Part shown: piece by piece, positions 1-64,000 of the stretch
Position numbering within the stretch: the first letter of the stretch is position 1
Layout of the letters: every line of letters begins with the position of its first letter
NCBI GenBank assembly: GCA_002695025.1
Contig: NZNV01000025.1
Span: forward strand, 62,001-126,000
Source of the DNA: Owenweeksia sp.
Lineage (GTDB): Bacteria; Bacteroidota; Bacteroidia; Flavobacteriales; Schleiferiaceae
DNA: 64,000 nucleotides
Reading direction: 5' to 3'
Made by a program: the position numbers and the translations under genes
The notes under the pieces: model-generated
Told to the model about the DNA's origin: nothing
Databases searched by the model: none
Seen by the model: only the letters and a program-made list of their open reading frames with translations

Positions 1-100
1 CATTATCGATTACTTCACCCAAAGCATTGGTGGTCAATTGGTATCACAGGAAACGGTAGTTGCTTTTCAACGTGTCGCGGCTTCCAAAGAGGATAAGTAG
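1..100 (+). CDS. C-terminal end of an unidentified protein (partial)
   Basis: An open frame enters from the left edge (codons start at base 2) and ends at TAG 98-100, leaving 32 residues that include DYFTQSIGGQ and end in AASKEDK. The tail is too short to assign to a family. It lies 26 bases before cinA on the same strand, so it may belong to the same transcript. The stop is clear; the identity is unknown. Confidence 0.5.
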   Translation, partial: IIDYFTQSIGGQLVSQETVVAFQRVAASKEDK

Positions 101-126
101 GTGATCCTGTTTTGTAATTACTTTGT

Positions 127-1374
127 GTGAAAGCCGAGATTATAGCAATAGGTGATGAGATTCTCATCGGGCAAACTGTAGATACCAACTCCGCTTTTAT
201 TGCCACCCAACTAAATCTGAACGGAATAAAAGTGGTTCAGAAACGGGTTATTGCGGACGAAGCAGACTCTATTAAGTATGCCCTGGATAATATCCTCCCG
301 GAAACAAAACTGGTTTTTATGACCGGAGGCCTGGGGCCTACTAAAGATGATATCACAAAAACTACCCTATGTGAATATTTTGGAGGAGAGATGGTTTACC
401 ATCCAGAGATATTCCACAATATTGAACGACTTTTTAAGAGCTTTAACCGTGTGCCATCCGAAGTAAACCGGGGTCAGGCCTGGTTACCTTCTTCCTGCGA
501 GCCTATTTTGAATGAAATGGGTACAGCCTCCGGTATGCATTTCGAGAAGAATGGAATCCATTTTTTTTCCACTCCCGGGGTGCCTTACGAAACAGAACAC
601 CTGGTAGGGGAAAAGATAGTACCCTGGATACTGGAAAAATTACAAAGAGGTAATGTGGTGCACCGTACCATCCTTACCCAGGGCGTTCCGGAAAGTGAAC
701 TGGCAGAACGCATTCAAAGCTGGGAGGAAGCACTTCCGGCCGGTGTGAAACTGGCCTACCTGCCTTCCCCGGGTATCGTTAAACTCCGTTTATCTTCGTA
801 TGACACCGATGAAGCATCGGCACGTAAGACCATAGATGATCAGATGGATACCCTTAAAGGATTGTTGGGTGATGTGGTATTTGGTGGAGAAGCCCAAACC
901 CTGGAGGAAGTGGTGGGTGAATCATTGCGGGTAAATGGTCGTACTCTGGCTTTGGCTGAGAGTTGCACCGGTGGTTACCTGGCACACCTCATTACTTCTG
1001 TGGCGGGAAGTTCTGATTACTTTAAGGGAAGTATTACCAGTTATGCCAACGAAATAAAAGTAGGTAAACTAGGTGTTTCTGAACACGACCTTAAAGAATA
1101 TGGCGCGGTGTCCAAGGCGGTGGTGGAACAAATGGCTTTGGGTATACAAAGAGAGTTCAGTACCGATTATGCCGTAGCTACCAGTGGAGTAGCGGGGCCG
1201 GGAGGCGGAACCCCGGAAAAGCCTGTGGGCACGGTATGGATAGCTGTGGCTTCACCGGCCGGGGTTAAATCCAGGATGTTCAGTTTCGGGAATCACCGTG
1301 GGCGTAATATCCGAAAGAGTGCCTTGATGGGACTGGACCTGCTGCGCAGGGAAATTCAGAAAAATGAAAACTGA
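127..1374 (+). CDS. cinA: CinA family protein (nicotinamide-nucleotide amidase)
   Basis: 415 residues, the normal CinA length. The N-terminal half is a MoaB/MogA-like molybdopterin-binding fold, with GDEILIG near residue 9 and GGLGPTKDD near 67. The C-terminal half is the PncC-type amidase domain, with AESCTGG at about 277-283 and SGVAGPGGG further on; in characterised members it deamidates NMN to NaMN in pyridine nucleotide salvage, in the cytoplasm. The start is GTG at 127, with no in-frame ATG that keeps the conserved MKAEIIAIGDE opening. TACTTTG immediately upstream resembles a -7 element with a one-base-short spacer. The gene is followed by its own gap and then the rpmB promoter, so it is probably not co-transcribed with the ribosomal genes. 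Confidence 0.95.
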   Translation: MKAEIIAIGDEILIGQTVDTNSAFIATQLNLNGIKVVQKRVIADEADSIKYALDNILPETKLVFMTGGLGPTKDDITKTTLCEYFGGEMVYHPEIFHNIERLFKSFNRVPSEVNRGQAWLPSSCEPILNEMGTASGMHFEKNGIHFFSTPGVPYETEHLVGEKIVPWILEKLQRGNVVHRTILTQGVPESELAERIQSWEEALPAGVKLAYLPSPGIVKLRLSSYDTDEASARKTIDDQMDTLKGLLGDVVFGGEAQTLEEVVGESLRVNGRTLALAESCTGGYLAHLITSVAGSSDYFKGSITSYANEIKVGKLGVSEHDLKEYGAVSKAVVEQMALGIQREFSTDYAVATSGVAGPGGGTPEKPVGTVWIAVASPAGVKSRMFSFGNHRGRNIRKSALMGLDLLRREIQKNEN

Positions 1375-1376
1375 AG

Positions 1377-1407
1377 TTGTGGAGCTTAAAAAGTTTCTTT
1401 AATTTTG
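1377..1407 (+). promoter_or_regulatory. Bacteroidota sigma-A type promoter for rpmB operon
   Basis: TTG at 1377-1379 and TAATTTTG at 1400-1407 are separated by exactly 20 bases. This fits the known Bacteroidota consensus TTG-N19-21-TAnnTTTG. The rpmB ATG is at 1436, giving a leader of roughly 24 bases without a Shine-Dalgarno sequence. Confidence 0.8.
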
Positions 1408-1435
1408 CAGACCAATTTTTTAACGAGCAAGTAAT

Positions 1436-1675
1436 ATGTCACGAGTGTGTGAGTTAACAGGAAAGAAGGCGATTACCGGTAACAACGTTTCCTTCTCAAA
1501 CAAGAAGAACAAAAGGAAATTTAACGTAAACCTTACCAGGAAGCGTTTTTATATTCCGGAAGAGGATCGCTGGATTACCCTCAGGGTTTCCACTTCTGCT
1601 CTTAAAGACATTAATAAAAAAGGTATCTCGGCCGTAATTAAAGAGGCCAGAGCTAACGGTTACCTTACCAAATAA
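1436..1675 (+). CDS. rpmB: 50S ribosomal protein bL28
   Basis: 79 residues opening MSRVCELTGKKAITGNNVSF, the signature N-terminus of bL28, with the RKRFYIPEEDRWITLRVS core also present. It is a structural protein of the large ribosomal subunit. It is the first gene after a well-formed promoter, and is followed after 19 bases by rpmG and then by a DUF4295 gene. This triplet is a recurring arrangement in Bacteroidota. The ATG is fixed by the family N-terminus. No Shine-Dalgarno sequence is seen, as is usual for highly expressed genes of this phylum. Confidence 0.98.
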   Translation: MSRVCELTGKKAITGNNVSFSNKKNKRKFNVNLTRKRFYIPEEDRWITLRVSTSALKDINKKGISAVIKEARANGYLTK

Positions 1676-1694
1676 TTAAAAGTATCATAGGGAT

Positions 1695-1877
1695 ATGGCT
1701 AAGAAAGGAAACAGAGTTCAGGTAATTATGGAGTGTACCGAGCACAAGGAAAGTGGTATGCCCGGAACTTCACGTTACATTACTACTAAGAACAAAAAGA
1801 ATACTCCCGACCGCCTGGAGCTTAAGAAATTCAATCCTATTCTTAAGCGCTACACGGTTCATAAAGAGATCAAGTAA
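1695..1877 (+). CDS. rpmG: 50S ribosomal protein bL33
   Basis: 60 residues, [18 protein letters not shown] and then [16 protein letters not shown], a standard bL33. Only one cysteine is present (in MECTEHK), so the two CxxC pairs of the zinc-binding form are absent. This is the zinc-independent type. It sits between rpmB and the DUF4295 gene in one transcription unit that ends at the hairpin near 2068-2095. Confidence 0.98.
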
Positions 1878-1896
1878 TCCACTAAAGATATTTAAC

Positions 1897-2046
1897 ATGG
1901 CAAAGAAGGTAGTAGCAACACTGAAAAAAGAAGGAAGTGCATCTTTCACCAAAGTGGTGCGCATGGTAAAAAACGATAAGACCGGTGCTTACGCTTTTGA
2001 AGAAAAAGTGGTTAACAAGGAACTGGTAAATGACGTGCTGAAATAA
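1897..2046 (+). CDS. DUF4295 family small protein
   Basis: 49 residues starting MAKKVVATLKKEGSASFTKV and ending VVNKELVNDVLK, rich in lysine. It matches the DUF4295 family, a small basic protein found almost only in Bacteroidota and encoded next to rpmG. The frame is open further upstream through rpmG, but the ATG at 1897 gives the family's normal size and start. The link with bL28 and bL33 and the basic composition suggest a ribosome-associated role; that is inference, as the family is uncharacterised. Confidence 0.9.
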   Translation: MAKKVVATLKKEGSASFTKVVRMVKNDKTGAYAFEEKVVNKELVNDVLK

Positions 2047-2067
2047 GCAAGTTTAATACAGATATAG

Positions 2068-2095
2068 AAAAAAGGCCGCATTTGCGGCCTTTTTT
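2068..2095. terminator. Bidirectional intrinsic terminator
   Basis: A-run plus GGCCGC (to 2079), loop ATTT (2080-2083), then GCGGCC plus a T-run (2084-2095). It has T-runs in both orientations and lies between the convergent DUF4295 gene and the minus-strand gene ending at 2100, so it can serve both. Its core GGCCGC-ATTT-GCGGCC recurs at the recF-DUF721 terminator. Confidence 0.92.
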
Positions 2096-2099
2096 GTTT

Positions 2100-2906
2100 T
2101 TAAAGCAGTATTCCTACTCCGAACCTGATATTCATGAGGTAGTGGGCAAATAAACGGCCTCTTGCCAGGTTGACCATTACCTCTCTGTTGTATTCACTAT
2201 CGCCCATATCCCCATCAAAATACTGGTAGTCTCCACCCTCATTTATCAGGCCATTATGATAGGGGTATCCTCCCGAAAAATAGGTGAAATCAAGCCCCAT
2301 GGATAAGACCACAATGTCATTGATAACCCGGTTAAAACCGTAGCCAATGCCGGCCGTAAAGGCAATATTATTGATACCACTTACCGTATGAGAGGTTTGA
2401 TACACCACACTGGAGCTGTCACGGGTGATGGTATATTGAAAATCACCGGTGGTAAAGGATACTAAACCAATTTTATACTCCCAGTATATCCCTAAAGGAG
2501 CATAATGATGTTTGAATCGCTTGAATGCCAATGTTATTCCGGTAGCCCTAACCGATGGATTTTGTAAATAACTGAAATCCCTTAAATAAGCAGCATTCAC
2601 ATCCAGGTTGGTCAAGGGATTAAAGTAGGTTCCTGCATAGCTGAAATCCAAGCCAAGCGTGGATTTTTTTGAAATAGCATAATCTACCCGGAGATGGTTT
2701 TGGAAGTTTAAAGATACACCTCCATTTTCTAGCTCCCCGGTTTCCATGTTGTAGTATCTAGGCTCAGTGCTATTGGTGTTTGCAAATGATGGAAATAGGT
2801 ACGCATCATAGCAAATACTCCAGCGCTTCCCCATGTATCCTGGTACACTCTGGGCATTACACATCAGTGAAAATGTAAGTAGGCATAAAATGGTTAACGG
2901 CTTCAT
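2100..2906 (-). CDS. Predicted outer-membrane beta-barrel protein, unknown function
   Basis: 268 residues with a clear Sec signal peptide (MKPLTILCLLTFSLMCNAQ, cleavage after about residue 19). The rest is rich in aromatic and polar alternation (YFDGDMGDSEYNREV, HYLMNIRFGVGILL at the C-terminus), as in small outer-membrane barrels; the C-terminus ends in a hydrophobic beta-strand. I do not recognise the family. Its ATG overlaps the stop of the upstream M48 protease gene by four bases (ATGA type), so the two are translationally coupled and may act together in the envelope. Function is not assigned. Confidence 0.75.
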   Translation of the reverse strand: MKPLTILCLLTFSLMCNAQSVPGYMGKRWSICYDAYLFPSFANTNSTEPRYYNMETGELENGGVSLNFQNHLRVDYAISKKSTLGLDFSYAGTYFNPLTNLDVNAAYLRDFSYLQNPSVRATGITLAFKRFKHHYAPLGIYWEYKIGLVSFTTGDFQYTITRDSSSVVYQTSHTVSGINNIAFTAGIGYGFNRVINDIVVLSMGLDFTYFSGGYPYHNGLINEGGDYQYFDGDMGDSEYNREVMVNLARGRLFAHYLMNIRFGVGILL

Positions 2907-5104
2907 CGGGTTTGTTTTTTGGGCTTATCACTTACCTGTAGCAAGCTGTTGTAAATTATACTGCGGATATAGTCTTTGCTGTCACTGCTTTGATAATAAT
3001 TGTATTCTGCCAGAAGGGCATTGGCGTCTCTAAGATCAAAAGCAAAGAAGTAGTTAAACGACTCATAATCCTGGGTACTTAGGTCCATAAGTGCAAATGG
3101 CGCATAGGGAGGAAGAATAATAGATAGAAGGATGGGGCTAAGTACATTTTCATCTACCTTTAAGGAAACGTTTCCCGTAGTAATGACATAGGGTGTGCCA
3201 TACCTCTCAATGATATTATTCACATAGTCAAAATCACTGTTCAGCACCTTATGGTTTACATGGCTCAACCTTTCCTGCAACCAGCTGGTCAGTAAAGCTA
3301 TGTCATTGAATTGCAGGGCGTCAAATTCAGCGTTACCTTTATAATCCAGCATCTGTAATTCCAGGTCTACTTTACCCGCAATTTCCTGAATATACTGTCG
3401 GAAACGGGCCAGACGTTCGTCCGTGGCTATAAACTTGATACCGTCCTTATCACGTTGATCCAGCTTTAGATATTGAGGGGTTACGCAAACTACTTTTTCC
3501 AGGCCCAATGCAGCATTCTTATCGAATTTATCGCGTTTATTATAGCGGTCCTGTGGGTTATAGTAGGCTGTATTTGCCTTTATGGCTTCCTTTTCCTCAA
3601 AAGCATTCGCAAAGACCGAATCCTGGAAGAAACCCACAAAGGCGTATTGATAGAAAGCTTTTTCGGACAGACTTTCTTCGGTGTTCTTTTGCCGGATACG
3701 CCCCACTTTGGTATTGGCTCTGTAATTTAAGGTATCCTCTGCTACTTCTGTATCACTGGTGTCAGGAAGGCTTTTCTCAAAATCAGCCGTTTTTAATTCG
3801 GTTTCCATAACCAGTTCATGAAGGCATTTATCAAATAACCTCGCAATGGCCGGGTCCTCGGGAAATTCTCTTTTAAGTTCGTAGGAATACGACACAGCCA
3901 GGGTGGCCATTTCGTTCCTTGAGAGCTTATCGAAAAAATAGTATAGCTCCTGGGAGGAGCCTTCAACGTCCTCGTGATCTTCTACTACCTTATACAGGTC
4001 TCTTTCATTATGATAAACCAACATAGCCTGCAAAGCCTTGGCAATAGTGAGCCGCAGGTAGCGATTGTGAGGATCGTTACGAAGGAGCAGGAAGGAATTG
4101 TATATAGCCAATGGATATTGCCGCTGCAAAAGATAGAGGCGGCTTTGCTCATAGCGGGCAATTTTACGGCAGTACCTAAAAGCATCCTCAGAAATGAGAA
4201 AATTGGATCCCTCAGCATTTTTAGGGATTACTCCTCCAAGGGCTTCCCTCCGGTTTTCGAGGTTAGGATGGGTACTTCCCTTATCATCATAATCTGCGGC
4301 TGCCGTAATGGGCGCTGTCTCTTCCAGGTGATAGTCGGCCGGGAAAACCAGGTATTGCGTATCAAAGAAGTCTTTCGGAAAAGCAAACTCATCAAAGGGA
4401 AGCTCTGCGTATTGGAGTATGTCCAGTACCTCGTGGGGAGCCGAGGGATTGTAGGGCAAGTTGGAATAAAAGCGGGTATACCCTTTTTTATCCGCTTCCA
4501 GTTCCTGGCTTTTGCTGTAGGTACTCAGGGCCAGCATCTTTTCATCGTACGAACTTTTGCGGTACGCATTTTCACCGTTGAGTACTTCCTCCCGCTCTAT
4601 GTATTGATCCAGTACATGGTTTTCTGTATAATGGGTTAATTCATGCGAAAGGATGTAAGCCAGTTGGGCTTCCGTTTCCAATTGGGCTATCAGTCCTGTA
4701 TTTACAAAAATGATCCCGCTGGCGGTAGCCGTGGCGTTTACCACCGGACTCTTAACGCTGTAAACGCGTATTTGCTCTTTCAAGGTTTTATCGTCACCGA
4801 TAAGTTTGTTGACGATAGACTGGCAATAGTTAGTAATGGTATCTCCAAAAAATACATTTCCGCTAACTAAGTACTCATTAATGAAGTATTCACTTTTACG
4901 GTAAAAGTCGTCTTTTCTCCTGCGGGATTTGCGGTTCTCAGTTTTAGAAATGGTCTGTACACCGCGTTGGTATTTATTGACGTATACATCGGTAAAGTCT
5001 CCCGGCACCGGACCGGAGGCCTGAAAAGGGGTATAGTAATCCCAATTTTGGGCAAAGGCAATGGTGTTAAGGCAAAGGAGCCCTAAAAGTGCATAAAACT
5101 TCAT
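2903..5104 (-). CDS. Secreted M48 family zinc metalloprotease
   Basis: 733 residues from the chosen start. A signal peptide ends near AFAQ. The M48 catalytic motif HELTH lies at about 154-158, and the third zinc ligand is the Glu in ELEADKKG about 45 residues later. These are the hallmarks of the M48 (Ste24/BepA-like) peptidases. A long C-terminal region of about 450 residues contains helical repeat-like segments and no obvious membrane span. It is predicted to act in the periplasm on envelope proteins. Two ATGs lie 6 bases apart (5110 and 5104); 5104 places MKFYALLG at the signal-peptide start. It overlaps the downstream barrel gene, which suggests a functional pair. Confidence 0.85.
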   Translation of the reverse strand: MKFYALLGLLCLNTIAFAQNWDYYTPFQASGPVPGDFTDVYVNKYQRGVQTISKTENRKSRRRKDDFYRKSEYFINEYLVSGNVFFGDTITNYCQSIVNKLIGDDKTLKEQIRVYSVKSPVVNATATASGIIFVNTGLIAQLETEAQLAYILSHELTHYTENHVLDQYIEREEVLNGENAYRKSSYDEKMLALSTYSKSQELEADKKGYTRFYSNLPYNPSAPHEVLDILQYAELPFDEFAFPKDFFDTQYLVFPADYHLEETAPITAAADYDDKGSTHPNLENRREALGGVIPKNAEGSNFLISEDAFRYCRKIARYEQSRLYLLQRQYPLAIYNSFLLLRNDPHNRYLRLTIAKALQAMLVYHNERDLYKVVEDHEDVEGSSQELYYFFDKLSRNEMATLAVSYSYELKREFPEDPAIARLFDKCLHELVMETELKTADFEKSLPDTSDTEVAEDTLNYRANTKVGRIRQKNTEESLSEKAFYQYAFVGFFQDSVFANAFEEKEAIKANTAYYNPQDRYNKRDKFDKNAALGLEKVVCVTPQYLKLDQRDKDGIKFIATDERLARFRQYIQEIAGKVDLELQMLDYKGNAEFDALQFNDIALLTSWLQERLSHVNHKVLNSDFDYVNNIIERYGTPYVITTGNVSLKVDENVLSPILLSIILPPYAPFALMDLSTQDYESFNYFFAFDLRDANALLAEYNYYQSSDSKDYIRSIIYNSLLQVSDKPKKQTR

Positions 5105-5161
5105 AGGCATCAGTTAATTCTGACTGCAAGAATAACTAATTCTGCCTATTAGTAATATAAT

Positions 5162-6058
5162 TTAGTCTTTTTGAGGGTCTGATTGGTTAACCATGCGTAT
5201 AGGAAAACCTTTACCGGTGTAGTGCTTCAGTTCCAGGATGTCGGCAGGTAATCCCACTCCGGAGCTTATAAGGGCTTTAAGGGTGGCATTAATGACCATA
5301 CTGCGAAGTTCAAAAGTACTTTGCTTATAATCAAAGGTTTCCATCCAGAAACGAACTTCCAGGTTTATAGTGCTGGTAGCCAATTCTTTGATAATAACTA
5401 TCGGTTCCCGACTATCTCCCTGTAGTACGCCTTTTACTCCTTTGGTGGCAGCCATTATTACTTCAATGGCTTTATCCACATCGTCTTCATAATCAATACC
5501 CACTACAAAACTCAGGCGGATATAACCATCCCGGGTGTAATTGATCAATTCTTCCTTTACGATGGTGTTATTGGGAATATAGATGTCCTTTCCATCAAAG
5601 GTCTTGATTTGGGTAGTGCGGAGATCCATACGTACTACTTTACCCATATTGGCTCCTATTTCAATAGTGTCACCGGTGTTGAACGGGCGATTAAAGGCCA
5701 GGATAACCCCGGCTATGAAATTGGCCCCTATATCCTGGAAAGCAAAGCCAATGATCAGTGCACCAACACCAGCTCCGGCCAGTAAACTGGCGGCAATACC
5801 GGTAAGTCCCATAACGTGAAAAGCCAGTAATACACCCAAAATAGCCAGTGTGTAACGGATAATGCGGGCCAGGAAGTTGCTGAGGAGCGGATCATCCATT
5901 CTTACGGACATGCGGCTACGAAAGAATGAAGATATCCACCTCGAAATGATGAAAGACAAAATCAGGATGATCATCCCAAGTATCAGGTCGGGAACACGGT
6001 CTAAAAAGGAAAGCCAGTAATCATGTACGCTGGCCCGGATGCGATCTATTGCGTTCAC
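5162..6058 (-). CDS. Small-conductance mechanosensitive channel (MscS family)
   Basis: 298 residues. Three hydrophobic segments fill the first 130 residues, including a pore-lining helix rich in Gly and Ala (AASLLAGAGVGALIIGFAFQ). The beta domain follows (RPFNTGDTIEIGANMGKV, IYIPNNTIVKEELINYTRDG) and then a C-terminal alpha/beta domain. This is the full MscS architecture. It forms a homoheptameric inner-membrane channel that opens on hypo-osmotic shock. It stands alone between the M48 gene and ftsY, which is divergent from it. Confidence 0.93.
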   Translation of the reverse strand: MNAIDRIRASVHDYWLSFLDRVPDLILGMIILILSFIISRWISSFFRSRMSVRMDDPLLSNFLARIIRYTLAILGVLLAFHVMGLTGIAASLLAGAGVGALIIGFAFQDIGANFIAGVILAFNRPFNTGDTIEIGANMGKVVRMDLRTTQIKTFDGKDIYIPNNTIVKEELINYTRDGYIRLSFVVGIDYEDDVDKAIEVIMAATKGVKGVLQGDSREPIVIIKELATSTINLEVRFWMETFDYKQSTFELRSMVINATLKALISSGVGLPADILELKHYTGKGFPIRMVNQSDPQKD

Positions 6059-6157
6059 TTAATAAATTTTACCAATTAACCTGCCGGAGCAGTAATAAGT
6101 TTCATTAGCCTCAAAAACCAAGGTATTTCAGATATTTGCAAGCTGAAAATTGAAGGT

Positions 6158-7114
6158 ATGAGCTTTTTAGGAAAATTATTTTCCAAAGAAAAAAAAGAGA
6201 AACTGGATCAGGGTCTGGAAAAGTCCAAGGAAAATATGTTTTCCAAGCTTTCCAGGGCGGTAGCTGGTAAAAGTAAGGTGGATGCTGAAGTACTGGACGA
6301 CCTGGAAGAAGTATTGGTAACTTCTGACGTAGGTGTTCAGACTACCATCAAGATCATTGAAAGGATAGAGGAACGTGTAGCGCGGGACAAATACCTGGGA
6401 ACCGCAGAGCTGAACCAGATCCTTAAAGAAGAAATTGCGGGATTGCTATCAGAGCATGAAACGGAAGAACTAGCTGATTTTTCAGTTCCGGCCCACAAAC
6501 GCCCTTACGTAATTATGGTGGTGGGTGTAAATGGTGTGGGAAAGACCACTACCATTGGTAAACTGGCGTACCAGTTCAAAAAAGCCGGGCTAAAGGTAGT
6601 GTTGGGAGCAGCAGATACATTTAGGGCAGCGGCCATAGATCAACTTACCATTTGGAGTGAACGTACCGGGGTGCCTATCGTTAAACAGAAGATGGGTTCT
6701 GACCCGGCTTCTGTAGCTTTTGATACCCTGCAATCGGCCAAATCACAAAATGCGGATGTGGTCCTTATTGATACAGCCGGACGTTTGCATAATAAAGTGA
6801 ATCTTATGAACGAGCTAACCAAGGTGAAAAGGGTTATGCAAAAGCAAATCCCCGATGCTCCTCACGAGGTGCTGCTGGTTCTGGATGCATCCACTGGCCA
6901 GAATGCCATTGAGCAAGCCCGGGAATTTACCCGTGCTACTGAAGTTTCTGCCCTGGCCCTTACCAAACTGGACGGAACAGCCAAAGGTGGCGTGGTGATC
7001 GGTGTTTCGGAGCAGTTTCAGATACCCGTTAAATACATCGGTGTAGGTGAGGGGCTGGAAGACCTCCAGGTATTCAATAAATATGAATTTGTGGACAGTT
7101 TTTTCAAAAACTAG
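6158..7114 (+). CDS. ftsY: Signal recognition particle receptor FtsY
   Basis: 318 residues, a short FtsY without the long acidic A domain of E. coli. The N domain covers about 20-110. The G domain has Walker A GVNGVGKTT at 123-131, DTFRAAA at 153-159, DTAGR at 205-209, TKLDG at 269-273 and the closing GVGEGLEDL at 295-303. It is the SRP receptor GTPase that brings ribosome-nascent chain complexes to the Sec translocon. A near-match to the -7 element (GATATTTG, 6131-6138) lies 20 bases upstream. The next gene, rimO, is 36 bases downstream on the same strand. Confidence 0.97.
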   Translation: MSFLGKLFSKEKKEKLDQGLEKSKENMFSKLSRAVAGKSKVDAEVLDDLEEVLVTSDVGVQTTIKIIERIEERVARDKYLGTAELNQILKEEIAGLLSEHETEELADFSVPAHKRPYVIMVVGVNGVGKTTTIGKLAYQFKKAGLKVVLGAADTFRAAAIDQLTIWSERTGVPIVKQKMGSDPASVAFDTLQSAKSQNADVVLIDTAGRLHNKVNLMNELTKVKRVMQKQIPDAPHEVLLVLDASTGQNAIEQAREFTRATEVSALALTKLDGTAKGGVVIGVSEQFQIPVKYIGVGEGLEDLQVFNKYEFVDSFFKN

Positions 7115-7149
7115 TACGGGCTTTAATAGTGAGGAAAGGATAGTGTGGT

Positions 7150-8451
7150 ATGAGAACAAAATCTCTTAAAAAGAATAAAATCAATATAGTAACCCTTGGC
7201 TGCTCCAAGAATATCTACGACTCGGAGGTATTGATGGGACAGCTAAAAGCCAATGGCAAACAAGTTGGCCATGAGGAGGACGATGGCAATATAGTGGTGA
7301 TCAATACTTGTGGTTTTATAGAAAATGCCAAGCAGGAGTCCATCAACACCATTCTGGATTTTGTTGAAAGAAAAGAGGAGGGCTCTGTAGACCGTGTTTT
7401 TGTGACGGGCTGTCTTTCCGAACGGTATAAGCCGGACTTGGAAAAGGAAATTCCCAATGTAGACCAGTACTTTGGTACCCGTGATTTACCTAAGCTGCTT
7501 AAGGCGCTGGGTGCAGATTACAAAAAAGAGCTGGTAGGGGAGCGGTTAACCACTACACCTCAGCATTTTGCTTACCTGAAGATTGCCGAGGGTTGCGACC
7601 GTCCCTGTTCATTCTGTGCTATTCCCCTTATGCGTGGCGGACATGTTTCCAAGCCCATTGAGGAATTGGTGGAAGAATCCCGTAAACTGGCTGCAAAAGG
7701 CGTTAAGGAGCTGATCCTGATTGCGCAGGATCTTACGTATTACGGGCTTGATCTTTACCAGAAAAGGGAGCTGGCCCGCCTGTTGAAAGAACTGGTGAAA
7801 GTGGAAGGTATCGAATGGATACGGCTCCACTATCTTTTTCCCACAGGCTTCCCTGAAGATGTCCTGGATGTTATACGCGATGAACCTAAAGTGTGTAATT
7901 ATATTGACATTCCCTTGCAACATATCTCGGATTCTGTGCTGAAATCCATGCGCAGGGGAACCACTTTTGCCAAGACCAATGCTCTACTTGAAAAGATGCG
8001 TGAAAAGGTGCCTGGTATGGCTATCCGCACTACACTCATTACAGGGTATCCTGGCGAAACCGAAGAAGATTTCCGTATCCTTAAGCAATGGGTAAAGGAC
8101 ACCCGCTTTGAAAGGTTGGGCTGTTTCACTTACAGTCACGAGGAAAATACCCATGCTTTTAAACTGGAAGATGATGTTCCGGAGGAAGTAAAAAAGACCC
8201 GTGCCGAGGAAATCATGGCTATTCAGCAGGAAATATCTGCAGAACTGAACCAGGAAAAAATTGGAAGAGAATTCAGGGTATTGGTAGACCGCAAGGAAGG
8301 AGATTATTTTATTGGCCGCACGGAATTTGACTCACCTGACGTGGATAATGAGGTGCTGATCAATACTGAATACCTGAAGGCCGGTGATTTTGTGAACGTA
8401 CGTATTACCGGCTCTACCGATTATGATCTTTATGCCGAGGTGATAAATTAA
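7150..8451 (+). CDS. rimO: Ribosomal protein uS12 methylthiotransferase RimO
   Basis: 433 residues. The N-terminal UPF0004 domain has three cluster cysteines in LGCSKN, NTCGF and TGCLSERY. The radical SAM motif is CDRPCSFC, and the LMRGGH sequence follows. The C-terminal TRAM domain covers about the last 65 residues. IPLMRGGHVSKP and the LGCSKN form of the first motif favour RimO over MiaB. It methylthiolates an aspartate of uS12. It lies just downstream of ftsY, probably in one transcript. Confidence 0.95.
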   Translation: MRTKSLKKNKINIVTLGCSKNIYDSEVLMGQLKANGKQVGHEEDDGNIVVINTCGFIENAKQESINTILDFVERKEEGSVDRVFVTGCLSERYKPDLEKEIPNVDQYFGTRDLPKLLKALGADYKKELVGERLTTTPQHFAYLKIAEGCDRPCSFCAIPLMRGGHVSKPIEELVEESRKLAAKGVKELILIAQDLTYYGLDLYQKRELARLLKELVKVEGIEWIRLHYLFPTGFPEDVLDVIRDEPKVCNYIDIPLQHISDSVLKSMRRGTTFAKTNALLEKMREKVPGMAIRTTLITGYPGETEEDFRILKQWVKDTRFERLGCFTYSHEENTHAFKLEDDVPEEVKKTRAEEIMAIQQEISAELNQEKIGREFRVLVDRKEGDYFIGRTEFDSPDVDNEVLINTEYLKAGDFVNVRITGSTDYDLYAEVIN

Positions 8452-8461
8452 GAATAAGCTA

Positions 8462-8584
8462 TTACTTTATCCTGCGTTGGAACTTTTGGTAGCTCACTGC
8501 CTTATCCACTATCAATATCACCAAAATGGCTCCAACTACAATAATTAGTAGAAATACTTCCAGTATGGTTCGGAAAGGCTTCAT
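8462..8584 (-). CDS. Predicted small single-pass membrane protein (40 aa)
   Basis: A 40-residue frame from ATG (8582-8584) to TAA (8462-8464), in the only larger gap of this region. The start is MKPFRTILEV. It has one strongly hydrophobic segment of about 19 residues (10-28, from VFLLIIVVG to ILIV) and a basic tail ending FQRRIK. Both termini are basic, so orientation is uncertain. No -7 element or Shine-Dalgarno sequence is seen upstream. It lies between rimO (convergent) and the end of ribH (same strand), so it may be transcribed by read-through from ribH. The composition is far from random for a non-coding gap, but no family is recognised. Confidence 0.42.
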   Translation of the reverse strand: MKPFRTILEVFLLIIVVGAILVILIVDKAVSYQKFQRRIK

Positions 8585-8718
8585 AACAAACGCTTTATAG
8601 GTATAACGTTTGCCATGACGGTGGCCGGCTAAGAAATGGAGTTGAGTTAGTTTAAAGCGTGGAATGCCGTTTTACCGGGGCGAAGTGGGAAACCAAAAGA
8701 GAGGTTTCATAAAATTAA

Positions 8719-9213
8719 TCAGGTATGGAGCATTCTGCGCAAGGCAGCCATTTTAATGGCTGATACAGCGGATTCAACGCCCTTATTACCATGTTTGCCA
8801 CCTGACCTTGCCCGCGATTGTTCAATATTGTTATCCGTAAGCACACAGAATATTACCGGGGTGTCATATTCCAGGTTGAGTTGCATAACACCCTGGGTAA
8901 CTCCCTGACATACAAAATCGAAGTGCTTGGTTTCTCCCTGTATTACACAACCTATTACTATTACAGCATCAAAAATATCCTTATGGCATAATTGGCGTGC
9001 CCCATAAGGCAGCTCAAAAGTGCCAGGCACATTAATACGGGTAATCTGCTCTTCAGGAGTACCAGTCTGCATGAGTGTATCACGGGCACCCTGGAAAAGG
9101 GCTTCCGTAATTTCTCCGTTCCATTCAGCTACAATCACACCGAAATGCATGCCTGAGGTATCCGGTAATTCTTCGGGATTAAATGCGGAAAGATCCGTGC
9201 CTGAGGTGGCCAC
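8719..9213 (-). CDS. ribH: 6,7-dimethyl-8-ribityllumazine synthase
   Basis: 164 residues. It shows the lumazine synthase motifs VAEWNGEIT near 28, PGTFELPYGA near 64, GCVIQGETKHFDFV near 90 and SRARSGGKHGNKG near 135, with the catalytic His in the GETKHFDF segment. It condenses the ribitylamino-uracil intermediate with a four-carbon phosphate in riboflavin synthesis, as an icosahedral or pentameric cytoplasmic enzyme. The start is GTG at 9213, and its G is shared with the TAG stop of the upstream TPR gene (TAGTG overlap), so translation is coupled. No FMN riboswitch is seen in front of the pair. Confidence 0.96.
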   Translation of the reverse strand: MATSGTDLSAFNPEELPDTSGMHFGVIVAEWNGEITEALFQGARDTLMQTGTPEEQITRINVPGTFELPYGARQLCHKDIFDAVIVIGCVIQGETKHFDFVCQGVTQGVMQLNLEYDTPVIFCVLTDNNIEQSRARSGGKHGNKGVESAVSAIKMAALRRMLHT

Positions 9214-9902
9214 TATGCCTCTATTTTGGCTTCTACCCGTGCAATGAATTTTTCAATATCAGCGGCCTGCTGTGAATCTTTAAAATCCTTCTGTATACGG
9301 GTAAAATATTCCTTGGATTTCTTCAGGTCTCCTTGCTCTTCAGCCAGTATACCTGCCTTTTTAAGGTAAAAAGGAACTACCAGGTTGTTGGATTCACCAC
9401 TTACTGCGCGGTCATAATAGTCAAGGGCTTCCTGAGGCTGACCTAATTCAAGGAAAGCATCTCCGATAGAACCGGTGGCAATTACTGAAAAAACAGGATC
9501 ATCCGATTCAAAATCGTCAAGGTACTCAATGGCATCTTCGTATTTTCCGGTGTTTAAGTAACTGATGCCTGCGTAATAATTGGCAAGATTACCTGCTTTT
9601 GTTCCGCTGTATTCAGCAGCTACATCAATAAAACCGAGGTGTTGTCCGTCTCCGTTCAGGGCAAGTTGTAAGGAGTCCTGCTCAAAGTAGCTCTGAGCAG
9701 TGTAGATCTCTTCCAAAGCTTCGTTTTCCCGTGGTTCCTGGTAAAGCTTTAAGTAGGCAAAGTATCCGGCTACAATTACAAATAGCCCTCCTACTATAAA
9801 GGTTATACTCTTACGGTTTTCTTCCATGTATTTTTCAATGCGGGTCAGGGACTGGCCCACATCCAAAATCACGTCTTCTTCCTGATTATTCTTTTTAGCC
9901 AT
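9213..9902 (-). CDS. TPR membrane protein, YfgM-like
   Basis: 229 residues. A short charged N-terminus is followed by one transmembrane helix at about 34-52 (ITFIVGGLFVIVAGYFAY). The rest is a periplasmic domain of tetratricopeptide repeats (for example ANYYAGISYLNTGKYEDAIEYL and ALDYYDRAV). The architecture resembles YfgM/ancillary SecYEG translocon proteins, which is an inference from layout. It directly precedes and overlaps ribH by one base, a gene pair seen in many Bacteroidota genomes. A perfect -7 element lies 28 bases upstream. Confidence 0.85.
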   Translation of the reverse strand: MAKKNNQEEDVILDVGQSLTRIEKYMEENRKSITFIVGGLFVIVAGYFAYLKLYQEPRENEALEEIYTAQSYFEQDSLQLALNGDGQHLGFIDVAAEYSGTKAGNLANYYAGISYLNTGKYEDAIEYLDDFESDDPVFSVIATGSIGDAFLELGQPQEALDYYDRAVSGESNNLVVPFYLKKAGILAEEQGDLKKSKEYFTRIQKDFKDSQQAADIEKFIARVEAKIEA

Positions 9903-9930
9903 TCTAATTCAGCGTATTTCTTAGGAGGCG

Positions 9931-9938
9931 CAAAAATA
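9931..9938 (-). promoter_or_regulatory. -7 promoter element for TPR-ribH
   Basis: The minus strand reads TATTTTTG, a full match to TAnnTTTG, 28 bases before the ATG at 9902. No exact TTG is present at the expected -33 position. Confidence 0.6.
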
Positions 9939-9985
9939 AATTTTTTTTTCCTAAGGCCCATACTTTAGGCTCGCTTCAAATCCTT

Positions 9986-9993
9986 TAATTTTG
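9986..9993 (+). promoter_or_regulatory. -7 promoter element at recF start
   Basis: TAATTTTG matches TAnnTTTG and ends only 9 bases before the recF ATG at 10003. Transcription would begin within about five bases of the start codon, giving a leaderless or nearly leaderless mRNA. A TTT, not TTG, sits at the -33 position. Confidence 0.6.
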
Positions 9994-10002
9994 GAATCTG
10001 CT

Positions 10003-11103
10003 ATGTATTTAAAATCCCTGAAACTTATAAATTTCAAAAACTGGGAGCAGTTAGAGCTGGATTTCAACGATAAGCTCAACTGCCTGGTAGGCCCTAATGG
10101 CTCAGGAAAGACCAATGTTCTTGATGCAATTCACTACCTCTCGGTGTGTAAAAGTTATTTTAATCCGGTAGATGTCCAGAATATCCGCGATGAAGAAGGT
10201 TTTTTTGTGGCGGAGGGCGATTTTGATAAAAACGGATCGGATTATCACATTTACTGCGGTGTTAAAAAGGGACAAAAGAAGATATTCAGAAAAAATAAGA
10301 AGGACTATAAAAAGCTGGCGGAACACATCGGTCAGTTCCCAACTGTAGTGATATCGCCTTATGACAGGGATCTGATCACCGAAGGCTCAGATGTGCGAAG
10401 GAGGTTTATGGATACGGTTATCAGCCAGTCTGACTCTGTGTATCTGGATCACCTCATGCGGTACAATAAGGCTTTGCAGCAACGCAATGCTTTGCTAAAG
10501 TTTTTTGCCGCTAACCACCGTTTTGATGAGGAAAACCTTTCTATTTATGATCATAAGCTGGATGAACATGCGCCCTATATCTTCCAAAGGAGAAAGGAGT
10601 TTGGAGAAGTATTGAGTGGGAAAATGGAATATTATTACGAACTTATATCATCCGGCAGGGAACAAACGGAAGTACGATATACCAGCCAATTGGAAGAGAT
10701 CCCACTGAAGGAGCTTTTGCAGAAAAACCAGGATAAGGACCGGCTTAGCCAGTATACGGGTTTTGGTATCCATAAGGATGATCTTGAGTTTAGGATCAAT
10801 GGTAAGGGGCTGAAGAAATTTGGTTCGCAGGGACAGCAAAAGTCATTTTTAATAGCGTTAAAACTGGCACAATATGATTTCCTGGCCCGGAAGCAGGGAG
10901 AAAAACCTATATTGTTGCTGGACGATATCTTTGATAAGCTGGATGAGGAAAGGGTGGAGCGGTTGGTAAAGCTTGTACATGACGAATCATTCGGGCAGAT
11001 ATTTATAACGGACACCCATCCCGAACGTACCGAACAACTGATACAAAAGATCAGTGCAAGTTACCGGCTCTTTGAAGTTAAACATGGAGAAGTGGTAGTA
11101 TGA
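10003..11103 (+). CDS. recF: DNA replication and repair protein RecF
   Basis: 366 residues from ATG 10003. The frame is also open from a TTG at 9991, but that codon lies inside the promoter element. Walker A GPNGSGKT is at 30-37, the ABC-type signature FGSQGQQKSF near 275, and Walker B PILLLDDIFDKLDEERV near 302. RecF is an SMC-like ATPase that with RecO and RecR loads RecA at single-strand gaps. Its stop overlaps the start of the DUF721 gene (ATGA). This recF-DUF721 adjacency also occurs in other phyla. Confidence 0.96.
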   Translation: MYLKSLKLINFKNWEQLELDFNDKLNCLVGPNGSGKTNVLDAIHYLSVCKSYFNPVDVQNIRDEEGFFVAEGDFDKNGSDYHIYCGVKKGQKKIFRKNKKDYKKLAEHIGQFPTVVISPYDRDLITEGSDVRRRFMDTVISQSDSVYLDHLMRYNKALQQRNALLKFFAANHRFDEENLSIYDHKLDEHAPYIFQRRKEFGEVLSGKMEYYYELISSGREQTEVRYTSQLEEIPLKELLQKNQDKDRLSQYTGFGIHKDDLEFRINGKGLKKFGSQGQQKSFLIALKLAQYDFLARKQGEKPILLLDDIFDKLDEERVERLVKLVHDESFGQIFITDTHPERTEQLIQKISASYRLFEVKHGEVVV

Positions 11104-11390
11104 AAAAGGATAATCAACAAAGTCTAGGAGATGCCATACGATCATTCCTGGCCGCTCATAATCTGGAAGATAAATACCTGGAAACAGAAATATACAATCG
11201 CTGGGACGAACTGGCCGGACGTGAGATCAACGTAAAAACAAGAAAAGTAGCTTTTAAGGAAGGGGTGCTTATTGTATTCCTTTCCTCGTCCACCCTACGG
11301 CAGGAGTTGAGCCTCCGAAAAACTGCAATGATGGAAAAGCTTAACCAGCGTCTGCGCGGAGCCCCGGTAAAGGATATCATTCTTAAATAA
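11100..11390 (+). CDS. DUF721 protein, DciA-like helicase-associated factor
   Basis: 96 residues, basic, with the DUF721 pattern: YNRWDELAGREINVKTRKV and then VLIVFLSSSTLRQELSLRK, the hydrophobic strand followed by a helix carrying the conserved L-x-Q-E-L. DUF721 includes DciA, the proposed ancestral partner and loader of the replicative helicase DnaB in bacteria lacking DnaC/DnaI. Members in Bacteroidota are short like this one. It is translationally coupled to recF by a four-base overlap, consistent with a replication or repair role. Assignment as a true DciA is inference. Confidence 0.85.
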   Translation: MKKDNQQSLGDAIRSFLAAHNLEDKYLETEIYNRWDELAGREINVKTRKVAFKEGVLIVFLSSSTLRQELSLRKTAMMEKLNQRLRGAPVKDIILK

Positions 11391-11419
11391 GAAGGGCCGC
11401 ATTTGCGGCCCTTCTTATT
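11386..11419. terminator. Bidirectional intrinsic terminator with 15-bp perfect stem
   Basis: AATAAGAAGGGCCGC (11386-11400), loop ATTT, then the exact complement (11405-11419). The stop codon TAA of the DUF721 gene is part of the stem. It lies between convergent DUF721 and ndk genes and can serve both. Confidence 0.92.
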
Positions 11420-11436
11420 TGGATATCTTTTTCAGA

Positions 11437-11856
11437 TTAAAAACGTTGGCGTGTACTGAAGAAGAAGTTACCTTCAATACCGGCATTGTCGTCAGAATCG
11501 CTACCGTGAATAGCGTTGGCGGCTATTGACTTGGCGTATAGCTTGCGGATGGTTCCTTCGGCTGCTTCTTCCGGGTTGGTAGCCCCGATGAGCTTACGGA
11601 AATCCTCAACGGCATTATCCTTTTCCAATATAGCTGCTACAATAGGTCCGGAGGTCATATAATCTACCAGCTCACCGAAAAATGGTCTCTCACGGTGAAC
11701 AGCATAAAATTGTTCGGCATCTTTACGGGACAATTGCGTCATTACCATCGCTTCAATACGAAAGCCGGCCCCGTTTATTTTTTCAAGAATAGCACCAATA
11801 TGTCCGTTTTCTACGGCATCCGGCTTAATCATCGTAAAAGTCTTGTTGTTTGCCAT
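11437..11856 (-). CDS. ndk: Nucleoside diphosphate kinase
   Basis: 139 residues from ATG 11856; the open frame continues upstream without a start that fits the family. It opens [18 protein letters not shown], has [18 protein letters not shown], and carries the catalytic histidine in NAIHGSDS near 119. It transfers gamma phosphate between nucleoside triphosphates and diphosphates. The usual NxxHGSDS motif is intact. CGAAAGTA at 11895-11902 (minus strand TACTTTCG, one mismatch to TAnnTTTG) is a plausible -7 element. Divergent from the lipoprotein gene at 12065. Confidence 0.97.
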
Positions 11857-12018
11857 CGCTTCTGTTCTCGTTATCTTTTTGATTAATAAGGGCGCGAAAG
11901 TAATAATATTCCCGCTATTGAGTGTGAAGGGAGGGTTAATTCGAGCCCATCTTCCATCCTGTCGAAAAAATTCTATGAACCTTTGAAAAAAATAGTAGTT
12001 ATAGCCAACGTATGACAG

Positions 12019-12026
12019 TAATTTTG
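12019..12026 (+). promoter_or_regulatory. -7 promoter element for lipoprotein gene
   Basis: TAATTTTG matches TAnnTTTG, 38 bases before the ATG at 12065. No exact TTG is found at the -33 position. Confidence 0.55.
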
Positions 12027-12064
12027 CGTCATGCTTATTAAATATAACTAACAAAGCCAATAAC

Positions 12065-12925
12065 ATGAAAAAGTTAAAATTATTTGCGCTGGGCTTGCTT
12101 AGCTCAGGATTGTTGCTAACGTCTTGCCAGAAGGATGAGGATGAAGCTGTAGGACCAGATATCTCCGTAATGGTAAATGGAGCAGCAGCTCAGGACGGTA
12201 AAGTATCAGTTGCTCCGGGAGCAGACCTTGCTTTTACCTGGATTGCCCGTCAGGGAGACGTTGACCTTCAGAAATTTGAGATCTTCCAGGATAATAATTC
12301 ATTGGCTAATACCACAAACGGTGGTAATACTCTGCCTTATACCAATATCAAGGCATCTGAGAATACTACCTACAATGATGGTATTACACTGCAAGCCTCT
12401 GCTAACCTGGGAACTACCACTTATGGTTTCGTAATTACCGATGAGGATGGACTCTCTAAAAGAGTGAACATTGATGTAGTGGTTGAAGCAGAAACCACTC
12501 CTTTGAATACTGAGGTGGTGGGAGCATTCTTCCACATTGGTGGATCTTTGGAAGGTGCTTATGACTTGAAAAATGACAATCAGGTTGCTTCCAGTCAGCC
12601 CAATGATAACAAAGACATGATGAATACCGATGTGGCCGGTACCCCATTCACCGGAAGCTGGATAGCTGCAAACTCTACACGTTTTGTAAAGCTACCATCA
12701 TCTTATGACTATGAAGCTGCTACCGTTGAGAGTGCTGCTGCTGCTTATGATGATGGCACTCCTACTGCAAGTGTAATTGATCCGGATGCTGGAGAAATGT
12801 ATGTAGCTAAACTTCGTGGAAACAACGCCTACGTGGTTATTAAGGTTACAGCAGTAAATCCTAATGATAATACTTGTAGCTGTGGTAACACTGGTAAAAT
12901 TACCTTTGACTACAGGAAAGAATAA
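12065..12925 (+). CDS. Lipoprotein of unknown function
   Basis: 286 residues. A lipoprotein signal peptide with lipobox LLTSC (Cys 21) is followed by acidic residues (QKDEDEAVG). Acidic residues after the cysteine are a known surface-export signal in some Bacteroidota lipoproteins, so surface exposure is possible. The mature part is beta-rich, with two apparent segments: about 35-145, resembling an immunoglobulin-like fold ([21 protein letters not shown]), and about 150-286, which ends with a [13 protein letters not shown] segment. No enzyme motif is seen and I do not recognise the family. Own promoter and own terminator indicate a single-gene unit. Confidence 0.8.
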
Positions 12926-12948
12926 GGCTTTTCGATGAGCTAAAAGAT

Positions 12949-12976
12949 AAAGCCTCGCCTCTGGCGAGGCTTTTTT
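12949..12976 (+). terminator. Intrinsic terminator after lipoprotein gene
   Basis: AAAGCCTCGCC (12949-12959), loop TCT, then GGCGAGGC followed by an eight-T run. The stem is perfect, 23 bases after the stop. Confidence 0.9.
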
Positions 12977-13004
12977 TTGGACTTTTGCCAGCAAATTAAG
13001 TACT

Positions 13005-13730
13005 ATGAAGCTTGACATTCTTGCCTTTGGAGCCCATCCTGATGATGTAGAGATCAGTGCCGGAGGAACCTTGGCGTACCAATCTCAACTTGGCTATTCC
13101 TGTGGCATCGTGGACCTTACCCGTGGTGACCTTGGTACCCGAGGAACACCCGAAATCCGGGATCAGGAAGCTGATGAGGCGGCTAAGATATTAGGGGTGA
13201 AAGTGCGGGAGAATCTGGGCTTCCGAGATGGCTTTTTCCTAAATGATGAGCAACACCAGTTGGAGGTGATACGGATGATCCGCAAATACCAGCCGGAAAT
13301 AGTATTGGCCAACGCACCGGTAGACCGTCACCCCGATCATGGCAAGGGTGGGGAGTTGGTAAAAACAGCGTCCTTCCTGGCTGGTTTGCGTAAAATAGAA
13401 ACCGAGGAAGCCGGGAATATCCAGGAAGCTTACAGGCCACGTTTGGTGTTACATTATATACAGTTCCAAAACCTTAAACCTGATGTGATCCTGGACATTG
13501 GTACTAACATCAATGTAAAAATGGATGCCATCAAAGCCTACCGCTCCCAGTTTTACGACCCTAACTCTAAAGAACCTAAAACGGTAATCAGCAGTAAGAA
13601 TTTCCTGGAAAGCATAGAATACCGCTCAAGAGATATGGGGCGCCTTATAGGAGTAGAATATGCCGAAGGGTTCATTAGTGCCCAGGATGTTGGGGTTGCA
13701 GACCTTATGCATCTGCATTCAGTACGTTGA
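13005..13730 (+). CDS. bshB1: Bacillithiol biosynthesis deacetylase BshB1
   Basis: 241 residues of the LmbE/PIG-L zinc deacetylase fold. The AHPDD metal motif is near residue 11, and RHPDHGKGG near 107 supplies further ligands. TRGDLGTRGTPEIRDQEA and GFRDG are typical of the BshB1 branch. It deacetylates GlcNAc-malate to GlcN-malate, the second step of bacillithiol synthesis, in the cytoplasm. No bshA or bshC is in this window. GACTTTTG at about 12973-12980 is a near-match -7 element. Its last 26 bases overlap the end of the convergent glycosyltransferase gene. Confidence 0.93.
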   Translation: MKLDILAFGAHPDDVEISAGGTLAYQSQLGYSCGIVDLTRGDLGTRGTPEIRDQEADEAAKILGVKVRENLGFRDGFFLNDEQHQLEVIRMIRKYQPEIVLANAPVDRHPDHGKGGELVKTASFLAGLRKIETEEAGNIQEAYRPRLVLHYIQFQNLKPDVILDIGTNINVKMDAIKAYRSQFYDPNSKEPKTVISSKNFLESIEYRSRDMGRLIGVEYAEGFISAQDVGVADLMHLHSVR

Positions 13731-14823
13731 GGTAGATGGTGTTAAGTTTTTCAGCTACAGCTTCATAACTGTAGTTTTGGGCCGCGGTTTGTGCTATGGA
13801 TTGCCGGTTATAAGAAGCGTAGTTGGTATAAACCTCGTAAAGAGCATTGCTTAGCTGGTCCATATCCCCTGTGGGGACCAAAAGTCCGTTTAAATCGGAT
13901 ATTTCTTCATGAATACCCCCGGCTGCAGTACTTACCACAGGCAAACCCGAACACAAGGCCTCCAGTATTACGCAGGGTTGGTTTTCCACATGGCTAGCCA
14001 GTACAAATACGTTTGCATTACGCATAAGCTGGGCGATGCCCTCAGAATTCTGCGCTCCAAAAACAACTACCTTGGAGGAAGGAAGCCCACTCTTGCCTAT
14101 CCGTTGTTTTAGTTCTTCCAGATCCCCATCTCCTCCAATCTGAAGTACGAAATCCACACCTTTTTTATGCAATTCCTGAAAGGCTTGCAGTAAGCCGGAA
14201 ATATTCTTGGTCCTTTCGTTAAGGGTGGAGATATGCAAAAAGGTAAAACGTTGCGGTAACTCACGGGCCGGATAAAATGTTTGAGTTTGCACCACATTGG
14301 AAACCTTCTCATATACAACAGCTGGCTCAAAAGCTTGTAAACCGTCCCCAAGGTTGTTGGAAACCGGTAATACCAGGGTGGCTTTTTTTAATACTTTTTG
14401 GGCGATCCACTTTTTCCAGATACTCCATTGAAAGCCAGAGGAGGGTAAATAACCGGTGAAATGTTCAGTGACTACGTACGGGAGTTTAAGTGTTGTAGCC
14501 AGGTAACCGGCCGGATAGGTCACGTGAACATGAGCTAATTCAAAGGAGGTATGGGATGCGGCTATCCTGTGCGCTTTTCGCAAAGCCGCGTGGTAGCTCC
14601 AAAAAGGTAGCCTCTTCCGGTAGTAGGAGATAATCTCTCTTACCTCTCCTGTTCTTCGTTCCTCAATTTCATCAGTGTCTGATTCCACCGCTGCAATTAC
14701 GGTTATCCGGGCAATGGCGGATGCTGCCACGGCATGGCGCTGTATAAAATTACCAAGATGTTCATTCTCACGGGAGGGGTACCAGCTGCAGATAAACAAA
14801 ACTTGTATTGCGGAGTGTGCCAT
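13705..14823 (-). CDS. Glycosyltransferase family 4 protein
   Basis: 372 residues from ATG 14823; an in-frame TTG at 14832 lies inside the -7 element and is not the start. It has a GT-B fold: the N-terminal part contains CSWYPSRENEHLGNFIQRHA, and the C-terminal GT4 domain has the nucleotide-sugar site EALCSGLPVVSTAAGG with the E-x7-E pattern (ENQPCVILEAL). It is predicted to transfer a hexose from a nucleotide sugar in cell-surface polysaccharide or lipid synthesis. It is not BshA by sequence, despite adjacency to bshB1: the GGSGVV-type BshA N-terminus is missing. Acceptor unknown. Confidence 0.88.
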   Translation of the reverse strand: MAHSAIQVLFICSWYPSRENEHLGNFIQRHAVAASAIARITVIAAVESDTDEIEERRTGEVREIISYYRKRLPFWSYHAALRKAHRIAASHTSFELAHVHVTYPAGYLATTLKLPYVVTEHFTGYLPSSGFQWSIWKKWIAQKVLKKATLVLPVSNNLGDGLQAFEPAVVYEKVSNVVQTQTFYPARELPQRFTFLHISTLNERTKNISGLLQAFQELHKKGVDFVLQIGGDGDLEELKQRIGKSGLPSSKVVVFGAQNSEGIAQLMRNANVFVLASHVENQPCVILEALCSGLPVVSTAAGGIHEEISDLNGLLVPTGDMDQLSNALYEVYTNYASYNRQSIAQTAAQNYSYEAVAEKLNTIYLNVLNADA

Positions 14824-14829
14824 TGGGAG

Positions 14830-14837
14830 CAAAAGTA
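14830..14837 (-). promoter_or_regulatory. -7 element at glycosyltransferase start (leaderless)
   Basis: The minus strand reads TACTTTTG, ending 6 bases before the ATG at 14823. Transcription would start at about the A of ATG. Confidence 0.6.
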
Positions 14838-14850
14838 GATATATGAAAGC

Positions 14851-14884
14851 AAAAAAGCCTCCATCTCATCCGATGAAGGCTTTT
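14851..14884 (-). terminator. Intrinsic terminator after tRNA-His
   Basis: On the minus strand: AAAAGCCTTCATC, loop, then GATGGAGGCTTTTTT. The stem has one internal mismatch and ends in a T-run, 10 bases after the tRNA. It separates the tRNA from the glycosyltransferase gene. Confidence 0.85.
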
Positions 14885-14894
14885 AAAGAAGTAG

Positions 14895-14969
14895 GGTGGA
14901 AGATGGGTCTCGAACCCACGACCTCCTGAACCACAATCAGGCGCTCTAACCAACTGAGCTACAACCACC
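14895..14969 (-). tRNA. trnH: tRNA-His (anticodon GTG)
   Basis: The minus strand gives a complete cloverleaf. The extra G at -1 (complement of 14969) pairs with C73, as required for tRNA-His. The D stem is GCTC/GAGC, the anticodon stem CCTGA/TCAGG with loop TTGTGGT (anticodon GTG), the variable loop AGGTC and the T stem GTGGG/CCCAT. CCA is not encoded. In the acceptor stem, GTGGTTG faces CTTCCAC: pairs 1-4 and 7 form, but positions 5-68 and 6-67 are both U-U. The rest is canonical. An intrinsic terminator follows. Confidence 0.95.
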
Positions 14970-15056
14970 ATTTCAATTTTGTCACTTTACAGCCGTGACA
15001 AAAACAGGGCTGCAAATATAGCAAAAAAGAGAATCTGCAAAGCGTATTTTGAAAAT

Positions 15057-15515
15057 CTAATGAGCTTTTTTATCACAGTCTGAAAGGCGATGGATCAGTT
15101 TCTTCTTAAACTCGATCTCCGCCTTGTATAGTAAGGCTATTTTCCGGACGGGAATGATTTCTCTGAACTTACGATAATAAGCTTCACGGAGACCCAGGAT
15201 CTTACGTTGTCGTTCCAATTCCTCGGTAATGAGTTTCTCCGCTTCAGGCTCAGACATGTTCTCAATGGCATCGTCATCCTTTTTATGTCCGGCCAGGTCC
15301 TTTATCCTGCTTTTCTGTATCTGGCCCAATTCCTCCCGGTATTTATTATAGACAGGCCAGAATTTTTGTGCTTCTTCGGGCTGAAGATCAAGCTGTTCAG
15401 TGAGGAACTGAGCACGCATAGCTTCGAGGCGTTCGTTCGATTTGTTTTTGTGCTGCGCAAAGCCGGTAAAGCTTAGAGCTATGCAGAACAGCATACTGAT
15501 TACCCTAGTCTTCAT
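15057..15515 (-). CDS. Spy/CpxP-like periplasmic protein of an ECF sigma module
   Basis: 152 residues from ATG 15515. The signal peptide MKTRVISMLFCIALSFTGFA is followed by an almost wholly helical, charged mature protein. It has ERLEAMRAQFLTEQLDLQPEEAQKFWPVYNKY, the pattern of the Spy/CpxP-like repeat proteins (LTxEQ...FWPLYxxY) found near ECF sigma factors in Bacteroidota. It is likely a periplasmic stress sensor or chaperone. Its start overlaps the end of the preceding membrane-protein gene by 11 bases, so the two are coupled, and the sigma factor gene lies just upstream of both. Confidence 0.82.
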   Translation of the reverse strand: MKTRVISMLFCIALSFTGFAQHKNKSNERLEAMRAQFLTEQLDLQPEEAQKFWPVYNKYREELGQIQKSRIKDLAGHKKDDDAIENMSEPEAEKLITEELERQRKILGLREAYYRKFREIIPVRKIALLYKAEIEFKKKLIHRLSDCDKKAH

Positions 15516-15945
15516 AATCCTGATATAAGGTGGATTCCTCAAGCTTTGAATCCGTTAAAAAATCAATTATTTCTTCATTGGAGATATCCTCAAACCAGGC
15601 ATCCTCAGGCGTGTCATTTACTTTCAGGGCGTCAGAAAGTAAAGGATCATCCAGCCCGTAGGCCAATTCAGATGCAAGATAATTGGCTATTGTATCGGTT
15701 GAGAGGTCATTAAGCGAAAAATCGACAGTGGGTTTTACGGGTTTGTTAAAGTATACAAACAGCCCTAAGGTAATTACTGCTGCCGCACTTAGCCATACCG
15801 GCACTTTTTTAAGACGGACTACTAAGGTGCCGGATTTTTCCTGGAGGGCAATATCTTTAAGAGCATTTTGGTTTTGGGTAAAATAACCTTCCGGAACTTT
15901 TAAAGAGTCCTTAAGCCTGCTCCTGTATTTGTCAAGTTCTTCCAT
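15505..15945 (-). CDS. Single-pass membrane protein, putative anti-sigma factor
   Basis: 146 residues. A cytoplasmic-type N-terminus (KYRSRLKDSLKVPEGYFTQNQNALKDI) is followed by one transmembrane helix at about 49-65 (VWLSAAAVITLGLFVYF). An acidic periplasmic tail has SNEEIIDFLTDSKL near the end. The VPEGYF motif and layout resemble unnamed proteins encoded after ECF sigma genes in Bacteroidota. Being 39 bases downstream of the ECF gene and overlapping the Spy-like gene suggests that it transduces an envelope signal to the sigma factor. No known anti-sigma domain (ZAS) is evident, so this is inference from position and topology. Confidence 0.72.
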   Translation of the reverse strand: MEELDKYRSRLKDSLKVPEGYFTQNQNALKDIALQEKSGTLVVRLKKVPVWLSAAAVITLGLFVYFNKPVKPTVDFSLNDLSTDTIANYLASELAYGLDDPLLSDALKVNDTPEDAWFEDISNEEIIDFLTDSKLEESTLYQDYED

Positions 15946-15984
15946 CTTTCGGCTATATGATCGTTTTTTTTACCAAAGGTTTAA

Positions 15985-16515
15985 TTATTTACTCAGGAAC
16001 TCCTTAACCTTTTGTACCGCATGATGATAGGAAGCTTTTAGGGCTCCTATGGAGGTGCCCAGCAATTCAGACATCTCCTCGTACTTCATTTCTTCAAAAT
16101 ACTTAAGCTTGAAAACTTCCCTTTGTTTGTCGGGAAGGCGGTCAATAGCCTCCCATAATATCCGGATCATTTCATCACCATCAAAATAGGGGTCGCTATT
16201 GAGTTTCTGTACAAAAATGCTTTCTTCATCTGAAGATCCAAAGCGCCTTTTCTCCTTTTGAATAAAAGAAACAGCCTCATTGGAGGCGATTCTGTAGAGC
16301 CAGGTATACAGTTTGGAATCCCCACGAAAACCAGAGAGCCCTTTCCACACCTTTATGAAAGTGTTTTGCAGCACGTCATTGGCATTATCATGGCTTCCCA
16401 CCATGCTGCGAACGTGCCAGTAGAGACGTTCCTGGTAGGTGTCTACAATAATAGCATAACCCTTCAGGCGGGTTTTCTCCGAGCGGATCAGCGAAATGAG
16501 TTCCTCTTCCTTCAA
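15985..16515 (-). CDS. ECF-type RNA polymerase sigma factor
   Basis: 176 residues. Region 2 has HDNANDVLQNTFIKVWKGL and the -10 recognition part (FRGDSKLYTWLYRIASNEAV). Region 4 is near the C-terminus (LPDKQREVFKLKYFEEMKYEEMSELLG, then the IGALKASYHHAVQKVKE recognition helix). Region 3 is absent, as in the sigma-70 ECF group. TACCTTTA just upstream (minus strand) is one mismatch from the -7 consensus. It heads a three-gene module with a membrane protein and a Spy-like protein. Target promoters are unknown. Confidence 0.93.
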   Translation of the reverse strand: MKEEELISLIRSEKTRLKGYAIIVDTYQERLYWHVRSMVGSHDNANDVLQNTFIKVWKGLSGFRGDSKLYTWLYRIASNEAVSFIQKEKRRFGSSDEESIFVQKLNSDPYFDGDEMIRILWEAIDRLPDKQREVFKLKYFEEMKYEEMSELLGTSIGALKASYHHAVQKVKEFLSK

Positions 16516-16578
16516 GGTTAAAGGTATTCTGTAGTATGACTGTTTGAACCCGCAAAAAGTTTAACCCGGAAATCAAAT

Positions 16579-17532
16579 TTATTTTCGGGCAATGGCTGCT
16601 TCCGCTGCAGCTACAATACTTTCAGAGTTCAGACCGTATTTTTCCAGCAGTTGATCAGGAGTACCGCTTTCTCCGAATGAGTCATTTACTGCTACAAATT
16701 GCTGGGGAGCCGGTTTTTTACGCACCAATAGTCCGCCTACGGATTCTCCAAGGCCACCGTTTTGTTGATGTTCCTCAGCGGTAACCACACATCCGGTTTT
16801 TTCTACAGACGCCAGTATGGTTTCTTCATCCAGCGGTTTGATGGTGTGCACGTTGATCACTTCTGCACTGATACCACGATCTTCCAGTTCACGACAGGCT
16901 TCCAGGGCTTTCCATACCAGGTGGCCGGTTGCGATAATAGTTACATCAGTACCCTCGTTCAGGACAACCGCTTTTCCGATCTCAAAGGTTTGATCAGGAT
17001 CCGTAAAATTAGGTACTTTGGGCCGTCCAAAACGCAGGTATACGGGGCCTTCATGTTGTGCTATGGCAATGGTGGCTGCCTTGGTTTGGTTAAAGTCACA
17101 GGTGTTGATCACGGTCATACCGGGAAGCATTTTCATCAGCCCGATATCTTCCAGTATCTGGTGTGTGGCTCCATCTTCTCCGAGGGTAAGTCCGGAGTGG
17201 GAAGCGCATATTTTCACATTTTTCCCGGAGTAGGCAATGGATTGACGGATCTGGTCGTAAACCCTTCCTGTGGAGAAATTGGCAAAAGTGCCGGTGTAGG
17301 GAATCTTCCCACCAATGGTAAGGCCGGCTGCAATGCCCATCATGTTGGCCTCAGCTATACCAACCTGGTAAAAGCGATCGGGGAATTCATCTTTAAAGTC
17401 GCCCATTTTAAGAGAACCGGTAAGGTCCGCACAAAGGGCCACAACATTGGGGTTGGTTTGCCCGAGTTCCAGTAAACCGGCACCAAAGCCGGAGCGTGTG
17501 TCTTTTGATCCCTGGTTTGTATATTCAGTCAT
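16579..17532 (-). CDS. Transketolase, C-terminal subunit
   Basis: 317 residues covering the pyrimidine-binding and C-terminal domains of transketolase: SKDTRSGFGAGLLEL, the conserved VGIAEANMMGIAAGL, ICASHSGLTLGEDGATHQ, then the Rossmann-like C-terminal domain with GHLVWKALEA. The thiamine diphosphate-binding half is the separate gene at 18942-19787. Together they make a two-subunit transketolase of the pentose phosphate pathway, a split common in Bacteroidota and other lineages. It lies 14 bases after the vWA gene, which separates the two halves in the operon. Confidence 0.94.
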   Translation of the reverse strand: MTEYTNQGSKDTRSGFGAGLLELGQTNPNVVALCADLTGSLKMGDFKDEFPDRFYQVGIAEANMMGIAAGLTIGGKIPYTGTFANFSTGRVYDQIRQSIAYSGKNVKICASHSGLTLGEDGATHQILEDIGLMKMLPGMTVINTCDFNQTKAATIAIAQHEGPVYLRFGRPKVPNFTDPDQTFEIGKAVVLNEGTDVTIIATGHLVWKALEACRELEDRGISAEVINVHTIKPLDEETILASVEKTGCVVTAEEHQQNGGLGESVGGLLVRKKPAPQQFVAVNDSFGESGTPDQLLEKYGLNSESIVAAAEAAIARK

Positions 17533-17546
17533 GCCAGATATTTCAA

Positions 17547-18932
17547 TTAGTTAAGTTTAACAATGGAGGAGGAGCCGGAACTTATGCTAAAGGTACGGCT
17601 TACGGAATATTCACTTTTACGTGATGTTTTATTACGAAATACTACTTTGTAAGTGCCGGGTTGCAAGGTCCATGATTGGCGGCTGTTTTCCGGGTCAAGA
17701 TTGGCTACCCATTCCCAACGATTCTTTCGTTCAACAAGTATGCTGCCATAGCCCGGGGCGGTGCTGGTGAAATTTACCACACCAGGAGGCGGAATGGCAA
17801 TGCTGGTAGTTTTGCCGGCTTCTATGGCTACACCTTTTTGTGCGTAACGGGGCAGGCTCAGTATCTCCAGGTCGTATCTGCCCTCGCGGTACTTCTGAAT
17901 GGTGTTAAAGTCCTGCACGTGAAGTATTTCGGATTTTCCGCTTTCGCGGACTACACATTGTAAATTCTTATACCCAGCCCGGGTGGAAGGCATTTTAAGG
18001 TCCAATGTCCCCCGGGGAAGGTTGATACCTATAATGTTGTGTCTTCCAGCTGAAATGCGGATACTGTCCTTATGAGCCTCCGGTATGGAATGTACGGTCA
18101 TATCATACACGACCAGAGGGTCCAGATGAACGGTATCGGGGTTGCCCAGGCTATTCAGCGTATGAACGATCTGTTTGGCCACCGCACCGCTGGTTCGGTT
18201 GTAAAAGGTAATGGCTACATCCGTTTCGGTAGGTAAACCGTTACCATCTACCAGGTTGATCTGGGCGGAAGTGTTGTCGAGTGCCTGAGAGATCACTACA
18301 CCCAATACGTTCTCAAAAGTTTCTTCATCCGCAGCATCATAGAAGGTTCCTACACAATCAAAGGTTTGGCGGAAGTTCTTGTCCAGACCAATCCCGATCA
18401 CAAAGGGTTTGAGGGCAATGCCTTTTTGCTGCAGTAGACGCGAGGCGGCACAGGGATCTTCATCACAGGATTCCACACCATCCGTAATGAGAATAATGAT
18501 ATTACGGCAATTCTCACATTCCGTAAAATCATGAGCTGATCGTTGGAGGGAACGGGCAATTGGGGTGGTTCCCTTTGGAGATATGGAACGGATCACCTTT
18601 TTAATCCGGCCGATATTTTTATTGCCGAAGGGAACTTCCAGGCGGGTATCATTACAATCCTGAGGAGGCACCGGTTTCTGATGCCCGTAAACGCGCAAGG
18701 CCAGTTGAAAACTCCTGGAATCCAAACTTTCCAGGCTGTCCAGCATTTTGATCATCAGTTGCTGAGCAACATCAATCTTTCGTCCGCTTTGCCAGCGGGC
18801 ATACATACTTTGAGAGCCATCAAAAACAAACAGGATACGGGTAAGTACCACCTCTTCCTGTTCTTTTTGTGCCCACAGACCAAGATTTCCTACCAGCAGG
18901 AAAAAAAGAAGTATGTAACGATATTTCAGCAA
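17547..18932 (-). CDS. Secreted vWA domain protein between transketolase halves
   Basis: 461 residues. A Sec signal peptide ends near GLWAQ. The von Willebrand A domain covers about 30-225, with an intact MIDAS opening DGSQSM (DxSxS), a Thr in SPKGTTPI and ITDGVESC. Two Cys pairs (ECENC, CDEDPC) lie in the domain. The C-terminal half is beta-rich with carboxypeptidase-regulatory-like repeats (GTLDLKMP, YDLEILSL, GTYKVVFRN). No membrane anchor is seen, so it is periplasmic or exported. It lies 9 bases after the tktN gene and 14 before the tktC gene, so all three are co-transcribed, although the product acts outside the cytoplasm. The role is unknown. Confidence 0.88.
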   Translation of the reverse strand: MLKYRYILLFFLLVGNLGLWAQKEQEEVVLTRILFVFDGSQSMYARWQSGRKIDVAQQLMIKMLDSLESLDSRSFQLALRVYGHQKPVPPQDCNDTRLEVPFGNKNIGRIKKVIRSISPKGTTPIARSLQRSAHDFTECENCRNIIILITDGVESCDEDPCAASRLLQQKGIALKPFVIGIGLDKNFRQTFDCVGTFYDAADEETFENVLGVVISQALDNTSAQINLVDGNGLPTETDVAITFYNRTSGAVAKQIVHTLNSLGNPDTVHLDPLVVYDMTVHSIPEAHKDSIRISAGRHNIIGINLPRGTLDLKMPSTRAGYKNLQCVVRESGKSEILHVQDFNTIQKYREGRYDLEILSLPRYAQKGVAIEAGKTTSIAIPPPGVVNFTSTAPGYGSILVERKNRWEWVANLDPENSRQSWTLQPGTYKVVFRNKTSRKSEYSVSRTFSISSGSSSIVKLN

Positions 18933-18941
18933 TAGACAGTT

Positions 18942-19787
18942 TTAGTAGTCACCGAGGGTTTCTTCCAGCTGTTCCAGTGCGGAAGCCAGTTGCTCATCAT
19001 TTGGGGCTATACCGTGCCATTCATGGGTTCCTTCCATAAAGTCAACACCGCTACCCATTGAAGTGCGCATTACAATCAGTACGGGTTTACCGTGACCAGT
19101 TCTGGTTTTAGCTTCAGTAAGGCCTTCCAGTACCTGGCTCATGTTATTGCCATCCTCAATGTGCATTACATCCCAGCCAAAAGCTTCAAATTTTGCACCT
19201 ATGTCTCCCAGTGGCATTACCTCTTCCGTGCTACCGTCTATTTGCTGACCGTTGGCGTCAATGGTGCAGATAAGGTTATCTACATGATGGTTGGGAGCAA
19301 ACATGGCAGCTTCCCATATCTGGCCTTCCTGGAGTTCTCCATCACCGTGAAGAGTGAAAACAATACCAGGATCGTTGTTCAGTTTTTTGGTCAGTGCCGC
19401 ACCAATAGCAACAGACATCCCTTGCCCTAGTGAACCGGAAGCTACTCTTACCCCTGGCAAACCTTCATGGGTGGTGGGGTGTCCCTGTAACCTGGAATCC
19501 AGTTTACGGAAAGTGCCCAGTTCTTCTTTATCAAAGTAGCCACTACGACTTAATACACTATAAAAAACGGGGCTTATATGACCGTTGGATAAAAAGAAAA
19601 GATCTTCTCCCTCACCATCCATATTAAAGTCAGGGTTATGGTTCATGATCTCAAAATAGAGGGCTACCATGAACTCGGTACATCCGAGGGAACCTCCGGG
19701 GTGACCTGATTGGACGGCATGAACCATGCGGACGATGTCTCTGCGGACCTGTGAAGCTGTTTGGGTAAGATTTTCTAGATTACTCAT
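18942..19787 (-). CDS. Transketolase, N-terminal (ThDP-binding) subunit
   Basis: 281 residues from ATG 19787. The frame is open to 19907, but the upstream part has no family similarity and the -7 element lies in it. It has SGHPGGSLGCTEFM, LSNGHISPVFY and the ThDP motif GDGELQEGQIWEA with a downstream DANGQQIDG. It provides the pyrophosphate-binding half of transketolase; its partner is encoded two genes downstream. A perfect -7 element (minus TACTTTTG) is at 19809-19816. Confidence 0.94.
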   Translation of the reverse strand: MSNLENLTQTASQVRRDIVRMVHAVQSGHPGGSLGCTEFMVALYFEIMNHNPDFNMDGEGEDLFFLSNGHISPVFYSVLSRSGYFDKEELGTFRKLDSRLQGHPTTHEGLPGVRVASGSLGQGMSVAIGAALTKKLNNDPGIVFTLHGDGELQEGQIWEAAMFAPNHHVDNLICTIDANGQQIDGSTEEVMPLGDIGAKFEAFGWDVMHIEDGNNMSQVLEGLTEAKTRTGHGKPVLIVMRTSMGSGVDFMEGTHEWHGIAPNDEQLASALEQLEETLGDY

Positions 19788-19808
19788 AATTTCCTGATAA
19801 AAACGCTG

Positions 19809-19816
19809 CAAAAGTA
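19809..19816 (-). promoter_or_regulatory. -7 promoter element for transketolase-vWA operon
   Basis: The minus strand reads TACTTTTG, 21 bases before the ATG at 19787. No exact -33 TTG is seen. Confidence 0.6.
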
Positions 19817-19919
19817 GAATTTCTAGGATGGGTGGTGAAAGTTTGTTGATAAAAACTGAAAAGCAAAAAGTACTGAATGCGCTGGAATTCAATTCCTGAG
19901 CATCCAAAGAAACGAAGTA

Positions 19920-19950
19920 TTGCGTAATAGGAAGGATAATGTTACTTTTG
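19920..19950 (+). promoter_or_regulatory. Sigma-A type promoter for rpsF-rpsR-rplI
   Basis: TTG at 19920-19922 and TACTTTTG at 19943-19950 are separated by exactly 20 bases. It is a full match to the Bacteroidota consensus. The leader to the rpsF ATG (20003) is about 47 bases and very A/T rich. Confidence 0.82.
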
Positions 19951-20002
19951 CCCTCCCTTTTTCAGGGACTAAGTAAGTTATTAAAAACTAAATTATTAAC
20001 GG

Positions 20003-20338
20003 ATGAATCAGTACGAAACCGTTTTCATTATGAATCCCGTCTTATCTGATGAACAGGTAAGGGAAACGGTAGACAAATTCAAAAACCTTCTTGAAAGCAA
20101 TGAAGGTAAGGTGCTGAATGAAGAGAACTGGGGGCTGCGCAAGCTGGCTTACCCTATTCAGCACAAAAGAAGTGGTTTTTATCATTTACTCGAGTTTCAG
20201 GCGCCCGGTGGGGCTATTGAAGCTATGGAGGTAGAAATGAAACGTGACGAGCGCATCATGCGGTTCTTAACTGTTCGCATGGACAAACATCACGTTGAGT
20301 TTGCCGCCAAGAGAAGAAAGAAAATGCAAAACGCTTAA
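20003..20338 (+). CDS. rpsF: 30S ribosomal protein bS6
   Basis: 111 residues, [18 protein letters not shown], then [21 protein letters not shown], the typical bS6 pattern. It binds the central domain of 16S rRNA together with bS18, encoded next. In the Flavobacterium johnsoniae ribosome, bS6, bS18 and bS21 cover the anti-Shine-Dalgarno tail of 16S rRNA. This fits the lack of Shine-Dalgarno sequences seen here; that is established for the phylum and not shown by this sequence. The region before the ATG is A/T rich. Confidence 0.98.
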
Positions 20339-20350
20339 AATTTTTGAATC

Positions 20351-20638
20351 ATGAGTGAATTAGAAACCGGCTCCAATCAGTCTGAAATCAGATATCTGCA
20401 ACCCCTTAGTATCGACACCGGTAAAAGGGAAAAATATGACCGTTTTAAGAGATACGGTCTTAAGTATGTAGATTACAAGGATACCAACTTCCTTACCCAG
20501 TTTGTAAACGAACAAGGTAAGATCCTTCCTCGCAGAATTACAGGAACTTCACTGAAGTATCAGCGTAAAGTGGCCACTGCCATTAAGCGTGCGCGCCACC
20601 TGGCCCTGATGCCTTACGTAACTGATAACCTTAAATAA
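20351..20638 (+). CDS. rpsR: 30S ribosomal protein bS18
   Basis: 95 residues. An N-terminal extension typical of Bacteroidota ([20 protein letters not shown]) is followed by the bS18 core with [25 protein letters not shown] and then [14 protein letters not shown]. It pairs with bS6 in the 30S platform. It lies 12 bases after rpsF, and rplI follows after 9 bases. No ssb or priB gene lies between, as is common outside Proteobacteria and Firmicutes. Confidence 0.98.
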
Positions 20639-20647
20639 GAGTTTGCT

Positions 20648-21106
20648 ATGGAATTGATTTTAACAAAAGACGTAGAAAACCTGGGTTATAAGGATGATAT
20701 TGTGACCGTTAAAAATGGTTACGGCCGTAACTACCTTATACCTTACGGATTTGCTACCCTGGCAACTCCAGGTGCCAAGAAAATGCTTTTGGAGAACCTT
20801 AAGCAACGTAAGCACAAGGAAGCCAAGGAAATTGAAGATGCTCAAAAAACTGCCGATGCACTGAAAGAACTTAACGTTCGTCTGGTGGCCAAGGTAGGTA
20901 AGGGTAATAAGCTCTTCGGATCTATTAATAATGCTGATCTTGCTGATGAACTGGCTAAAGCCGGACATCATATTGATCGTAAATACATTCAGATACAAGG
21001 TGGTTCCATTAAGGCTACAGGTCCTTATACCGCTCAGATCCGCCTGCACCGCGAGGTAATTGTGGACTTTGAATTTGAAGTAGTAGGAGAATCAGGTCAG
21101 ATATAA
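20648..21106 (+). CDS. rplI: 50S ribosomal protein bL9
   Basis: 152 residues. The N-terminal domain has MELILTKDVENLGYKDDIV and VKNGYGRNYLIPYGFA, the signature of bL9. The long connecting helix (about 40-75) and the C-terminal rRNA-binding domain (NKLFGSINNADLADEL) follow. It closes the rpsF-rpsR-rplI operon and is followed by a strong hairpin terminator 20 bases after the stop. Confidence 0.98.
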   Translation: MELILTKDVENLGYKDDIVTVKNGYGRNYLIPYGFATLATPGAKKMLLENLKQRKHKEAKEIEDAQKTADALKELNVRLVAKVGKGNKLFGSINNADLADELAKAGHHIDRKYIQIQGGSIKATGPYTAQIRLHREVIVDFEFEVVGESGQI

Positions 21107-21125
21107 TATCAGACCTTCCCGATAT

Positions 21126-21159
21126 AAAAAAAGCCTCTGCATTTGCAGAGGCTTTTTTT
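21126..21159. terminator. Bidirectional intrinsic terminator after rplI
   Basis: AAAAAAAGCCTCTGC, loop ATTT, then GCAGAGGCTTTTTTT; the 15-bp stem is perfect. It lies between convergent rplI and the gene ending at 21174, and has T-runs in both directions. It has the same ATTT loop closed by GC pairs as the terminators at 2068 and 11386. Confidence 0.92.
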
Positions 21160-21173
21160 ATGGGCTTGTTTAT

Positions 21174-21770
21174 TTATTGGATACCTCTTTGTTTATTGAT
21201 TTCATCCTGAAGTTGTCTTCTCAGTTTTTGTTCCCGTTCCAGTGAACGCTTCTTATACTGGGCAAACTCTTCTTCCACACCTTCCAGCGTTTGTTTGGCC
21301 TGGGAGCTTACTGCATTGCTGCTTCTGAACCTAACCAAGAAAACAATGACCAGCATAGCTAAAAGACCTACCAGTCCCCACATTATGATCCTATAGGTGC
21401 TTTTTTCAGTGGATACGCCCAATAGCGCCATGCTATTTTTTTCCTCACGAACCTGAAGCAGGCTGTCCTGAGTAGTAGAAAGCTGCGTATTGAGAGTTTC
21501 GATAGTTGCGAGTTGATCGGCAATGGTCCTGTTGGCCGTGGCCAACGCCTCCTTCTGACGGGTTAAGCTGTCAGAGATGTGGGTTTGCATGGTATTGATC
21601 CACGTTTTCTTTACTACTTTATATTCTTGGTAATCATTGGATTGATCTATCAATTGCCGGAACTGGGTAGCCAGATCACCACTATCCAGGAATTCCGGGC
21701 TGGATTGTGCATACGAGGATAAGTTTCCCAGTAAGAAAGTGAAAAGAACGAACAACAGATGTTTTCTCAT
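21174..21770 (-). CDS. Signal peptide/coiled-coil/single TM protein of unknown function
   Basis: 198 residues. A signal peptide (MRKHLLFVLFTFLLGNLSSYA) is followed by an extracytoplasmic part with LDSGDLATQFRQLIDQSNDYQEYKVV, a coiled coil at about 65-120, one transmembrane helix at about 129-148 (IIMWGLVGLLAMLVIVFLV) and a charged cytoplasmic coiled coil ending LRRQLQDEINKQRG. From memory, this family is widespread in Flavobacteriia and is often labelled tRNA (guanine-N1)-methyltransferase in databases. Nothing in the sequence supports a methyltransferase: there is no SAM fold or TrmD knot. The function is unknown; the topology suggests an envelope-spanning structural or signalling role. Confidence 0.8.
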   Translation of the reverse strand: MRKHLLFVLFTFLLGNLSSYAQSSPEFLDSGDLATQFRQLIDQSNDYQEYKVVKKTWINTMQTHISDSLTRQKEALATANRTIADQLATIETLNTQLSTTQDSLLQVREEKNSMALLGVSTEKSTYRIIMWGLVGLLAMLVIVFLVRFRSSNAVSSQAKQTLEGVEEEFAQYKKRSLEREQKLRRQLQDEINKQRGIQ

Positions 21771-21883
21771 AAGTAGGGTTTACTATAAAATTATACGCGG
21801 TACCTGCATACCGGCAAGGGGTTACCTGTAAAGTTGTGGGAGTTGAGTGCCCCTGAAATAGCTTTTGCATACAGGGATACGCG

Positions 21884-21891
21884 CAAAAGTA
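21884..21891 (-). promoter_or_regulatory. -7 promoter element, gene at 21770, with long leader
   Basis: The minus strand reads TACTTTTG. The start codon lies about 108 bases downstream, an unusually long leader for this window. It contains a small inverted repeat around GGTACCTGCATACC but no recognised riboswitch. Confidence 0.5.
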
Positions 21892-21958
21892 CTCCTAATG
21901 GCGTAAATCTCAAATTGAAGGGAGATATATTATCCCGTCCTATTACCATTGTGTGTAC

Positions 21959-23203
21959 TTATTCGTAGCGTAAAGCTTCTATCGGATCAAGACGGGACGC
22001 CTTATAAGCAGGGTATAAGCCGGAGATAAGGCCTACTACAAAACAAAGGGCCATAGATCCGGATATCCATTGCCAGGGAATGATGAAACGGCCACCCAGG
22101 ATCATGGATGTAAGGTTGCCAATAAGAATACCGAGCAGAATACCTGCTATACCTCCGAAAAGGCATATAATAATGGCTTCCGTAAGGAATTGACTCCTGA
22201 TGACCTTGGCCTTGGCTCCAATAGCTTTACGAACGCCTATTTCACGGGTACGTTCTGTAACGGAAACCAACATAATGTTCATCAGGGCAATGGCCGCCCC
22301 AAAAAGGGTTATAGCAGCAATCAGTACAGCTGCCAGCGTAACATACTCCAGTTTTTCAATCAAGGTTTCGGATAGACTATCACTTTTCAGTATGCCAAAA
22401 TTGGATTCTTCCTTGGGTTTTAACCTGCGCACCTTACGCATAACTGCGGTGGCTTCCGATACGGTATTATCCAATTGCTCGCTGCCGGGAGACATGACAC
22501 TCACCGCGAAGCTCTGGCTGCTCCGGCTAAAGCGTGAGCGAGCTTTGGTTATGGGGATGAAAACAGATTTGTCGCCACCAAAGCCCATAGCGCTGCCTTT
22601 TTCCTTAAGCAAGCCTACTACCTTATACCGGGTTCCTCCAATCTCAATCATTTCCCCAAGGGGATCTTTTGCTTTGAACAGCTTGTTTTTTACTTCCTGT
22701 CCTATAAGGGCTACCGGACTTGCAGATTCGAGATCTGAGGTGGTAATATTCCGGCCTTTTTCCATTTCGTAGCCCCCGGTCTTGATGTAGTTTTCATCAC
22801 AGGCCCAAACGGCTATATTGGGGTTGGTCTTTTCCTTTCCGTAGGTTACCTCTGCTATACCGGAGGCGATATAAGACACACTTACTACTCCTGGTTTATC
22901 ACCAAATTTTTCCTTGAATTCCAATGCTTCATAATAGGTGATGGGAGAATAGATCTGTGGCTTTTCACCATTGCGCCCTACTTGAATGTCTGATTTTACG
23001 TTGCGGATGGTAAAGGTGTTGGCACCCATAAGAGCAAATTGCCCGGTAAGAGAAGACTTTATAACATCAATAGACGTAAGGATACCAACCAGTGCGGTAA
23101 TACCTATGGCAATGATGAGTCCTGTAAGTATGGTCCGGAGCAACTGGCCGCGGACGGATTGCATAGCGATCCTGATATTCTCAAATAAAACCCCTTTTAT
23201 CAT
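21959..23203 (-). CDS. ABC transporter permease, MacB type
   Basis: 414 residues from ATG 23203; the frame is open to 23380, but that part would run into the divergent promoter and gene. One N-terminal transmembrane helix ([22 protein letters not shown]) is followed by a large periplasmic MacB_PCD domain at about 45-260. Then come three C-terminal helices of the FtsX fold, with [15 protein letters not shown] between them. It resembles MacB/FtsX-family permeases for lipoproteins, peptides or macrolides, working by mechanotransmission. No ATPase gene is adjacent, so its nucleotide-binding subunit must be encoded elsewhere. Confidence 0.9.
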
Positions 23204-23254
23204 TCTGGAATTAAGAAGGTCTAAATTATCAATTCTTACACGAAAAAGTCCTGC

Positions 23255-23262
23255 TATTTTTG
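23255..23262 (+). promoter_or_regulatory. -7 element at fusion gene start (leaderless)
   Basis: TATTTTTG matches TAnnTTTG and ends 6 bases before the ATG at 23269, so transcription should start at about the A of ATG. The in-frame TTG at 23260 is part of this element and is not the start. Confidence 0.62.
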
Positions 23263-23268
23263 CGGAAT

Positions 23269-25737
23269 ATGAAGAAGCTTCTGGTAGTAGGTTGGGATGC
23301 GGCTGACTGGCAAATAATAAAGCCCTTGATGGAGGAGGGAAAGATGCCGGTCCTCCGGCAGTTAATGCAAAAAGGAGCAAGTGGCAATATAGCCACTCTA
23401 AACCCTCCTTTAAGCCCCATGCTATGGACTTCCATCGCTACTTCTAAAAGAGCGTATGATCATGGTATTAAAGGTTTTGTGGAGGTGGATACCAATAAGG
23501 GAGAAGTAAGACCCGTACGCGCTACTTCACGCCAGGTTAAAGCTTTTTGGAGCATACTCAATGAGGCGGGGTTGAAAACCAATGTCATCAATTGGTGGCC
23601 CTCCCATCCGGCTGAAAGGTTGAACGGTATATGTGTTTCCAATGCATTTCATCAAAAAGCACCTGCCCCGGGTGAGGAGTGGCCCCTGGATAGAGGAGCA
23701 GTGTTCCCCGAGGGCCTCAGAGAAACCTTAAAAAATCTACGCTTACACCCTTCAGAGCTTACGCTGGCGCATATTGAACCTTTTGTTCCCCGGGCATCAG
23801 AGCTGGATCCGGAAACCGACAAGGTTCTGAAACCCTTGATGAGAGTACTGGCACATTGCAGCTCTGTTCATAACGCTGTTACCTGGGCTATGGAGAACTC
23901 CGAATGGGATGTAACAGCTGTATATTATGAAGCCATTGATCATTTCAGCCACCTGGCGATGAAGTACCACCCTCCCCGGCAAGAGGGTGTGGATCATGAG
24001 GAGTTTGAGCACTATAAAGGAGTGGTGGAAGCCGCGTATCGTTTTCACGATATGATGCTGGAAAGGTTACTTTCCCTGGCCGGTGAAGATTGTCACCTAC
24101 TATTGGTTTCTGATCACGGTTTTGAATCGGGTCAGTTAAGGACCCTGGAACTTCCGGATGTACCTGCGGCTCCTGCTCTGGAGCATCGTAAATACGGTAT
24201 CCTGCTGGCAGCCGGTCCGGATTTCAGGACTGGTGAAAAAATATACGGAGCCTCGCTATTGGATGTTACACCTACGATTCTGCATCTTTTTGATCTGCCC
24301 ATAGGTGAGGATATGGAAGGCACGGCAAGACTGGACCTGTGGAAATCTCCGCAGGAGGTAAGCTATATTCCCACTTGGGAGGGCATAGGCCGTTTTCCTG
24401 CATTCCTTTCATCAGAACAGGTTTCCGATCAAGTAATGATGAAGGAGTTGGAGGACATGGGATATATAGACCTCCCCTCCAGTGATAAGGTTATGGCGGT
24501 TAAACAGGAGTTGGCTTATAACCTTTGCGTCAGTCTTGTAGACGGGAATCACCTGGATAAGGCTTTGCAGAAAGCCCGGATGATGTACGGTGAATACGGG
24601 GATGGACGTACCGCTATGCTCCTGGCGGATATACTCTTGAAAAAGGGGGATTATGAAGAGCTGGAAACCCTGCTTGGGGAACTGGCACCCTTCAACTCTC
24701 AAAACCCACAGTACATTTTTCTGCAGGCTCTTTTGTACTTATACACCGGTCGTAGAACTGAAGCCCTTTTGCAATTCAAAGATATTGAAGCGGCCGGAGC
24801 GCAATCAGTGCAGTTGTACAATGAGATTGGAAAGGCCTTATTGCTAAGTGGCCAGACTGATGAAGCCTTTAATTATTTTCAAAAGTCCCTTCAATTGGAT
24901 GCTGAGAACGCTACAGCTCTCACCAGTTCAGGGCAGTGTTATATTGAGAATGGGAAATATCCTGAAGCCCTCGAAAGCTTGGAAGCAAGTCTCCAGAATC
25001 TTTTCTACCAACCCCACGCCCATTACCTGATGGCGGTATGCCTGTTCAAGATGGACAAAAGGAAAGACGCTATAACGGCTCTCAACCTTTGTTTGCATCA
25101 GGCTCCTAAACACCAAAAGGCGAGAGTGTTATTAAATGAGTTAATAGAAAGTCCTGCTCATTCAGGCGAGCCTGTAATAATTGTTTCCGGCTTACCCCGC
25201 AGTGGTACAAGCCTTATGATGCAAATGCTCCAGGCGGGAGGGGTAGAGGTCGTCAGCGATCATACCCGTAGTTCGGATCTGAATAATCCACAGGGCTATC
25301 TTGAAGATGAAAGGGTGAAAAGGCTGGGAATAGACGCAGAATGGATGCCTGAAGCGCGGGGTAAATGCGTCAAGGTAGTTTCACAATTACTTCGTTATTT
25401 ACCTGCTACGGAGCGGTACCGGATTATTCGTATGCAAAGACCGCTTACAGAAGTGGTGGTTTCACAGCGGGTAATGATGGGGCAGCATAAGCAGGATATC
25501 ATGCGTAATTTTCCTTTTCAGCATGCTGCTAACCTTCAACGGGAAGAAGAGCAAATGACCGTATGGCTGAGCCACCAGCCTAACGTAAGCTGTATGGAAG
25601 TAGCCTACCATGATTGCCTGCAAAAGCCTGAGGAGGTGATGAGCGAAGTTGCGGCATTCCTGGGTGAAAATATAGATGTTCATAAGGCTGCTGAAAAAGT
25701 AGACCTAAAGCTTTATCGGAATATATTGGGGAAATAG
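23269..25737 (+). CDS. Alkaline phosphatase superfamily-TPR-sulfotransferase fusion
   Basis: 822 residues. Domain 1 (about 1-370) is a type I phosphodiesterase/nucleotide pyrophosphatase-like member of the alkaline phosphatase superfamily. Its metal site is GWDAADW (D10), the nucleophile region is [12 protein letters not shown] (Thr 54), further metal ligands are in IDHFSH (D224, H228) and SDHGFES (D282, H283), and [13 protein letters not shown] closes it. Domain 2 (about 425-625) contains at least four TPR motifs ([19 protein letters not shown] and similar). Domain 3 (about 630-822) is a P-loop sulfotransferase with SGLPRSGTS at 640-648, the PAPS 5'-phosphosulfate loop type. There is no signal peptide or membrane segment, so the protein is cytoplasmic by sequence. 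Catalytic residues of domains 1 and 3 look intact. Substrate unknown. Confidence 0.88.
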
Positions 25738-25775
25738 ATTGTTTTTAGGATTTTTGAGGCGCGAAAGGCATTATC

Positions 25776-26648
25776 ATGGAAAACGATAAAATTGAAAGAC
25801 TGGTATTGAAATATACCGGCATGGCATCAGCTATATTAGGGGTGCAGTCTGTAAATGGCCAGGTTATATGGACGGATTTACAGGATACTACCCTTAGTAC
25901 CAATGGTGCTATATATGATCTGGATATTGATCAGGATACCGGCAATGTGGTGGATTTTCGCATTGTGCAACTGGTGGATTCCACTATTTATAACATCTCC
26001 GGTGTTCTGGTGCGTACCGGTGGTAATGCCGCCAATCAGGTTGTAGGTGTTAATTATTCCAATTATAATTATGCTTTTCGTCTGAACGTTGGTGATACCA
26101 TTGGTCCGGGAAATACCTTTAAAGGTATCAATCAGGCCCGCAACATAGGTTATCTTGCTTTTGAGGTGGACGGCACTACCTATCCGAACAGTCAATGGGT
26201 GGATACCACATCGGGAGTAACCGATGGTTTCCTCGGGTTGAGGTTTACAGCCCCTACTTCAGACAGTACCACCGGAACTTTCTACGGTTGGGTAAGGCTT
26301 GATGTTTCTGCAGACCTACGTTCGGTTACTATCAAGGAATTTGCCTACCAGTCTCAGCCGGATTCAAGTATCTATATGGGAGAAGGTGCTCCTATTAACA
26401 TCAATGAATTTGAGGTGGAGAAGCCGGCCATGGTGCAAAGGGGTAAGTTCCTGGATATTTCGTTGCCTGAGACATACACACCTGCCGCCAGGGTAAAACT
26501 TATTGGTTTGGATGGTAAGATGATCCGCGAGTATGCTTTAAGCGGGTATAAGAACCAGATATCCCTGGAAGACCTTCCCAAAGGTATTATGGTAGCGCAT
26601 ATTTCCAGCAATGGAGTGGAAGCTACCCGTAAAGTGGTGGTCTACTAA
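25776..26648 (+). CDS. Secreted protein with type IX-type C-terminal domain
   Basis: 290 residues. The N-terminus has a charged extension (MENDKIER) before a signal-like stretch ending SVNGQ. The mature part begins VIWTDLQDTTL and is beta-rich with many Asp, Gly and Thr; it has FYGWVRLDVSAD, a lectin-like strand pattern. The last 70 residues (KLIGLDGKMIREYALSG, then EDLPKGIMVAHIS and a final RKVVVY) fit a type A sorting domain of the type IX secretion system. It is predicted to be exported to the surface. It starts 39 bases after the fusion gene with a weak -7 match (GATTTTTG), so the two may or may not be co-transcribed. Confidence 0.8.
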   Translation: MENDKIERLVLKYTGMASAILGVQSVNGQVIWTDLQDTTLSTNGAIYDLDIDQDTGNVVDFRIVQLVDSTIYNISGVLVRTGGNAANQVVGVNYSNYNYAFRLNVGDTIGPGNTFKGINQARNIGYLAFEVDGTTYPNSQWVDTTSGVTDGFLGLRFTAPTSDSTTGTFYGWVRLDVSADLRSVTIKEFAYQSQPDSSIYMGEGAPININEFEVEKPAMVQRGKFLDISLPETYTPAARVKLIGLDGKMIREYALSGYKNQISLEDLPKGIMVAHISSNGVEATRKVVVY

Positions 26649-26679
26649 GATCTTCCCCTTTTAAAAAATGCTTTTTTCA

Positions 26680-27624
26680 CTAACCTTCCGCTTCAGGAAG
26701 CTTAGGCTTTTTGATGGTAAATACCCGTGAGATATTGAATCCAAAGTGGATGTCACCGTCCAGCCAGCTGCCAGGTGTTTGTGCGAAAACATAAGGTTCA
26801 CTTACTCCGCGTGAGTTGGTAAGGAACAATTGAAATACGTGTCCCCCGGTTTCAATATCCACGCCTATGGAAAGAGCGTTAGGATAGGATTTTAACTTTC
26901 CGTCTTCAGGGTTCACAAAGGAATTGGGGTTAAGCTGGTACACATACTCAATGTTAAGCGCATGCATGGCCGTGAACTTATAGCGGGCCGCTAAACCGAT
27001 CGAAAAAACGTCATTGGAAAAATCAGCGCTGTCAACCAGATTGAAATGGGTAACCGTAGGAACTATTTCTGCGGAAAAGTCCTGGTTGAATTTACGGGCT
27101 ACCACCAGTTCATGAACGTAATTCAAGCGGTCTGACTCATTATAGCGGGCGTCTTCAGGAAAGCGGAGGGCGCTGTAATAAAGTCCTGAAAATCCGGTAA
27201 TGGTAAAAGGAAAATTCCTGGCCCCCTTGCTTTGTCGCATGAGGCGGTATTTTGCAAAACCTTCATATACCTTATTTACCGCACTATGCCCTACACCCAC
27301 GTTCAGCCAGTCCATTATGGAATAATCGAGGGTTAACCGCACCTGGGCATTGTCCAGCCCCAGAAAATTGTAGAAATAGTCATCATTAAAAGACCCGAAA
27401 CGGTGAAGTATAGTGTATTGTAAAACCCCTTTACCGGGTAATTCCGGAGACTGCAGGTTAACTACTTTAGTACCTTTAAAAGTGGCAAAAGCATAGTCAG
27501 TGGTAGGGCCCTGCTCATCCTCCAGCATCCCCAACAGATCATTCTGGGCAAAGGCCTGGAATTGGAATAAACTAAAAAGGAGGCCTGCTAGCAGGCCTCC
27601 TTTCAGGAAATTATTTTTTGTCAT
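26680..27624 (-). CDS. DUF5777 family outer-membrane beta-barrel protein
   Basis: 314 residues. The signal peptide ends AFAQ near residue 27. A barrel-like sequence follows with FATFKGTKVVNLQSPELPGKGVLQYTILHRFGSF, the start typical of DUF5777. Repeated strand patterns follow (VRLTLDYSIMDWLNVGVGHS, LNIEYVYQLNPNSF, DIHFGFNISRVFTI). It is predicted to be an outer-membrane barrel. It is the last gene of a four-gene minus-strand operon with two haem-type lipoproteins and YceI. Its start overlaps the YceI stop by 14 bases. Its codons 8-17 contain a perfect palindrome that can act as a terminator. Confidence 0.88.
   Translation of the reverse strand: MTKNNFLKGGLLAGLLFSLFQFQAFAQNDLLGMLEDEQGPTTDYAFATFKGTKVVNLQSPELPGKGVLQYTILHRFGSFNDDYFYNFLGLDNAQVRLTLDYSIMDWLNVGVGHSAVNKVYEGFAKYRLMRQSKGARNFPFTITGFSGLYYSALRFPEDARYNESDRLNYVHELVVARKFNQDFSAEIVPTVTHFNLVDSADFSNDVFSIGLAARYKFTAMHALNIEYVYQLNPNSFVNPEDGKLKSYPNALSIGVDIETGGHVFQLFLTNSRGVSEPYVFAQTPGSWLDGDIHFGFNISRVFTIKKPKLPEAEG
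27574..27603 (-). terminator. Perfect palindrome/terminator inside DUF5777 coding start
   Basis: Bases 27576-27603 form a 28-base perfect palindrome with half-site AAAGGAGGCCTGCT. On the minus strand the hairpin is followed by TTTTTAGTTT. It begins 8 bases after the yceI stop, the usual place for an intrinsic terminator. It lies in codons 8-17 of the overlapping DUF5777 gene. Confidence 0.7.
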
Positions 27625-28165
27625 AGTCCATTTTTACAGTAACATCCAGCACATCCGCTATATTGTCCTTTTTGGCGGCAGGTATCTTAACCCCGTAATC
27701 TTTAGGGCTTATCTTGAATTTTGAGTTTAGTGAAACTTTTTCGCCTTTCACCACAACAACCGCTTCTTCCACGATCTTTTGTTCCTGACCGTGGATGTTC
27801 ATGGTTCCTTTTAAAGTAACAGGATATTCCCCCTCTTTTTTAAGGTTTACAGAACTGAAATTATCGATAGATCCCTGGAAGGAAGCCTGAGGGAATTTAC
27901 CGCTCTCCATATAGTTTTCGTTGAAGTGTTCTTGCATAAGGGCTTTTTCAAAGCGGAAAGCCTTGATTTGCACCAAGAAGGCAAAGTCCCCGCTCTCAGT
28001 ATCTATAACACTGGAAACCTGATTGTTCTCTGCTTCAATGTTTTCTACGGGAGTTTTGGAAAAGAACTTAACGTAACCGTTGCGGGTAGCAAGTTTTTGG
28101 CCATAACCACTTACAGCAAAGGCAGTCATAAAGGCTAGTGACAAAATTCTGGTTTTCATATTCAT
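27611..28165 (-). CDS. YceI family periplasmic protein
   Basis: 184 residues from ATG 28165 (28159 is also possible). The signal peptide ends AVSGYGQ. The mature part has the YceI lipocalin-like barrel: KLATRNGYVKFFSKTPVENI at the start, then FRFEKALMQEHFNENYMES, SGKFPQASFQG and KFKISPKDYGVKIP. YceI proteins bind polyisoprenoid lipids such as ubiquinone-like molecules in the periplasm. It sits between two haem-type lipoproteins and an outer-membrane barrel, which fits lipid or electron-carrier handling. That link is inference. Confidence 0.92.
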   Translation of the reverse strand: MNMKTRILSLAFMTAFAVSGYGQKLATRNGYVKFFSKTPVENIEAENNQVSSVIDTESGDFAFLVQIKAFRFEKALMQEHFNENYMESGKFPQASFQGSIDNFSSVNLKKEGEYPVTLKGTMNIHGQEQKIVEEAVVVVKGEKVSLNSKFKISPKDYGVKIPAAKKDNIADVLDVTVKMDYDKK

Positions 28166-28175
28166 GGTATTTAAA

Positions 28176-28565
28176 TTAGTTATTAGGGGCACCGTTATCT
28201 GCCCATTTTTGGATTTTTTGAATATCACAATCTGGAAGTTTGGGACCACCCTGAGGCATCAAAGATCCGGTTGTGGCGGTTATTCTACCAATAAGTGAGC
28301 CATTACCGCTGGCGTCAATGGCAGACTTTACTTCCTGGTAAGAAGTAAAATCCTTTATTCCGGAAGGATTAGGACCGGCATGACAGACGGTGGAAGTAGC
28401 GCAGTTAGTAGCCATAATAGCCTGTATGGTACCACTGTAGGTTACATTGGTGGTATCGCAATTGGCAGAGCCTAAATTCTGGTTCAGATCTTCTTTGTTG
28501 TCATAATAGCAGGACTGCGCTGCCATCGCAACTATTCCGATCAGGCTTAAAAAAGTTACTCTCAT
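28176..28565 (-). CDS. c-type cytochrome-like lipoprotein, CX5CH motif
   Basis: 129 residues. The lipobox is at AQSC (Cys 19). A single cytochrome-like domain contains CDTTNVTYSGTIQAIMATNC and then VCHAGP. The putative haem motif is C55-x5-C61-H62; the canonical first cysteine position of CxxCH is a Ser. A distal methionine is available in LMPQGGPKLPDC. The C-terminal helix has IQKIQKWADNGAPN. It is a close relative of the domains in the upstream gene (28577-29299). It is co-transcribed with YceI, with a 10-base gap. Whether haem is attached is uncertain. Confidence 0.8.
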   Translation of the reverse strand: MRVTFLSLIGIVAMAAQSCYYDNKEDLNQNLGSANCDTTNVTYSGTIQAIMATNCATSTVCHAGPNPSGIKDFTSYQEVKSAIDASGNGSLIGRITATTGSLMPQGGPKLPDCDIQKIQKWADNGAPNN

Positions 28566-28576
28566 ATTTACTTTGA

Positions 28577-29299
28577 TTACTGGGGCAAGCCGTTGCTAAC
28601 CCAAATCTCGATCTTGTCAATATTGCATTGTGGCATCTTACCACCCTGGGGCATTACAGGAACCCCGGGGTCTCCGTTAATGCGTTCCAAAAGGTTGGTA
28701 TTCAAAACAGCATCCTGCACCTGCTGGTAGTTGGTAAGGCTTCTTCCGGCCTGGGGGGTGGTAGTTCCGTGGCACGAAATACAGTTTTGATCAAAAATAG
28801 CCTTTATGCCGTTGGTATAAGTGAGATTGGTGGTGTCGCATTCATTACAGCTTAGGTTCAGAGCTCCCTGTTCGATCCATTTTCGGATCAGGGCTATCTG
28901 ATCAGCCGGTAAAGCAGGAAGTCCCTGAGGCATGCGATCCTGGGGATCACTATCGGTTATTACTTCGTAAATGTCACTGCCACCCGGGTTAAAAGGGCGT
29001 ACATCGGCCGTGGCTATCACTGTGTTATAGTTGGAAAGATTTACGCCATCTTGTGAAGTAGCCGCATCATGACACCCGGCATAGGCACAATTGGCATTAA
29101 GCAGGGGTTGGATGTCGCGGCTGTAGTAAACACTGTCCGGGTCACAGGGTTTTCCATTAGGCCCCGTGGTGTCCACCGGGGTTTTTATCGTATCCCCATT
29201 CATTCCGTCAGGTGGGGCCGGAAAGGGGTCATGCTTACAGGAAAACGTGAAGGTTATAAGAAGGATAAAAAAACTGAGGGCACTGATTATTCCTTTCAA
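28577..29299 (-). CDS. Two-domain c-type cytochrome-like lipoprotein
   Basis: 240 residues. The lipobox is at FTFSC (Cys 21). Two repeats of the same cytochrome-like domain follow. The first has CAYAGCH at 71-77 (C-x4-CH), with RMPQGLPALP carrying a methionine. The second has CISCH at 173-177, a canonical CxxCH, with VMPQGGKMPQC. Each domain ends with a helix (IALIRKWIEQGA; IDKIEIWVSNGL). It is predicted to be a membrane-anchored periplasmic electron carrier. It heads the operon leading to a second cytochrome lipoprotein, YceI and the DUF5777 barrel. A perfect -7 element is at 29345-29352. Confidence 0.85.
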   Translation of the reverse strand: MKGIISALSFFILLITFTFSCKHDPFPAPPDGMNGDTIKTPVDTTGPNGKPCDPDSVYYSRDIQPLLNANCAYAGCHDAATSQDGVNLSNYNTVIATADVRPFNPGGSDIYEVITDSDPQDRMPQGLPALPADQIALIRKWIEQGALNLSCNECDTTNLTYTNGIKAIFDQNCISCHGTTTPQAGRSLTNYQQVQDAVLNTNLLERINGDPGVPVMPQGGKMPQCNIDKIEIWVSNGLPQ

Positions 29300-29344
29300 T
29301 AGTATAAAAGACTAGGGGTTATGTGTTTAATTGCTAAATTAGTA

Positions 29345-29352
29345 CAAATTTA
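29345..29352 (-). promoter_or_regulatory. -7 promoter element for the haem-lipoprotein operon
   Basis: The minus strand reads TAAATTTG, a full TAnnTTTG match, 45 bases before the ATG at 29299. It lies only 10 bases from the start of the divergent OB-fold gene. Confidence 0.6.
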
Positions 29353-29362
29353 ACGGTATAAT

Positions 29363-29743
29363 ATGAAAAAAGTATTGTTGGCGGTATTAGTGGTGGTTTT
29401 ATTGGGTACAGCTTATGGGGCCTACCTTTGGTTCAAACCACATCGTGATATTCAGGGCGAAACCGCCAGTCATAAGCTTACATCTACCGAGTTAAGTGAG
29501 GCCTACAGCCAGGGACAGGAAGGAGCCAATGAAATATACCTGGATCAGGTAGTACTCGTGAGTGGTACCGTAGAAGAAAAGGATGATACCCATATAAAAC
29601 TGTCGGGAGGCGTTTTTTGCAATGGCGATTTTTCAAATGCTGAGCTATCCGAAGGTAGCCAGGCTAGTATTAAGGGAAGAGTAGTTGGTTATGACGATCT
29701 TTTCGGTGAGGTACGAATAGATAATTGCACCGTGGAAAATTAG
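29363..29743 (+). CDS. Membrane-anchored OB-fold (tRNA_anti-like) protein
   Basis: 126 residues. An N-terminal hydrophobic helix (VLLAVLVVVLLGTAYGAYLWF, residues 4-24) acts as an anchor or signal. It is followed by an OB-fold domain of the tRNA_anti-like type: ANEIYLDQVVLVSGTV, HIKLSGGVFCNGDF, GSQASIKGRVVGYDDLFGEV and the closing IDNC. The single Cys pair in FCNGD and DNC could form a disulfide in the periplasm. It is divergent from the haem-lipoprotein operon and shares its control region. Its stop overlaps the end of the convergent MFS gene by four bases. Ligand unknown. Confidence 0.82.
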   Translation: MKKVLLAVLVVVLLGTAYGAYLWFKPHRDIQGETASHKLTSTELSEAYSQGQEGANEIYLDQVVLVSGTVEEKDDTHIKLSGGVFCNGDFSNAELSEGSQASIKGRVVGYDDLFGEVRIDNCTVEN

Positions 29744-31035
29744 CGAACATAGCGTGTTTTAGGCACCCAAAGGATCAGCAAAAAACCGATCACAAAAAAC
29801 AGGGATAAAGCTAGTACGCTCATTTTCATGCTTCCGGTAAGGTCAATAAGCAGTCCGTATATGGCAGTACCCAGCACAATGGAGACCTTTTCCGTAACAT
29901 CATAAAAGCTGAAATAGCTGGCGTGGCTATGGGTTTCTTCAGGAAGAAGTTTACTATAGGTGCTGCGGCTGATGGCCTGTATACCACCCATAACCAAACC
30001 TACCACGGCTCCAATGATATAGAATTTCAGTTCTACGCTGGGGTCATCTTTGGTAAGGGTATAGGCACCAAAGCATATAAGTGCCCATAGTACAATACAT
30101 ATTTTAAGAGATTGAAGGTTACCGTATTTCCTGGAAAAAAAGGAAAAGAGGTGTGATCCGGCAATACCTACAAACTGAATGATAAGTATAGTGGTGATGA
30201 GCTTGGAAGAATCAAGGCCCAGCTCCACATCCCCGAATAAACCGGCCAGAAGGATCACGGTTTGTACCCCGATACTGAAAAAGAAGAAAGAATAGAGGAA
30301 CCGCCTCAGTGAAAGCTGTCCTTTCAGTTCCATCCATACCGCCCGCAATTCGTGAAAACCCTTCCAGATGTAGCGTTCATCAGAAACGCGCTGGTATACA
30401 TTATCCGGCAGCCGCCTAAAACTTACCTGCGCAAAACCGGCCCACCAGATCCCCACTAATAAAAAGCTGAAACGCGAGGCATCACCGGCTCCGTTAAAAC
30501 CAAAAGTGTCTGGCATCTGGATCATAAGCAGGTTTACGATAAGCAATAGTGAAGCCCCGATATAACCCAGGGAAAAACCTTTGGCAGAAAGGGCATCCTG
30601 TTGGTCAGGCGAAGCCACTTCGGGAAGAAAAGCATTGTAGAATACCAGGCTTCCCCAAAAACCAACGCTGGCCAGCACGCTCATTAACAATCCAAACCAA
30701 ATGTTGGAACCATCAAAAAAATACAAGAGCGAACAGGAGGTGGCACCCAGGTAGCAGAAAAACTGCATAAAGCGTTTCTTTTTACCGGTATGGTCTGCAA
30801 TACCGGAAAGAAAAGGGGAAATAATGGCTACCAGTACAAATGAAAGAGATAAGGAGTAGCTGTATAGAGTAGTATTCGGGACGCTCATTCCTAATAGTTC
30901 ATAGTGTATTGGCTGGTCATTGACCGAGGTTACACTGTTGAAATAAATGGGAAAAACAGCGGTGCTTATTACGAGGGAATACACGGAGTTGGCCCAGTCA
31001 TAAAAGGCCCATGCATTTTGGACTTTCTTTTCCAT
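29740..31035 (-). CDS. MFS transporter, UMF1 family
   Basis: 431 residues from ATG 31035; a TTG/ATG 18 bases upstream is less likely. It opens EKKVQNAWAFYDWANSVYSLVISTAVFPIYF, the family signature, and has SGIADHTGKKKRFM in the cytoplasmic loop 2-3. About twelve hydrophobic segments cover the length. A second loop contains GGIQAISRSTYSKLLPEE. It belongs to the UMF1 (Atg22-like) branch of the major facilitator superfamily. Substrate unknown. It is divergent from nrnA. Confidence 0.93.
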   Translation of the reverse strand: MEKKVQNAWAFYDWANSVYSLVISTAVFPIYFNSVTSVNDQPIHYELLGMSVPNTTLYSYSLSLSFVLVAIISPFLSGIADHTGKKKRFMQFFCYLGATSCSLLYFFDGSNIWFGLLMSVLASVGFWGSLVFYNAFLPEVASPDQQDALSAKGFSLGYIGASLLLIVNLLMIQMPDTFGFNGAGDASRFSFLLVGIWWAGFAQVSFRRLPDNVYQRVSDERYIWKGFHELRAVWMELKGQLSLRRFLYSFFFFSIGVQTVILLAGLFGDVELGLDSSKLITTILIIQFVGIAGSHLFSFFSRKYGNLQSLKICIVLWALICFGAYTLTKDDPSVELKFYIIGAVVGLVMGGIQAISRSTYSKLLPEETHSHASYFSFYDVTEKVSIVLGTAIYGLLIDLTGSMKMSVLALSLFFVIGFLLILWVPKTRYVR

Positions 31036-31090
31036 CGGGTTCGAAGATAACATAAATTAAACCTGCTTTTTACCAGAGCTCTGCAGAACG

Positions 31091-31098
31091 TATCTTTG
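31091..31098 (+). promoter_or_regulatory. -7 element at nrnA start (leaderless)
   Basis: TATCTTTG matches TAnnTTTG and ends 4 bases before the ATG at 31103. The transcript should start at or just inside the start codon. Confidence 0.6.
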
Positions 31099-31102
31099 GC
31101 CT

Positions 31103-32122
31103 ATGAAATTAGATCCCGCCCTTATTAATGAAGCAAGGCGACTTCTTGAAAATTCATCCCCGATTGTTATAACCAACCACGTAAACCCCGATGGTGATGC
31201 CATGGGCAGTGCTCTGGGCTTATACGGGGTATTAAAAAAACTGGACCGTGATGTAAAAGTAGTGGTGCCCAATACGTATCCTGATTTTCTGAAATGGATG
31301 GAAGGAGACGCAAAGGTGGTAGCATTTGATGAAAACCCGGAGCTGGCCGGAGGTTTGGTGGAAAAGGCAGGTTTGCTCATTCACCTGGACTATAACTCTC
31401 TGAAAAGGAGCGGGCCTATGCAAGAAAGCCTCACTTCTGCTGAAGCCAACCGCATCATGATTGATCATCACCAGCAGCCGGATAATTTTGTGGATGTGAT
31501 GTTTTCCGATACGGAAATGTCATCCACCTGTGAATTGATGTACCATGTACTGCATGAGCTTGGGTGGACCCACCACATTGGCCGGCATGAAGCGGAATGC
31601 CTGTATACCGGGATTATGACGGATACCGGAAGTTTTCGTTTTAACAGTACAACACCTACTACCCACCAGGTAGCGGGAGCTTTACTGGAAAAAGGAGTGG
31701 AGCCAAATGAGATGGCTTCCCGTATCTATGATATCAATACCTCCAATCGCCTTCAATTACTCAGCACAGCCTTGTTGACGATGGAAGTGCTGGAGGATTT
31801 GCCCGTGGCCATTATCCGTTTAAGCGCTGAGGATCTAGAGAGGTATGGCTATAAAAAAGGAGATACGGAGGGGTTTGTGAACTACGGCCTTTCCGTACTG
31901 GGAGTAAAGCTGAGCGTGTTTATGGCGGAGAAAGACGGCCGTATAAAGATATCATTCCGCTCTAAAGGCAGCTTTGATGTGAATGTTTTGGCCCGCGAAC
32001 ATTTTAACGGAGGCGGTCATAAAAATGCAGCCGGTGGCTCTTCGGAACAAAGTCTGACTGAAACCGTGCAAAGGTTTAAGGATATAATTGTAGATTATTC
32101 GGATGCACTTAAAAATTCATAA
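31103..32122 (+). CDS. nrnA: DHH phosphoesterase, NrnA-type oligoribonuclease/PAP phosphatase
   Basis: 339 residues. The DHH domain has HVNPDGDAMGS near residue 27, LIHLDYNSLKR and the name-giving IDHHQQPDN near 119, plus YTGIMTDTGSFRF. The C-terminal DHHA1 domain ends with FNGGGHKNAAGG near 310. Members remove nucleotides from very short RNAs and dephosphorylate 3',5'-PAP to AMP. Both activities are known from NrnA; which dominates here cannot be told. It overlaps the start of gldI by 20 bases, so they are translationally linked. Confidence 0.93.
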   Translation: MKLDPALINEARRLLENSSPIVITNHVNPDGDAMGSALGLYGVLKKLDRDVKVVVPNTYPDFLKWMEGDAKVVAFDENPELAGGLVEKAGLLIHLDYNSLKRSGPMQESLTSAEANRIMIDHHQQPDNFVDVMFSDTEMSSTCELMYHVLHELGWTHHIGRHEAECLYTGIMTDTGSFRFNSTTPTTHQVAGALLEKGVEPNEMASRIYDINTSNRLQLLSTALLTMEVLEDLPVAIIRLSAEDLERYGYKKGDTEGFVNYGLSVLGVKLSVFMAEKDGRIKISFRSKGSFDVNVLAREHFNGGGHKNAAGGSSEQSLTETVQRFKDIIVDYSDALKNS

Positions 32123-32666
32123 TAGTTACATCAGGTCGCTGGGGGTTCTCCTGGTATTGTTCTTTTTGAACAGTTGCCAGTGCTCCGGGCAGGAGCCTGC
32201 TAAATCTCCCCGCCAGCAGCGTAACCCTTCGGAAGAACACATTCAACATCAGCGCGATTTTCTTAAAAAGGAGCGGGAGTCTATAAAAGCATACCTGAAA
32301 GATCGCAAGTTGGAGGTGAAACGCAGCGGTACCGGTTTGTATTACCAGATATTGCAGGATTCGTCAGCACAAGAACAGGTAGCCACTGAAGATGAAGTGG
32401 TATTTGACTATTCCATTTATATGCTTAATGGCAGTTTGCTGTACACCTCGGAGGGGAATTCGCCACGCACCCTCGTAATTGACAGGGAAGATGCCGAAAT
32501 AGGTTTGCATGAAAGTCTTAAACTATTGGGCCTTGGGGATAAGGGGCTATTTATTTTACCTTCGCATCTTGCCTTTGGCGTGGCAGGGGATCAGAATAAA
32601 GTTCCACCTAAAACCGCCCTGGTGTACGAATTGAAAATTTTGAAAATCACTAAATCCAAAAGTTAA
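32103..32666 (+). CDS. gldI: Gliding motility-associated peptidyl-prolyl isomerase GldI
   Basis: 187 residues. The signal peptide has a lipobox at FLNSC (Cys 25), so it is a lipoprotein. A charged helical region follows ([22 protein letters not shown]), then an FKBP domain at about 80-185 with [51 protein letters not shown] and HLAFG. FKBP active-site residues are only partly kept ([13 protein letters not shown]). GldI was found as necessary for gliding in Flavobacterium johnsoniae. It lies after nrnA and 1 base before the next isomerase gene. Confidence 0.9.
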
Positions 32667-32667
32667 A

Positions 32668-33741
32668 ATGAGAAATATCTTTATGACGGCTCTCTTGTTT
32701 GCCGGAATTCTTACCAGTTGCAATTCGCAGAACAGCGTTACCGTAAATGGTGAAAAAATGAAGTTGGAAGATGGAATGTATGCCAAAATACAAACACCAA
32801 GGGGTGACATCCTGCTTACCCTGCATGATGACAAGACTCCTCTTACGGTTGCCAATTTCGTTGGCCTGGCTGAAGGTAAGATAGAAAACAAAGCCAAAGC
32901 TCAAGGTGAACCTTATTACGATGGTCTTAAGTTTCACAGGGTTATCAAGGACTTTATGATACAGGGTGGAGACCCTATGGGTAATGGTAGCGGAGGCCCT
33001 GGTTATTCCTTTGCTGATGAGTTTCATCCTGACCTCAGACACGATGGACCCGGAGTTCTCTCTATGGCCAACTCAGGACCTGCTACCAACGGTAGTCAAT
33101 TCTTTATTACTCATAAAGAAACCCCCTGGCTGAACGACAAGCACACGGTTTTTGGTAAAGTGATCAACGGACAGGAAGTAGTTGATGCTATTCAACAGGG
33201 TGATGCCATCGAAAAAGTTGAGATCATCCGTATTGGAAAAAAGGCTAAGGACTTTGATGCGGTAAAGGTTTTTAACGAAGAGCAGGAAAACGCCCTTAAG
33301 GAACAGGAAGCAAAAAGAAAAGAACAGGAAGAGAAAATGGCCGAAATTCTGGATGGAGCGGAATCTACTCCTTCAGGGTTGTATTATGTGGTTTTGAAAG
33401 AAGGTGACGGACCCAAGCCTGAGAACGGACAAACCGTAATGATGAACTACGCAGGGTATTTGCCTGACGGTTCTCTTTTTGACACCTCTATTGAGGAGGT
33501 GGCCAGGGAAAACGGCAAGTATGACGAAAGGAGGCCTTATCAGCCTTTTGCTGTACAGGTTGGACCCGAGGCAAGAGTGATTGAAGGATGGAAAGAAGGT
33601 TTACAACTCATGAAGGTGGGTGACCGTTACAAATTGATCATTCCTCCCCAACTAGGCTATGGTGAACGTGGTTTCCCACCGGTAATCCCGGCTAACTCCT
33701 GGTTGGTTTTTGAGGTGGAAATGGTAAGTATCCAGCAATAA
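32668..33741 (+). CDS. Cyclophilin-FKBP fusion lipoprotein
   Basis: 357 residues. The lipobox is at ILTSC (Cys 18). The cyclophilin domain covers about 35-195, with [16 protein letters not shown] and NGSQFFIT, the active-site Arg and Gln present, and [15 protein letters not shown] charged helical linker (about 205-230, [17 protein letters not shown]) precedes an FKBP domain at about 232-357 with [45 protein letters not shown] and [12 protein letters not shown]. The FKBP domain has an insertion of about 10 residues after FDTS compared with its neighbour. It is predicted to be a periplasmic, lipid-anchored foldase. It shares a transcript with gldI. Confidence 0.92.
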
Positions 33742-33763
33742 TTCCCAATACATAAACAAATAC

Positions 33764-33802
33764 CGGAGGCCTTAGGAAAACATCCCTGAGGCTTCCGTTT
33801 TT
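33764..33802 (+). terminator. Intrinsic terminator after the lipoprotein isomerase
   Basis: CGGAGGCCTTAGG (33764-33776) pairs with CCTGAGGCTTCCG (33785-33797) through two G-T wobbles, and is followed by five T. It separates the nrnA-gldI-isomerase unit from the next isomerase gene. Confidence 0.85.
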
Positions 33803-33866
33803 AATTTAAAAGAACCAATCGGCACCCTATGGGTTCTGAACTCAGTTTGTAAAAAAATACTATTTT

Positions 33867-34799
33867 ATGGAAGAAGGACTGTACGCCCGTTTTAACACCC
33901 CTAAAGGTGAGATACTGGTTGAACTTGAATACCAGAAAACCCCTATGACGGTAGCCAACTTTGTTGGTTTAGCCGAAGGTACTATTGATAACGATGCCCG
34001 TCCGGCCGGAGAGCCTTATTACGATGGTCTTAAGTTTCACCGGGTGATCAACGACTTTATGATACAAGGGGGTGACCCCAATGGAACCGGTGCCGGTGGC
34101 CCGGGCTATAATTTTCCTGATGAGTTCCATCCCGCGTTGAAGCACTCAGGTCCCGGAGTACTGTCCATGGCCAATGCCGGTCCGGGAACCAACGGTAGCC
34201 AGTTTTTTATAACCCATGTAGAAACTCCCTGGCTGGACGGAAAGCACACCGTTTTTGGCAAAGTAGTTACGGGTCAGGATGTGGTGGATGCCATTAATCA
34301 AGGAGATAAAATGCAAAGTGTTGAGATTATACGCGTTGGTACCAAAGCTGCAAATTTCAATGCTCGTGAGATCTTCAATGAAAAAATGGAAGATATCGGG
34401 AAAGAAGCCAAACGCAAGGAGGAAGAAGCTCGCGAGGAGCTGGAGACCATGACCGTTGATTTCAAAACCACTCCCAGCGGGCTGAAATACAAGATTGAAA
34501 AAAAAGGTGACGGTAAAAAAGCCGAAAAAGGGAAAAAGGTGGCTGTGCATTACCGGGGCTCATTGATAAACGGGCAGGTATTTGACGATTCTTATCGCAG
34601 GAACCAGCCCATTACCTTCCAGCTTGGAACGGGTCAGGTGATACCAGGTTGGGATGAAGGTATTGGTTTGCTGCAGGAGGGTGATGAAGCCCGCCTGGTA
34701 ATTCCACCCCAGTTGGGCTATGGTTCGGCTGGAGCAGGAGGCGTTATTCCACCCGATAGCTGGCTGATATTTGACGTGACCCTGGTACGGGTAGGCTAG
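33867..34799 (+). CDS. Cytoplasmic cyclophilin-FKBP fusion
   Basis: 310 residues. No signal peptide: the protein opens [20 protein letters not shown], directly in the cyclophilin domain. That domain (about 5-160) has [16 protein letters not shown] and NGSQFFIT. The charged linker (about 168-196) precedes a compact FKBP domain at about 200-310 with [46 protein letters not shown] and [18 protein letters not shown], with the standard active-site residues. It is a close paralogue of the preceding lipoprotein, but cytoplasmic by sequence. It has its own upstream and downstream terminators. Confidence 0.92.
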
Positions 34800-34824
34800 A
34801 GACCAGATCAGGATAATATTTGAG

Positions 34825-34850
34825 AATCCCCGCACTGCGGGGATTTTTTA
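34825..34850. terminator. Intrinsic terminator between convergent genes
   Basis: AATCCCCGC (34825-34833), loop ACT, then GCGGGGATT and a T-run. It serves the isomerase gene and lies 4 bases before the end of the convergent regulator gene. Confidence 0.88.
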
Positions 34851-34853
34851 TGA

Positions 34854-35582
34854 TCAGAGAAATGAGATACGGCTGAGCAAGTTGCTCTTAGAGCCCTTAC
34901 TGATAGGAATAGCTATTTTGTTGACCATAACCTCACTTTCCATGATGGAATCAATGCAACTAATATTCACCAGGTAACTCTTATGCACCCTGAAAAAATG
35001 GTCTGGGGGCAGTTTCTCACTGATGGTCTTTAAAGTGTGGGGTAACAGAAATTTCTGATTTTGCACGTAAACGTAGCAGTAATTGTCCCAGGCCTGTGCA
35101 TAGAGTATATCCTTGATCTTTATGCGGTGGTAATTATTACTCACCTTCACGAAAAGTGAGTCCGGATCACCTCCTTCTACCGAAGCCAGATTGGTGCTTT
35201 CCTTTTTAAAGCGGTGAATGGCAATTTCGATATTGGAGGTCAGCTCCCGGTCGTCAAACGGTTTAACAATAAAACCATAGGGTTGTAGCTGCTTTACTTT
35301 ATCCAGTGTAGCCGGATCCGTATAGGAAGTGAGAAACATAAAGGGCAGGTCAAACTGGTCCTTTATGATCCCGGCCAGCATAAGGCCGTCAATCTCTCCG
35401 TCAATACGTATGTCAAGCATTACCAAACTTGGAGAGGAGTTGCGCAAAATTTTGATGGCATCGTTGGCATTGTGGGCAATTCCTGAAACTCCATAACCTG
35501 CTTCTTTGAGGGTTTCGGCAATATCCTCTGCTATAAGAGGTTCGTCCTCAACGATTAGTATTTCGTCCAGTTGCGTACTCAT
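34854..35582 (-). CDS. LytTR response regulator (copy 1)
   Basis: 242 residues. The receiver domain covers about 8-120, with the acidic pocket VEDEP, phosphoacceptor Asp in MLDIRIDG and FLTSYTD plus VKPFDD. The C-terminal LytTR DNA-binding domain covers about 140-240 (KIKDILYAQAWDNYCYVYV, HFFRVHKSYLVNI). Phosphorylated by a partner kinase, it should bind direct repeats in target promoters. The gene lies 119 bases downstream of the histidine kinase gene at 35702-37525, with which it is paired. It has a full-length paralogue at 41278-42006. Confidence 0.93.
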   Translation of the reverse strand: MSTQLDEILIVEDEPLIAEDIAETLKEAGYGVSGIAHNANDAIKILRNSSPSLVMLDIRIDGEIDGLMLAGIIKDQFDLPFMFLTSYTDPATLDKVKQLQPYGFIVKPFDDRELTSNIEIAIHRFKKESTNLASVEGGDPDSLFVKVSNNYHRIKIKDILYAQAWDNYCYVYVQNQKFLLPHTLKTISEKLPPDHFFRVHKSYLVNISCIDSIMESEVMVNKIAIPISKGSKSNLLSRISFL

Positions 35583-35701
35583 GGGAAGGTAAAATGATGT
35601 GTTGTGTTCTGCTTTCCTCGATCCGAATTTAAGGATTTTATCCCTGGATTTTCTAAATGTTGGTTGTAAGTGCCTTTTAACCGGATAAGAAACAAAGCAG
35701 A

Positions 35702-37525
35702 TTAGGCAGCTTCCTGTTTATAAGGGAAGCTGATGTTTACGCGGGCCCCTTTCTCGCTGGAAACGGATATCTGGCCATTGAGCTTGGTTACCAGTGAATT
35801 GATGATCTTAAATCCCAGGCTGGAGGTTTCCAGGGGGTTGAACTGTTCCGGAAAGCCCTTTCCACTATCCACTATAAGGAGGTTTAAAAATTTATCCTGC
35901 TCATGGAGGTCAATATGTATACTTCCCCTGCCATCCTCAAAGGCATATTTAAGGCTGTTGGTGAGTAATTCATTAATAATAAGGCCGAGAGAAATAGATT
36001 GATCCGTACTTACTTCCAATTCATCGATGTCGGTATAAATGGTGATATCATCATTGTTTGCCGTAATGCTGCCCCGGATACTATCAGTTAACTGATTAAT
36101 GAATTCGCGGAGTTGGATCACCGTAAAGGTTTGTGAGCCCTGTAATTTTTGATGCAGTACGGCAATGGTCTTCACGCGGTTAAAGGCTTCCAGTAAGGAG
36201 GCGCGTGCTTCTTCTGACTTTACATTCTTGCTCTGCATTTTTAGCAGGCTACTCACCACCTGTAGGTTGTTCTTGATGCGGTGATGGCTTTCGCGGATCA
36301 GGTTTTCTATTTCATTGTAGGATCGTTGTATGATCTCGTTTTGCTCTGCTAGTTTCCTCGACTTTTTGCGGTTTACAAGGAAAAAGACAAAGGTGATCAG
36401 AAATAGAACCGCTGTGAAAATAACGATAGTCAGTAGAATCTGTTTGCGGACTTTATCGATCTTCTGCCGGTTTTGGAGTTGGGCGATGTGCTTTTCTTTC
36501 TTGGCGGTTTCATATTTTGCCTCCATCTCCTGGCGGTTTTGTTTCAGTTCAAAACCGTTGATACTATCCCTGAGGTGGTAATGCTTTTGTAAATATGAAA
36601 AAGCACTATCCATTTGATCTACAGCGGCATAATAATCCGAATAATACTGATAGAAAAAACTGGTTAGGTAAGGACTATTAAGGCGGGGAATAAAATCATA
36701 CGCCCGGTCCAGGTAATATTTGGCTTTTGCATAGTCACCAGCGTCAAAATAGTATTTAAACATGTTTGCCTCTGCATGCATTTGATATTCAACATCATTT
36801 TCATTTAACTCTTTGGATAGGAGGTAGGCTTCATCAAAAAAATGTTTTGCCGAGTCAAGTTTTTCGCCCCAATCAATGTAAATGCTTCCCATATTGGTAT
36901 ACGAGGTAAAATAGAAGGAAACCGGCATTCCCGGGGGCGCATATTCCAAAGCTTTATGATATGTACTCATGGCCTTTTGGTATTCACCATTATTCCAGTA
37001 TATATCGGCTATACTGGAAGCTGTATAGGCGGCATCGCCCCAATTGTGCAGTTGAAGGGCAATTTGCAAGCTTTTTTGGGCATAGATCATTGCCTTTTTG
37101 GTTTCATTTAGAGGTTCGTAAAGGATGGATAAGTAATAGTATACATCCTGCAGCAGAGGTTTTATAGAATCACCCCTTTCACCAATGGTGGCAGCCTGGT
37201 GATAATGGTATATGGCTGAGTCATAATCGGAGATCACGTCATAATAGATACCATAATGCATGTGTACCCGGGCTATATAATGATCATCGTTCAGATTTTT
37301 TGCACGGGATTGCGCCTTTTTTATGTAGTATAATACGGAATCAGTCGATGTGTACAAATGATCCATGGCGCTTTCCAGCATCTTCTCAAATTGCTGTGAC
37401 TTCGGGAGGTGCTTATCTGAACTTGCCTGCTTTTGCGCAAAAAGTACTTGTGAAAGGCAAATATTTACCCCAAAAATCAAAGCGAATAGTAACCTCAAAG
37501 GCTTACGGGATCTGCCGTATACCAT
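35702..37525 (-). CDS. TPR sensor histidine kinase, HisKA_2 type (copy 1)
   Basis: 607 residues. The signal peptide ends near VLFAQ. A periplasmic TPR region covers about 45-330, and a coiled coil about 335-370. One transmembrane helix lies at about 372-394 (LLTIVIFTAVLFLITFVFFLV). The HisKA_2 dimerisation domain has ESHHRIKNN with His 414-415, and the HATPase domain has GLIINELLTNSLKYAF, DSGKGFPE and SLGFKIINSLV. It senses through TPRs and phosphorylates the downstream LytTR regulator. The -7 element on the minus strand is TAATTTTG (37567-37574). Confidence 0.92.
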   Translation of the reverse strand: MVYGRSRKPLRLLFALIFGVNICLSQVLFAQKQASSDKHLPKSQQFEKMLESAMDHLYTSTDSVLYYIKKAQSRAKNLNDDHYIARVHMHYGIYYDVISDYDSAIYHYHQAATIGERGDSIKPLLQDVYYYLSILYEPLNETKKAMIYAQKSLQIALQLHNWGDAAYTASSIADIYWNNGEYQKAMSTYHKALEYAPPGMPVSFYFTSYTNMGSIYIDWGEKLDSAKHFFDEAYLLSKELNENDVEYQMHAEANMFKYYFDAGDYAKAKYYLDRAYDFIPRLNSPYLTSFFYQYYSDYYAAVDQMDSAFSYLQKHYHLRDSINGFELKQNRQEMEAKYETAKKEKHIAQLQNRQKIDKVRKQILLTIVIFTAVLFLITFVFFLVNRKKSRKLAEQNEIIQRSYNEIENLIRESHHRIKNNLQVVSSLLKMQSKNVKSEEARASLLEAFNRVKTIAVLHQKLQGSQTFTVIQLREFINQLTDSIRGSITANNDDITIYTDIDELEVSTDQSISLGLIINELLTNSLKYAFEDGRGSIHIDLHEQDKFLNLLIVDSGKGFPEQFNPLETSSLGFKIINSLVTKLNGQISVSSEKGARVNISFPYKQEAA

Positions 37526-37566
37526 AAAACTTATTTATAAAAGAAAAGATTAGTCCTCAACCTTTT

Positions 37567-37588
37567 CAAAATTAATATTATAGATTTG
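37567..37588. promoter_or_regulatory. Overlapping divergent -7 elements
   Basis: Minus-strand TAATTTTG (37567-37574) faces the kinase gene, and plus-strand TAGATTTG (37581-37588) faces the gene at 37625. They are 6 bases apart, so each element lies in the spacer of the other promoter. RNA polymerase cannot occupy both at once. Confidence 0.6.
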
Positions 37589-37624
37589 AGGGTCTATCAT
37601 ATTAACTTATAAACCGAAAAATTT

Positions 37625-38233
37625 ATGACTAACTACAATTTCAACATTAAGAATCTGTCCTTTACAGTTTCTCAAGGTAATAAATCACTGAACATTACGG
37701 TGAGTGGTTCTGGTTTTCCTGAGCCGGACGATACCAGTGGTTCCATAGATAATGGGGATGTGGTTTTTGACCTTAGTGGTAGTGGCGAATCTGTAAATAA
37801 AGCTGCATTCAGTTATAGCGGGAATGGTTATACGAGCGGTAATTTCCGATTCATAAATGTGCCGGATTCCACCACACTTAGCGGAGAAACCAAGAACTAT
37901 GATCTGGGTGGATTGTTTGAGCTGGATGATTGTAGTCTTACCGCAGAGTCCAATAATGAGAATAAGAAAAGTCTAGGGGTAAAAAACCGTAAGAAACCCG
38001 GGGTTTCACAAAATTATTCGATAACGTCTTTTAAACTTGACCAGGTTACACTGGACGGTGTGCTGCAACTGGTTGCACTGATCAAGGTTGAAGAGTCTGT
38101 CAATAATGATCTTAAAGCTACTTGTGAAGACCTTATTGACTTTAACGATTTTAGCGGACCTCTTCCAATTGTTATTCAAAATGAGGATGCTGATACCCTG
38201 GAGGTTATTGCCAGGATAGATGTAATCAACTAA
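37625..38233 (+). CDS. Unknown beta-rich protein
   Basis: 202 residues, without signal peptide or membrane segment. It is rich in Ser, Asn, Asp and Gly. Alternating strands are evident (NITVSGSGF, DVVFDLSGSGES, FSYSGNGYTSGNFRF), then a basic patch (KKSLGVKNRKKPG) and a second beta region (ITSFKLDQVTLDGVLQLVALIKV). I do not recognise a family. It has its own -7 element overlapping the promoter of the sensor kinase gene. It lies alone between this kinase and a TonB receptor on the opposite strand. Coding is supported by length, frame and promoter; function is not. Confidence 0.65.
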   Translation: MTNYNFNIKNLSFTVSQGNKSLNITVSGSGFPEPDDTSGSIDNGDVVFDLSGSGESVNKAAFSYSGNGYTSGNFRFINVPDSTTLSGETKNYDLGGLFELDDCSLTAESNNENKKSLGVKNRKKPGVSQNYSITSFKLDQVTLDGVLQLVALIKVEESVNNDLKATCEDLIDFNDFSGPLPIVIQNEDADTLEVIARIDVIN

Positions 38234-38262
38234 AAAACAGGACTTAGTTTAGGAAGTAAACG

Positions 38263-40632
38263 TTACATCCCAAAATCGTCACCAAAATCTCCATCCCGGT
38301 CACCTTGTGGTCGGGATTTTTTTTGATTGAGACGGTAGGTAAAGCTTAAGAGGAACTGGCGAGCTCGCCACTGGAAATCAGATTCTATGTAAAAATCAGG
38401 TCCTTCCGTGATGCTTCTTCTTTTACGGCTGTTGAATACATCCCGGACCGAAGCACTGATGGTAGCCCGATTATTTAAAATATCCCTGCTCCAGCCCAGG
38501 TCCATGGTATAGATTCCCAGAGTAGTGCCCTGGGTGGTAGTTTCGGGTGCACGAAGATTAAAACTTACCTGCAGGTCACTTTTCCAGAAGCTAAAGCGGT
38601 TCATAATTCGGCTTTGTGCGGAGAGGTTATCACTGTTGAATTGTTGTTCTCGGTAAGTACCCCGTGTAAGTGCGCGATATACGTTGAGGTTGGCATTGGC
38701 CTTCCACCATTTGTACAGATCCAGGGATAGGTTGAACTCCAGTCCATAAGCATCCTGCACTCCCAGGTTTATTGGGAATATCTCGTTGGCATTGGTATCT
38801 GTAGGAAGAGTTATCCGCTCAATAACTCCCGTACGGTGGCGGTAATATACACCACTGTAAAGGCTGGCCTTTTCCCAGTACCTTACGTATCCCATTTCAT
38901 AGGAGTCCGTAAACTCGGGGTTCAGGTCAGGGTTACCGGCAAAAAAGTTACGGTTGTCGCTGAAGTTGGAAAAGGGTAATAACATTCGGAAATGCGGACG
39001 GCTGATCCTCCGGCTATAGCTCCACTGCAGGTCACTTTTCACCCCGATGTCCCAGGTGAAGAATACACTGGGAAACAGGTTAAGATATTGTTTGCGAACA
39101 GGTTCATTGCTCAGGCGAAGAGCAGTGGAAAGATCGGTGTACTCACTTCTCAGGCCAAGCTGGTAGGTGATGTCTTTTAATTCACCGTTGTAGATGGCAT
39201 AGGCGGCATAAATGTTTTCCAGGTAGGTGAAGTCATTGGTATAGCGAGGCAGGTTCTCAAAAATGCCATCTTCAAGTTGCCTGACGGAGTAATTATTAAC
39301 GATCTTACGCAAGGTACCTTTCGCGCCTATTTCAAAGGATTTTTTCCCTGACAATGGTTTTACGTAATCTGTCTGGATGAGTATACTTTGTTCATCCTCC
39401 TGGTTTTCCACCTTTTGTTGGGTCAGTTCACCGGTTTGATCAACCGTTTGAAATATGTCTGAAGACTCACGGTCATCGGAATCCTGGTATTTAAAGTCGG
39501 CTGTCCATTTATGATCTTTGCCTTTCAGGGTTTTCGCGTAATGCAGATCGCCTTCCAGGGTTCGTTCCGTTTCTTCTTCCTGGTCTATTCGTACGGAGGT
39601 CTGTGTTAATTCATTGAGACCGTTGTAATCCTTGTATCTCAGTACGGCTTCATTATTTTCCAATGAAGGGCGGTACAGGAAATTACCGGTTAAGGTTTGA
39701 TTTTCAGAGAGGTTATAGTCAGCTCCCAGACGAAGGGCTCCGCTATAGCCTCCCCGCGTTTGTTCACGATCACGCACAAATGAAAAAGTAGTATCATCGT
39801 AAAAAGTGCGCTGTAAGGTGCTACCACCACCCGGGCTGTTGCGGTAGTTAAAGCTCAGGTTGGCAAAGAAATTTATGGGTCCTCTCCGGTAATTGATGCC
39901 CGTAGAGATGCCATAGTTATCCGGGTAGCCTACATTTCCTTCAAAGGTGCCATTGAGCCCGTTGCGCTTTTCCTTCTTGAGTACAATGTTGATAATTCCG
40001 GCTTCACCTTCGGCATCGTAGCGGGCAGATGGATTGGTAATAACTTCCACGCGCTCTATCATACTACTCTGTAACTGCCGCAGGGCATCAGCAGGATTCA
40101 CACCAACCAGGCCGGAAGGCTTGCCGTCAATAAGTATACGTACATTCTGACTGCCACGGAGGCTTACATTACCATCAATATCCACGTCAACGGAAGGAAT
40201 GTTCCGCAGGAGTTCGGAAGCATTGCTTCCTACGTTGCTCAGGTCTTTGCCCACGTTAAAAACGCGCTTGTCCTGTTTGAATTCCATGAAGTTGGCCTCT
40301 CCCTCAACCACTACTTCACCCAGGTTGTTGGAGCTCTCGCGTAGGGTAATGGTGCCCAGGTTTAACAGCCCGTTTGAGGGAACGGTAACTTCACGTTTTT
40401 CTGTGGCAAAGGAAATGAAGGAGACCTCCAGGCTGTATATACCTGGCTCAATAGTCAGGGAGAATACTCCGTTCTCATCAGCACTGGTGCCGGTTACAAG
40501 GGTACTTTCTTGGTAAAGGGCCACTGCAGCACCCGGTAAACCATTACCTCCATTATCCGTGATCTTGCCGGTTATCTGGCCAAAGAGTGAACCACTCATC
40601 AAGAGCAAGAAGAGTAATGTATAAAGCTTCAT
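38263..40632 (-). CDS. TonB-dependent receptor, outer-membrane beta-barrel family
   Basis: 789 residues from ATG 40632. The signal peptide ends SLFGQ. A CarboxypepD-regulatory-like domain lies at about 20-100 (GKITDNGGNGLPGAAVALY). The plug domain is at about 115-225, with SELLRNIPSVDVDIDGNVSL, VRILIDGKPSG and NPSARYDAEGEAGIINI. The C-terminal barrel ends in FLLSFTYRL and an acidic DGDFGDDFGM tail. It resembles the OMP_b-brl_3 type receptors of Bacteroidota, which lack a SusD partner; none is adjacent here. Ligand unknown. A hairpin lies in the leader region. Confidence 0.92.
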   Translation of the reverse strand: MKLYTLLFLLLMSGSLFGQITGKITDNGGNGLPGAAVALYQESTLVTGTSADENGVFSLTIEPGIYSLEVSFISFATEKREVTVPSNGLLNLGTITLRESSNNLGEVVVEGEANFMEFKQDKRVFNVGKDLSNVGSNASELLRNIPSVDVDIDGNVSLRGSQNVRILIDGKPSGLVGVNPADALRQLQSSMIERVEVITNPSARYDAEGEAGIINIVLKKEKRNGLNGTFEGNVGYPDNYGISTGINYRRGPINFFANLSFNYRNSPGGGSTLQRTFYDDTTFSFVRDREQTRGGYSGALRLGADYNLSENQTLTGNFLYRPSLENNEAVLRYKDYNGLNELTQTSVRIDQEEETERTLEGDLHYAKTLKGKDHKWTADFKYQDSDDRESSDIFQTVDQTGELTQQKVENQEDEQSILIQTDYVKPLSGKKSFEIGAKGTLRKIVNNYSVRQLEDGIFENLPRYTNDFTYLENIYAAYAIYNGELKDITYQLGLRSEYTDLSTALRLSNEPVRKQYLNLFPSVFFTWDIGVKSDLQWSYSRRISRPHFRMLLPFSNFSDNRNFFAGNPDLNPEFTDSYEMGYVRYWEKASLYSGVYYRHRTGVIERITLPTDTNANEIFPINLGVQDAYGLEFNLSLDLYKWWKANANLNVYRALTRGTYREQQFNSDNLSAQSRIMNRFSFWKSDLQVSFNLRAPETTTQGTTLGIYTMDLGWSRDILNNRATISASVRDVFNSRKRRSITEGPDFYIESDFQWRARQFLLSFTYRLNQKKSRPQGDRDGDFGDDFGM

Positions 40633-40689
40633 ATATCTGTTGTAGTGTAACAATGACGGCTGAGGCAGCAGAGGGTTTAAATATGAAAT

Positions 40690-40721
40690 AAAAAAAAGCA
40701 GCTCACCATCGGTAAGCTGCT
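40690..40721 (-). terminator. Hairpin with T-run upstream of TonB receptor
   Basis: On the minus strand: AGCAGCTTACC, loop GAT, GGTGAGCTGCT, then seven T. One internal C-A mismatch exists in the stem. It lies 31 bases after the stop of the gene at 40752 and 58 bases before the receptor ATG. Confidence 0.8.
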
Positions 40722-40724
40722 GTG

Positions 40725-40732
40725 CAAAGATA
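40725..40732 (-). promoter_or_regulatory. -7 like element before the hairpin
   Basis: The minus strand reads TATCTTTG, a full match to TAnnTTTG. A transcript would start at the hairpin itself. It may be a real TonB-receptor promoter or coincidence. Confidence 0.35.
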
Positions 40733-40751
40733 GGGTAATCCCTACAAACAG

Positions 40752-41177
40752 TTATTCCCGTATAAGCCTTAGAGAGGGCGTAGTACCTTTAATTTCCGTT
40801 TGAACGAAGTATACCCCGGGGTCCGCGCCATTGAAGAACACATGGATGAATCCGGTAAGCGGGTCCTTTTGCAAGGAGGGCCACCCTGCTGTAGCTGAAG
40901 CGAAGGGAATGGGGGAACCAACCGCAGCAGTATAAGTACCGGAAACATCCAGTGCTCCGAATTGGAGGTTGAAATCTTCTATATAAAAAATAGTGTTGCC
41001 ATCTATCCGTACAGCCTCGTTATTACCGGTGGCGGGTTCTATGCTATGAAGCTGTTCCTTACCTATGAAAAGCACCTTTCCGGAGGCTTGGTCAAAAACC
41101 GTGTTACGCGTAGAAGACGCAAAGCCATTAAGGGAAAACAGCAGTAGAAGGTTAAGTAAAAAGAGCTGTTTCAGCAC
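40752..41177 (-). CDS. Secreted protein of unknown function
   Basis: 141 residues. The signal peptide MLKQLFLLNLLLLFSLNGFAS is followed by a compact beta-rich protein (TVFDQASGKVLFIGKEQ, GIYFVQTEI-like end VYFVQTEIKGTTPSLRLIRE). No lipobox, cysteine or enzyme motif is seen. It is not a recognised family. It is followed by a hairpin terminator and lies between the TonB receptor and the second kinase-regulator pair, all on the minus strand. A link with the receptor is possible, but the sequence gives no proof. Confidence 0.65.
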   Translation of the reverse strand: MLKQLFLLNLLLLFSLNGFASSTRNTVFDQASGKVLFIGKEQLHSIEPATGNNEAVRIDGNTIFYIEDFNLQFGALDVSGTYTAAVGSPIPFASATAGWPSLQKDPLTGFIHVFFNGADPGVYFVQTEIKGTTPSLRLIRE

Positions 41178-41277
41178 GGGTTAATACATTTTGGATCACT
41201 CAAATGTATTGACTTTCAGTACTGTGTTTTTTGGAGATAAGTAAAAAGTGGAAATTAGGGTGTGAGGTGTTGTTTTT

Positions 41278-42006
41278 TTAAAGTAAAGAGATACGTTGCA
41301 TCAGGTCGGCTTTGGCGGAACGGCCAATGGGAATGCTTACATCTCCTATCATAACGTTGTCTTCACTGATTACTTCAATGGCTGGGAGGTTTACCAGGAA
41401 GCTGCGATGGATACGGAAAAAGTTATACTTCTCCAGTTTTTCCTCTACCGATTTTAAAGTGTGGGTGATCAGGTATTTTTCCTCTTTAGTGATCACATTG
41501 CAGTAATTATCAAATGCCTGAGCATACAAGATATCATCAACGCATAGCTTGATAAGACTGTTGGAACGTTTTACAAAAAAGTAGTTGTTATCCACATTTC
41601 CCCAATCGGTGGGAGTGGCTTTTTCGCTTTTGTAGCGTTCAATAGCCAGTTCAATATTGGTACAAAGTTCCTTGGCATCAAAGGGTTTTACAATAAAGCC
41701 GGCCGCTTTTAACTCCTTTACACGGGCCAGGGTTTTATCGTCTGTGTAGCTGGTAAGGAAAATAAAGGGGATATTGAATTCCTGGTTAATGATGTTGGCC
41801 AGCATCAAACCGTCTATGGAACCTTTGATGTGAATATCCAGCAGTGCCAGAGCAGGAGGAGCTTTTTTCATCATACTGATAGCATCATTGGCTGAATGGG
41901 CGATGCCGCTTATGCTGTAGCCTGCATTTTTAAGGGTAAAAGAAATATCATGGGCTATTAGGGCCTCATCCTCAACAATTAATATTTGTGTTTCGTCAGT
42001 GCTCAT
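41278..42006 (-). CDS. LytTR response regulator (copy 2)
   Basis: 242 residues, the same length as the paralogue at 34854 and similar throughout. The receiver domain has VEDEALIA, phosphoacceptor in LLDIHIKG and FLTSYTD with VKPFDA. The LytTR domain has CVDDILYAQAFDNYCNVI and FFRIHRSFLVNL. Its ATG overlaps the stop of the cognate kinase gene by 11 bases, so translation is coupled. Copy 1 lacks such an overlap and has a 119-base gap instead. Confidence 0.93.
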   Translation of the reverse strand: MSTDETQILIVEDEALIAHDISFTLKNAGYSISGIAHSANDAISMMKKAPPALALLDIHIKGSIDGLMLANIINQEFNIPFIFLTSYTDDKTLARVKELKAAGFIVKPFDAKELCTNIELAIERYKSEKATPTDWGNVDNNYFFVKRSNSLIKLCVDDILYAQAFDNYCNVITKEEKYLITHTLKSVEEKLEKYNFFRIHRSFLVNLPAIEVISEDNVMIGDVSIPIGRSAKADLMQRISLL

Positions 42007-43801
42007 CGGGTAAACTTATTTCGGCACCAAATCCAGGAGGGGTAAGTATTTTCAAGGTCCCGTTAAGTTGTGAAATTAGTGAATTTATGATTGTAAAGCC
42101 CAGGGAGGGGCTTTGCCCTATTTCCAGGTCTTCGGGTAAGCCGGGACCATTATCCTGATAGGTGATCTTCATTTCGTCCCCTTCACTGATGCAGATGCGT
42201 ACCCTTAGCTTTTCTTCCTGGCGCCACGCATATTTCAGGCTATTGGTAAAAAACTCATTGGTCAAAAGCCCTATGGAAATAGCTTTATCGGTGGGGGTGC
42301 GTATGTCTCCTACTTCCAGGCTGAGTTCAATGTTTTCGGGTTTGTCACTCATACTCTTGAGAACGTTTTCACACAATTCCTTGAGGAAAAGGTTGAGCCT
42401 GATCAACTCAAAGTCTGAGGAGCCTTGCAAGCGCTGGTGTAGCAGTGCGATCGCTTTTACCCGGCTATGGGCATCGTCAATAGCCTTTTGAGCCTCTTTG
42501 GATTTTAAGGTTAGGCCTTGCATGTGTAATAAACTGCTTACCACCTGTAGGTTATTCTTTATCCGGTGGTGACTTTCGCGGATCAGGTTTTCAATGAGTG
42601 TATTTTTAGCTTTCAGCTGCCGCGATGTTTTCCGGGCCGTGATCCAAAAAGCAATTACAATGGCCAGGGTCAGTAAGGCCAGAATGGCAATAACCAGGAA
42701 TAGCTTACGCTGAGTGTGGGCCTTGGCCAGGGTGAGCTCCTTTATTTCATTTTCGGTTTGCAACTCTTTGATATGGTTGCGGTTTTGTTCATTTTGAAAG
42801 CGGGCTTCCAGGGTCTCAATTTGCTTTTTGATCTCGGCATTTCCCAGGCTGTCCTTCAGGTTGGTCATCTTACGCATATAGACCAGTGCCTGCTTGTAGT
42901 TTCCTTTCTTTTCGTAATAATCGCTATAGTGGTTGTATATTTCTTTTCTCAAGTCCCGAAACTTCATTTGTATAGTAAGTTCCATGGAGCTATCGGCATA
43001 AGCCTTACCTTTTTCCAACTCTCCTCTCATTAAATGGAGTTCGGCCATTCCGGAATAGGCATAGGCTAAAAAATTGCGTTGGTCATAGCCTTGTTTCCGG
43101 GCATAGTCAAGGAATAACCGGTAATAATATTCTGCCGTGTCCAGTTCACCGCGATCCATATAGATGTTCCCTACATTGACATAGGTTACCTTATACGAAT
43201 CCAGCCCGGCCGCTTTTCCGGAAACTATGGCCCTGTCATGGTAATAAAGGCTACTATCCTCCATCCCCAGGGAACGGTACATCGCTGCCAGGTTGATATA
43301 GCTTATTATTTCTCCGTCCTTCTGGCCGCTGATGATTTCGAATTTCAGCGCTTTTTTAGTGTAAAAAACGGCCTTCTCATAATCTTGTATATAGTCGAAG
43401 ATCAGGGCCAGGTTGCTGTAATTGGAAGCGAGGTTAACCTCTACGCTATCCATTTTTTCCAATACCCTAATAGCCTCCAGGTAGGATTCAATGGCCTGGT
43501 TATAATCACCTACTACGTCATAATACAGGCCCATAGTCCCGTAGGCGGTGGCTTCACCAAACGGGTAGTTTGCCTTTTGGGCGTATTTAAGACCGGTTCG
43601 GGCGTATGCAAGGGTATGGTTGGGATTGATGTATAAACTTTCCCAGGCAATATCTGTCGCCAGACGGGATTTTTCCGCCAGGTTATCGGTTTTTTTTAAA
43701 GCGGTTTTAAGACTGTCAATGAGTTCCCTCTGCCCGCAAACCACATGGGGTAGAATAGAGAAAAACACCCATAGAGCTATAGATCGGAAGAATACGGACA
43801 A
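41996..43801 (-). CDS. TPR sensor histidine kinase, HisKA_2 type (copy 2)
   Basis: 601 residues with a TTG start at 43801; no earlier or better start is seen. The signal peptide ends VVCGQ. A TPR region covers about 40-330 and a coiled coil about 320-365. A transmembrane helix lies near 370-390 (LFLVIAILALLTLAIVIAFWI). The HisKA_2 motif ESHHRIKNN has His 411-412, and the HATPase domain has GLLTNEFFTNSLKYAW and DNGPGLPEDL. It is a paralogue of the kinase at 35702. A -7 element, minus TAAATTTG (43824-43831), lies 22 bases upstream. Confidence 0.92.
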   Translation of the reverse strand: MSVFFRSIALWVFFSILPHVVCGQRELIDSLKTALKKTDNLAEKSRLATDIAWESLYINPNHTLAYARTGLKYAQKANYPFGEATAYGTMGLYYDVVGDYNQAIESYLEAIRVLEKMDSVEVNLASNYSNLALIFDYIQDYEKAVFYTKKALKFEIISGQKDGEIISYINLAAMYRSLGMEDSSLYYHDRAIVSGKAAGLDSYKVTYVNVGNIYMDRGELDTAEYYYRLFLDYARKQGYDQRNFLAYAYSGMAELHLMRGELEKGKAYADSSMELTIQMKFRDLRKEIYNHYSDYYEKKGNYKQALVYMRKMTNLKDSLGNAEIKKQIETLEARFQNEQNRNHIKELQTENEIKELTLAKAHTQRKLFLVIAILALLTLAIVIAFWITARKTSRQLKAKNTLIENLIRESHHRIKNNLQVVSSLLHMQGLTLKSKEAQKAIDDAHSRVKAIALLHQRLQGSSDFELIRLNLFLKELCENVLKSMSDKPENIELSLEVGDIRTPTDKAISIGLLTNEFFTNSLKYAWRQEEKLRVRICISEGDEMKITYQDNGPGLPEDLEIGQSPSLGFTIINSLISQLNGTLKILTPPGFGAEISLPDEH

Positions 43802-43823
43802 GGCAGCTTAGTTTGAAACACGT

Positions 43824-43831
43824 CAAATTTA
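43824..43831 (-). promoter_or_regulatory. -7 promoter element for kinase-regulator pair 2
   Basis: The minus strand reads TAAATTTG, matching TAnnTTTG, 22 bases before the TTG start at 43801. It sits 10 bases from the end of the upstream GH19 gene. Confidence 0.58.
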
Positions 43832-43840
43832 CTAAAAAGC

Positions 43841-44728
43841 CTATACCCCTAAAACCTGTTTTGCGCGGTTAAGGAACGCGGTCCGGTCGTCCAGGCCATT
43901 ATAACCGCCATTAATCTTGCGTGTAATGGTTTTAATGTCATCGCGATCCGCATCCTGGTTTAGTTTATTTACATCCCAATACCAACAGGCAGCTTGCACC
44001 GCATGGTCCGGGTTCGTGCTTACTGAGTCCGGGTCCGTCAGGAGGTCTATGGCAAGGGATTGGCCAAAGCTGGTATAATTATCCTTGCCGGTAAGCTGTA
44101 TCAAACCACGGCCCCGGAATTTCCATCCTTCACCGCTGGCTTCGTCTCCGTTACCCATTCGGCTGGCATATACGCGGCTGGCAATTTTCTCGGGTTTACG
44201 GGCGTATTGATTGGCGATAGCATCATCCGTAAAATACTTTCCAAACACCTGGCGAAGGGCAGAGGCGCTATAGTTGAGATTCTCCGAAGTATAATTGAAA
44301 CTGCCACTTTCATGGGCTACCTGGGCCAGGAAATGGGCTTGCCTCAAAGGGCTTTGAAGCTGGTAAGTGACCAGCTGCCGGTTTAATGCTGGGCAAAAAA
44401 GTTCGAGCTGTGAGGTTTTACCGGATGGCATAATAGCTTTAAGCATATCTGTTGTCAGTGTAGCAGATGCGCCCTGGGAAACCGGTTTAGTGGTGTCTTC
44501 AGCTTGCTGGTTAAGAGCGTCCCACGTATCCACACCTACAATGCCATCCGCATTCAGTAAATGATCTTTTTGGAATTGCTTAACTACCTTTTCCGTTCCC
44601 GGTCCGAATTCACCATCGGGTTCAAGCGGGTACCCCTGGTTGGCCAGCTTTTGCTGAAGTTGATAAACTTCATCTTTCAGTTCAGGACGGTTATCATAGC
44701 CGTCATACAGGCGAAGATTGGTCGGCAT
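43841..44728 (-). CDS. GH19 lysozyme/chitinase-like enzyme with peptidoglycan-binding domain
   Basis: 295 residues. The N-terminal PG_binding_1 domain (about 14-75) has VYQLQQKLANQGYPLEPDGEFGPGT and a second half DGIVGVDTWDALN. The GH19 catalytic domain (about 95-290) has AQVAHESGSFNYTSENLNYSA (catalytic Glu in HESG and the second Glu in SEN), GRGLIQLTGKDNY and ITRKINGGYNG. This is the layout of phage and bacterial endolysins that cut peptidoglycan. There is no signal peptide, so export would need a holin or a specialised system. No phage gene is near. It lies alone between uvrB and the kinase. Confidence 0.9.
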   Translation of the reverse strand: MPTNLRLYDGYDNRPELKDEVYQLQQKLANQGYPLEPDGEFGPGTEKVVKQFQKDHLLNADGIVGVDTWDALNQQAEDTTKPVSQGASATLTTDMLKAIMPSGKTSQLELFCPALNRQLVTYQLQSPLRQAHFLAQVAHESGSFNYTSENLNYSASALRQVFGKYFTDDAIANQYARKPEKIASRVYASRMGNGDEASGEGWKFRGRGLIQLTGKDNYTSFGQSLAIDLLTDPDSVSTNPDHAVQAACWYWDVNKLNQDADRDDIKTITRKINGGYNGLDDRTAFLNRAKQVLGV

Positions 44729-44886
44729 GGTTTGGTTTTTAACTGGTTTCGACCATTAAAGATACAGGGAACCGGGTAGGTTGCAAAATACCTGAGGAAG
44801 CTTTTCTCCTGGTAAAATCCAATTAGCAGTTCATTTCCAAAAATTAATAACCTGTTTACCAAGGATCAGTAAAGGTCATTCCAGGA

Positions 44887-46905
44887 TTATCCAAACTCCT
44901 TCTGCATACGCTCTTCCAGTTCCCCTAATTCATCACGCAGCTTTGCCGCCTCGATAAAATCGAGAGCCTTGGCAGCGTTTTCCATTTTTTTACGGGTTTT
45001 TTCAATGGCCTTGCGCATCTGATCCTTACTGTTGTAAATAACATCTGCTTCAGCGGCAATGGCGGGTTTATCATTCTGGATATAAGAGGAACCGGTGGTA
45101 GCGCGTGACGCAGCCAGGATAGAATCGCGCGATTTTTTGAGAGCCGTAGGCGTAATGCCATGTTTCTCGTTGTACTCCTGCTGCACGGCACGCCTGCGGT
45201 TGGTTTCATCAATGGTCCTTCGCATGCTGTCTGTAACCTTATCTGCGTACATAATGGCTTTACCATTGATGTTACGGGCGGCACGGCCCACGGTTTGTAC
45301 GAGTGAGCGTTCTGCACGCAGGAAACCCTCTTTATCTGCATCCAGGATGGCTACCAGGGAAACTTCAGGAAGGTCCAGACCTTCGCGAAGCAGGTTCACA
45401 CCAATCAATACATCAAATAAACCAAGACGAAGATCGCGCATGATCTCCACCCGTTCCAAGGTATCCACATCCGAGTGGATGTAACGGCACCGTACTCCGT
45501 AACGGGTAAGGTATTTGGTCAGCTCTTCCGCCATGCGTTTGGTCAGCGTGGTTACCAGGGTACGTTCATCCAGTTCCACCCGCTTATTGATCTCCTCCAT
45601 AAGGTCGTCCACCTGGTTTTCCACCGGGCGTACTTCAATAATGGGATCCAGAAGCCCGGTAGGGCGGATCAACTGCTCCACCACCACGCCATCGGATTTT
45701 GCAAGCTCATAGTCAGCCGGGGTAGCGGAGATGTAGATCACCTGGTTTTGCAGCGCCTCAAATTCTTCGAATTTCAGCGGGCGGTTGTCCATTGCGGCCG
45801 GTAGACGGAAGCCGTATTCCACGAGGTTCTCCTTGCGGGAACGGTCACCACCGTACATGGCTTGCACCTGTGAGACCGTAACGTGGCTTTCATCAATGAT
45901 CATTAAATAATCATCCGGGAAGTAATCCAGCAGGCAGAAGGGACGGGTACCGGGCATTCGCCCGTCCAGGTAGCGCGAGTAATTCTCAATACCCGAGCAG
46001 TATCCCAGTTCACGGATCATTTCCAGGTCAAACTCCGTGCGCTCCTGAAGCCGCTTGGCCTCCAGGGGACGCTGGGTTTGTTTGAAGAATTCCACCTGTT
46101 CCACCATATCATCCTGGATCTGGTGAATGGCAGAATTGAGTTTGCTTTTGCTGGTCACAAATATGTTGGCCGGGAATATGCGTATCTGCTCAAATTTTTC
46201 CAGCACATCCCGGGAAGCTGGGTCAAAGCGCTCGATATCTTCAATCTCGTCTCCCCAAAAATGAACCCTAAAAGCTGAATCGGCATAAGCCGGAAAAATA
46301 TCCACCGTGTCGCCCTTTACCCGAAAATTACCGCGACCGAATTCAGCGGTAGTACGGTTATAAAGGGCATTTACCAGCAGGTGTAAAAACTTATTGCGCG
46401 GAATTACCTGGCCCACTTCCAGCTCAATAACCTGGTTGGCAAATTCCTGGGGGTTACCAATACCGTACAGACAGGAAACGGAGGCTACTACCAGCACATC
46501 CCTGCGGCCGGAGAGTAGGGAAGAGGTAGTACTCAAACGTAGCTTCTCGATCTCCTCATTAATAGAAAGATCCTTTTCAATATAGGTTCCGGTGGTGGGT
46601 ATGTAAGCCTCCGGCTGGTAATAATCGTAATAGGAAACAAAGTACTCAACCGCATTGTCCGGGAAAAACTGTTTAAATTCCCCGTAAAGTTGTGCTGCCA
46701 GAGTTTTGTTGTGGCTCAGGATCAGGGTGGGTTTTTGGATTTTTTCAATCACATTGGCTGCGGTAAAGGTCTTACCCGAACCGGTAACCCCCAATAAAGT
46801 CTGATAGCGGTCGCCACGCTCTATGCCTTCCACCAATTGACGTATAGCCTGTGGCTGGTCGCCCGTAGGCTCATATTCTGAGGATATTCTGAAATCTTTT
46901 GCCAT
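44887..46905 (-). CDS. uvrB: Excinuclease ABC subunit B
   Basis: 672 residues, full length. Walker A is GVTGSGKT at 39-46, and the beta-hairpin region YDYYQPEAYIP lies near 92-102. The helicase motifs follow: DESHVTVSQ, TTLTKRMAEELT and GRAARNINGKAIMYAD. The C-terminal UVR motif (about 630-668) has EAAKLRDELGELEERM. It verifies damage and loads UvrC in nucleotide excision repair. The transcript should be leaderless: the -7 element ends 5 bases before the ATG. Confidence 0.98.
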   Translation of the reverse strand: MAKDFRISSEYEPTGDQPQAIRQLVEGIERGDRYQTLLGVTGSGKTFTAANVIEKIQKPTLILSHNKTLAAQLYGEFKQFFPDNAVEYFVSYYDYYQPEAYIPTTGTYIEKDLSINEEIEKLRLSTTSSLLSGRRDVLVVASVSCLYGIGNPQEFANQVIELEVGQVIPRNKFLHLLVNALYNRTTAEFGRGNFRVKGDTVDIFPAYADSAFRVHFWGDEIEDIERFDPASRDVLEKFEQIRIFPANIFVTSKSKLNSAIHQIQDDMVEQVEFFKQTQRPLEAKRLQERTEFDLEMIRELGYCSGIENYSRYLDGRMPGTRPFCLLDYFPDDYLMIIDESHVTVSQVQAMYGGDRSRKENLVEYGFRLPAAMDNRPLKFEEFEALQNQVIYISATPADYELAKSDGVVVEQLIRPTGLLDPIIEVRPVENQVDDLMEEINKRVELDERTLVTTLTKRMAEELTKYLTRYGVRCRYIHSDVDTLERVEIMRDLRLGLFDVLIGVNLLREGLDLPEVSLVAILDADKEGFLRAERSLVQTVGRAARNINGKAIMYADKVTDSMRRTIDETNRRRAVQQEYNEKHGITPTALKKSRDSILAASRATTGSSYIQNDKPAIAAEADVIYNSKDQMRKAIEKTRKKMENAAKALDFIEAAKLRDELGELEERMQKEFG

Positions 46906-46910
46906 GAAGG

Positions 46911-46918
46911 CAAAGCTA
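46911..46918 (-). promoter_or_regulatory. -7 element at uvrB start (leaderless)
   Basis: The minus strand reads TAGCTTTG, a full match, ending 5 bases before the uvrB ATG at 46905. Confidence 0.6.
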
Positions 46919-46989
46919 CTAAGCCTTTACCTGAAAAGGAAGGATGTAAAAGGATATGATCGAATACGTCTATACCTTAGTAAAGGGCC

Positions 46990-49155
46990 TTAGTTTTCCG
47001 GTGTTTCCCCGTTTTCACCTTCCGTTCCCTCAGCCGGCTCTTCCTGCATCTTCCTTATTTCCACGCTGATCATTTTGATCTTATCATCCAGTGAATTCAT
47101 AAAGTCGCGCTGCTGCTTCACTTTAGCCTCCGCTTCTTTGATGAAAGGACTATTGGGGTTGCTGGAACTGAAGAAATTGAGATTGGTCTCTAACTGATTG
47201 AGTTCCTTTTGGGCTTCCTCGCGTTTTTTACGCAGTTGGCTTTTCTCACGCATCAGGCTGCGGTCACCAACCTGATCGGCAAGATTATTCATCTTGTTCT
47301 CAAAGCGAATGCGCTGGGACTCCTTGCGATCCAAATCAATGGACTGGAATTGAGAATCCAGTAAGGTATTGAAATCGGAATCTATCTGCTGCTTGCCACG
47401 CGGCACCCGGCCAACATCTTTCCAGCGGTTAATGATTTCCTTAAGGGTGTTGACCGATTCCTTTTGGGATCCGCTTGGCTTGAAGGCTTTCAGTTCCTCC
47501 AGTATTTTCTGCTTTTCCTCCAGGTTTTTCTCAAACTCCTTATCCAGGTCCTTATTATGTTCGGTCAGTCGGTTGAAAAAGTGATTACAGGCAGCCCGGA
47601 ACTGTTTCCAGATCTTGTCGGATTCGGAACGCGGAACGTGACCAATTCGTTTCCACTGGGCCTGTATACGTTTCAGTTCCTGAGTGGTGTTGTGCCAGTC
47701 TTCACTCTCCTTGAGATTTTCAGCAATCTCCAGCAGGGCACGTTTCTTATCCAGGTTTTCGTGATGCTCACGTTTCAGTTCCTTGTAAAAACCGTTCTTT
47801 TTGCGGTTGAAATTGCGCAGGACTTCCCGGAATTCATCCCATATTGTATCGTTTTCAGGGTGGTTGATCCGGCCCACTTTGCGGAACTCCTGCCGTATCG
47901 CTTCAATATCCTTAATAGCCTTTTGCCAGCCGGAATGGCTGTCAATAGCATCAAAGGGGTAGTCCTGTAGTTTTTGCACCAGCTCCTTTTTCTGGGCAAT
48001 GAGTTCTTCACGTTTTCCTTTCAGGGACTCGTAGAACTCTTCCCTGCGGTCGTGAATCTTTTTGGTTATCTCACTAAAACGTTCCCACATCGGTTCCCGA
48101 TGTTCCCGCTCTACGGGACCCACGTTTTTCCACTGTTTATGAAGCTTTTGCAATTCCCCAAAAGCCTGCCGTACATCTTCCTGTTCCGTAAGAACCTCGG
48201 CCTTTTTGATCAGTGCTTCCTTTCTTTCATGGTTCTTTTTAAAGTCCAGGTCGCGTAGCTCCTTGTTGATCTTGATGTATTCGTAAAAGTTCTCAACGTG
48301 GTGGTGGTAAGTGCGCCAGAGATCCGAAGATTCATTACGTGGCACCGGTCCTGTATTCCGCCATTCCTGCTGGATAGCGTTGAATTCCTTAAAGGTGTCA
48401 CCTATGGATTCGTCCTTGGTAACGATCTCCCTGATCTTTTCGATCAGTTCTTTTTTAACCTTCAGGTTGTGCTCCAGCTTTTCCTGTAGATCATTGTAAT
48501 ATTTTTTTCGCCTGGAGCGGTATTCCGAATAAACGGAACGGAAAGTATTCCGCAGGGGCTGAATGAATTCAAAATCGATCTCCACACCGCCCGACTCCAG
48601 GAATTCCTGCAATTTATCGTTACGCTCCTCATTAAGCTGTTTTAAAAAGCTCTTCCGGATGGAGTCCATATGCTCCTTAATCCGTTGAATAGGTTCATTT
48701 TTCAGGAGCTTTTCCGCTTCAGCTAACAGCTTTTGAGGCTCATACTCCGCATAATCCGGCAGTTCCAGCTCTTCATGCGCAAACTCATCGTGTTCATCCT
48801 CATCGGAATGCACTTCTTCATGATCATCATCGCCTTCCAGTTCCTCATCTGAAAGTTCAGAAATGTCTTCCTGCTTTTCGGCTTCCGCTTCCGCTGGCTC
48901 ATTAGCCGTTTCAGACGCAAGTTCACCCTCGGTTGCTTTAGTTTCAGTCAAAGCCTGATCCTCGTTAACCTCCTCCTTTGTTTCCAGCGGGGCTTCGGAA
49001 GGGGTGGGCGGAGCCACAGGTTCTTTTAGTTCTTCTTGTTCTTCCTGGCGATCTGCTTCCGCCTGTTCAGGCTTTCTGGGAGCCTTAGGTGAACTACCGC
49101 TGGTGTTTTCGTCACGTCCATCTGCCTCAGGCAGGTTGTCTTGTATATCTGTCAT
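46990..49155 (-). CDS. DUF349 repeat protein
   Basis: 721 residues. An acidic, low-complexity N-terminus (about 1-135) has many Glu and Asp. A long array of at least five DUF349 repeats follows, each with a W-x-x-x-G core: EWRNTGPVPR, QWKNVGPVER, EFRKVGRINH, QWKRIGHVPR and RWKDVGRVPR. The C-terminus is a coiled coil (LRKKREEAQKELNQLE). DUF349 proteins are conserved in Bacteroidota and have no settled role. There is no signal peptide or membrane span, so it is cytoplasmic and probably an elongated helical rod. Own -7 element at 49175-49182. Confidence 0.92.
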   Translation of the reverse strand: MTDIQDNLPEADGRDENTSGSSPKAPRKPEQAEADRQEEQEELKEPVAPPTPSEAPLETKEEVNEDQALTETKATEGELASETANEPAEAEAEKQEDISELSDEELEGDDDHEEVHSDEDEHDEFAHEELELPDYAEYEPQKLLAEAEKLLKNEPIQRIKEHMDSIRKSFLKQLNEERNDKLQEFLESGGVEIDFEFIQPLRNTFRSVYSEYRSRRKKYYNDLQEKLEHNLKVKKELIEKIREIVTKDESIGDTFKEFNAIQQEWRNTGPVPRNESSDLWRTYHHHVENFYEYIKINKELRDLDFKKNHERKEALIKKAEVLTEQEDVRQAFGELQKLHKQWKNVGPVEREHREPMWERFSEITKKIHDRREEFYESLKGKREELIAQKKELVQKLQDYPFDAIDSHSGWQKAIKDIEAIRQEFRKVGRINHPENDTIWDEFREVLRNFNRKKNGFYKELKREHHENLDKKRALLEIAENLKESEDWHNTTQELKRIQAQWKRIGHVPRSESDKIWKQFRAACNHFFNRLTEHNKDLDKEFEKNLEEKQKILEELKAFKPSGSQKESVNTLKEIINRWKDVGRVPRGKQQIDSDFNTLLDSQFQSIDLDRKESQRIRFENKMNNLADQVGDRSLMREKSQLRKKREEAQKELNQLETNLNFFSSSNPNSPFIKEAEAKVKQQRDFMNSLDDKIKMISVEIRKMQEEPAEGTEGENGETPEN

Positions 49156-49174
49156 GATAGCTGAGCTTGAACTA

Positions 49175-49182
49175 CAAATTTA
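49175..49182 (-). promoter_or_regulatory. -7 promoter element for DUF349 gene
   Basis: The minus strand reads TAAATTTG, matching TAnnTTTG, 19 bases before the ATG at 49155. It overlaps the aroE stop codon region (49180-49182). Confidence 0.55.
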
Positions 49183-49905
49183 AAATTCATTCCATATTTC
49201 CCACGCTTTTTCCGCTTGCAGTTCCAGCATCTCTTGTCCGTTCTTGATTTTACTGCCCTTCTGAGCTGCTTTTTGCAACCATTTGGTTCGGGGTGGATTG
49301 TAGATGAGATCGTAACATACATGGTCATTCCCCACCCGATCCATGGCAAGGGGAGGAAGGTCTTCGATACCTGGAAAAGTTCCGAGCGGGGTACAGTTGA
49401 TCACTAGCAAATGATCCTCCAATAGGCGGCCTGCTTCTTCATAATTTACCCGATCTGCCGAAGGTTTTCGGCTTACCTGGGTTGCGGTGATACCCAGTTT
49501 TCGGAGTACAAAGGCCACTGCTTTTGAAGCCCCTCCGGTACCTAGGATCAAAGCCTTTTGGTGTTGTGGCCTCAGTAGGGGTGCCAGGCTTTTTTCAAAA
49601 CCGAAGACATCGGTATTATAGCCATGGTACTTTCCATTTTGGATACGAATAGTATTTACCGCTCCTATTTGCGAGGCTTCTTTTGAAACGGAATCCAGAA
49701 AGGGAATAATCTGCTCCTTGTAAGGAATGGTTACATTCAACCCTTTTAAGCCAGGGTGTTGTCTTACCAGTTCAGGAAAAGCCTGGATAGTATCCAACTC
49801 GAAGTTGGAATACGTATGACCCAGACCCATTTCCCGGAATTTACGGGTAAAATGATCCTTTGAAAAAGAGTGCCTTAACGATCTGCCAATGAGGCCGAAT
49901 TCCAT
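49180..49905 (-). CDS. aroE: Shikimate dehydrogenase
   Basis: 241 residues from ATG 49905; the longer open frame to 49965 overlaps the DUF368 gene and is not needed. It opens MEFGLIGRSLRHSFSKDHF, with the substrate Ser pair. LNVTIPYKEQ carries the catalytic Lys, GTGGASKAV is the nucleotide-binding loop, and the C-terminus has YNPPRTKWLQKA and GQEMLELQA. It reduces 3-dehydroshikimate in the shikimate pathway, in the cytoplasm. It ends in the promoter region of the DUF349 gene. The upstream DUF368 gene is 34 bases away. Confidence 0.93.
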   Translation of the reverse strand: MEFGLIGRSLRHSFSKDHFTRKFREMGLGHTYSNFELDTIQAFPELVRQHPGLKGLNVTIPYKEQIIPFLDSVSKEASQIGAVNTIRIQNGKYHGYNTDVFGFEKSLAPLLRPQHQKALILGTGGASKAVAFVLRKLGITATQVSRKPSADRVNYEEAGRLLEDHLLVINCTPLGTFPGIEDLPPLAMDRVGNDHVCYDLIYNPPRTKWLQKAAQKGSKIKNGQEMLELQAEKAWEIWNEF

Positions 49906-49939
49906 GAACAGGATTTTCTCTAAAGATATGGAAAAGCAA

Positions 49940-50890
49940 TCAGGAGGTTTTTTTACCCAGGGCAAAGAGTGCCAGCACCAGGGCCAGTCCTAAAACCATA
50001 CATATTATTACACCTGCTATTTGTGGATCGGTGCCGTAGAAGAAATTGGTATCCAGTTGGGCAAAGGTGGAGGGAAGTACACTTTTAGTGAAAGCCACGG
50101 ATTCCTCACCATGTGAATTGGTACGAACACTGAGTACCTGTTGCCAGGGCCATACTTTGTTCAGAGAACCGATCATGAGACCGGTCAGAAAAGCGAGGGT
50201 TATATTTTTATAGTGCTTGAAAGCCCAGGTGAGAACCCTGGAAAAACTGAGCAGGCCGGTAAGGCAGCCAGCCGCAAAGGTTACAATAACTATAAGCCCC
50301 GAAAGGTCACCGGAGAGGATGTCCTTTACTTTCGGAATGATATACGTATACATCCCCAGCAATAAAAGAATAAAGCTGCCGGATAGTCCGGGTAGCATCA
50401 GGGCTGAAATGGCTACTGCCCCACATACAAATACAAACCAGAGGGCAGTATTGGCGGTACTGGGGACGGCTATGGTTACATAATATACCAGTACGGTGCC
50501 AATGATAAGGGCTAGTACGGAAGCGAGGTTCCAGCCTTCAATATCGCGGCCAACCACGTATACAGAAGCCAGGATCAACCCAAAGAAGAAACCCCAGATC
50601 AGGAGTGGGTGATGCTCCAGGAGCCAGGTAATGGCAAATACACCAATGATAACTCCCAGGGCCATTCCACCTAGTAGGAATAAAAGAAAATTACCGTCAA
50701 TTTTTTCCCAGGCAGCCTTAATCTTTCCGCTGAAAATGAGTTTCAGGAATTCGGCATCCACGGACTTAATAGCGAAGATGAGCCGTTCGTATATACCGGT
50801 AATAAAGGCAATGGTGCCACCTGATACACCGGGAACTACTTCGGCCATACCCATGGCCATACCTTTGAATACTAAAGAAAGCTGTGACAT
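49940..50890 (-). CDS. DUF368 polyprenyl-phosphate transporter (PopT-type)
   Basis: 316 residues with about eight hydrophobic segments. The DUF368 signature is at the N-terminus, MAMGMAEVVPGVSGGTIAFITGIYE, and again internally, SALMLPGLSGSFILLLLGMY, giving an inverted-repeat-like organisation. Members of this family were identified as undecaprenyl-phosphate translocases that recycle the lipid carrier across the cytoplasmic membrane for cell wall and surface polymer synthesis. It lies between a TPR protein gene and aroE on the minus strand. Assignment rests on the family motifs. Confidence 0.9.
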   Translation of the reverse strand: MSQLSLVFKGMAMGMAEVVPGVSGGTIAFITGIYERLIFAIKSVDAEFLKLIFSGKIKAAWEKIDGNFLLFLLGGMALGVIIGVFAITWLLEHHPLLIWGFFFGLILASVYVVGRDIEGWNLASVLALIIGTVLVYYVTIAVPSTANTALWFVFVCGAVAISALMLPGLSGSFILLLLGMYTYIIPKVKDILSGDLSGLIVIVTFAAGCLTGLLSFSRVLTWAFKHYKNITLAFLTGLMIGSLNKVWPWQQVLSVRTNSHGEESVAFTKSVLPSTFAQLDTNFFYGTDPQIAGVIICMVLGLALVLALFALGKKTS

Positions 50891-50935
50891 TTAGCTGCGG
50901 TTAATTTTCCCGCAAAGGAAACCAAAATTTGCTTT

Positions 50936-52336
50936 TCAGGCCTTGCCGAATTTTGAGAGCATGTGCCGTATGGCCGGGTTTTGTCGCAATTTAGGGAACA
51001 GCTCAAAAAAGAACAGTCGCCTGTCCGGGTCCAAATGAAGGGCTTTCTCAAAATAAATATTGGCTTCATCACTTTCCTGAAGGGTGTACAGGTATCCGCT
51101 AAGGCGGTACTGCATATCGGCTGAATCAGGGTTTAACTGCACGCCTTTATAGAGAATCTCCATACCTTCTTCAAACTCGCAGAGATCAAAAAGCAATTCG
51201 GCATAATCAATAAACACTTCCGGGTCCATATAACCCTCCTCGATCAGTTTTTGATAGATGACCTCTGCTTCATTCAGTAAGCCCGCCCTTTTGTGGATCT
51301 CCGCACTGGTAAAAAGGTAATCCCAGTTGTCTGGATCCAGCTCTATAGACTTTTTAATATTGAAAATGGCTTCCTGGCTTTCGTTGTCTTCATCGTACAG
51401 CAGCGCCAATTCATAAAATGCCTCATCCAGATCCGGATCTTCATGTACCGCCTTGGTAAGGTAGGATTTGGCTTTTTGGGCCTTGTGCATTTTCAGGTAG
51501 CACAGTGCTATTTTATAGTACGAAAAGCCGGTTGGTCCGTCAAATTCAAAACTATCCTGGTAAGTGTCAGCAGCTTCCTGGTAGCGGAAGGTGCGTTCCA
51601 ACATACGTGCCTTTTCATAGTAAGCTGCCATAAAAGTCTCATCAATCAGCAACGCATAATCCACAGCCCTGATCGCCTTATCGAATTCCTTGTTCTTGGC
51701 ATATAGGATAGCCAGGTGGTACCAGGCTATTTCAGAATAGGGTTCACGGTTTACAAAACGGTTGAAATAGGTAATGCCTTCACCGGTTTTTTCCAGCAGG
51801 TCGTAACACAAGGCAATATTATAGATGGCAATTTCGTCTTCCGGATTCTCTTCCAGGGTAAGCTTGAGGTATTTGCAGGACAGTTCATAATTACCCAGCA
51901 TCTGGTATTCAATGGCTATCAGCGGCCATACATCCTCAGGGAAATCAGTGCACTTCAATGCTTGCTTAAAAAATTGAATAGCCTTTTTGTGCTGCCCTTG
52001 TTTGCTTTGTACTGCAGCCCTGGCCATAAAAAGCTCCAGGCTTCCGGGGCTCAGGGATTCCAGCTTTTCCAGTTCATTCTCCGCCTCGTCCAACTGATCA
52101 GTAGCGGTAAAATACTGGGCTTTCTTTACCAGGAAGGAGGCACAATAAGGATGTTGATTTTCGGCATACTGCACCACTTTAATAGCCTTGTTCAGTTTAC
52201 CACTGTCATAGTAATAATCGGAAAGGGCTTCAAACTCCTGAACGTCAAAGAACAACTCTGTTTTTTCCCGGAGCATCTGCTCAAAACGGTTCACTAAAGG
52301 AGTGAGATCTATAGCTTCCTCGTCTTCTTCAAACAT
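50936..52336 (-). CDS. Cytoplasmic TPR protein
   Basis: 466 residues, almost entirely tetratricopeptide repeats, of which about eleven can be counted (for example EIAWYHLAILYAKNKEFDKAI, FSYYKIALCYLKMHKAQKAK, EAFYELALLYDEDNESQEAI). An acidic N-terminus (FEEDEEAIDLTPL) precedes them. No signal peptide or membrane segment is seen. It is probably a scaffold for protein-protein contacts; its partner is unknown. A -7 element, minus TACTTTTG, is at 52381-52388. The DUF368 gene follows after 45 bases. Confidence 0.9.
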   Translation of the reverse strand: MFEEDEEAIDLTPLVNRFEQMLREKTELFFDVQEFEALSDYYYDSGKLNKAIKVVQYAENQHPYCASFLVKKAQYFTATDQLDEAENELEKLESLSPGSLELFMARAAVQSKQGQHKKAIQFFKQALKCTDFPEDVWPLIAIEYQMLGNYELSCKYLKLTLEENPEDEIAIYNIALCYDLLEKTGEGITYFNRFVNREPYSEIAWYHLAILYAKNKEFDKAIRAVDYALLIDETFMAAYYEKARMLERTFRYQEAADTYQDSFEFDGPTGFSYYKIALCYLKMHKAQKAKSYLTKAVHEDPDLDEAFYELALLYDEDNESQEAIFNIKKSIELDPDNWDYLFTSAEIHKRAGLLNEAEVIYQKLIEEGYMDPEVFIDYAELLFDLCEFEEGMEILYKGVQLNPDSADMQYRLSGYLYTLQESDEANIYFEKALHLDPDRRLFFFELFPKLRQNPAIRHMLSKFGKA

Positions 52337-52380
52337 GTGTTAGAGCTTTGGTACATTTAAAATTATCCAAAATAGGATGG

Positions 52381-52388
52381 CAAAAGTA
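52381..52388 (-). promoter_or_regulatory. -7 promoter element for TPR gene
   Basis: The minus strand reads TACTTTTG, 44 bases before the ATG at 52336. A CAA (minus TTG) lies 22 bases further on, slightly long for the -33 element. Confidence 0.6.
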
Positions 52389-52467
52389 GGGCCACTTTTC
52401 CCGTTATGCACAAATTAATCAACATCGAAACTTTTGGCAGTGAGAAACGCTAAGGCGCAGGGATTAT

Positions 52468-52475
52468 TATCTTTG
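52468..52475 (+). promoter_or_regulatory. -7 promoter element for glmM
   Basis: TATCTTTG matches TAnnTTTG, 25 bases before the glmM ATG at 52501. No TTG lies at the required distance. Confidence 0.58.
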
Positions 52476-52500
52476 TGGGCCTGAATTTAAAACGAACTGA

Positions 52501-53892
52501 ATGACCCTCATAAAGTCTATTTCCGGTATTCGCGGAACCATTGGTGGAAACACCGGTGATAACCTTACACCCCTGGACGCGGTAAAGTTTGCAGCCGCTT
52601 ATGGACAGTGGTTACAAAGTGCTAATAAAGACAAACGCCTTAAAGTGGTTTTGGGGCGTGACGCACGGCCCAGTGGTGCTATGATACAGGCGCTGGTACA
52701 GAATACCCTGGTAGGCTTGGGTATTGATGTTCTGGACCTAGGTTTGTCCACCACGCCTACCGTAGAAATGGCGGTGGTATTTGAAAAGGCCGATGGTGGC
52801 ATTATCCTTACTGCTTCTCATAACCCGGTGCAGTGGAATGCTCTTAAGCTCCTCAACGCTAAAGGAGAGTTTTTAAGTGGTAACGATGGAGCTGCGATTC
52901 TGGCCATTGCCGAAGCCGATGAATACGACTTTGTGGAAGTTCATGAACTAGGTACCGTTAGCCCGCTGCAAGGCATGATTGAAAAACACGTGGATGCTAT
53001 ACTGGACCTGCCTTATGTGGATGTTGATGCTATACGTAAGGCTGATCTTAAGGTGGCTGTAGATGCGGTCAATTCAACCGGAGGATTGGCTATACCGATC
53101 CTGCTTGATAAACTGGGAGTGGAAAAACAAGTACTGCTCTACTGTGAGCCAAATGGTCAGTTCCCTCATAATCCGGAACCGCTGAAAGAGCATTTGGGTG
53201 ACATAATGTCCAAGGTGAAAGCTGAGAATTGCGACCTTGGTATTGTAGTGGACCCTGATGTGGACCGCCTGGCCCTTATTTCGGAAAACGGTGAAATGTT
53301 TGGCGAAGAATATACCCTGGTAGCCTGTGCAGATTACCTGTTGGGTAAATTGAATGGTCCGGTGGTAAGCAATCTTTCCAGCAGCCGGGCCCTGCGTGAT
53401 CTGGCGGGTTCAAAAGGTTATGATTATTTTGCCAGTGCCGTGGGAGAAGTGAATGTTGTGGCTACTATGAAGGAAAAGAACGCGGTATTGGGTGGCGAAG
53501 GTAACGGTGGGGTGATCCTCCCCGATTTGCATTATGGCCGCGATTCACTGGTTGGCATAGCTCTCATCTTGTCGCACCTGGCTACCAGTGGTAAGAAGAT
53601 GAGTGAGTTGCGGACTTCCTATCCTGAATACTACATGGCTAAGAACAAGATCCAACTGGAAGCAGGTATGGATGTGGACGGCTTACTGGACCAGGTAAAG
53701 GAAAAATACAGCTCCCAAGATATAAGCACTATTGATGGTGTAAAGATCGATTTTGCGGATGAGTGGGTACATTTACGTAAATCCAATACGGAGCCTATCA
53801 TCAGGGTTTACACCGAAGCCCATACCCAGGAAAGGGCTACCGAACTGGGTGAGCAATTTGTGAAAGAGATGCAGGCTTTGGCCCTGGCATAG
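52501..53892 (+). CDS. glmM: Phosphoglucosamine mutase
   Basis: 463 residues of the alpha-D-phosphohexomutase fold. The catalytic phosphoserine is Ser 106 in TASHNPVQWNALK. The metal loop is DPDVDR, the sugar-binding loop GEGNGGVI, and the phosphate-binding loop RKSNTEPIIRVYTE near 425. It interconverts glucosamine-6-phosphate and glucosamine-1-phosphate for UDP-GlcNAc synthesis. It could also act on other hexose phosphates, since the family overlaps phosphoglucomutase and phosphomannomutase. It is followed by two class V PLP enzyme genes on the same strand. Confidence 0.93.
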   Translation: MTLIKSISGIRGTIGGNTGDNLTPLDAVKFAAAYGQWLQSANKDKRLKVVLGRDARPSGAMIQALVQNTLVGLGIDVLDLGLSTTPTVEMAVVFEKADGGIILTASHNPVQWNALKLLNAKGEFLSGNDGAAILAIAEADEYDFVEVHELGTVSPLQGMIEKHVDAILDLPYVDVDAIRKADLKVAVDAVNSTGGLAIPILLDKLGVEKQVLLYCEPNGQFPHNPEPLKEHLGDIMSKVKAENCDLGIVVDPDVDRLALISENGEMFGEEYTLVACADYLLGKLNGPVVSNLSSSRALRDLAGSKGYDYFASAVGEVNVVATMKEKNAVLGGEGNGGVILPDLHYGRDSLVGIALILSHLATSGKKMSELRTSYPEYYMAKNKIQLEAGMDVDGLLDQVKEKYSSQDISTIDGVKIDFADEWVHLRKSNTEPIIRVYTEAHTQERATELGEQFVKEMQALALA

Positions 53893-53913
53893 CTGAATAT
53901 TAAATCCGGAAGT

Positions 53914-55416
53914 ATGGAAGTTTTAGATCAAACCCAACCAAGACTAGCAACCGAACTGGAAAGTTATTTTGAGCCTTTCCGGGAAAACATAGTCGGGGTA
54001 CATGAAAGTTTTGAGGGCCCCTATGGCCGTAAAAAGATCATTTATGCAGACTGGATCGCTTCCGGACGCCTGTACCGCCCCATTGAGGAGAAATTATTGA
54101 AAGAGGTAGGCATTTATGTGGCCAATACGCATACCGAAACCTCTTTTACCGGTACGGTTATGACGCACGCCTATGAAGAAGCCCGAAATATCATCAAGAA
54201 GCACGTGAACGCTGCTTCAGACGATGTGCTGATCCCTACAGGAACAGGTATGACAGGTGCCATATTGAAATTCCAGCGTATACTGGGACTCAAAGTTCCG
54301 GAGCAGGTGCGCGGCCGGTTACATATTGAACCTTCGGAAAAGCCGGTGATCTTTACCACCCATATGGAGCACCACTCCAATCATACTTCCTGGCTGGAAA
54401 CCCTGGCCGAGGTGGTAATGATCAATTCGGATACCCGGGGTTTAGTGGACCTGGACCACCTGGAAGAACTTAACCGGAAATATGCTGACCGGCCGATGAA
54501 GATAGCCTCGGTTACCGGCTGTAGCAATGTTACCGGTATTGAAACGGAATACCATGAAATAGCGAAGATTATGCATCGTCACAATGGACTATGCTTTGTG
54601 GATTTTGCCTGCAGCGCTCCTTACGTTTCCATTGATATGCACCCTGCAGAGAAAGGAGCCCATCTCGATGCGGTGTATTTTTCACCGCATAAGTTCCTGG
54701 GTGGCCCCGGAACGCCCGGTATATTGATCTTCAGCTCTAAGCTCTATAAGAATACCGTGCCGGATCAGCCAGGCGGGGGAACAGTTAGCTGGACCAACCC
54801 CTGGGGTGGACATCGCTATTTTGATAATATTGAAGTTCGTGAGGACGGAGGTACACCTGGTTTCCTGCAAACCATAAAGGCTGCCATGTCCATCCGCCTG
54901 AAGGAAGAAATGCAAGTGGATAAGATCCATCAGCGGGAAGAAGAACTCGTGGCCTACGTTTTTGAACGTTTTGCGAAAGTGCCGGGCCTGCATATCCTGG
55001 CGGATAACATCCAAACCCGGCTGGGAGCCATCTCATTCTATATTGATGACCTCCATTATAACCTATGTGTAAAATTGCTGAATGACCGTTATGGCATTCA
55101 GGTGCGTGGAGGTTGTAGCTGTGCCGGTACCTACGGACACTACCTTTTAAATGTAGACCCGGATTATAGTAAGCAAATCACGGATTTGATCGATACAGGT
55201 GACCTTTCCCGCAAGCCGGGCTGGATACGCCTGTCATTGCATCCAACTATGACCAACGAAGAAGTGGTTACGGTATGTGACGCGGTGGAGGAGATTGCGG
55301 CCAACCATTCTTCCTTGGGTAACGATTATGAATACGATCCCAAGTGCAACGAGTTTTTTCACAAAAGCTTTAAACAAGAAAACCGGGATCTTATTGATAA
55401 AATGTTCAGACTGTAA
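53914..55416 (+). CDS. Class V PLP-dependent aminotransferase/desulfurase-like
   Basis: 500 residues. It is longer than NifS/SufS, with about 40 residues before the fold and an extra C-terminal part. The PLP site has SPHKFLGGPGTPG near residue 257, with the Schiff-base Lys near 260. HMEHHSNHTSW and ASVTGCSNVTG are typical for the family. A CSC motif (RGGCSCAGTYGH) lies near residue 404, where the SufS active-site loop is placed. This may be a sulfur transfer Cys or a structural site. Its substrate cannot be named. It lies 21 bases after glmM and 25 bases before the iscS-like gene. Confidence 0.85.
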   Translation: MEVLDQTQPRLATELESYFEPFRENIVGVHESFEGPYGRKKIIYADWIASGRLYRPIEEKLLKEVGIYVANTHTETSFTGTVMTHAYEEARNIIKKHVNAASDDVLIPTGTGMTGAILKFQRILGLKVPEQVRGRLHIEPSEKPVIFTTHMEHHSNHTSWLETLAEVVMINSDTRGLVDLDHLEELNRKYADRPMKIASVTGCSNVTGIETEYHEIAKIMHRHNGLCFVDFACSAPYVSIDMHPAEKGAHLDAVYFSPHKFLGGPGTPGILIFSSKLYKNTVPDQPGGGTVSWTNPWGGHRYFDNIEVREDGGTPGFLQTIKAAMSIRLKEEMQVDKIHQREEELVAYVFERFAKVPGLHILADNIQTRLGAISFYIDDLHYNLCVKLLNDRYGIQVRGGCSCAGTYGHYLLNVDPDYSKQITDLIDTGDLSRKPGWIRLSLHPTMTNEEVVTVCDAVEEIAANHSSLGNDYEYDPKCNEFFHKSFKQENRDLIDKMFRL

Positions 55417-55441
55417 AAGCCTGTTCATCTAATACCAAAGT

Positions 55442-56575
55442 ATGCCCATTTATCTTGATAATGCCGCCACTACTCCTTTACGGGCGGAAGTGAAAGAACG
55501 TATGATCAGTCTCCTGGACGACCCGTTCGGGAACCCCTCCTCCATTCACCAGTTCGGTCGGAAGGCAAGGGCCTTGCTGGAGGATTCCAGACGACAAATT
55601 GCACGTAGCTTGCATTGCACACCTCACGAGATCATTTTTACTTCGGGCGGTACTGAGGCGGATAATACGGCTCTTTTGATTGCTGTTCGCGACCTGGGGG
55701 TACAGCGTATTATTACATCTCCCATTGAGCACTCGGCCGTGTTGCGTACCGCTGAGGCACTGGCTAAAAAGTATCGGGTAAAACTTGAACTGGTCCATCT
55801 TGATGAAAAAGGAGTGGTAGACCTGGATCACCTGGAGGAGTTGCTAAACGAGCGACAACCTACCCTGGTATCACTGATGCACGGTAATAATGAGGTGGGC
55901 AACCTGCTGGATATTATGCAAGTAGGTCAACTGGTAAAAAGTCATGGAGCCTATTTTCATTCGGATACCGTTCAGACCGTAGGGCATTTTCACCTACATC
56001 TGGATGAACTTCCGGTGGATTTTATTGCTGCTTCAGCGCATAAGTTCTACGGCCCGAAAGGAATAGGCTTTCTGTACATGAATAATGCTATTAAATCCGA
56101 TCCGCTTTTATTTGGAGGAGGGCAGGAGAGAGGGATGCGTTCCGGTACGGAAAATGGCATCAACATAGCCGCCATGCAAACCGCTTTGCACTACTCGCTG
56201 GAAAACCTGGCAGCTGAATCGGAACATATACTAGGCTTAAAGAAATACCTTAAGGAACAACTACAGCTGCATTTTCACTCAGTGGTATTCAATGGCTTAA
56301 GTGGTGAAGCAGATAAAAGCCTTTATACAGTATTGAACGCAGGTTTTCCAGAGATGCAGAGCGATAGCCTATTTCTCTTTAACCTGGATATGAAAGGCCT
56401 GGCGGTTTCGGGAGGGAGTGCCTGTGCGTCCGGAAGTCAGAAACCCTCTCATGTTATTGATGCCCTGGGAAACCCCGATTATCCCGTTCTTCGTTTTTCG
56501 TTCGGTAAGGATAATACCAGGCAGGAAATGGATGCGGCAATCACTATTCTAAAGGAAGTTGGTCAGAAAGCCTGA
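55442..56575 (+). CDS. Cysteine desulfurase (IscS/NifS type)
   Basis: 377 residues. It opens MPIYLDNAATTPL, and FTSGGTEADN near 69 and HSAV (His) follow. The PLP Lys is K201 in SAHKFYGPKGIG, and the active-site Cys is C328 in SACASGSQ on a long loop, as in group I desulfurases. It abstracts sulfur from cysteine to make Fe-S clusters or thiolated tRNA. It lacks a neighbouring iscU or suf gene, so its partner is elsewhere. It lies directly after another class V enzyme and converges with the next gene, one base apart. Confidence 0.92.
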   Translation: MPIYLDNAATTPLRAEVKERMISLLDDPFGNPSSIHQFGRKARALLEDSRRQIARSLHCTPHEIIFTSGGTEADNTALLIAVRDLGVQRIITSPIEHSAVLRTAEALAKKYRVKLELVHLDEKGVVDLDHLEELLNERQPTLVSLMHGNNEVGNLLDIMQVGQLVKSHGAYFHSDTVQTVGHFHLHLDELPVDFIAASAHKFYGPKGIGFLYMNNAIKSDPLLFGGGQERGMRSGTENGINIAAMQTALHYSLENLAAESEHILGLKKYLKEQLQLHFHSVVFNGLSGEADKSLYTVLNAGFPEMQSDSLFLFNLDMKGLAVSGGSACASGSQKPSHVIDALGNPDYPVLRFSFGKDNTRQEMDAAITILKEVGQKA

Positions 56576-58051
56576 TCAGTTGGCTTCTTGTTTTTCCTTT
56601 TTACGATTGTCATTTTCTTCCTCTTGCTTCCGCTTGTTTTTATTGTCGGGATCGTATCCAAAGAGCTTTTTATCGCGAATGATATTATCCACGTAGGCAG
56701 GTAAGGCTTTTTCCCATCCTTCTTCGCCACTGCGGATCTTCTGCAGCACATCCCTGGAGAATATCTGCAGTATTTCGGGATCGTAATTCTCAATATCAAT
56801 AACCCTGCGGTTGAACATCAGGTATTCGTAGAGAGGACGTAGCCTTGGGTGGATCTTCACCGTTTTACTGGTCTCGATTTCTTCATTCTCAGTAGGCTGA
56901 GAAGGGTATACGTAGATCTTTAGGTCGGTAGAATACAGTATGCCAAAAGCTTCCAGGATACCACCTTTCAAATCACGGTAGTAGTGCTCGTCAAACAAAT
57001 CTTCCAGGTTGGTCACACCCATGATCAGGCCCATCCTTTCCTCAGTGTAGCGGGTAAAATACTCCACCAGCTTGTAGTACTGCTGATAATTGGATATGAG
57101 TACCGTTTGCCCCAGTGAGCATAGGATCTCGGCACGATCCAGGAAGTCCTGTTCGTCTATTTCGCCCTCGGCCTTCAGGTTGTTGAGGGTGATTTCAAAA
57201 AGTACCACCAGGTTTTCGCGATCTACCTTGCGTTCATCTACAAAGTAGCCGAAGCCCTTCTTGATCATATCGATGTTTACCTTGGTAGCGGGGCGAAAAC
57301 TTCCGCGTAGGGCCAGGATATTTTTTTTATAAAGGAGGGCAGCCGGCAGAATATTGTTTCCTTCCGGTCCGAAGATCACCGCATCCGTCATGCCATTTTT
57401 GATCAGCTGTAGTGACATAAGGCGGTTATCCACATTCTTGAACTCCGGTCCCTCAAAGTGGATCATATCGATCTCAATCTTGTACTTGGCAATATTATCG
57501 TAGAGGGAGCGCAGTAATTCTTCGGGATTATTGCGGATGTGGAAACAGCCGTATATCAGGTTTACGCCCATAATACCGATAGTTTCCTGCTGTAGGTAGG
57601 CCTCCTCTTCCTTCATGCGGATGTGGAAGATCACATCATTGGGTTCATCATCAGGATCCAGTTGGAAGCGAAGTCCCATCCAACCGTGCCCTTTGAACTT
57701 TTTGGTAAAGTTGATGGTGGCAATGGTGTTCGCAAAGGCAAAATAGCACTTGTTGGGGAATTTGTCACGGCTCAGGCGCTGCTCAATAAGGCCGTATTCG
57801 TGCTCCAGCATCTTGCGCAGGCGTTGCTCGGTAACGTAGCGGCCGTCAATCTCCTTACCATAAATAGCGTCACTAAAATCCTTATCATAGGCGCTCATGG
57901 TTTTGGCCACGGTTCCTGACGCTCCACCGGCACGGAAAAAATGGCGCACCACTTCCTGGCCCGCTCCTATCTCCGCAAAGGTTCCGTAGATATTCTCGTT
58001 AAGATTTATTTTTAGGGCCTTTTGTGTGGTCGTCAGAACAATACGTTCCAT
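56576..58051 (-). CDS. Conserved cytoplasmic protein of unknown function
   Basis: 491 residues, with no signal peptide, membrane segment or known enzyme motif. It opens ERIVLTTTQKALKINLNENIYGTFAEIGAG, then QEVVRHFFRAGGASGTVAKTMSAYDKDFSDA. The C-terminal tail (460-491) is highly charged and rich in Lys and Glu. From memory it belongs to a family spread beyond Bacteroidota that is sometimes mislabelled as TonB-dependent receptor or nicotinate nucleotide adenylyltransferase; the sequence supports neither. A -7 element, minus TAATTTTG (58078-58085), lies 26 bases upstream. The protein looks like a folded soluble enzyme or binding protein. Confidence 0.85.
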   Translation of the reverse strand: MERIVLTTTQKALKINLNENIYGTFAEIGAGQEVVRHFFRAGGASGTVAKTMSAYDKDFSDAIYGKEIDGRYVTEQRLRKMLEHEYGLIEQRLSRDKFPNKCYFAFANTIATINFTKKFKGHGWMGLRFQLDPDDEPNDVIFHIRMKEEEAYLQQETIGIMGVNLIYGCFHIRNNPEELLRSLYDNIAKYKIEIDMIHFEGPEFKNVDNRLMSLQLIKNGMTDAVIFGPEGNNILPAALLYKKNILALRGSFRPATKVNIDMIKKGFGYFVDERKVDRENLVVLFEITLNNLKAEGEIDEQDFLDRAEILCSLGQTVLISNYQQYYKLVEYFTRYTEERMGLIMGVTNLEDLFDEHYYRDLKGGILEAFGILYSTDLKIYVYPSQPTENEEIETSKTVKIHPRLRPLYEYLMFNRRVIDIENYDPEILQIFSRDVLQKIRSGEEGWEKALPAYVDNIIRDKKLFGYDPDNKNKRKQEEENDNRKKEKQEAN

Positions 58052-58077
58052 GATAACTTTTTAAGTTAGTAACTCTG

Positions 58078-58085
58078 CAAAATTA
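58078..58085 (-). promoter_or_regulatory. -7 promoter element for gene at 58051
   Basis: The minus strand reads TAATTTTG, a full match, 26 bases before the ATG at 58051. Confidence 0.58.
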
Positions 58086-58154
58086 TAAAGATAGAGGCCC
58101 CAGCCATGAAAAGAGCCTTTATTTTTCTAACGATTTTAAAGACAGTTTGGTTTG

Positions 58155-58916
58155 ATGCGATATACATTTTTGGGAACAGGAACTTCACAGGGCATTCCGG
58201 TAATCGGTTGTTCGTGCCCGGCTTGCACTTCTGAGAGCCCCAGAGATAAACGTCTGCGGTGCTCGTTACTGGTGCAAAGTGAGCAAACCAACGTTATTAT
58301 TGACGTAGGGCCGGACTTCCGTCAGCAGGTCCTCAGGGCTGGTATCCGGAAGCTTGATGCCATTGTCATTACGCATGAGCACATGGATCATCTGGCCGGG
58401 CTGGATGAGATCAGGGCCTTCAATTACTTTCAGCAAAAGCCTATGACGGTTTACGCCACTGAGCAGGTGCAACTGCGCCTTAAAGAACAATATTCCTATA
58501 TTTTCAATAACCCGGATTATCCTGGTGTACCTAAAATAGATCTTGTTACCATCTCCGAGGCCTCTTTTGCAGTGGGTGATATCCATTTTGAGCCCATCAA
58601 GCTTTTGCATGACCAGTTACCGGTGTTAGGCTTCCGCATGGGAGATTTTACCTACATCACCGATGCCAACTATATAGCCCCTGAAGAAAAAATAAAAGTG
58701 CAGGGAAGCCGCCACCTGGTGCTGAATGCTCTTCGGAAAACACCCCATCATTCCCATTTCAGCTTGGCGGAGGCTGTGGAACTTTCCAGGGAGCTGGGAG
58801 CAGAACACACTTGGCTTACGCATATCAGCCACCAGATGGGCAAACATGAGGAGGTAAGCCAGGAATTACCCAATGGAATACAACTGGCTTATGATGGTTT
58901 ATCGGTTAAACTTTGA
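58155..58916 (+). CDS. MBL-fold metallohydrolase (PhnP-like)
   Basis: 253 residues from ATG 58155; an in-frame TTG at 58152 is less likely. The start RYTFLGTGTSQGIPVIGCSCPACTS carries the Cys cluster of PhnP-like enzymes. The metal motif HEHMDH follows near 77, and later ligands lie in TDANY and THISHQMG. It probably acts on cyclic phosphate or phosphodiester substrates, the known PhnP activity. No phosphonate genes are nearby, so the substrate is open. It ends 2 bases before the convergent dapD gene. Confidence 0.9.
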   Translation: MRYTFLGTGTSQGIPVIGCSCPACTSESPRDKRLRCSLLVQSEQTNVIIDVGPDFRQQVLRAGIRKLDAIVITHEHMDHLAGLDEIRAFNYFQQKPMTVYATEQVQLRLKEQYSYIFNNPDYPGVPKIDLVTISEASFAVGDIHFEPIKLLHDQLPVLGFRMGDFTYITDANYIAPEEKIKVQGSRHLVLNALRKTPHHSHFSLAEAVELSRELGAEHTWLTHISHQMGKHEEVSQELPNGIQLAYDGLSVKL

Positions 58917-58918
58917 TA

Positions 58919-59734
58919 CTATACCGAAACCCCGTATTCTCTAAGGGCATCATTCAAAGAAGTCTTTTTATTGGTGCTCTCTTTGCGCTGGCCAATGATC
59001 AAAGCACAGGGAACGTTGAACTCACCGGCCGGGAACTTTTTGGTGTAGCTGCCCGGGATAACTACGGAACGTGCCGGAATGTAACCTTTGATCTCTTTGG
59101 GTTCATCACCCGTAACATCAATGATCTTGGTAGAGCCGGTCAATACCACATTAGCTCCGAGTACAGCCTCTCTTTCGATGCGGATGCCTTCCACCACAAT
59201 GCTCCGTGAGCCTAAAAAGCAGTTGTCTTCGATGATCACTGGTGCAGCCTGTACGGGTTCCAGTACCCCGCCAATGCCTACGCCTCCGCTGAGGTGTACA
59301 TTCTTACCGATCTGGGCACAACTACCCACCGTGGCCCAGGTATCTACCATGGTGCCTTCATCCACGTAAGCGCCTATATTTACATAGGAAGGCATCATGA
59401 TCACACCTTTGGATATGTAAGCGCCATAACGGGCTACTGCATGGGGAACAACCCGTATGCCCAGCTCTTCATAACCGGATTTCAGGGGGATCTTGTCGTG
59501 GAACTCCAGGGGGCCGGCATTCAGAGTTTCCATTTTGCGCGTAGGGAAATAGAGAATTACCGCCTTTTTGACCCATTCATTCACCTGCCAGCCGTTTTCA
59601 GTGGGTTCCGCACAACGTAGTCGGCCTTTGTCAATCTCTTCAATAATGTACTCTATAGTGTCCAGTACGGTTCTTTCGTTCAGTTTGCTGCGGTCTTCCC
59701 AGGCTTGTTCTATAATGTGTTGTGCTTGATCCAT
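58919..59734 (-). CDS. dapD: Tetrahydrodipicolinate N-succinyltransferase
   Basis: 271 residues. A small N-terminal helical domain is followed by the left-handed beta-helix of hexapeptide repeats with GAYISKGVIMMPSYVNIGAYVDE, DTWATVGSCAQIG, the loop GGVGIGGVLEPVQAAPVIIED and C-terminal KSVVIPGSYTKKFP-like RSVVIPGSYTKKFPAG. It transfers succinate from succinyl-CoA in lysine/diaminopimelate synthesis. It is divergent from ruvX, with which it shares a compact promoter region. Confidence 0.96.
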   Translation of the reverse strand: MDQAQHIIEQAWEDRSKLNERTVLDTIEYIIEEIDKGRLRCAEPTENGWQVNEWVKKAVILYFPTRKMETLNAGPLEFHDKIPLKSGYEELGIRVVPHAVARYGAYISKGVIMMPSYVNIGAYVDEGTMVDTWATVGSCAQIGKNVHLSGGVGIGGVLEPVQAAPVIIEDNCFLGSRSIVVEGIRIEREAVLGANVVLTGSTKIIDVTGDEPKEIKGYIPARSVVIPGSYTKKFPAGEFNVPCALIIGQRKESTNKKTSLNDALREYGVSV

Positions 59735-59760
59735 AAAAAGTATACTTGCGGTTTATGCTT

Positions 59761-59777
59761 TAATTTCGCCAAAATTA
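59761..59777. promoter_or_regulatory. Palindromic divergent promoter region, dapD and ruvX
   Basis: Plus strand TAATTTCG (59761-59768, one mismatch) faces ruvX; minus strand TAATTTTG (59770-59777, full match) faces dapD. The two -7 elements are one base apart and form a near-palindrome around GCC. Confidence 0.5.
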
Positions 59778-59787
59778 AAAAACCATT

Positions 59788-60198
59788 TTGGCTAAGCTCA
59801 TTGCTCTGGATATTGGCGGAAAAAGAACAGGGATCGCGGAAACCGATTTCCTGCAAATGGTGGCTTCTCCCCGGGAAACCGTAGCTACCGATAACCTTAT
59901 GGGTCACCTTAAAGCTATGATGCAGGAGGAGAGCTTTGAATTGATTGTGGTGGGAGATCCCAAAAACCTGGATGGTGGTGACTCCCATAATTCAGAGCGC
60001 GTGCGCCAATGGGTTGCTGATATAGTCAAAACCTTCCCGGGTATACCGGTGGAGCTGGAAGATGAACGCTTCAGCTCTAAAATGGCGGTAGACCTGATGG
60101 TGAGAGGAGGAATGAAAAAGAAACAAAGACGCCAAAAGGGAGAGGTAGATAAGGTAAGTGCCGCAGTGATCCTGCAATCCTATCTCAACCGAAGATAG
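59788..60198 (+). CDS. ruvX: Putative pre-16S rRNA nuclease/Holliday junction resolvase RuvX (YqgF)
   Basis: 136 residues with a TTG start at 59788 (AKLIALDIGGKRTGIAETD); the next ATG would remove the catalytic part. The RNase H-like YqgF fold is complete: D in ALDIGGKRTG, IVVGDPKNLDGGDSHNSERV near 54-72, ELEDERFSSKMA near 90, and the final DKVSAAVILQSYLN with a catalytic Asp. YqgF matures the 16S rRNA 5' end and may resolve junctions. Promoter shared with dapD. Confidence 0.93.
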   Translation: MAKLIALDIGGKRTGIAETDFLQMVASPRETVATDNLMGHLKAMMQEESFELIVVGDPKNLDGGDSHNSERVRQWVADIVKTFPGIPVELEDERFSSKMAVDLMVRGGMKKKQRRQKGEVDKVSAAVILQSYLNRR

Positions 60199-60232
60199 CC
60201 CGGGGAAAGCTTTTATCTACGCTTGCATTTCT

Positions 60233-60240
60233 TACTTTTG
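60233..60240 (+). promoter_or_regulatory. -7 promoter element for def
   Basis: TACTTTTG matches TAnnTTTG, 18 bases before the def ATG at 60259. Confidence 0.58.
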
Positions 60241-60258
60241 TGCCCCTAAATTAAAACT

Positions 60259-60825
60259 ATGATTTTACCGATTGTGGCTTATGGCGATCCGATCTTGCGG
60301 AAGAAAGGGGAGGATATTACCCAGGATTATCCCGGCTTGCAGGAACTTATCGACAACATGTATGAGACCATGTACAATGCCAGTGGAGTAGGTCTTGCTG
60401 CCCCACAGATCGGTTTGCCCATCCGCCTTTTTGTAATTGATACCACCTCCTTTGTGGATGAGGACGAAGAGGATGATGAAGACCTTAAGGATTTTAAGGA
60501 AGTATTTATCAATGCCCGTATCCTGGAGGAAGAAGGTGAGGAGTGGGCCTTTAATGAAGGTTGCCTGAGTATTCCTGACGTACGAGAGGATGTGAACCGT
60601 CAGGAGCAGATCCGCATTGAATATTACGATCGTGATTTCAATAAGCAGGAAAAGGTTTTTGATGGCCTGAAGGCTCGTGTTATCCAGCACGAATACGATC
60701 ATATTGAAGGCATCCTTTTTACGGATCATTTGTCTCCATTACGGAAGCGTATCCTGAAAAGCCGCCTGTCCAATATTTCCAAGGGCAAGCTTAATGTGGG
60801 TTATAAGATGCGCTTCCCTAAATAA
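60259..60825 (+). CDS. def: Peptide deformylase
   Basis: 188 residues. Motif I is GVGLAAPQIG near 45, motif II EGCLSIPDV near 97, and motif III QHEYDHIEG near 138, with the metal-binding Cys and two His. It removes the formyl group of nascent peptides. An acidic insertion (about 64-78, DEDEEDDEDLKDF) follows the first motif; extra residues here are common in Bacteroidota. It is the first gene of a run with a lipoprotein, DUF5606 and mazG. Confidence 0.97.
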   Translation: MILPIVAYGDPILRKKGEDITQDYPGLQELIDNMYETMYNASGVGLAAPQIGLPIRLFVIDTTSFVDEDEEDDEDLKDFKEVFINARILEEEGEEWAFNEGCLSIPDVREDVNRQEQIRIEYYDRDFNKQEKVFDGLKARVIQHEYDHIEGILFTDHLSPLRKRILKSRLSNISKGKLNVGYKMRFPK

Positions 60826-60833
60826 TCATCAAC

Positions 60834-61376
60834 ATGAAGAAATTACTCTGGATTGTTTTTTTCGGAAGTTTGATAGCTTGCCAGCAAAAAGCTGAAGAGC
60901 CTGATCCGCGTGCTGAGATCCGAAAAATGGAAAGCGAGTTGCAGGATGATGTTACCCTGGACAGTGCAAGGGCGTGGAAACTGACCACAGCCTACCAGGA
61001 TTATGTGAAGGCAAATCCCAAGGATTCCATCAGTCCCTATTACCTGAGCAAAGCTGCCGATATCTATAAAGAAATACCCCATAAGGGTTTAAAAGCGGTG
61101 AATACGTACAATAAGCTGTACCGGGAATATCCCAATCACCCGCTGGCCCCGCGTTCCGTATTTATGATAGGTTTTGTTTTTGACGAAAAATACCACGATC
61201 GTGATCGTGCCAGCCGATCCTATACCTTCTTTTTGGAAGAATATCCGGATCATGAACTGGCCGATGATGCCCGTAACTTATTGGCCATATTGCAGGATAC
61301 CACTTCCACTAATCTGGAAAAGATACGCCAGTGGGAGCGCAATGCTGATACTACAAAACTTAAATCTCAAGAATGA
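60834..61376 (+). CDS. TPR-like lipoprotein
   Basis: 180 residues. The lipobox is SLIAC (Cys 16). The mature part is helical with two TPR-like or BamD-like segments (KGLKAVNTYNKLYREYPNHPLAP and RASRSYTFFLEEYPDHELADDARNLLAIL). It is predicted to be a membrane-anchored periplasmic protein; role unknown. It sits 8 bases after def and overlaps the DUF5606 gene by four bases (ATGA), so the three are co-expressed. Confidence 0.85.
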   Translation: MKKLLWIVFFGSLIACQQKAEEPDPRAEIRKMESELQDDVTLDSARAWKLTTAYQDYVKANPKDSISPYYLSKAADIYKEIPHKGLKAVNTYNKLYREYPNHPLAPRSVFMIGFVFDEKYHDRDRASRSYTFFLEEYPDHELADDARNLLAILQDTTSTNLEKIRQWERNADTTKLKSQE

Positions 61377-61807
61377 ACCTGGAAGGAATTTTAGCCGTGG
61401 GCGGTAAGCCCGGCCTCTACAAGCTTATCGCGCAAAGCCGCGGTGGTGTTATCGTAGAATCACTGAACGATAAGAAACGTTTTCCCATCTCTTCAGCCAA
61501 CAACGTAAGTGCCCTGGGTGACATTTCCATTTATACCTACGGGGAGGAAGTGCCGCTGAAGGAGGTGTTTGAAAAAATAGCCGAGAAGGAAGATTATGGA
61601 AAGACCATAGATCACAAGTCTTCACCGGGTGAGCTGAAAGACTATATGGGTGAAGTGCTGCCTGATTTTGACCAGGAGCGCGTTTACCAGTCTGATCTCA
61701 AAAAACTCTTCATGTGGTACAACATCCTTCATGAGCAAGGTCTGGTAACCAAAGAGGAAGAAAAAGCCGAAGCTGGGAATACCGATACTTCGGGAGAAGA
61801 AGAATAA
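61373..61807 (+). CDS. DUF5606 family protein
   Basis: 144 residues, starting MNLEGILAVGGKPGLYKLIAQSRGGVIVESL, then KKRFPISSANNVSALGDISIYTYGEEVPLKEVF. This matches the DUF5606 family, which is small, cytoplasmic and typical for Bacteroidota. The N-terminal half is beta-rich and SH3-like in pattern. The C-terminus is acidic. Function unknown. It overlaps the upstream lipoprotein gene by four bases, and mazG begins 3 bases after its stop. Confidence 0.9.
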   Translation: MNLEGILAVGGKPGLYKLIAQSRGGVIVESLNDKKRFPISSANNVSALGDISIYTYGEEVPLKEVFEKIAEKEDYGKTIDHKSSPGELKDYMGEVLPDFDQERVYQSDLKKLFMWYNILHEQGLVTKEEEKAEAGNTDTSGEEE

Positions 61808-61810
61808 AGT

Positions 61811-62584
61811 ATGAACTCCAGGGAAGAACAGTTAAAAGCCTTTGCCCGCTTGTTGGATATCATGGATGATCTGCGGGAAAAATGTCCCTGGGACCGAAAG
61901 CAGACCATGGAAACTCTGCGTCCGCTTACCATTGAGGAAACCTACGAGCTAGGGGATGCCATACTGGACGCCAATCTGGAGGAAGTAAAAAAAGAGCTGG
62001 GGGATATTCTCCTGCACATGGTTTTTTACGCCAAAATAGGTGCAGAGAAAAAAGCCTTTGATATTGGTGATGTCCTCAACGCCATCTGTGAAAAGCTCAT
62101 CGATCGGCATCCTCATATTTACGGAGATGTGAAGGTGAGCGGGGAGGATGAGGTGAAATCCAATTGGGAAAAGCTTAAGCTGAAAGAGGGTAAGAAGTCC
62201 GTTCTGGAAGGAGTGCCCCGTTCTTTACCGGCTATGGTAAAAGCCACCCGTATCCAGGAAAAAGCCCGCGGGATAGGTTTTGAATGGGAAGAAACCTCTC
62301 AGGTTTGGGACAAGGTGCATGAAGAGTTGGGTGAACTGCGTGAAGAAGTGGAACAGGGGGATGCTGAAAAGACCGAGCAGGAATTCGGGGACCTTTTATT
62401 TTCACTCATCAATTTAGGCCGTTTCTTAAAAGTTGATCCTGAATCAGCCCTGGAGCGTACCAACAAAAAGTTCATAAAACGCTTTACCTACCTGGAACAG
62501 GAGAGCGCAAAACAGGGCCGTCAGCTTTCGGATATGACCCTGGCCGAGATGGACGAAATATGGGAAGCGGCTAAAAAGCTTTGA
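61811..62584 (+). CDS. mazG: Nucleoside triphosphate pyrophosphohydrolase MazG
   Basis: 257 residues, two MazG domains. The first has CPWDRKQTMETLRPLTIEETYELGDAI, with the EExxE-type metal residues and later ELGDILLHMVF. The second, after a linker with VPRSLPAMVKATRIQEKARGIGFEW, has VHEELGELREEVEQ and EFGDLLFSLINLGR. It hydrolyses NTPs to NMP and pyrophosphate and cleans the nucleotide pool. It is the last gene of the def run. 125 bases separate it from sixA. Confidence 0.95.
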   Translation: MNSREEQLKAFARLLDIMDDLREKCPWDRKQTMETLRPLTIEETYELGDAILDANLEEVKKELGDILLHMVFYAKIGAEKKAFDIGDVLNAICEKLIDRHPHIYGDVKVSGEDEVKSNWEKLKLKEGKKSVLEGVPRSLPAMVKATRIQEKARGIGFEWEETSQVWDKVHEELGELREEVEQGDAEKTEQEFGDLLFSLINLGRFLKVDPESALERTNKKFIKRFTYLEQESAKQGRQLSDMTLAEMDEIWEAAKKL

Positions 62585-62709
62585 ACAAAAACACCCACTG
62601 TGTTTTTTCAATGTGATATTCCGGTTAAATTAAGCTTAAGATTTTTTAAGGCTTAAGTCATTTCTTTAATTTTCGGAAAAATTTCACAAAAAGCACAGAT
62701 TCAGGGTTT

Positions 62710-63207
62710 ATGAAAAAACTGTATTTGGTTCGTCATGCTAAATCTTCATGGAAAGAGGAAGGCGTACATGATATGGATCGCCCCCTTAAAGGCCGGGGCG
62801 TGAGGGATGCCTACAATACCTCACAATGGCTCCGGGAGCAAGGTGATAGGCCGGAGTTTATTATTTCCAGTCCCGCAACAAGAGCACTGCACACGGCTTT
62901 GATCTTTTCCAGGAACCTTGAATATTCTTTCAGTGATATCCTGATCGATCAGCAGATCTATCACGCCAGCACCAAGGACCTCTTGCAGCTGGTGCGCAAC
63001 CTGAGTGATGACTACAGCTCTGTGATGCTGTTCGGGCACAACCCCACCATTACTGACTTTGTAAACCGCTGTATAGACCATCGTATTGATAATGTACCCA
63101 CCACGGGGGTGGCCTGTCTCAAGTTTGAGGAAGAGGAATGGAAGAACATCGATAAGAAAGCAGAACTGGTATTTTTTGATTACCCCAAACGCAGAAGAGG
63201 CAAGTGA
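62710..63207 (+). CDS. sixA: SixA family histidine phosphatase
   Basis: 165 residues. The RHG motif is VRHAKSSW near 7-14, and PATRALHTALI and FGHNPTIT near 99 with the second His follow. SixA in E. coli removes phosphate from phosphohistidine proteins. Its Bacteroidota homologues are often next to ppk, as here: the ppk1 GTG start overlaps the sixA TGA (GTGA). A near-match -7 element, TAATTTTC (62667-62674), lies 35 bases upstream, after a short AT-rich inverted repeat. Confidence 0.92.
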   Translation: MKKLYLVRHAKSSWKEEGVHDMDRPLKGRGVRDAYNTSQWLREQGDRPEFIISSPATRALHTALIFSRNLEYSFSDILIDQQIYHASTKDLLQLVRNLSDDYSSVMLFGHNPTITDFVNRCIDHRIDNVPTTGVACLKFEEEEWKNIDKKAELVFFDYPKRRRGK

Positions 63208-64000
63208 AGTTAAGAGCCCGTAATTCCATTATAGCCAGAGACATCAGCTGGCTGCTGTTTAATGAACGTGTGTTGCAGGAGGCGCTTGACCCCAACAATC
63301 CCATCATTGAAAGGCTTCGTTTCCTGGGTATCTTTTCCAGTAATATGGATGAGTTCTTCAGGGTACGTTACGCCAGCATCAAACGTTTGAGCCAGATCAG
63401 CGAAACGCCCAAAAAACGACTAGGCGGACAATCACCCGCAGAGCTGCTTACCGAGATCTCAGAGAAATCCATGGAGATGCAGGTAAGGGCCCAGGAGGTG
63501 AACGATCAACTGCTGAATGAACTGGAGGAGAAAGGTATCTCCTTTGTGAATGAAAAGAACCTTACGGCCGGGCAGCAGGATTATGTGCGCAAGTACTTTA
63601 TTGATAAGGTAAGTGCGGCTGTTTTTACGCTGCTGCTTACGGATAAGGATCGTGTGCCACACCTGCGCGATAAAAGTATTTACCTCGCCATTAAGATGAT
63701 GAAGAAGGAAACCCCGGATAAGCCGGAATATGCCCTTATTGAGGTTCCTTCTGACCTGGTGGGTCGTTTTGTAGTATTGCCAAAATACGGCAAACAATAC
63801 GTGATGTACCTGGAAGACCTGATCCGCTATAACCTGGAGTACATCCTCTTTATCTATGATTTTGACCGTATAGAGGCCCATACCGTTAAGATCACCCGTG
63901 ATGCGGAGCTGGATCTGGACGATGATGTTTCCAAGGGTTTCCTGGAAAAGATGAGTAAGTCGGTAAAGAACCGCAGAACAGGCGACCCGGTACGTTTTGT
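63204..64000 (+). CDS. ppk1: Polyphosphate kinase 1, N-terminal part (runs off window)
   Basis: It begins with GTG at 63204, sharing GTGA with the sixA stop, and is open to the right edge (265 codons). It starts KLRARNSIIARDISWLLFNERVLQEA, with the ARDISWLxFN N-domain signature, then FLGIFSSNMDEFFRVR, a nearly invariant PPK1 segment. It polymerises ATP gamma-phosphate into polyphosphate. The catalytic His lies beyond the window. Coupling with sixA suggests linked phosphate control. Confidence 0.95.
   Translation, partial: MKLRARNSIIARDISWLLFNERVLQEALDPNNPIIERLRFLGIFSSNMDEFFRVRYASIKRLSQISETPKKRLGGQSPAELLTEISEKSMEMQVRAQEVNDQLLNELEEKGISFVNEKNLTAGQQDYVRKYFIDKVSAAVFTLLLTDKDRVPHLRDKSIYLAIKMMKKETPDKPEYALIEVPSDLVGRFVVLPKYGKQYVMYLEDLIRYNLEYILFIYDFDRIEAHTVKITRDAELDLDDDVSKGFLEKMSKSVKNRRTGDPVRF

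Follow-up and report, generated by a model that had tools for sequence, protein, structure and literature searches.

What would one protein do with a hydrolase of the alkaline phosphatase (AP) superfamily, a TPR superhelix and a sulfotransferase in a single chain? The question is raised by a gene at 23269..25737 (+ strand) of the window, i.e. the whole stretch of 64,000 nucleotides that was analyzed. It encodes 822 amino acids without a signal peptide. We examined its three parts, its neighbor, and the signal peptide of that neighbor.

The three parts of the enzyme and their distribution

The reading frame begins with the ATG at 23269 and ends with the stop codon at 25735-25737. The original prediction of three domains in one chain was right in coordinates and frame, and Pfam matched all three parts. 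PF01663, TPR_2, PF13469 and PF00685 exceeded their curated cut-offs; some other TPR-type models were below theirs. A chance origin of this three-domain ORF is excluded. An AlphaFold2 model from a 25-row alignment (mean pLDDT 90.5, pTM 0.80) superseded a single-sequence model with a mean pLDDT of 40.7. In the newer model, residues 4-9 form a core β-strand, which fits the cytoplasmic location that had been proposed. The TPR superhelix comprises residues about 406-627 (24484..25149, + strand), with Pfam TPR models between residues about 415 and 620 (TPR_2, E 2.3e-15) and model helices at 407-626.

The hydrolase domain occupies residues 1-362 (23269..24354, + strand) and was delimited by conservation, profile match and VIA-align. 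PF01663 matched residues 4-301 (E 5.8e-24, 85.7 bits against a cut-off of 23), and a profile of the domain matched phosphonoacetate hydrolase and NPP. In VIA-align, the Z score was 26-27 to PafA, ENPP1/3/7 and Xac NPP (rmsd 2.5-3.5 over about 270-330 residues) and 24-25 to choline sulfatase. The metal site described earlier (D10, D224, H228, D282, H283) was confirmed, but its sixth ligand, H306, had been overlooked. D10, D224, H228 and also S49 were invariant in all 83 rows of the alignment; D282, H283 and H306 were found in 82 of the 83, the remaining row having a gap there. Thr54, previously taken as the nucleophile, varies (T/S/N = 56/19/8 among the 83 rows). In the profile alignment with phosphonoacetate hydrolase, Ser49 corresponds to Thr of 3szy and to Ala of 3t02. 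Conservation and this alignment ruled out Thr54, and Ser49 is the predicted nucleophile. We take the stretch S49-P-M-L-W to be unlike the formylglycine motif of sulfatases. As judged from its sequence, the domain is of the NPP/PF01663 type with a complete metal site, and phosphodiesterase activity is predicted. It has the fold and the metal ligands in common with NPP, ENPP, PafA and phosphonoacetate hydrolase, but differs from them in its Ser nucleophile (Thr in those enzymes), its cytoplasmic location and its fusion to TPR. Hydrolase-TPR proteins without a sulfotransferase recur in Verrucomicrobiota and Planctomycetota MAGs.

The third domain (residues 635-822; 25171..25734, + strand) was defined by a 27-domain alignment (A5), a PDB profile search and Pfam. 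It matched PF13469 Sulfotransfer_3 (E 1.5e-9) and, at residues 637-803, PF00685 (E 3.8e-5); PF13469 was found in 26 of the 27 domains of A5. The P-loop SGLPRSGTS lies at 640-648 as claimed, and its 5′ loop PRSGTS (643-648) was invariant in all 27 domains, as were D664, R667, K702 and the 3′ site R724/S732. When the PDB was searched with the 27-domain profile, 45 sequences matched at E<=1 and 39 of them were named 'sulfotransferase'. We take the other six to be sulfotransferases too (a SULT1C3 variant, TEG12 twice, Teg14, a polyketide synthase entry and a 'putative uncharacterized protein'). The best match was protein-tyrosine sulfotransferase 1 (TPST1; E 5.3e-6), through two short stretches. 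The profile search agreed with the original assignment. No kinase or GTPase was present among the 45 matches, so this search ruled out another P-loop kinase. Foldseek and VIA-align on the full chain were dominated by the hydrolase and TPR parts and barely covered domain 3. It is the profile search that identifies domain 3 as a sulfotransferase.

Within the family of the host, 59 of 88 genomes matched the hydrolase domain. In a sample of the class, 31 of 395 genomes had the fused gene and 360 had no match at all (the class search scored the two best candidates per genome and a further search three, at E<=1e-25 and E<=0.001). The fused gene was also found in one Phycisphaerales record (L044), and in split forms the sulfotransferase gene was nearby. 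The fusion had been called unusual. It is uncharacterized in the literature searched, but this survey showed that the domain order is widespread, and its supposed rarity is not upheld. The literature searched, in which subscription papers were mostly not included, held no prior report of the enzyme together with the partner described below. The host genome also had sulfotransferase matches at seven other places.

An exported partner encoded beside the enzyme

Downstream on the same strand lies a gene for an exported protein of 290 amino acids (25776..26648, + strand), which the original prediction had overlooked. The gap between the two genes is 38 bases (25738..25775), and none of the predicted terminator-like sites fell within it. 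The two genes probably share one transcript. Family scans and neighbor counts characterized the partner as an uncatalogued core followed by a T9SS type A tail. The core has the pattern 'LDxDxDGxxDFRI ... TDGFLGLRF ... HYGWxRLDV ... TIKDFAYN', and no model of Pfam or NCBIfam matched it. The T9SS C-terminal sorting domain covers residues 228-289 (26457..26642, + strand); TIGR04183 scored 25.2 bits, above its cut-off of 23, and PF18962 scored 25.5 bits (E 1.7e-5), slightly below its cut-off of 27.

In 80 of 91 evaluable loci, the partner was within 2.5 kb of the enzyme gene; all four orientations of the pair occurred. This count includes L037 (apparently a record of the own-family genome G027) and the doubtful L203, being 78/89 without them, treats near-identical lineages (e.g. 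L060-L065) as separate loci, and slightly favors our hypothesis because a locus was evaluable if the partner was found or both flanks reached at least 1 kb. By group, the pairing was 41/44 in the own family, 27/31 in other Bacteroidota and 12/16 in Planctomycetota, Verrucomicrobiota and one Rubrivivax MAG. Cultivable hosts that carry the pair include Winogradskyella marincola (L042) and Hyunsoonleella aestuarii (L043). As profiles A1 and A2 were built from neighbors, only loci L185-L204 are an independent test of adjacency. Among these held-out loci, minus one duplicate, the partner was adjacent in 15 of 19, plus one doubtful case. Three loci (L188, L189 and L193) had no neighboring partner, and their genomes carry a motif partner (defined below) elsewhere.

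In Verrucomicrobiota and Phycisphaerales, relatives with a PEP-CTERM tail occupy the partner position. The T9SS-tailed and PEP-CTERM-tailed proteins have a common core (hhalign probability 98.5, E 2e-15, 174 columns). TIGR02595 scored 20.1-26.1 bits (cut-off 16) in L049 (PVC group), L051 (Phycisphaerales), L052 and L057 (Verrucomicrobiota), and was not listed for the partner of L061 (Phycisphaera MAG), in a scan that omitted L044 and L055. Hydrolase-TPR proteins without a sulfotransferase pair with the same kind of partner. Among the neighbor clusters, the recurrent item was the secreted partner, the others being judged without a family-library scan for glycan or lipid families. We think that the secreted partner is the substrate of the enzyme. 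The earlier idea of one bound substrate is supported; a sulfated polymer precursor found no support in the same clusters.

Co-variation of the signal peptide with the enzyme

The signal peptide of the partner (about residues 1-29; 25776..25862, + strand) belongs to a K-L-x-x-Y-x-x-x-A class, recognized with profiles and by reading. Tyr13 (codon 25812..25814, + strand), at the start of the hydrophobic stretch, is the predicted recognition site and a possible sulfation site. This Tyr was present in 86 of 86 distinct signal peptides and the next column reached 73/86, in a set drawn from enzyme-bearing Bacteroidota plus L044, L055 and G008 that leaves out G151, L048, L204 and the unfused Verrucomicrobiota and Phycisphaerales partners. 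It was also invariant in alignments A1 and A4. The Phycisphaerales record L044 has both the fused gene and the same motif.

In the class sample of 395 genomes, a motif partner was found in 30 of the 31 fusion genomes and in none of the 360 without any match. The motif peptide was confirmed by reading in all 30. By position alone, i.e. a match reaching the Tyr column, the counts were 30/31 and 3/360, and the three enzyme-less genomes (G497, G499 and G584) were dropped after reading. All 16 enzyme-less genomes with a candidate match were read: 15 candidates were partner proteins with ordinary signal peptides, among them G492, G519 and G570, and one was internal to an unrelated frame. Two candidates for other proteins carrying the motif were rejected, that of G025 as an ordinary signal peptide and that of G499 as an internal stretch. 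In general, members of the partner family without the enzyme nearly always had ordinary signal peptides.

A model trained outside the own family separated 41 enzyme-bearing from 21 enzyme-less distinct own-family signal peptides with an AUC of 0.90; 31/41 versus 0/21 scored above 5 bits. A simple motif expression fitted 40/41 versus 1/21 (the one being L128), but it was fitted after seeing the data, and so the trained model is the fair test. In genus g16 (L124-L126 and L140), the same genes flank a site from which the enzyme gene is missing, and the signal peptide of the partner at this site is ordinary. Over 21 genomes, the motif profile gave 18 matches, of which 17 were partner proteins and the 18th was read as an ordinary signal peptide. 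Its single match in the host genome was the adjoining partner. Some genomes had motif partners at a distance from their enzyme gene.

Several cases count against a strict relation. G151 carries the fusion, yet its partner is distant and lacks the Tyr. In G008, a motif partner was found but no enzyme, at 99% completeness. Ordinary signals were read in four divergent paralogues from enzyme-bearing genomes. Partners of hydrolase-TPR proteins without a sulfotransferase are mostly non-Tyr, with Phe, Leu, Ile, His or Cys mostly in its place in the unfused systems, and with at least two Tyr exceptions (L055 and one L052 partner). Together with G151, these exceptions make a tracking of Tyr with the sulfotransferase suggestive, but not strict. 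On the phylogeny, four independent pairs lay on supported branches; the motif changed with the enzyme in 1-3 of these, against it in none, and a sign test over the four was not significant. The association between enzyme and motif is strong, with Fisher values that ignore phylogeny, yet supported independent switches are few.

We also surveyed the supply of PAPS. APS kinase was present in the host genome and in 32 of 33 other enzyme-bearing genomes of the class. Comparatively, 36 comparison genomes, hand-picked from earlier tables rather than random and excluding the fragment genome G644, had a strong match in 19 and, including weak matches, in 23. The APS kinase gene was beside the enzyme gene or its split parts in 4 of the 33 genomes. 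It adjoins the enzyme in G507 and G659, and in G677 and G727 a cysC-cysD-cysN-sulfotransferase row lies beside a hydrolase-TPR gene. The genes cysC, cysD and cysN serve PAPS synthesis. These results agree with the PAPS dependence originally proposed. Inside the own family, however, APS kinase does not follow the enzyme. In genus g18, it was undetected in 18 of 24 enzyme-bearing genomes, nine of the 18 being at least 90% complete, which counts against the reading proposed below. The sulfotransferase residues were intact in 15 of these 18, i.e. all whose domain was readable, and the Tyr motif was retained in the partners read. Genus g16, without the enzyme, has APS kinase in 18 of 22 genomes. 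Thus, the co-occurrence holds outside the own family and was rejected as proof of sulfation.

Possible roles of the enzyme and comparison with known systems

The enzyme-partner pair suggests a tailor-made, so far undescribed modification or steering of a protein before its export. We propose a dedicated cytoplasmic enzyme that processes the adjoining exported protein by way of its special signal peptide, a reading that in our judgment has an even chance of being right. The precursor would be recognized, most likely by the TPR groove, through the K-L-x-x-Y-x-x-x-A-A/G signal peptide, whose Tyr lies where the n-region meets the h-region. PAPS is the probable donor for the sulfotransferase domain, and the invariant Tyr would be its likeliest acceptor. 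A sulfate on Tyr would add negative charge to the n-region, and in our proposal this charge would postpone or divert passage through Sec for as long as the precursor is not ready. With its two metal sites and Ser49, the hydrolase might perform a second step of phosphodiester or sulfate-ester type on the same precursor or on the nucleotide. Sec would then export the partner, and in Bacteroidota T9SS would finish it; the partners of Verrucomicrobiota and some Planctomycetota carry a PEP-CTERM tail instead. Because a signal peptide is normally cut off, the mature protein would no longer bear a modification placed there, which counts against the proposal.

It is possible, but we consider it rather unlikely, that the enzyme leaves no covalent mark and is an escort, whose TPR reads the Tyr signal peptide and assigns the precursor to a particular export site or moment while the catalytic domains sense PAPS/PAP or regulate. 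YSIRK/GXXS signal peptides of Gram-positives have a comparable targeting role. The retention of the gene in g18, mostly without APS kinase, and the similar pairing of hydrolase-TPR proteins without a sulfotransferase would be explained. The position of the motif at the n/h border also resembles special signal peptides with a role before translocation. According to PMC11320123, PorX is a T9SS response regulator with an AP-superfamily effector domain, in which zinc-induced changes outweighed catalysis. PorX resembles our enzyme in connecting an AP-superfamily phosphodiesterase domain with T9SS-exported proteins, but differs in having a receiver domain and no sulfotransferase, and in regulating the secretion system rather than one cargo. 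On the other hand, both domains keep their catalytic residues in all aligned sequences, which is unusual for pure sensors, and the linkage to PAPS synthesis genes and a single strictly invariant hydroxyl-bearing residue also count against an escort. We find it improbable that the substrate is a soluble nucleotide-linked compound or a glycan, and that the two genes share an operon because the partner only presents the product on the cell surface or binds it. Small molecules or glycans are the acceptors of most bacterial sulfotransferases, the usual substrates of NPP-type hydrolases are nucleotides or lipids, and the additional sulfotransferase matches of the host genome point the same way. This would leave unexplained why Tyr is invariant and why the signal peptide, not the mature domain, changes with the enzyme, and the recurrent neighbor, in clusters judged as above, is the secreted partner.

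Common descent, with enzyme and partner as one inherited block and the signal-peptide type as a neutral mark of lineage, would account for the few independent switches and the non-significant sign test. It seems very improbable to us, considering the missing gene and motif-less partner at the same chromosomal spot in g16, the motif partners away from the enzyme, the varying gene orders between lineages, the same motif with the fused gene in L044, and an invariant residue in a region where sequence drift is normal. The original prediction, read as a writer and an eraser of sulfate or phosphate that act on a single scaffolded substrate or on the precursor of a sulfated polymer, now deserves hardly any credence. 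Both sites are intact, and AP-superfamily enzymes are described as catalytically promiscuous in the literature. However, the hydrolase scored slightly higher with phosphatase/phosphodiesterase structures than with the sulfatase, it occurs without the sulfotransferase, and nothing seen points to a polymer.

If a dedicated processing enzyme is the right reading, it would be a new layer of export control across Bacteroidota, with a matching case in the Phycisphaerales record. It would also give a testable function to many alkaline-phosphatase/TPR/sulfotransferase proteins and to an uncatalogued family of surface proteins. A bolder version is a reversible export lock. Here, sulfate on the single invariant Tyr would cancel positive charge and block entry into Sec, and the fused hydrolase or a later step would remove or by-pass it, so that release of the one surface protein is confined to a set moment or site. 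We hold this version to be improbable. If true, at least two bacterial phyla would have a system for protein sulfation, and signal peptides, which are usually regarded as interchangeable address labels, would gain a new class. We know of no covalent modification aimed at a signal peptide, and the lock would be the first.

Among known systems, TPST1/2 and RaxST are closest on the sulfotransferase side, TPST1 being nearest to domain 3 among solved structures. PMC6637879 gives the sulfation of RaxX as the sole case of tyrosine sulfation documented in bacteria by 2019; RaxST acts on a single Tyr of a precursor destined for export, and its gene is beside that of the substrate. The likeness is that the enzyme gene adjoins the gene of an exported partner, and the Tyr of RaxX lies in the predicted mature peptide, whereas the invariant Tyr of our partner lies in the signal peptide. 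Our enzyme differs from TPST and RaxST in the fusion to TPR and hydrolase domains, and the partner differs from RaxX in its T9SS or PEP-CTERM tail and its length (about 290 aa in the window). On the signal-peptide side, YSIRK/GXXS signals are similarly short conserved motifs with Tyr near the n/h border in a small set of surface proteins. KxYKxGKxW is another class with a function before translocation and a Tyr in a similar position. Neither a YSIRK nor a KxYKxGKxW model was among the matches up to E 1 in the scanned partner proteins; such models are, we assume, present in the family libraries scanned. Both classes differ from ours in motif, and ours occurs in Gram-negative hosts and co-varies with a soluble enzyme.

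The fused enzyme and its distribution

The gene at 23269-25737 on the forward strand encodes 822 residues in frame. Pfam assigned residues 4-301 to a type I phosphodiesterase domain, residues about 415-620 to TPR models and the last 190 residues to Sulfotransfer_3/Sulfotransfer_1. An AlphaFold2 model of the enzyme, made with 25 aligned relatives, had a mean pLDDT of 90.5 and a pTM of 0.80. In structural alignments, the hydrolase part of this model reached Z 26-27 against PafA, ENPP1/3/7 and Xac NPP, and Z 24-25 against a choline sulfatase. The metal ligands D10, D224, H228, D282, H283 and H306 were invariant in an 83-row alignment, as was Ser49, bar a gap in one row, whereas Thr54 varied. Ser49 is likely to be the nucleophile, because its counterpart in phosphonoacetate hydrolase is Thr in one of the deposited sequences, although Ala in a second. 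The frame, domains, metal ligands and P-loop of the original prediction were confirmed, but its choice of Thr54 as nucleophile was wrong. In the sulfotransferase domain, PRSGTS, R724 and S732 were kept in all 27 aligned rows. Its profile matched 45 PDB sequences, with TPST1 at the top; 39 are named sulfotransferase, and we take the other six to be sulfotransferases too. The enzyme is single-copy in its own genome, where two more matches cover TPR stretches only.

Within the family (Schleiferiaceae), 66 genomes had some match to the enzyme, seven of them to the TPR only, and in 59 of 88 genomes the match included the hydrolase domain, wholly or in part, mostly at full length. Among 296 genomes sampled across the phylum, G151 had the only full-length match apart from the own genome. 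In the class sample, 35 of 395 genomes (own genome counted) matched the enzyme, which was fused in 31, split in three (G495, G677 and G727) and a fragment in one. The fusion was also found in records named Winogradskyella, Hyunsoonleella, Neptunitalea and a Phycisphaerales MAG (L044). On contig L049, labelled 'PVC group', one gene runs into the sulfotransferase domain before the contig ends. In a Rubrivivax MAG (L048), the sulfotransferase is a separate gene 43 bases behind the hydrolase gene, and in two Planctomycetota MAGs (L053, L054) a shorter hydrolase gene is adjoined by a convergent sulfotransferase gene. The hydrolase-TPR gene stands alone in many MAGs of Verrucomicrobiota and Planctomycetota. 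The fusion and the repeated proximity of the separate genes indicate that the hydrolase and sulfotransferase activities belong together.

A secreted partner and its signal peptide

The fused gene is followed, 38 bases later on the same strand, by a gene (25776-26648) for a 290-aa exported protein, in which Pfam and NCBIfam detected a T9SS tail only. Clustering of neighbour genes showed that this partner is the recurrent neighbour of the enzyme. The two genes were no more than 2.5 kb apart at 41 of 44 evaluable own-family loci, 27 of 31 in other Bacteroidota and 12 of 16 in Planctomycetota, Verrucomicrobiota and Rubrivivax, with the partner upstream or downstream and on the same or the opposite strand. 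At loci fetched after the profiles had been made, the partner lay within this distance of the enzyme in 15 of 19, plus one doubtful; three of these loci lacked a neighbouring partner, and their genomes encoded partners with the signal peptide motif described below elsewhere. Bacteroidota and non-Bacteroidota neighbours share the partner core (alignment-against-alignment probability 98.5, E 2e-15). A PEP-CTERM tail was present in four of the five non-Bacteroidota partners scanned (L049, L051, L052 and L057) and was not found in the fifth (L061). L049 has two hydrolase-TPR genes on one contig, among them the gene cut off in its sulfotransferase domain, each with its own candidate partner.

Partners of fused enzymes begin with K/R-L-x-x-Y, followed by a hydrophobic stretch of small residues (motif K-L-x-x-Y-x-x-x-A). 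The Tyr was present in all 86 distinct signal peptides; the next best conserved column was the Ala (73/86). The partner signal peptide in L044 has MRRLEQYGIMVAAG. In unfused systems the Tyr place is mostly taken by Phe, Leu, Ile, His or Cys, with two Tyr exceptions.

The signal peptide varied with enzyme presence, whereas the mature core formed one family with or without it. Genera of the own family that lack the enzyme retain the partner, but with an ordinary signal peptide; in genus g16 its position and flanking genes are unchanged. A signal-peptide model whose training set excluded the family reached an AUC of 0.90 within it, with 31 of 41 enzyme-bearing and none of 21 enzyme-less peptides above 5 bits. 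In the class sample, motif partners occurred in 30 of 31 genomes with a fused gene (all 30 read individually) and in none of 360 without any enzyme match. Candidate hits in 16 enzyme-less genomes were all read, and comprised 15 partners with ordinary signals and one unrelated hit. A motif profile run over 21 genomes matched partner proteins only, bar one weak match read as ordinary. The exception among genomes with the enzyme is G151, which has no motif partner; in G008, of the own family, a motif partner was present and the enzyme was not found.

On a tree of mature partner domains, enzyme and motif agreed in 130 of 137 rows and disagreed in seven. The enzyme label needed nine changes, four of them forced by supported branches. 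Among the four supported independent pairs, the motif went the same way as the enzyme in one to three and the opposite way in none. Four pairs cannot reach significance. Numerically the correlation is therefore strong, but few of the switches behind it are certain.

PAPS supply and a possible mechanism

In G507, an APS kinase gene lies immediately downstream of the fused gene (PF01583, E 6e-65), and in G659 one adjoins it convergently. Two of the split systems, G677 and G727, have the sulfotransferase as the last gene of a cysC-cysD-cysN row (cysD and cysN named from PAPS_reduct and GTP_EFTU matches and gene order), and next to this row are the hydrolase-TPR gene and a gene of Rrf2 type. Outside the own family, APS kinase was found in 32 of 33 enzyme-bearing genomes, compared with a strong match in 19 of 36 comparison genomes. 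In the own genome, APS kinase adjoins the sole PAPS_reduct match (G000:C21:431500-432787), and seven places outside the window gene match sulfotransferases; its PAPS seems to serve sulfation.

The enzyme is predicted to be cytoplasmic, with a putative peptide-binding repeat domain, and its best solved sulfotransferase match acts on protein Tyr. Given these features and the invariant Tyr, the simplest hypothesis is that the enzyme recognises the partner signal peptide and that its sulfotransferase domain would move sulfate from PAPS onto this Tyr before export, the hydrolase domain performing a second step. The original prediction had proposed the addition and removal of groups on one scaffolded substrate, or the processing of a sulfated polymer precursor, a view superseded once the neighbouring secreted partner is considered. 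The main rival is that the enzyme recognises the signal peptide without modifying the partner. It is favoured by the existence of hydrolase-TPR systems without a sulfotransferase, and by genus g18, which keeps the enzyme gene mostly without APS kinase: the kinase was not found in 18 of 24 g18 genomes with the gene (e.g. G074 and G067; loci L071-L075 and L081-L083). In those 18, the sulfotransferase residues were intact in all 15 that were readable, and the motif residues were intact where read. Within the own family, these g18 counts speak against the link to PAPS, and so does genus g16, which lacks the enzyme and kept APS kinase in 18 of 22 genomes. Several g18 genomes had a single, shorter PAPS_reduct match only.

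We know of no system that combines the features of this pair, and the literature searched described neither the pairing nor the signal-peptide co-variation. Known parallels exist separately: RaxST/RaxX for the sulfation of an exported precursor (PMC6637879), YSIRK/GXXS as examples of special signal peptides, and PorX for an alkaline phosphatase superfamily domain acting in T9SS control (PMC11320123).

Other genes near the enzyme loci

At two loci, an Rrf2-type regulator gene (L204:4255-4671 and L224:2288-2704, PF02082 shown for L224) separates the hydrolase-TPR gene from the cysC-cysD-cysN-sulfotransferase row, which suggests sulfur-responsive control. Some fused enzymes carry an N-terminal PEP-CTERM-like stretch, EGSLGLLALGxxGL (L190, L192), which also occurs as a separate 95-aa frame just upstream (L189:7531-7815); two such pieces scanned had no Pfam match. 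A second, secreted-looking alkaline-phosphatase-like gene (VGIVxDQMRYDxIYxYW, named by eye) occurs near the fused gene at L193:3133-4785 and L187:5938-7728, and L187 also has a separate Sulfotransfer_2 gene (5281-5904) two genes away from the fused gene. In the window, an ABC-permease-like gene, also named by eye, lies at 21959-23380 on the reverse strand, divergent from the fused gene, and its cluster has homologues in 37 loci.
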